Source of the DNA: a bacterium
GTDB taxonomy: Bacteria > Bacillota > Clostridia > Oscillospirales > Acutalibacteraceae
Direction: 5' to 3'
NCBI GenBank assembly: GCA_020626545.1
Contig: JAHKZS010000037.1
Coordinates: forward strand, 1 to 14,584
Length of the DNA stretch: 14,584 nt
This document shows, piece after piece, positions 1-14,584 of the stretch; position 1 is the stretch's first letter, and every line of letters starts with the position of its first letter. The notes below the pieces were generated by a model, which was given only the letters and a program-made list of their open reading frames with translations, did not search any database and had not been told where the DNA came from. The position numbers and the translations under genes were made by a program.

Positions 1-79
1 AAAATATACAAGAAGAAAGATGTTAGCAAAGTTAATAATTATTTATGCCGTACAAACCCGTTACCCGATGCAATATAAA

Positions 80-115
80 CCGTAGTGACTGGTTCGACTC
101 CAGTCACTCGGACCA
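80..115 (+). other. tRNA-like minihelix ending in CCA (tRNA 3'-end remnant or mimic)
   Basis: The segment folds as a 12-bp helix with one bulged T at 83. Bases 80-82 and 84-87 pair with 105-111 (CACTCGG), and 88-92 (ACTGG) pair with 100-104 (CCAGT). The 7-nt loop TTCGACT is a canonical tRNA T-loop, and the helix is followed by A and then CCA (112-115). This is the acceptor plus T-arm half of a tRNA (7 + 5 bp) without D or anticodon arms. I looked upstream for an intact 5' acceptor strand (CCGAGTG) and an anticodon arm and found neither, so a full tRNA gene is not supported. A strong terminator follows two bases later, as for a real small-RNA gene. It may be a decayed tRNA, an integration scar or a functional tRNA mimic. 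Confidence 0.5.
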
Positions 116-116
116 A

Positions 117-153
117 GCAAAACGGACAGTCTTATGACTGTCCGTTTTGCTTT
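117..153 (+). terminator. Intrinsic terminator after the first tRNA-like segment
   Basis: There is a perfect 15-bp inverted repeat, 117-131 against 136-150, with a TTAT loop. The 3' arm contains TTTT and is followed by TTT. It begins two bases after the CCA of the tRNA-like helix, which suggests that helix lies at the 3' end of a transcript. Confidence 0.7.
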
Positions 154-167
154 ATACTGAAAGAATA

Positions 168-256
168 AGAGCCTGAAATAAGCGGGCTCTTGAAAGGGCG
201 TAAAGAAAACAGTCCGGGGGACTGTTTTTAGCCCGTAGCGTTTATGAAACATAAAC
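168..256. other. Chain of hairpins between the two tRNA-like segments
   Basis: Three consecutive inverted repeats are visible. AGAGCC (168-173) pairs with GGCTCT (185-190). A nested helix of about 17 bp with two single bulges has GGGC (196-199) and TAAA (201-204) outside a stem ending in CAGTCC, a GGG loop at 216-218, and a 3' side of 219-234. GTTTATG (240-246) pairs with CATAAAC (250-256). No credible ORF covers them. They could be part of a structured transcript that ends in the second CCA segment, or independent terminators; the second helix carries T5. I recognise no RNA family. Confidence 0.35.
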
Positions 257-314
257 TAATGCACACGTCGAAACAGGCGAAACGAAAGATTTCCGACAGA
301 AGAATTAGCCCGCT

Positions 315-338
315 GACTCAACCCAGTCACTCGGACCA
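315..338 (+). other. Second, more degenerate tRNA 3'-end-like copy
   Basis: The 16 bases CCAGTCACTCGGACCA at 323-338 repeat 100-115 exactly. Upstream, GACTC (316-320) also matches the first copy's GACTC at 96-100, with four extra bases (AACC) inserted. The T-loop is therefore broken here. CCG (310-312) can still pair with CGG (332-334), and TGACT (315-319) with AGTCA (325-329). As in the first copy, an intrinsic terminator follows immediately. Two copies of a tRNA 3' end about 220 bp apart recall the duplications left by integration at tRNA genes, but no integrase or intact tRNA is present in the window. Confidence 0.45.
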
Positions 339-339
339 G

Positions 340-373
340 AAAAGGTGGTTTATCTAATCCACCTTTTTCTTTT
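340..373 (+). terminator. Intrinsic terminator after the second tRNA-like segment
   Basis: AAAAGGTGG (340-348) pairs with CCACCTTTT (359-367), followed by a T-rich tract to 373. It begins one base after the CCA at 336-338, repeating the arrangement of the first copy. Confidence 0.7.
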
Positions 374-479
374 GCTAAGTTTATTCAAAATGCTTGAAAA
401 CGGCTTAAATACTGGACTTCTGGAGAGTTGAAAAGTTAAGTTGAGAAAACTTAACATAAGGAAACTAACAAATAATAAA

Positions 480-539
480 CCAGCAATTAGCCCGGCAATA
501 GCAAATAAACCAGCAGATAACCCAGCAAAAATACCGGCA
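480..539 (+). repeat. Five phased CCAGCA/CCGGCA hexamers (possible tiny Pro-Ala ORF)
   Basis: Hexamers CCAGCA or CCGGCA start at 480, 492, 510, 522 and 534, so spacings are 12, 18, 12 and 12, always multiples of six. They sit in a reading frame open from 431 to a TAA at 558-560, in which every hexamer reads Pro-Ala. A TTG at 441 could start a 39-residue peptide, with GGAG (422-425) a rather distant 15 bases upstream. The spacing would also suit an array of protein-binding sites or a decayed tandem repeat. The rest of the gene-free stretch 374-605 holds only a GTTAAGTT/AACTTAAC hairpin (435-455). Confidence 0.35.
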
Positions 540-605
540 ATTTATAAGAAAAATATTTAAAGATATAATAGCAAGAGAATTGATGTCTATTCCAAACTCC
601 ATATA

Positions 606-651
606 ACAAAAGCGTGCAAGTGGAATTATTCCAACTTACACGCTGTTTTTT
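606..651. terminator. Bidirectional terminator downstream of the kinase operon
   Basis: A long imperfect stem pairs 611-625 with 629-644, with one mismatch and one bulge. It is followed by T6 on the plus strand (646-651) and by TTTT on the minus strand (608-611 read in reverse). The minus-strand operon ends at 711, so this is its likely terminator. On the plus strand it would end any transcript from the repeat region. Confidence 0.7.
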
Positions 652-710
652 ATATTATGGTTAGCTTTTTTAATTCTGTATAAAGTGTGGTTAGGATTAC
701 TTATTTTACG

Positions 711-1967
711 TTATCCTTTATTCTTCTTTTGTAATTTCATTCGATTTGATAACTTAACGTTAAACGATAGTCCGTCAACTTGCGGTACAGCAGCTATTGA
801 ACCGTTGTGGAGCGTAGCGATACGCTTGGCAATAGACAGCCCGATACCGTGACCTCCCGTGCCGGATGCGCGCGAGGAATCGGGACGGTAGAATCGGTCG
901 AAAAGATATTTATAATCGACATTCGGATCAATTTCACAGGTATTGAATACCGAGAGCGTGGTATAGCGCATTTCCTTCTTTAGAGTAATACGGAATTCAC
1001 CGCCGGCGCTGATATACTTCGAGGCGTTTTCCACAAGTACAGATATAAGACGCTCAAGCTGATTGCGGTTGCCGTTAATGACGACGTCGGGCTGAACGTC
1101 ATATTTAACAGAAACTTCCTCGCTTTTAAACACCTGCTCAAAATCAGCGGATACTGTATAGATTAGTTCGCTGAGATTTACAGGCTCGATGTCTACAACG
1201 GTATCAATCTCCTCGAGCCGATTTAGTGTGAGAAGCTCATTAATCAACCCGCCGATACGCTCAACCTGAGCGGTTATGTTATTAATCCATTCGTTTTCCC
1301 CGTCTTTATACGCCAGCACCTCGGCGTTCGCGGATATAATCGCGAGCGGTGTTTTAAGCTCATGGCTCGCGTCGGTGATAAACTGCTTCTGCATACGGGA
1401 GTTCTCTTCAAAGGGTTTTACGATACGCTTCGAAAGGAAATAGAATATAACCGTAATCAAAAGGACAAAGATAAGAGCCACAATTGAGATGAAAATCATA
1501 ATTATCCGTATTCCCTCAGCGTCGCCGGAAATATTGAGAAAAATAACAGAATTGGTATCCTCGCTGTAACGGTAACGATAGTCGCCGTAATAACCGGTAG
1601 TATTAGACTCGTACAACACGTCGGACGCCATTTCTCCGGCGGTTGTTTTGTCGACTGCCGCGATATGATCGGTCTTAACCGATTTAACGTTATATTTGCT
1701 GTCGAAATACACGACAAAGTATCGCATACGGAAACGAGATTCATCGTCAAAATCATATAGATGAATCTGTCCCTCTTTACTCATTTTATCATATTCGTGC
1801 TTCGAGGGGAACTCACCGTCGGAGTTGTTAATCAGTTTCGTTATGGAATCCGAGCGATCGCTTAAATGCATATTCAAGGCGGTACCGATTACAACAACGG
1901 TCAGGGCGAATACAACCAGAACGGAGAAAAAAACGCCTAAGATAATTTTTCTGCGTAACTTCTTCAT
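711..1967 (-). CDS. Sensor histidine kinase, two-TM, HisKA type
   Basis: This is a membrane sensor kinase of 418 residues that would autophosphorylate and pass phosphate to the response regulator encoded just upstream. A TM segment at about 8-30 and another at about 153-178 enclose an external sensor domain of about 120 residues that I cannot assign. The H-box is SHELKTPLAI with the phosphorylated His at 202. The N-box has Asn314, the F-box is LFDRFYR (355-361) and the glycine-rich G2 box is at 369-377. The usual DxGxG of the G1 box is replaced by FNTCEID near 341-347, a variant seen in some Firmicutes kinases. The ATG is two bases after the regulator's stop, and its ribosome site (AAAGGA) lies inside the end of that gene, so the two are translationally coupled. 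The ligand is unknown. Confidence 0.92.
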   Translation of the reverse strand: MKKLRRKIILGVFFSVLVVFALTVVVIGTALNMHLSDRSDSITKLINNSDGEFPSKHEYDKMSKEGQIHLYDFDDESRFRMRYFVVYFDSKYNVKSVKTDHIAAVDKTTAGEMASDVLYESNTTGYYGDYRYRYSEDTNSVIFLNISGDAEGIRIIMIFISIVALIFVLLITVIFYFLSKRIVKPFEENSRMQKQFITDASHELKTPLAIISANAEVLAYKDGENEWINNITAQVERIGGLINELLTLNRLEEIDTVVDIEPVNLSELIYTVSADFEQVFKSEEVSVKYDVQPDVVINGNRNQLERLISVLVENASKYISAGGEFRITLKKEMRYTTLSVFNTCEIDPNVDYKYLFDRFYRPDSSRASGTGGHGIGLSIAKRIATLHNGSIAAVPQVDGLSFNVKLSNRMKLQKKNKG

Positions 1968-1969
1968 AA

Positions 1970-2632
1970 TTATTCCTTTCCCAACGCGTAGGTATCGCCG
2001 TTATCCTGAATACTGACGAGCGAATGAATCTGTCTGAGCTTGTTTTTTAGATAGTAGATGTAAAGCTCGGCCTTCTCGGGACTTTCCTTGCCGTTCCATA
2101 GCTGAGAGTTAATCTGAGCGGGGGAAAAGTAGGTTCCCGCGTTATGTATAAAGAAAGTTAAGAGCTCCGCCTCTGTGTTGTTCAGCCTGAGACTTCCATG
2201 TTCGGATTTTAACTCGCAGGAGTTGGAATCAAGCTCGATATTAGCGTAATTTAACACGGAATGGCGGTAGTCGGAGTTACGGCGAATCAGAGAATTCAAC
2301 CGCGCGACCAGCTCCTTCATAGCGAAGGGTTTTGATAGATAATCGTCCGCGCCTACAGACAGACCGGCAATACGATCATCAACAGTGGCTTTCGCCGTAA
2401 GCATCAGTACAGAAGTATGGTTACCCTCGCGCCGCATAGAAGTCAGTACTTCAATACCGTCCTTTTTCGGCATCATAATATCTAGAATAACCGCGTCGAA
2501 ATAATCTTTTTCGAGCGCTTCGAGCGCCTGCTCGCCGTCATATACGGGCACAACCTCAAAGCCCTCCATTTTTAAAATCTCACAAACGGCCGAAGATAAC
2601 TGCAGCTCGTCCTCAGCGTATAAAATCTTCAT
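1970..2632 (-). CDS. OmpR/PhoB-family response regulator
   Basis: A 220-residue DNA-binding response regulator. The receiver domain (1-118) has the acidic pair Glu7-Asp8, phospho-acceptor Asp51 in LDIMMPKKDG, Thr79 in MLTAKA and Lys101 in SKPF. The C-terminal half (about 127-218) is a winged-helix domain, with the sequence KAELYIYYLKNKL matching the recognition-helix region of the family. It lies between the alarmone synthetase and the kinase. It starts four bases after the synthetase stop, and its ribosome site (GGGTGAG) overlaps that stop codon. Length is normal for the family. The kinase downstream is the obvious partner. Targets are unknown; direct repeats upstream of the divergent beta-helix gene are one candidate. 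Confidence 0.93.
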   Translation of the reverse strand: MKILYAEDELQLSSAVCEILKMEGFEVVPVYDGEQALEALEKDYFDAVILDIMMPKKDGIEVLTSMRREGNHTSVLMLTAKATVDDRIAGLSVGADDYLSKPFAMKELVARLNSLIRRNSDYRHSVLNYANIELDSNSCELKSEHGSLRLNNTEAELLTFFIHNAGTYFSPAQINSQLWNGKESPEKAELYIYYLKNKLRQIHSLVSIQDNGDTYALGKE

Positions 2633-2636
2633 AAAC

Positions 2637-3245
2637 TCACCCTTTCTGTATTAAGTCGCGGATGGTCTGCATCGTCAAATCGGTGGAGGCCATCTCGTCC
2701 GCGCAACGTTTCAGTTCGCCGACAATCAGCGAAGTGTTGCGGATATTTTTCTTGTATTTAAGCTGGTGCTCCAAGCTTGCCCAGCAGTCCATAGCGATAG
2801 TGCGAAGTTGAATCTCGACGTCGATTTCGGGAATATCGCCGACTCCGAACGGCACGGTGAGGATGAGATGAAGACTGCGGTAGCCGTTAGGCTTCATAGC
2901 CGCGATATAGTCCTTTACAACTTTTACCTTCCACTTCGGAGAGGCTTCGATTAACTCGACCAAAGTATAAATATCGCCGACAAAATGGGTGATCACTCTC
3001 AAGCCTACGATATCGGATAGGCTTTTCAGCGCGCATTCGGCGGTTTCTTCCAAACCGCGTTTTCTCAACTTTTCTTTTAGACTTTCGCTGCCCTTAACGC
3101 GGCACTTAATATGCTCGGCGAGGGCGGTTTCGGAATCGGTGCTTACGCTGTCGAGAATAGACTGCACCTCATTTACCATAAAACCGCTCAGTTCATCTAA
3201 TCTGTCGGCATAGATACCGTAAAAATTTCTGCTTTCTTGATTCAT
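2637..3245 (-). CDS. Small alarmone synthetase (RelA/SpoT-domain GTP pyrophosphokinase)
   Basis: A 202-residue protein made up only of the (p)ppGpp synthetase domain, transferring pyrophosphate from ATP to GDP or GTP. Visible family motifs are HIKCRVKGSESLKEKL (45-60), the segment DIVGLRVITHF (78-88), KDYIAAMKPNGYRSLH (111-126) in the GTP-binding region, and VEIQLRTIAMDCWASLEH (143-160), which contains the catalytic Glu144. It lacks the HD hydrolase, TGS and ACT domains of long Rel proteins, so it belongs with RelQ/RelP-type enzymes. It is the first gene of an operon with a response regulator and a sensor kinase, which suggests that alarmone synthesis and the signalling pair are co-expressed. 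The ATG has a good ribosome site (GGAG, seven bases upstream). Which of relQ or relP it matches better was not decided. Confidence 0.9.
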   Translation of the reverse strand: MNQESRNFYGIYADRLDELSGFMVNEVQSILDSVSTDSETALAEHIKCRVKGSESLKEKLRKRGLEETAECALKSLSDIVGLRVITHFVGDIYTLVELIEASPKWKVKVVKDYIAAMKPNGYRSLHLILTVPFGVGDIPEIDVEIQLRTIAMDCWASLEHQLKYKKNIRNTSLIVGELKRCADEMASTDLTMQTIRDLIQKG

Positions 3246-3325
3246 ACTATTTCTCCGTTTCTTACTCTGCGTAAACCGCTCAAAGCCTCGTAAATATTTA
3301 AGCTTGCGGTAAACTCTTTGTATTA

Positions 3326-3354
3326 ATCATAACAAAAAGCGCCGAGATTATCAA
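3326..3354 (-). promoter_or_regulatory. Sigma-A promoter of the synthetase-regulator-kinase operon
   Basis: On the minus strand the -35 is TTGATA (3349-3354) and the -10 is TATGAT (3326-3331), with a 17-bp spacer. Each hexamer matches consensus at five of six positions. Transcription would start near 3319, giving a leader of about 75 nt. Confidence 0.75.
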
Positions 3355-3420
3355 CAGATAGTTCAGAAAAACTAAATCGAATTAAATATATTAGTCAAGG
3401 CTTTCCGTTTTATATTAGAT

Positions 3421-3472
3421 GTAATAATTAACGGTATAGTGTAATAAATAACGCTTCATTATCGTAATAAAT
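3421..3472 (+). repeat. Three direct repeats upstream of the beta-helix gene promoter
   Basis: GTAATAATT (3421), GTAATAAAT (3441) and GTAATAAAT (3464) are direct repeats. The first two match at 12 of 13 bases, counting the following ACG. The spacings of 20 and 23 bp put them roughly on one helix face, just upstream of the predicted -10 at 3477. This is the layout of an activator site; no regulator is proven. Confidence 0.4.
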
Positions 3473-3473
3473 G

Positions 3474-3482
3474 TGATATAAT
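3474..3482 (+). promoter_or_regulatory. Extended -10 promoter of the beta-helix gene
   Basis: A perfect TATAAT at 3477-3482 is preceded by TGA (extended -10, TGn). The -35 region is poor (TTCATT at 3455-3460 at best), which fits a promoter helped by an activator. Start near 3489. The gene's ribosome site AGGAGG is at 3504-3509. Confidence 0.55.
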
Positions 3483-3515
3483 TATATTAATAAAATATAT
3501 TATAGGAGGAATAGT

Positions 3516-4694
3516 ATGAAAGTGTATCCAAAGGTAATAAGTTTATGTTTAATACTCGCTATTGTCGCGGGACTCTCGATTTCAGCTCCGCAAACGATTT
3601 TTGCCGAAGAAGGTAAAATCGCTAAGGTAAACGGAGTCGAGATCGGTACAGTTCAAAAGGATGGAAGTATTCTTTTAAACGTTAGTAAGAGCTCGGGAAA
3701 TAACCAGAGTATTTTATCCGCCGCTTTAGGCGACAACAAAAAACGTACTGTTGTACTGCCTAAGGTAAAGGTTCCTATATATAACGCGATTTTTATAGGA
3801 AGCAATAAAACAATTAAAGCAAAGGGCGCTACTGTTTATCAGAATTCGCCTGACACACCGATTCTAATTAACAGTTGTACTAAGACTAATTATAAGTCCC
3901 TTAAGAATGTTACAATAAACGGCGGCGTCTGGACTATGAAAAAAATCGACAAACCGTCCAGATCGACATCTACATTCCGTTTCGCTCACGCTAATAATAT
4001 TAAGATAAAGAACGCGAGAGTTGATACAAACTATATAAGCCACGCTTTAGAAATTATAGCATGTAAGAAAGTACTTGTAGAGAATTGTAAATTAATCGCA
4101 AAGGGCAAACAGAAAAACGATATTTACGCGGAGCCTCTCCAGATAGATATTTCCACAAAAGCTACAGCTCCCGTAATCGCGCAGTACGGTAAGAAATTCG
4201 TCAAAGGACAGACCTGCAAAAACATTACCGTTAAAAACTGTACTGTAAAAGGCTCAAGAGGAATCTGTACCAATAAAACCGATACTGAAGGCGGAAAGTG
4301 GCTTAAGAAGCATCACTTTAACGTAAAAATAATCGGATGTAAAGTTACGGGAATGAAAACCGAAGCGTTATGCCTCCATAATGTAGCGGGAGTTACCGTC
4401 AAGAATAACAAGGCTTATTCCAAAGGTTCGGACTATAACTATAATATAGGCTGTTATCTGGCGAGCTTCGGCAATAATAAGAAAACCTCGAAGTACGCTA
4501 ATGTGTTTAGCAAAAACACAATTAAAGGCGGAAGAAACGGACTTTACATAGCTACTTATAAAGGCAACAAATTCGGAAAAACAACGATAAAAAGCAATAA
4601 GCTCTACGCGAAAAGCGGTAGTTCGGTTGCTTTAGGAGTGTCGGGTTGTAAAAAAACTATTATCAAGAATAATAAAAAGTATAAGTGGAAATGA
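3516..4694 (+). CDS. Secreted right-handed parallel beta-helix protein
   Basis: A 392-residue exported protein of unknown activity. A signal peptide covers residues 1-30 (basic start, hydrophobic core, likely cleavage after TIFA). From about residue 70 to the end there are repeated short strands of the kind seen in beta-helix proteins, with Asn-rich turns such as KNITVKNCTVKG, VTVKNNKAYS and TTIKSNKLYA. A stretch with SHALEII, CKKVLVENCKLI and EPLQIDIS recalls secreted pectate-lyase-like folds, but I cannot identify a lyase active site. The mature protein is very Lys-rich. I see no cell-wall anchor, dockerin or extra binding module. It diverges from the signalling operon at 711-3245 and is monocistronic. 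A carbohydrate-related or surface role is an inference from the fold alone. Confidence 0.8.
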   Translation: MKVYPKVISLCLILAIVAGLSISAPQTIFAEEGKIAKVNGVEIGTVQKDGSILLNVSKSSGNNQSILSAALGDNKKRTVVLPKVKVPIYNAIFIGSNKTIKAKGATVYQNSPDTPILINSCTKTNYKSLKNVTINGGVWTMKKIDKPSRSTSTFRFAHANNIKIKNARVDTNYISHALEIIACKKVLVENCKLIAKGKQKNDIYAEPLQIDISTKATAPVIAQYGKKFVKGQTCKNITVKNCTVKGSRGICTNKTDTEGGKWLKKHHFNVKIIGCKVTGMKTEALCLHNVAGVTVKNNKAYSKGSDYNYNIGCYLASFGNNKKTSKYANVFSKNTIKGGRNGLYIATYKGNKFGKTTIKSNKLYAKSGSSVALGVSGCKKTIIKNNKKYKWK

Positions 4695-4701
4695 TCTCTT
4701 C

Positions 4702-4740
4702 AAAAAAGGAGCCCGCTCGGCTTGAGCGGGTTCATTTTGA
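4702..4740. terminator. Bidirectional terminator between convergent genes
   Basis: GAGCCCGCTC (4709-4718) pairs with GAGCGGGTTC (4724-4733) around a 5-nt loop, with one wobble. On the minus strand it is followed by T6 (4702-4707), a strong terminator for the radical SAM gene. On the plus strand a weaker T-rich tail serves the beta-helix gene. Confidence 0.8.
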
Positions 4741-4746
4741 TTTTTA

Positions 4747-5622
4747 TCAGTAATTCCAATCCGGTATAAAATCCTCGTCGGCGGAGCTGAGCTCCTGGGT
4801 GAATCCATCTATCTCAAGACGGATCATATAGTCCGTTACCTTTTTGTACTCGCGCGTTGTGATTTTTCGACCGAGTTTTTTATGCCCCGCGGCTTTATAT
4901 ACCGGAACATACTGTCCCATAAGGCTGACGGGTTTATCAGGAAAGTTTTCCTTTATTATATCCAAAACACCCATACTGTTTTTGGTATGGTTAGGGAGTA
5001 CAAGGTGGCGTATAATTACACCCTTTTTCATAACTCCGTTATTGTCGTACTCGTTATCGCCGGCCTGATTTATCATAGCTCTGATAGCTTTCTTAGCGGT
5101 AACTACATAATCTTTAGCTCCCGAGTATTCGTACGCGAGCTCGTCGCTGCTGTATTTAAAGTCGGGAAGATAGATGTCAATATACCCCTTAAGCGCTTCG
5201 ATGGTGGATACTCTTTCGTAACCCGAGCTATTGTAAACAATCGGAATAGACGGCTTGTAAATATCGAGGGCTTGTTTGATTAAATTTACATACGGGGTAG
5301 GGGATACTAGGTTAATATTATGTACGCCGGAGGCTTCCAGTTTCTTAATCTCCTCAGCTAAAGTTTTTGGGGAAATATATTTTCCCTTCTTTTTTTCGGA
5401 GATTTCGTAGTTTTGACAGTAAATACATCTAAGCGTACATCCCGAGAAGAAAACCGCTCCGCTGCCGTTTTCGGCGCTTATCGGAGGTTCTTCCCACATA
5501 TGAGCCGCTATCCTGGCAACTTTAATTTTATCATTGAGCCCGCAAAATCCCTTTCCATAGTCTTCGGTTCGCTCGGCAAAGCATTTTCTCGGGCATAAAT
5601 CACATTTCATATTACGCGCCAT
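4747..5622 (-). CDS. PflX-like radical SAM protein (pyruvate formate-lyase activase related)
   Basis: A radical S-adenosylmethionine protein of 291 residues from the chosen ATG. The 4Fe-4S motif CTLRCIYC has cysteines at 62, 66 and 69. An N-terminal cysteine set (C7, C10, C14, C27; CDLCPRKC and GFCG) is typical of the PflX/AmmeMemoRadiSam-type subgroup rather than of true PflA. FSGC before the cluster motif and YLPDFKYSS later also fit. The substrate of this subgroup is not established to my knowledge, and no formate-lyase gene is nearby. The frame extends five codons up to a GTG at 5635-5637, but that lacks a ribosome site, whereas the ATG at 5620-5622 has GGGCGGAAAGG just upstream. An ATG at 5608-5610 is also possible. 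Confidence 0.85.
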   Translation of the reverse strand: MARNMKCDLCPRKCFAERTEDYGKGFCGLNDKIKVARIAAHMWEEPPISAENGSGAVFFSGCTLRCIYCQNYEISEKKKGKYISPKTLAEEIKKLEASGVHNINLVSPTPYVNLIKQALDIYKPSIPIVYNSSGYERVSTIEALKGYIDIYLPDFKYSSDELAYEYSGAKDYVVTAKKAIRAMINQAGDNEYDNNGVMKKGVIIRHLVLPNHTKNSMGVLDIIKENFPDKPVSLMGQYVPVYKAAGHKKLGRKITTREYKKVTDYMIRLEIDGFTQELSSADEDFIPDWNY

Positions 5623-5628
5623 AGCCTT

Positions 5629-5778
5629 TCCGCCCACAAACAGCCGTTAAAGTTACAAACAACCTTACCGTGGGCGGATAAGGCGTGTATGGCGGTTATA
5701 GTCATCGCACGTTGCCGCTTGCGGCAAACCGGGCGGACAACATAAATCTTTTATAGTATGAATTTTCACACTATCGCC
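5629..5778 (-). promoter_or_regulatory. Structured leader that can hide the ribosome site of the radical SAM gene
   Basis: The predicted transcript starts near 5778. It first forms a 10-bp hairpin (5753-5774, one wobble) and then a perfect TTGCCGC/GCGGCAA hairpin (5712-5727). The sequence TCCGCCC occurs twice in the leader (minus-strand reading of 5731-5737 and 5672-5678). Each copy is complementary to GGGCGGA at 5629-5635, directly in front of the start codon. The nearer copy pairs over nine bases (TCCGCCCAC with GTGGGCGGA). This is an anti-Shine-Dalgarno arrangement with two competing partners. I recognise no known riboswitch class in it. Confidence 0.45.
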
Positions 5779-5784
5779 GATTAA

Positions 5785-5793
5785 ATTATATCA
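5785..5793 (-). promoter_or_regulatory. Extended -10 promoter of the radical SAM gene
   Basis: On the minus strand a perfect TATAAT (5785-5790) is preceded by TGA (5791-5793). There is no good -35 at 17 bp (TTTTAT). The start at 5778 leaves a leader of about 156 nt before the ATG. Confidence 0.55.
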
Positions 5794-5901
5794 TACTTAG
5801 CGGTTAAATAAAAGACGCTCGTTTTCGTATACATACAATATGCACAAAAAACGCCTTGAAATTTCGTTATCACGAGAGCAAAATAATTCTTTATTAGAAT
5901 A

Positions 5902-5930
5902 TTGACAAGGGTGTAATTTGGTATGATAAT
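5902..5930 (+). promoter_or_regulatory. Strong sigma-A promoter of the pullulanase gene
   Basis: Perfect TTGACA (5902-5907), a 17-bp spacer and GATAAT (5925-5930). Start near 5937, with a short leader of 37 nt. The stretch 5795-5900 upstream is A+T-rich and shows no gene. Confidence 0.8.
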
Positions 5931-5939
5931 AACCAAGAA

Positions 5940-5954
5940 TGCAATAATATTGCA
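5940..5954 (+). promoter_or_regulatory. Palindrome at the pullulanase transcription start (candidate operator)
   Basis: TGCAATAATATTGCA is a perfect 15-bp palindrome covering about +4 to +18, between the promoter and the ribosome site (GGAG, 5961-5964). This is a classic place for a repressor. The half-sites TGCAA/TTGCA resemble those of LacI-family sugar regulators, although the odd central spacing differs from the usual even one. In RNA it is only a weak hairpin. Confidence 0.4.
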
Positions 5955-5973
5955 AATTTAGGAGTTGATATTT

Positions 5974-8900
5974 ATGAAAATGCGAAGAATAGCAGCGCTT
6001 ATGCTTGCTGTACTTATGCTCAGCACTATGGCTGTAATCTCTACCTCAGCCGCTGAGACAGGTAAAGTAGCGACCGGCGCTTACTTTAACCAGTCTGAAG
6101 CCTCTGGCCGCGGATACGCGAACGCAGTGTATTCGGGTAACGACCTCGGCGCGACCTACACGCCCTCCGCTACAACTTGGAAGGTATGGTCTCCGGCGGC
6201 TACTAAGATTGAGCTTAAGCTGTATAAAACAGGTTCCGACCGTGAGAACGGCGCCGCTGTTTTAGGTACTCACACTATGACTAAAGGCACCAGCTCGGTT
6301 TGGTCTGTAAAATTAAACGGCGATTACAAGAACGTTTACTACACTTATCTTGTTACGGCAAAAAACGTTGCGGGTACCGTAGTTACTAACGAAACCCAGG
6401 ACGTTTACTCAAAGGCTGTCGGCGTTAACGGAAACCGTTCGATGGTAGTTGACCTCGACTCAACCGATCCCGAGGGTTGGAATAGCGATAAGCACGTTAC
6501 CTTCGGCACAAAGACAGAGTCTGCCGTATGGGAACTCCATATCCGTGACTTCTCCGCTGATCCCGATTCCGGCGTAAGCGATAAGAACCGCGGTTGTTAC
6601 CTCGCGTTTACCGAGGGCGGCACTACTTATAAGAAACAGGGTACATTAAAAACCTGTATGGATTATCTCGTAGAGAACAATATTAATACCGTACAGATTA
6701 TGCCTATGGCTGACTTCGACGGTATTGACGAAGTTTACGGCGCTTCCGAAGTTGATCGTAACTGGGGTTATAATCCGAAGAACTTTAACGTTCCCGACGG
6801 TTCGTATTCCTCTAACGCTTACGACGGTAACGTTCGTATTAACGAAACTAAACAGATGGTAAAAGCTCTCCACGACAGAGGAATCTCGGTCGTAATGGAC
6901 GTTGTATATAACCATACAGCAGGCGCCGACGGTTCTTGCTTTACAAAAACTGTTCCCGGTTATTACTACAGAATGACAAGCCAGCTCGCTTACGCTAACG
7001 GTTCAGGCCAGTGTAATGAGCTCGCTTCCGAAAAAGGAATGGTAAGAAACTTTATCGTTCAGTCTATGGAATACTGGGCTAATGAGTATCATATTGACGG
7101 ATTCCGTTTTGACCTTATGGGTTGTATTGATATTACAACACTTAACCAGGCTCGTACAAAGATGAACGCTATTGATAAGAATATTCTTATGTACGGCGAG
7201 CCCTGGACAGGCGGCGACTCCGCTATTCCTTCGGGCACAGGTCCTACCGAAAGCAATACCGCGAGCTTAAGCGACGGCGTTGGTGTATTCTCCGGTACAT
7301 TCCGTTCCGCTGCTACTCGTGTACAGACCACAGGTTCAGCCTCACAGGGATGGCTTGGCGGAACAGCTGATTGGGGCGGCGGAGCCGCTACAGTTGTATC
7401 AGGTATCAAGGGTAACTTGTGTGATTCCAGATACAAGTCTAAGACGGTAAACTTTATCGACTGCCACGATGACCTCACAGTATGGGATAAAATCGTAGGC
7501 GCTTATACAAGAAGCGGCGAGGGTAAAGCTTCTACCACTTCGGCGGCTAATGTTAACAGTACCGCTTCTAACTATACAGGAAAATTAAAAGTAGCGGGCG
7601 CGCTCGCTTTAACATCTCAGGGTATCTCGTTCTTTAACGCGGGTACAGAATTTGCTCGTACAAAACAGGGTCAGGGCAACTCCTATAACTCTCCCGACTC
7701 TATCAATATGTTAGACTGGAAACGAGCTAACACTTATAAAGAAGTTGTAGATTATTATAAGGGCTTACGTCAGATTAACGAAGTTTATTCGGCGTTTAAC
7801 GACGACGGCAACACAGCCGCTTCCTCGATGAGTATGATAAGTCAGTCAGGCTTATTCATCGGCTATACTATTAATAACAATAAGGCAGGCGAATGGGGCA
7901 AGGTAGCTGTACTTCTTAACGCAGGCAACTCGGCTGCTTCCGCTAACCTCAGCGGTTCGTGGACAGTTATCGCTAACGATAAGAAGGCGGGACTTACAAG
8001 CCTCGGCACAGCTTCGGGTTCGTACTCAGTTCCCGCGAACTCAGCGGCTATTCTCGTTGAATCTTCATCTTATAAAGACTTAAGCGGTAACTTTAAGTAC
8101 GGAACTCTTACAACTAACCACCATATAGACGGTAAAGTTACTACAGAAAAAGCTTACTACAGAATCGGTACTAAGTACACAGCTCTTAAGAAGACCGAGC
8201 TTCTCAACAACTATAACGTAAGAACCGAGGGCACAGCTTCAGGTACATTCAACGGCGATACTACTGTTGATTATTACTATGAGGCTAACGGTAAGAGCTT
8301 CGGCGACCTTACTGTTAAATACCTCGACCAGAGCAATAAAAAGCTCACACCAGATATGGTTTATACACTTGAAAAGGGCAGCAAATACTCTATCCCCGTA
8401 TGCGCGATTCAGAGCTATCAGCTCGACACCACTCAGTATCCGTCAGGTACAACAGGTACATTCGACGGTAACGCGAAAACTATTACCTTTAAGTATAAAC
8501 CCCTCGCTTCCCAGACAACTACAGTTCATTATCATAAGACAAACAGCTGGTCTACAGTTACATGCTACGCTTATACCGATGACGGCATAGAGCCTAACGG
8601 CGCGTGGTCAAAGAACCCGACAATGAAAGCCGATACAACTAAGGGCGCGGGTTGGTATATGTGTACACTTAACGTACCTGCTTGTCGAGTAATGTTCCAT
8701 CCTAAGTCCGGCTCCGGTCAGGAACCCGGACAGAACGAGCCGGGTTACGCGGTAGGCGGCGAGTGCTTTATCGATAACGGCGTAGTAACATACGAGTCTA
8801 CAATTACTACATCTTATATCGACATCGATACAGGTAAACAGCTTAAGGCGGATTCTTCCGCGACGGCGGTTAAGAAGAATACCGACCAGTATACAACCAG

Positions 8901-9765
8901 CGGCGACGACAGCCTCGGTAAGTTAGTAGAAACTCCCGCTAACTCCACAGGATTCTATCAGCCGGGTACAACTAACGTAGTTTACCTCTATAAGACTAAG
9001 GAAGACCAGCCTACAACAGCTCCTCCGACAGAAGCGACAACAGCCGCTCCTATCACAACAGCTCCCGCTTCCGAGACTGCGGCTCCTGTTACTATTCCTC
9101 CCGCTACAGGCGACAGCAAGATTTTAGGCGACTCTAACCTCGATAAGTCTGTAAGCATTAAGGACGTAACCTATATCCAGCAGTATATTGTTAACCTCAC
9201 ATTCTTCAGCAACAGAAGCATACTCAACGCGGATGTTGACGGAAACGGTATTGTAAATATCAAGGACGCTTCTCTTATCCAGAGATGGATCGCCAAGATT
9301 CCTGTTGATTACGAAATCGGTAAGGAAATCGCTGATACTCCTGTAGTTGTTCCTACTCAGGGACCTATCGTGACCGAAGCTACTACATTAGCTCCCGCAC
9401 CGACAGATCCTCAGACAGACCCGATTATCGAAACCGATCCCGAACCTGAGCCCGATCCCGATCCTCAGTACCAGACAGTTATGTTCTCCAACAATAAGGG
9501 TTGGACAGGACAGATTTACTGCTACTACTGGAACGAAGGAGAAGATCCGGGTAACTGGCCGGGAGAGGCTATGACCGAAGCGGGTACTAACGATTACGGC
9601 GAAGCCCAGTGGAGCATAGAGGTGCCCGTAGGTTGTAACGTAATCTTTACTAACGGTGAAGCTCAAACCGCCGACGCGTTATTCGACGGCTCACAGCAGG
9701 GATTCTTCCCGGCTTATCCTGAAGCTATGGATGAACTCGGACATTACCTTGTTGACAGTTGGTAA
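5974..9765 (+). CDS. Secreted type I pullulanase (GH13) with starch-binding modules and dockerin
   Basis: A 1263-residue exported enzyme that should cleave alpha-1,6 branches of starch or pullulan. Signal peptide 1-26. A CBM48-like domain (about 55-150, KVWSPAA at 70) precedes a GH13 domain with NWGYNP at 263 (type I pullulanase mark), DVVYNHT at 309-315, GFRFDLMG with nucleophile Asp380, GEPW with acid/base Glu409, and CHDD with His498 and Asp499. Then come two MucBP-like segments (about 690-845), a CBM26-like starch-binding module (about 847-942), another MucBP-like segment (to 1009), a Thr/Pro linker, a two-repeat dockerin (about 1050-1115), a second Pro/Asp-rich linker and a C-terminal starch-binding module (about 1166-1263). 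The architecture matches dockerin-bearing amylases of the R. bromii amylosome. The start is the ATG nine bases after GGAG (5961-5964); the in-frame TTG at 5965 directly abuts GGAG and is unlikely. Confidence 0.93.
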   Translation: MKMRRIAALMLAVLMLSTMAVISTSAAETGKVATGAYFNQSEASGRGYANAVYSGNDLGATYTPSATTWKVWSPAATKIELKLYKTGSDRENGAAVLGTHTMTKGTSSVWSVKLNGDYKNVYYTYLVTAKNVAGTVVTNETQDVYSKAVGVNGNRSMVVDLDSTDPEGWNSDKHVTFGTKTESAVWELHIRDFSADPDSGVSDKNRGCYLAFTEGGTTYKKQGTLKTCMDYLVENNINTVQIMPMADFDGIDEVYGASEVDRNWGYNPKNFNVPDGSYSSNAYDGNVRINETKQMVKALHDRGISVVMDVVYNHTAGADGSCFTKTVPGYYYRMTSQLAYANGSGQCNELASEKGMVRNFIVQSMEYWANEYHIDGFRFDLMGCIDITTLNQARTKMNAIDKNILMYGEPWTGGDSAIPSGTGPTESNTASLSDGVGVFSGTFRSAATRVQTTGSASQGWLGGTADWGGGAATVVSGIKGNLCDSRYKSKTVNFIDCHDDLTVWDKIVGAYTRSGEGKASTTSAANVNSTASNYTGKLKVAGALALTSQGISFFNAGTEFARTKQGQGNSYNSPDSINMLDWKRANTYKEVVDYYKGLRQINEVYSAFNDDGNTAASSMSMISQSGLFIGYTINNNKAGEWGKVAVLLNAGNSAASANLSGSWTVIANDKKAGLTSLGTASGSYSVPANSAAILVESSSYKDLSGNFKYGTLTTNHHIDGKVTTEKAYYRIGTKYTALKKTELLNNYNVRTEGTASGTFNGDTTVDYYYEANGKSFGDLTVKYLDQSNKKLTPDMVYTLEKGSKYSIPVCAIQSYQLDTTQYPSGTTGTFDGNAKTITFKYKPLASQTTTVHYHKTNSWSTVTCYAYTDDGIEPNGAWSKNPTMKADTTKGAGWYMCTLNVPACRVMFHPKSGSGQEPGQNEPGYAVGGECFIDNGVVTYESTITTSYIDIDTGKQLKADSSATAVKKNTDQYTTSGDDSLGKLVETPANSTGFYQPGTTNVVYLYKTKEDQPTTAPPTEATTAAPITTAPASETAAPVTIPPATGDSKILGDSNLDKSVSIKDVTYIQQYIVNLTFFSNRSILNADVDGNGIVNIKDASLIQRWIAKIPVDYEIGKEIADTPVVVPTQGPIVTEATTLAPAPTDPQTDPIIETDPEPEPDPDPQYQTVMFSNNKGWTGQIYCYYWNEGEDPGNWPGEAMTEAGTNDYGEAQWSIEVPVGCNVIFTNGEAQTADALFDGSQQGFFPAYPEAMDELGHYLVDSW

Positions 9766-9785
9766 TTAATTTAATAACTATAATT

Positions 9786-9816
9786 TAAGCGGACAGCTTC
9801 GGCTGTCCGCTTTTTC
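9786..9816 (+). terminator. Terminator of the pullulanase gene
   Basis: AGCGGACAGC (9788-9797), UUCG tetraloop and GCTGTCCGCT (9802-9811), followed by T4. A textbook intrinsic terminator 22 bases after the stop codon. Confidence 0.92.
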
Positions 9817-9865
9817 CGATTTATTTGATGATAAAATTATAGTTTTTTAAAAGAAAAATAATTTC

Positions 9866-9923
9866 AAATATTTAATTCTTAAAAAGAAATTATTAAAATA
9901 TTTAATATTCTTAACAAGAAAAT
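9866..9923. repeat. A+T-rich imperfect direct repeat in the pullulanase-murA gap
   Basis: AAATATTTAATTCTTAAAAA (from 9866) recurs with small changes from 9896 (AAATATTTAATATTCTTAAC), giving a 30-bp period. The whole stretch 9817-10010 is extremely A+T-rich, and I see no ORF or RNA gene in it. It may simply be an upstream A/T tract for the murA promoter. Confidence 0.35.
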
Positions 9924-10027
9924 AACAGTTTATTAACCTAATTAGGCACAATAAGAATAAAAATTACAAGCTTCTAATAATTCTCATACAACTTGAACAA
10001 ATTTAGGTTACATTTTTCGAAAATGTA

Positions 10028-10056
10028 TTGACTTTATCGCTGTTTTGGGGTATCAT
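10028..10056 (+). promoter_or_regulatory. Sigma-A promoter of murA
   Basis: TTGACT (10028-10033), 17-bp spacer, TATCAT (10051-10056), each five of six against consensus. Start near 10063. Just upstream, ACATTTT/AAAATGT (10011-10027) is an inverted repeat that could be a regulator site. Confidence 0.7.
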
Positions 10057-10065
10057 TCTAATTGG

Positions 10066-10114
10066 ATGAAATTGTGGTATAAAATTTCATTTACCACAAC
10101 AGCTTGTGCTTTTT
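10066..10114 (+). promoter_or_regulatory. Overlapping hairpins at the 5' end of the murA leader
   Basis: Three helices compete for the same bases directly after the predicted start. A is ATGAAATT (10066-10073) with AATTTCAT (10083-10090). B is TTGTGGTA (10072-10079) with TACCACAA (10092-10099). C is CACAA (10095-10099) with TTGTG (10104-10108), followed by C and T5. A and B overlap by two bases, and B and C share CACAA. Helix C is short and would be a weak terminator. The 8-bp repeats could equally be DNA operators. The remaining leader to the start codon (10115-10225) contains only ACAATATTGT (10116-10125). Confidence 0.4.
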
Positions 10115-10238
10115 AACAATATTGTAACTTTTGTGTATAAATTGGAAGGTATGTTACATTATATAGAGGGCATAAGATTAACGTAATGAATTTTACTTTT
10201 TGCTTTATAGCATTTTTTGGAAATTGGAGTGTGCCACG

Positions 10239-11534
10239 TTGGAGAAATACGTAATTAACGGCGGCAACGTACTTGATGGTGAAGTTACCATCAGCGGCGC
10301 GAAGAACGCGGCTGTAGCTATTATACCCGCGGTTATTCTTTGTGACGAACCTTGTCGTATTGAGAATATACCTAACATCAGCGATGTAAGCCTTATCGGA
10401 AGAATCCTTCAGGAGATGGGCGCTGAGGTTAAAAGAGTAAATAAAAGTACATTATATATAAATCCTGCTAAGATTAATTCTTACCAGGCTACTTCGGATT
10501 TAGTAAGAGGAATGAGAGCTTCTTACTATCTTCTCGGCGCTTTGCTCGGAAGATGTCATCAGGCTAAGGTATGTTTACCCGGCGGATGTAACTTCGGAGC
10601 CAGACCGATTGACCTTCACCTTAAAGGCTTCGCCGCTATGGGCGCTCGTCACGAGCTCGTTAACGGCGCTATTATCGACGTTAAGGCTGATAACAGACTT
10701 CAGGGAAGCCATATTTACCTTGACTTCGCTTCTGTAGGCGCTACTATTAATATTATGTTAGCCGCTGTAAAAGCCGAAGGTCAGACTATTATCGAAAACG
10801 CCGCCAGAGAGCCTCATATTGTTGACCTCGCTAACTTCCTCAACTCAATGGGCGCTCAGATCAGAGGCGCGGGTACCGATACAATCAAAATCCGCGGAGT
10901 AGATTTCCTCCACGGAGTAACATATTCTATAATTCCTGACCAGATTGAAGCCGGCACATATATGTGCGCCGCCGCGGCGACAAGAGGCAGAGTTCTCGTT
11001 ACTAACGTAACTCCCAAGCACCTCGAGTCCATTACGGCTAAGCTTCGCGAGATTGGTTGCGAGATTAGAGAGTTCGACGAAGCGGTACTCGTTGACGCTA
11101 CTCAGCGTCCGCTTAACCGTTGCAATATTAAGACTATGCCTCATCCGGGATTCCCGACCGACTGTCAGCCCCAGTTCGCTACACTGCTTTGTACAGTAGA
11201 GGGAACCAGTATCATTAACGAGAGCGTATGGGATAACCGTTATCAGTATGTTTCCGAGCTCACATTAATGGGCGCGCATATTTCCGTAGAGGGCAGACTT
11301 GCTATTATTGAGGGCGGTTCTAAACTCAAAGCGGCTCCCGTAAAAGCTACCGACTTACGCGCGGGCGCGGCTATGGTAATCGCCGGACTTTGCGCCGACG
11401 GTACTACCGAGGTAAGTTCAATCCAGTATATCGAGCGTGGATATGAGAACATTATCGAAAAGCTCACATCCTTAGGCGCTGATATTAAAAAGGTCTATTA
11501 CGACCATTCTACAGACAACTCGCTCAGAGCTTAA
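10239..11534 (+). CDS. murA: UDP-N-acetylglucosamine 1-carboxyvinyltransferase (MurA)
   Basis: A cytosolic enzyme of 431 residues that transfers enolpyruvate from phosphoenolpyruvate to UDP-GlcNAc, the first committed step of peptidoglycan synthesis and the target of fosfomycin. Family marks are SGAKNAA with Lys22 and Asn23, RGMRASYYLLG (90-100), the loop LPGGCNFGARPIDLH with catalytic Cys117, the segment ENAAREPHIVDL (187-198), and GFPTDCQPQF with the catalytic Asp308. Having Cys rather than Asp in the loop predicts fosfomycin sensitivity at the target level. The frame opens earlier, but homologues begin at EKYVINGG, and GGAG (10226-10229) sits nine bases before the TTG at 10239-10241, so a TTG start is chosen. 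Firmicutes often have two copies (MurA and MurZ); which one this is cannot be told here. Confidence 0.95.
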   Translation: MEKYVINGGNVLDGEVTISGAKNAAVAIIPAVILCDEPCRIENIPNISDVSLIGRILQEMGAEVKRVNKSTLYINPAKINSYQATSDLVRGMRASYYLLGALLGRCHQAKVCLPGGCNFGARPIDLHLKGFAAMGARHELVNGAIIDVKADNRLQGSHIYLDFASVGATINIMLAAVKAEGQTIIENAAREPHIVDLANFLNSMGAQIRGAGTDTIKIRGVDFLHGVTYSIIPDQIEAGTYMCAAAATRGRVLVTNVTPKHLESITAKLREIGCEIREFDEAVLVDATQRPLNRCNIKTMPHPGFPTDCQPQFATLLCTVEGTSIINESVWDNRYQYVSELTLMGAHISVEGRLAIIEGGSKLKAAPVKATDLRAGAAMVIAGLCADGTTEVSSIQYIERGYENIIEKLTSLGADIKKVYYDHSTDNSLRA

Positions 11535-11544
11535 ATACAATAAT

Positions 11545-11573
11545 AAAAGGACTGCTTCGGCAGTCCTTTTTTT
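11545..11573 (+). terminator. Terminator of murA
   Basis: AAAAGGACTGC (11545-11555), UUCG loop, GCAGTCC and T7. It has the same UUCG-capped design as the pullulanase terminator. Confidence 0.92.
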
Positions 11574-11600
11574 AGTGTATAGGATTTAGGATGCAAATTA

Positions 11601-11627
11601 TCATCCTGAGCAAAACGCTCAGAATGA
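11601..11627. repeat. REP-like intergenic palindrome
   Basis: TCATCCTGAGC (11601-11611) and GCTCAGAATGA (11617-11627) form an 11-bp stem with one mismatch and a 5-nt loop. The sequence has the look of the short extragenic palindromes containing TCATCCTGAGC that are dispersed in many bacterial genomes. It lies between convergent genes and has no T-tract, so it is not an obvious terminator. Confidence 0.4.
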
Positions 11628-11662
11628 CAACAAGATGCTCTGTATTGTAACGATAACTACTG

Positions 11663-12370
11663 TTAATCGTTAACTGTTAAATCCTTAATAATCTCTCCCG
11701 CTATAATCAGTCCCGCGACCGAGGGTACGAACGCTGTACTGCCCGGCACGATTTTAGAGTGGGGGAGGTTATTGTTTTCGGGTTTAACCGGCATTTCTTT
11801 CGAGTAAACTACCTTTAGCTTTTTAACGCCTCGTTTTCTTAGCTCAGTGCGCATCACACGCGCTAAAGGGCATACGGAGGTATTGTATATATCGTCTACC
11901 TCAAAACGCGTAGGATCGAGCTTGTTGCCCGCACCCATCGACGATATAATCGGAACGCCCGCTTCCTCGGCTTTTAGGATAAGCTCAATCTTTCCCGTTA
12001 CAGTGTCGATAGCGTCCACCACGTAATCGTATTCTCCGAAGTCAAATTTATTCGATGTTTCGGGCGTAAAGAATACCGCGTGTTTTTTTAGCTTTAAATC
12101 CGGGTTAATATCGAGAAACCGCTTCTCCGCGGCGTCTACCTTTAGCTCGCCGACAGTGCTGTGAACGGCGATAATCTGTCTGTTTAAATTCGACAGAGCG
12201 ACAGTGTCGTTGTCGATAATATCCAGCGCGCCGATACCGCTCCTGACTAAAGCTTCCGCGGTAAATCCGCCTACTCCGCCGATACCGAATATCGCGACGC
12301 GCGAGTTTTTTAGTTTATTAACCGCGTCTTTTCCGAGCAACAACTCGGTTCTCTCGAATTGATTCTCCAT
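11663..12370 (-). CDS. tcdA: tRNA threonylcarbamoyladenosine dehydratase (TcdA/CsdL, ThiF/E1-like)
   Basis: A 235-residue E1-like enzyme that, by family knowledge, activates the threonylcarbamoyl group of t6A37 with ATP to form cyclic ct6A in tRNAs reading ANN codons. The nucleotide-binding GIGGVGG (29-35) follows FERTELLLG. The ThiF-type segments NLNRQ (61-65) and VVDAIDTVTGK (117-127) are present, and the TcdA-specific block GAGNKLDPTRFEVDDIYNT (146-164) with CPLARVMRTELRKRG (167-181) separates it from ThiF and MoeB. Length is slightly below that of the E. coli protein because the C-terminal tail is short. It has its own promoter and is convergent with murA. No sulfur-carrier or CsdA/CsdE-type gene is nearby. 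Confidence 0.9.
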   Translation of the reverse strand: MENQFERTELLLGKDAVNKLKNSRVAIFGIGGVGGFTAEALVRSGIGALDIIDNDTVALSNLNRQIIAVHSTVGELKVDAAEKRFLDINPDLKLKKHAVFFTPETSNKFDFGEYDYVVDAIDTVTGKIELILKAEEAGVPIISSMGAGNKLDPTRFEVDDIYNTSVCPLARVMRTELRKRGVKKLKVVYSKEMPVKPENNNLPHSKIVPGSTAFVPSVAGLIIAGEIIKDLTVND

Positions 12371-12390
12371 TATATCACAACCTCGGTTTT

Positions 12391-12419
12391 ATTATACAAT
12401 TAAAAAGGCTATAATACAA
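12391..12419 (-). promoter_or_regulatory. Promoter of tcdA
   Basis: On the minus strand TTGTAT (12414-12419), 17-bp spacer and a perfect TATAAT (12391-12396). A GAGG ribosome site follows ten bases before the ATG. Its -35 abuts the -35 of the divergent promoter at 12421. Confidence 0.7.
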
Positions 12420-12420
12420 G

Positions 12421-12449
12421 TTGACACGAAAAAATAATTGTGATAATCT
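12421..12449 (+). promoter_or_regulatory. Likely promoter of the zinc-ribbon protein gene
   Basis: A perfect TTGACA at 12421-12426 is clear. The -10 is less so: GATAAT (12442-12447) leaves only a 15-bp spacer, and TAATCT (12444-12449) gives 17 bp but matches poorly. AGAGGTG (12459-12465) is the ribosome site. Confidence 0.45.
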
Positions 12450-12470
12450 AGGCGTATCAGAGGTGATAAG

Positions 12471-13109
12471 ATGTATTGTAAAAACTGCGGATTTAATTAC
12501 GAAGGAAATTACTGCCCAAAATGCGGAACAAAAAACGATTATATTATTCCTGTTAACAATACTTCCGCCGGTAACGCGCGTAAACCGAAACAAACTTCTA
12601 AAAAGTTTATAGCTTTTTTGATTGTATTAGCTGCTTTAATAACTGGCGGATCTGTTTTAGCGCCTATAGGGTTCTTTGTATTTTTAGATTATGCAGACAG
12701 TCATATCGGCAGTTTTAATTATGTTGAGAACGCGGAAGAATATTCTATGTACGATAAAGCGACGTTTGATATGTTTGAGTACTCGATTGACAGAATCTCT
12801 TTTTCCGATAAGTATGACGGCGAAAAGGCTGCTGACGGTTATGAGTATATGAAGATTAAGTTCAAGATAACTAATATCTCAAAAACGAGGGAAAATAGTT
12901 TCCTCGAAAATGAGCTTTACATCAACGACGTTCTTTATGACGAATATGATTTTGAGAGCTTAAGTGCTGAGCTTGACGCCGGAAAGTCAAAAATAGCAGA
13001 GCTTGTTTACGAAGTTCCTGAGAAAAGAGATAAGATAGAATTATTTCTTAGAGCTGATAGTTTGTTCGACAGTAAAGCGATAAAATTTAATATTTTTGAC
13101 GAAGACTAA
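12471..13109 (+). CDS. Zinc-ribbon membrane protein with extracellular beta domain (DUF4352-like)
   Basis: A 212-residue protein of unknown function. The N-terminus is a zinc ribbon with cysteines at 3, 6, 15 and 18 (CKNC and CPKC). A polar Lys-rich linker leads to one membrane segment at about 46-72, and the remaining 140 residues would lie outside the membrane. That part contains YEYMKIKFKITNISKT, the usual core of DUF4352/telokin-like immunoglobulin folds (a strand with a conserved Asn in the turn), and is acidic. Zinc-ribbon, single-TM and DUF4352-like proteins are common in Clostridia and often annotated as hypothetical. It stands alone, divergent from tcdA. The class is clear; the role is not. 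Confidence 0.8.
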   Translation: MYCKNCGFNYEGNYCPKCGTKNDYIIPVNNTSAGNARKPKQTSKKFIAFLIVLAALITGGSVLAPIGFFVFLDYADSHIGSFNYVENAEEYSMYDKATFDMFEYSIDRISFSDKYDGEKAADGYEYMKIKFKITNISKTRENSFLENELYINDVLYDEYDFESLSAELDAGKSKIAELVYEVPEKRDKIELFLRADSLFDSKAIKFNIFDED

Positions 13110-13144
13110 AAAACGGCGCTCACTCATTAAGAGTGTGCGCCGTT
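13108..13144. terminator. Bidirectional terminator between convergent genes
   Basis: A 14-bp stem with one mismatch pairs 13112-13125 with 13131-13144. On the minus strand it is followed by T6 (13108-13113) and serves the XRE-like gene, whose stop codon overlaps its edge. The plus-strand tail is A/T-rich but has no clean T-tract. Confidence 0.75.
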
Positions 13145-13583
13145 AATTATATTTTACCATAACTAAATATTCTTTTTCGTTAGTTAAAATATGGTTAGGA
13201 TTTATAGGAATAAATACATGATCTTTAAAGTAATCTTTAATCATTTTTTTACTTTCGTTATATGCGAGAAGATAATCTCCCTCAATTTCTTTTGTTGCTC
13301 CAATCATCCATAAAGTCGGTATAGTTATTTTGATTTTATTTCCTGATTTAGAGAACACTACGGGATAGTACGCTCTCTCTTTTACATAAGGTAGGACATC
13401 TTCGTTTTTTAAATTATATACAGCTAAAATTGCCGATATTTCTTCATCGCTTGGGACGATATTTCCGTTTTCAAAATCTAAATATTTATACTGATCTATA
13501 CCGGTTTTTTTAGATATTTGTTTTACACTGATGTTGTTTTGCTTTCGGAGATTAAGTAAAAATTCAAAGTAAAATATGAGCAT
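13143..13583 (-). CDS. Small XRE-type helix-turn-helix protein with unassigned C-terminal domain
   Basis: A 146-residue protein. Residues about 8-62 look like a Cro/C1-type helix-turn-helix: LLNLRKQNNISVKQISKKTG, then YLDFENG and PSDEEISAILAVYNL, in the usual helix spacing. The C-terminal half (about 75-146, from YYPVVFSKSGNKIKITIPTL to EYLVMVKYN) is predicted mostly beta strands, and I do not recognise it. The frame extends eight codons to a TTG at 13605-13607, but the ATG at 13581-13583 has AGAGGT seven bases upstream (13591-13596), so that start is chosen. The gene lies directly behind a structured leader with an intrinsic terminator, so expression probably depends on read-through. It may control its own leader or promoter, but this is unproven. 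Confidence 0.7.
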   Translation of the reverse strand: MLIFYFEFLLNLRKQNNISVKQISKKTGIDQYKYLDFENGNIVPSDEEISAILAVYNLKNEDVLPYVKERAYYPVVFSKSGNKIKITIPTLWMIGATKEIEGDYLLAYNESKKMIKDYFKDHVFIPINPNHILTNEKEYLVMVKYN

Positions 13584-13608
13584 TTGGCAGACCTCTTTTT
13601 TGAACAAT

Positions 13609-13636
13609 AAAAAAGCACACAGCCGAAGCTATGTGC
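13609..13636 (-). terminator. Leader terminator with overlapping antiterminator, before the XRE-like gene
   Basis: On the minus strand GCACATAGC (13636-13628), UUCG loop, GCTGTGTGC (13623-13615) and T6 (13614-13609) form an intrinsic terminator with one mismatch. Upstream, TATGTG (13648-13643) can instead pair with CACATA (13635-13630), the 5' arm of the terminator. The two helices exclude each other, the hallmark of attenuation. The ribosome site of the gene begins 13 bases past the T-tract. Confidence 0.7.
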
Positions 13637-13778
13637 AAAAAACACATAACTCACGCTGCTAAACGAAATTGAACAATCTCTCTAAAAATAGGAAATGCCA
13701 AAAAAAGAGTATGTGTTTTTATCATGTTGACAAAAACAGCATCTCCACATTTAGAGAGTTTTATTCATTTCGTTTAGC
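13609..13778 (-). ncRNA. Rod-shaped 170-nt leader or small RNA, no known family
   Basis: Read on the minus strand, the RNA folds as one long rod. GCUAAACGAAAU (13778-13767) pairs perfectly with 13669-13658. GAAUAA nearly continues the helix with one bulge and one wobble. CUCUCUAAA (13758-13750) pairs with 13686-13678. GGAGAUGCU (13746-13738) pairs with GGCAUUUCC (13699-13691) using two wobbles. GUUUUUGUCA (13737-13728) pairs with UGAUAAAAAC (13724-13715) around a 3-nt loop. One asymmetric 15-nt single strand (13714-13700) contains U7. G-U pairs throughout favour an RNA over a DNA palindrome. The promoter at 13785-13813 predicts a start at 13778, the first base of the closing helix, and the RNA ends at the terminator. 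Confidence 0.6.
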
Positions 13779-13784
13779 AAGACT

Positions 13785-13813
13785 ATAATATCATAATTTA
13801 TAAGAAATTGCAA
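13785..13813 (-). promoter_or_regulatory. Promoter of the structured RNA and XRE-like gene
   Basis: On the minus strand TTGCAA (13808-13813), 17-bp spacer and TATTAT (13785-13790), preceded by TGA (extended -10). It lies immediately behind the aspartokinase terminator. Confidence 0.65.
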
Positions 13814-13814
13814 T

Positions 13815-13846
13815 AAAAAATCGGTTGAGAATAGCTCAACCGATTT
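13815..13846 (-). terminator. Terminator of the aspartokinase gene
   Basis: On the minus strand a perfect 12-bp stem (13835-13846 with 13818-13829) and a 5-nt loop run into a T6 tract at 13820-13815. It begins about 19 bases after the stop codon. Confidence 0.88.
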
Positions 13847-13864
13847 AATGTTATATAAAATAAT

Positions 13865-14584
13865 TTACTGCTCGAAGAACTTGTCGTGGATAGCTTCTAC
13901 CGCTCTGTCGGCGTCTTTCTTGTTGATAAGTACGCTTACCTTGATTTCGGATGTAGCGATCATCTGAATGTTAATCTGAGCGTCGTAGAGCGCCTCGAAC
14001 ATCTTTGTAGCGACGCCAGCGTGGCTTTCCATGCCCGCGCCTACGATAGAAATCTTAGCGACCTCTGTGCTGATGAATGTGTTCTTAGCGTCAATGCTCT
14101 CGGCGTAATCCTTAACGAGCGACTCGGCATCCGCGACTCTGTCCTTGGGGATTGTAAAGGAGATATCTTTCTTGCCGTTGTGGCCGATGGACTGAAGAAT
14201 AATATCAACGTTGATGTTCTTGGACGAGAGCTTCGAGAAGATTTTAAACGCGAAGCCCGGTTCGTCGGGAACGCCTACAATTGAAATTCTCGCAATATCT
14301 GTGTCTTTAGCGACACCGCTGATTAACATTTTCTCCATTTTAACTTTCTCCTTTACTATAGTGCCCGGAGCTTTTACAAGGCTTGAAAGAACTTCGAGCT
14401 CGATGTTATATTTTTTTGCCATTTCAACCGAACGGTTGTTGAGTACCTGAGCGCCGAGTGTAGCGAGCTCAAGCATTTCGTCGTAAGAAATCTCTTTTAA
14501 CTTCTTAGCGTTCGGAACTAATCTCGGGTCGGCTGTATATACGCCCTCTACGTCTGTGTAAATCTGACATAAATCAGCGTGCAT
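13865..14584 (-). CDS. lysC: Aspartate kinase, C-terminal part (gene cut by the window edge)
   Basis: The last 239 residues of aspartokinase, which phosphorylates aspartate at the head of the lysine, threonine and methionine pathway. The fragment begins in the kinase domain at ADLCQIYTDVEGVYTADPR, the conserved block near its end. It continues through two ACT domains that bind amino-acid effectors: ISIVGVPDEPGFAFKIFSKL (about 99-118) and ISIVGAGMESHAGVATKMFE (about 179-198). The Met at the window edge is probably not the start, because homologues run on upstream for well over 100 residues. The gene has its own terminator. Which amino acid inhibits it cannot be told. The symbol follows the single-domain Firmicutes enzyme and is less certain than the function. 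Confidence 0.93.
   Translation of the reverse strand: MHADLCQIYTDVEGVYTADPRLVPNAKKLKEISYDEMLELATLGAQVLNNRSVEMAKKYNIELEVLSSLVKAPGTIVKEKVKMEKMLISGVAKDTDIARISIVGVPDEPGFAFKIFSKLSSKNINVDIILQSIGHNGKKDISFTIPKDRVADAESLVKDYAESIDAKNTFISTEVAKISIVGAGMESHAGVATKMFEALYDAQINIQMIATSEIKVSVLINKKDADRAVEAIHDKFFEQ
14336..14353 (-). promoter_or_regulatory. Internal ribosome site and start inside aspartokinase (beta subunit)
   Basis: On the minus strand AAGGAG (14348-14353) precedes an in-frame ATG (14336-14338) by nine bases, at fragment residue 83, directly before the first ACT domain. Translation from here would give a 157-residue ACT-only protein. Bacillus subtilis aspartokinase II makes such a beta subunit from an internal start in the same gene. 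Confidence 0.55.

Follow-up and report, generated by a model that had tools for sequence, protein, structure and literature searches.

The window, by which we mean the whole 14,584-nt stretch of DNA analysed here, carries on its minus strand a compact unit in which an aspartate kinase-type gene and its terminator are followed by a promoter, a structured RNA and an XRE-type gene (Table 1). The RNA is 170 nt long, read on the minus strand from 13778 to 13609, and its terminator ends just ahead of the XRE gene. Its predicted minimum free energy, −69.9 kcal/mol against a mean of −31.7 for shuffled sequences, was equalled by none of 200 shuffles. The 12-bp perfect closing helix, P1, described in the initial annotation was confirmed, and the promoter, in which TTGCAA and TATTAT are spaced by 17 nt with an extended TG, puts the predicted transcription start on the first base of that helix.

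Table 1. Features of the RNA unit and of the gene behind it, in window coordinates
Feature	Position	Strand	Basis or remark
Gene for a 146-aa XRE helix-turn-helix plus HicB-fold protein, rare family	13143..13583	minus	
Shine-Dalgarno sequence GAGG of the downstream gene	13592..13595	minus	sequence
RNA element (rod, pseudoknot strand and terminator)	13608..13778	minus	R2 match, 115 bits, E 1.2e-20; fold z −11.9
Intrinsic terminator, GCACAUAGC-UUCG-GCUGUGUGC-U6	13609..13636	minus	5' arm complementary to S
Strand S (GAGUUAUGUGUUUUU), pseudoknot partner of W or putative antiterminator strand	13638..13652	minus	covariation with W
P1 closing helix, 3' strand AUUUCGUUUAGC	13658..13669	minus	perfect pairing with 13778-13767
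U7 portion of the asymmetric internal loop	13700..13706	minus	sequence; loop U-rich in the A7 consensus
Strand W (AAAAACACAUACUC), 3' side of P4 plus single-stranded toehold	13707..13720	minus	pairs with S
P4 apical hairpin, RNA nt 38-47 with 59-67 (UGCUGUUUUU / AAAAACACA)	13712..13741	minus	covariation
P1 closing helix, 5' strand GCUAAACGAAAU	13767..13778	minus	predicted first transcribed base is the first pair
Promoter: −35 TTGCAA (13813-13808), extended −10 TG (13793-13792), TATTAT (13790-13785)	13785..13813	minus	sequence; predicted +1 at 13778

The gene behind the RNA had been read as encoding a helix-turn-helix protein, and the domain proved to be of the XRE type (HTH_19, E 9.5e-10); its start appears better placed at the ATG at 13583, behind the GAGG at 13595-13592. 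Foldseek assigned the protein a HicB fold with a best E of only 1.2e-3, on a structure model of moderate confidence, and the Pfam HicB family gave no sequence match to it; no claim is made on its N-terminal half, because AlphaFold confidence is low there. Among the four proteins scanned, namely this one and three neighbours (aspartate kinase-type, DUF4352 and ThiF-family proteins), no HicA was found. Of the 161 genus genomes, just two, the window's own and one other, carry the protein at high identity, and a profile search gathered three proteins in its family. Searches of viral contigs and plasmids returned nothing, while phages yielded two partial helix-turn-helix matches. At the site of the window's unit, between the aspartate kinase gene and a DUF4352-like gene, a sister genome (L018, G153:C26) carries a RelB plus ParE-type pair; in two others (G182 and G031) neither the RNA with its XRE/HicB gene nor the RelB/ParE-type pair was seen at the equivalent site. 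Elsewhere, at L090:1183-1482 (minus strand), a copy of the RNA stands before the gene for a small protein resembling the HicB-like half of the window protein.

An initial search at the DNA level gave matches in 5 of 59 genomes including the window's own, the others at the terminator only. In a close relative, L016 (CAMHQC010000030.1, an uncultured Clostridia bacterium), the protein is 90-91% and the RNA 97% identical, and the RNA folds at z −7.0. Because this pair holds almost no covariation, the search was widened with a covariance model made from the two sequences (R1), which matched 71 of the 161 genus genomes. Judged by eye, its best matches share the promoter, P1 beginning at +1, the apical hairpin, the toehold, the strand after P1 and the terminator. 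Their consensus comprises an apical hairpin GUAUUUUUAU...GGUAAAAAURC, a toehold ending in GCUC and, following the closing helix, a strand close to GGAGCUAUGYRUUUUU.

A second covariance model, R2, built from 43 members, revealed how widely the RNA is distributed. Matches were found in at least 118 of 161 genomes of the genus (E ≤ 1e-4), with at least 18 in the top genome, a number that may include opposite-strand matches of one place; in at least 145 of 398 genomes and at least 59 of 135 genera of the family (E ≤ 1e-4); in at least 100 of 295 genomes and at least 60 of 148 genera of the order (E ≤ 1e-5); and in at least 43 of 157 genomes and at least 31 of 116 genera of the class (E ≤ 1e-5). 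These counts come from up to 18, 7, 9 and 18 scored candidates per genome, respectively, with stricter filters applied, and they overlap and include the window's own genome. In the phylum sample of 119 genomes, where up to 24 candidates per genome were scored, only the window's own genome matched at E ≤ 1e-5 and none of the 118 others did, a useful negative control for the specificity of R2. By extrapolation, class Clostridia probably holds thousands of copies. An autoregulatory leader specific to the XRE gene, one of the possibilities raised at the outset, was dropped because of the 71 genomes already matched by R1; with R2, the RNA in at least 118 of the 161 genomes stands against the protein in only two.

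The window's genome itself contains two copies, the second (L154, 2439-2633) lying 124 nt before a gene that we read as encoding a secreted CHAP amidase-like protein. A weak R2 match (24 bits) on the plus strand of the window, at 9765-9817, just past a large dockerin-bearing gene that we read as amylase-like, is probably merely a similar terminator. Five loci (L078, L089, L140, L065 and L145) hold tandem arrays of two or three copies, in which every copy has a promoter and a terminator of its own. In two cases (L083/L086 and L122/L125) a near-identical RNA and a near-identical downstream gene occur in two different genomes, which suggests recent transfer or close kinship. Searching with the RNA of one member (L063) returned two unannotated faecal "Bacteriophage sp." records and no match among plasmids, and one exact consensus pattern was not matched in viral contigs.

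The promoter belongs to the conserved unit. In 127 members, numbered from the first RNA base, the TTG at −35 to −33 is present in 94, 90 and 85%, the extended TG at −15/−14 in 92 and 93%, the TA at −12/−11 in 97% each and the T at −7 in 98%. The best −10 match lies at −12 in 93 members and the spacer is 17 nt in 92, while the first RNA bases are GC or GT in 121. The coincidence of predicted start and first closing-helix base noted for the window is thus borne out by a largely fixed distance between promoter and P1, and starting at the closing helix appears, from these alignments, to be a design general to the family.

Two sets of members were aligned for covariation, with shuffle statistics that retain kinship among the sequences. 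From the first locus set, in which 81 of 83 matches were kept and two opposite-strand ones dropped, 43 genus members were picked by hand, mostly with better scores and with some length outliers omitted (A7). From a second locus set, in which 46 of 53 matches were kept (six opposite-strand matches and L173, the same place as L153, being dropped), 42 members, none of the genus, were aligned after omission of L140_1501, L143, L149 and L154 as near-duplicates or from the window's own genome (A9); this second set leans toward the consensus because its members came from the best-scoring R2 matches. The compensatory changes that had been proposed as a check were found, both inside and outside the genus, in the closing helix, the apical hairpin and the terminator. 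Together these three helices have 97.8% of cells paired in A7, against 33-62% in slid registers, with 118 cells changed on both sides against 40.6 in shuffles; a measure based on pair types was weaker, 40 of 500 shuffles being as high. In A9 the figures are 98.4% paired (30-56% in slid registers) and 46 double-change cells against 9.7. P1 is paired in 100% of cells in A7, with double-sided changes in six of nine pairs, and in 99.7% in A9; its third pair in A7 is CG in 18 members, GC in 18, UA in five and AU in two, with zero mismatches. P4 is paired in 97.1% (A7) and 95.5% (A9) of cells, and the terminator changes on both sides in eight of nine pairs (A7) and six of nine (A9). The domain through the end of P1 folds better than its shuffles in all 127 members (15 shuffles each; median z −8.6, weakest −3.6), the unbranched rod being the minimum-energy fold in only 67. 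Of the stacked helices described for the window, P1 and P4 are therefore upheld by covariation, and P2 comes from single-sequence folds only.

Covariation further indicates a newly found pseudoknot, in which the strand following the closing helix (S) pairs with the supposedly unpaired side of the rod (W). In the window the two can form 14 bp around a single bulged U, and the copy departs from the consensus in a compensating manner, ACUC/GAGU replacing GCUC/GAGC. W:S cells are paired in 93.1% (A7) and 93.5% (A9), against 35-67% and 38-62% in slid registers, and in each set none of 500 shuffles was as high for cells paired, double-change cells or covariation score; pair-count and pair-type measures were weaker, with 10 and 12 of 500 shuffles as high in A7 and 52 and 350 of 500 in A9. 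Column 86:166 of A7 is AU in 19 members, GC in 15 and GU in nine, with no mismatch in 43, and its equivalent in A9 is GC in 25, AU in 11, GU in four and otherwise in two. The mean duplex energy is −15.9 (A7) and −14.9 (A9) kcal/mol, against −5.8 and −5.3 with shuffled S, and lies within the best 5% of shuffles for 43 of 43 and 41 of 42 members. Since W paired with the S of another A7 member still gives −14.1 kcal/mol, most of this complementarity is shared consensus, to which covariation adds. Five A:U pairs hardly vary, 21 of 43 members lack a pair at column 89:163, as do 15 of 42 at its A9 counterpart 70:142, and the four toehold pairs alone fail to beat shuffles in A7 (161/2000). Loose regular expressions recovered S in 95 and W in 102 of the 127 members. 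The asymmetric U-rich strand first noted on the rod exists, but this side of the rod is not simply unpaired, as the covariation of W with S indicates. Extended into the A5 tract, the W:S helix would displace the 5' strand of P4 in a toehold-like exchange. A major-groove triple helix between the U5 of S and P4 was set aside by hand, the strands being antiparallel.

The terminator's first arm offers S a second complementary partner. In A9 this pairing involves 95.0% of cells, slid registers giving 25-56%, with covariation at no excess over shuffles (52 of 500 reach it, and 234 of 2000 in a second test); in A7 it involves 89.1% of cells, and 11 of 2000 shuffles were as high. The duplexes average −11.5 (A7) and −12.5 (A9) kcal/mol against −6.3 and −6.7 with shuffled arms, and only 25 of 43 and 32 of 42 rank among the top 5% of shuffles; mean stability in A7 favours the terminator (−14.2) over the antiterminator hairpin (−10.7). 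Because the complementarity is conserved but lacks clear covariation, this third pairing is plausible, not proven, and would be the weakest step of the mechanism set out below. Of the terminator/antiterminator switch originally suggested, the terminator stands, as it covaries, and the antiterminator is possible.

Most copies lie before a gene. In 86 of the 123 members with enough downstream sequence, an open reading frame preceded by a Shine-Dalgarno sequence starts 13-56 nt past the RNA, the terminator lying directly ahead of the Shine-Dalgarno sequence, as against 5% of positions drawn at random in the same loci (189 of 3786). By a crude signal-peptide test of our own, 50 of the 86 encoded proteins look secreted. 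A Pfam scan of 40 of them found LRR_5 to be the commonest family (10), along with Peptidase_M23 (two), CHAP, NLPC_P60, Dockerin, ricin-type and C-type lectins, Big and Flg_new repeats, and also XRE helix-turn-helix, PadR, Penicillinase_R, AMP-binding, Formyl_trans_N, GIY-YIG and zinc ribbons; 12 of the 40 had no Pfam family at the limits used. The set is partly coherent, and its mixed nature points to no ligand.

No known family accounts for the RNA. Rfam 15 gave no match at the gathering cut-off on 8 + 15 member loci, nothing at 13608-13778 when the window was scanned to E 5, and nothing near the gathering score on L016 and L070 scanned to E 10, so that the Rfam match named as grounds for refutation is absent. 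Fremin and Bhatt 2021 (PMC8040213) report 3161 candidates, some of them structured RNAs near XRE genes. A description of the class was not found in the accessible parts of the literature searched (including PMC8040213, PMC11109978, PMC8632094 and PMC2864571). The family is apparently unlisted; it may be among the 3161 candidates of PMC8040213, and a description in print elsewhere is possible.

The family that sequence comparison establishes, with its anchored promoter, helices, pseudoknot, associated genes and distribution, is in our judgement rather probably an undescribed class of cis-acting, transcription-attenuating, riboswitch-like leader RNA. From its features we infer attenuation, the direction of the switch and any ligand, as follows. 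The conserved, strong promoter would start transcription on the first base of P1, as its sequence conservation suggests, and the nascent RNA would fold into the P1-P2-P4 rod, with a free toehold. S, made just after P1, would then pair either with W, as covariation indicates, or with the terminator's first arm, as complementarity allows. Were the rod and pseudoknot stabilised, probably by a small molecule or a protein, S would be held, the terminator would form and transcription would stop; otherwise, S would open the terminator arm and RNA polymerase would continue into the gene, which in the window would be the XRE/HicB-fold regulator and elsewhere often a secreted surface protein, a cell-wall hydrolase or a regulator. 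Of the interpretations first offered, the unassigned structured RNA stands and a cis-acting riboregulator or new riboswitch class fits best, whereas a type III toxin-antitoxin locus and XRE-specific autoregulation are not supported. A bolder and more tentative reading, somewhat short of an even chance, is that of a large riboswitch class of Clostridia through which a signal, which might be a second messenger or come from the cell envelope or the community, could coordinate surface proteins, cell-wall hydrolases and small regulators by toehold-like strand exchange between the rod and the antiterminator strand.

The mixed accessory genes fit a global protein signal as well as they fit a metabolite, and both W and S are conserved in sequence. 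A common RNA-binding regulator, acting as antiterminator or attenuator protein, could recognise the pseudoknotted rod and set read-through. No regulator gene common to the copies was seen, though, and the XRE/HicB protein is too rare to fill that role; we regard a protein-binding leader as somewhat unlikely, an estimate that overlaps with that for the leader class as a whole, of which it forms one of two variants.

At least five of the 123 copies (L093, L098, L151, L166 and L172) face a convergent gene and have no same-strand gene directly behind them, by hand reading of 26 cases in which open reading frames of at least 70 aa were considered, and an independent small RNA stays a rival for this reason. 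On this account the complete promoter-RNA-terminator unit, which the tandem copies with their own promoters also suggest, would act in trans, antisense through S or the U-rich loop or as a protein sponge, and would stand before genes by chance. In the window, the U-rich loop CUCUUUUUU (13709-13701) is indeed complementary over 9 bp to AAAAAAGAG (13601-13593) at the ribosome-binding site (4/2000 shuffles), and this match, examined in the window, is kept in the one close relative, L016, but the placement of 86 of 123 copies at 13-56 nt before a same-strand start codon speaks against chance; we consider the account unlikely. By eye, UUUGGCA is also complementary to UGCCAAA at the start codon, and this pair of strings likewise recurs in L016. 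An antisense switch of the loop against the ribosome-binding site is kept only as a local note.

That the RNA is the antidote of the XRE/HicB-fold protein in a type III-like toxin-antitoxin module is highly improbable: the order of promoter, RNA, terminator and gene, the modelled HicB fold and the RelB/ParE-type pair at the same site of the sister genome would suit it, but the window holds a single RNA unit with one strong sense R2 match in place of tandem repeats, HicB is an antitoxin fold, and elsewhere the RNA precedes secreted LRR, M23, CHAP and other non-toxin genes. A palindromic, MITE-like mobile element whose inverted repeat imitates a rod RNA is barely credible, since against the several copies per genome, the exchangeable positions and the weak opposite-strand matches, which arise because the rod is near-palindromic, stand the fixed promoter, the fixed distance to gene starts, the covarying terminator and the extra strand S, which lies outside the palindrome and covaries with W.

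Multi-copy regulatory RNA classes absent from Rfam are, in our judgement, rare finds. The present class spans many Clostridia genera with a self-contained promoter-RNA-terminator design, and among the genes behind it are those for secreted surface proteins (BspA-type LRR, lectin, dockerin, Ig-like), for peptidoglycan hydrolases and for regulators. Should it be a riboswitch, the molecule that it binds would represent a new signal controlling surface remodelling in these bacteria, and the covariation-backed model makes that idea directly testable.

Several known kinds of leader can be set beside it. T-box RNAs were rejected, with GGTGG in 0 of 127 members, as were leader-peptide attenuators, a Shine-Dalgarno sequence with an open reading frame of at least eight codons occurring in only 7 of 127; in the window, a 22-aa frame seen by eye is frameshifted in L016. 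The type III toxin-antitoxin systems ToxIN, CptIN and TenpIN share with the window the order of promoter, structured RNA, terminator and small protein gene, and also a pseudoknot; unlike them, it has no RNA repeats, and no ToxN/MazF-fold endoribonuclease was found downstream, where XRE and HicB folds in the window and LRR_5, M23, CHAP and others elsewhere occur instead. As for HicAB, a HicB-fold protein is present by Foldseek and no HicA lies among the three neighbours scanned; in contrast to the solved HicB structures (3kwr, 4p7d, 6g1n and 5yrz), the window protein adds an N-terminal XRE domain. Among the orphan RNA motifs of Clostridia is the HTH-XRE motif. Like it, and like the candidates near XRE genes in PMC8040213, the window RNA is a structured RNA near an XRE-type regulator gene; it has no Rfam match, and its class also precedes many secreted-protein genes. 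The class further shows two traits of riboswitches, a conserved, covarying RNA structure and a 5' leader position (86 of 123). Pseudoknotted aptamers joined to an intrinsic-terminator platform are found in the ZTP, fluoride, SAM-II and preQ1 riboswitch classes, and tandem copies with their own promoters are unusual for riboswitches. The present RNA differs from those four classes in that a promoter at fixed distance belongs to the conserved unit and that orphan and tandem copies have promoters of their own. It resembles them in its 5' leader position, its pseudoknot, its partly coherent gene set and its pairings with a terminator arm that may exclude one another.
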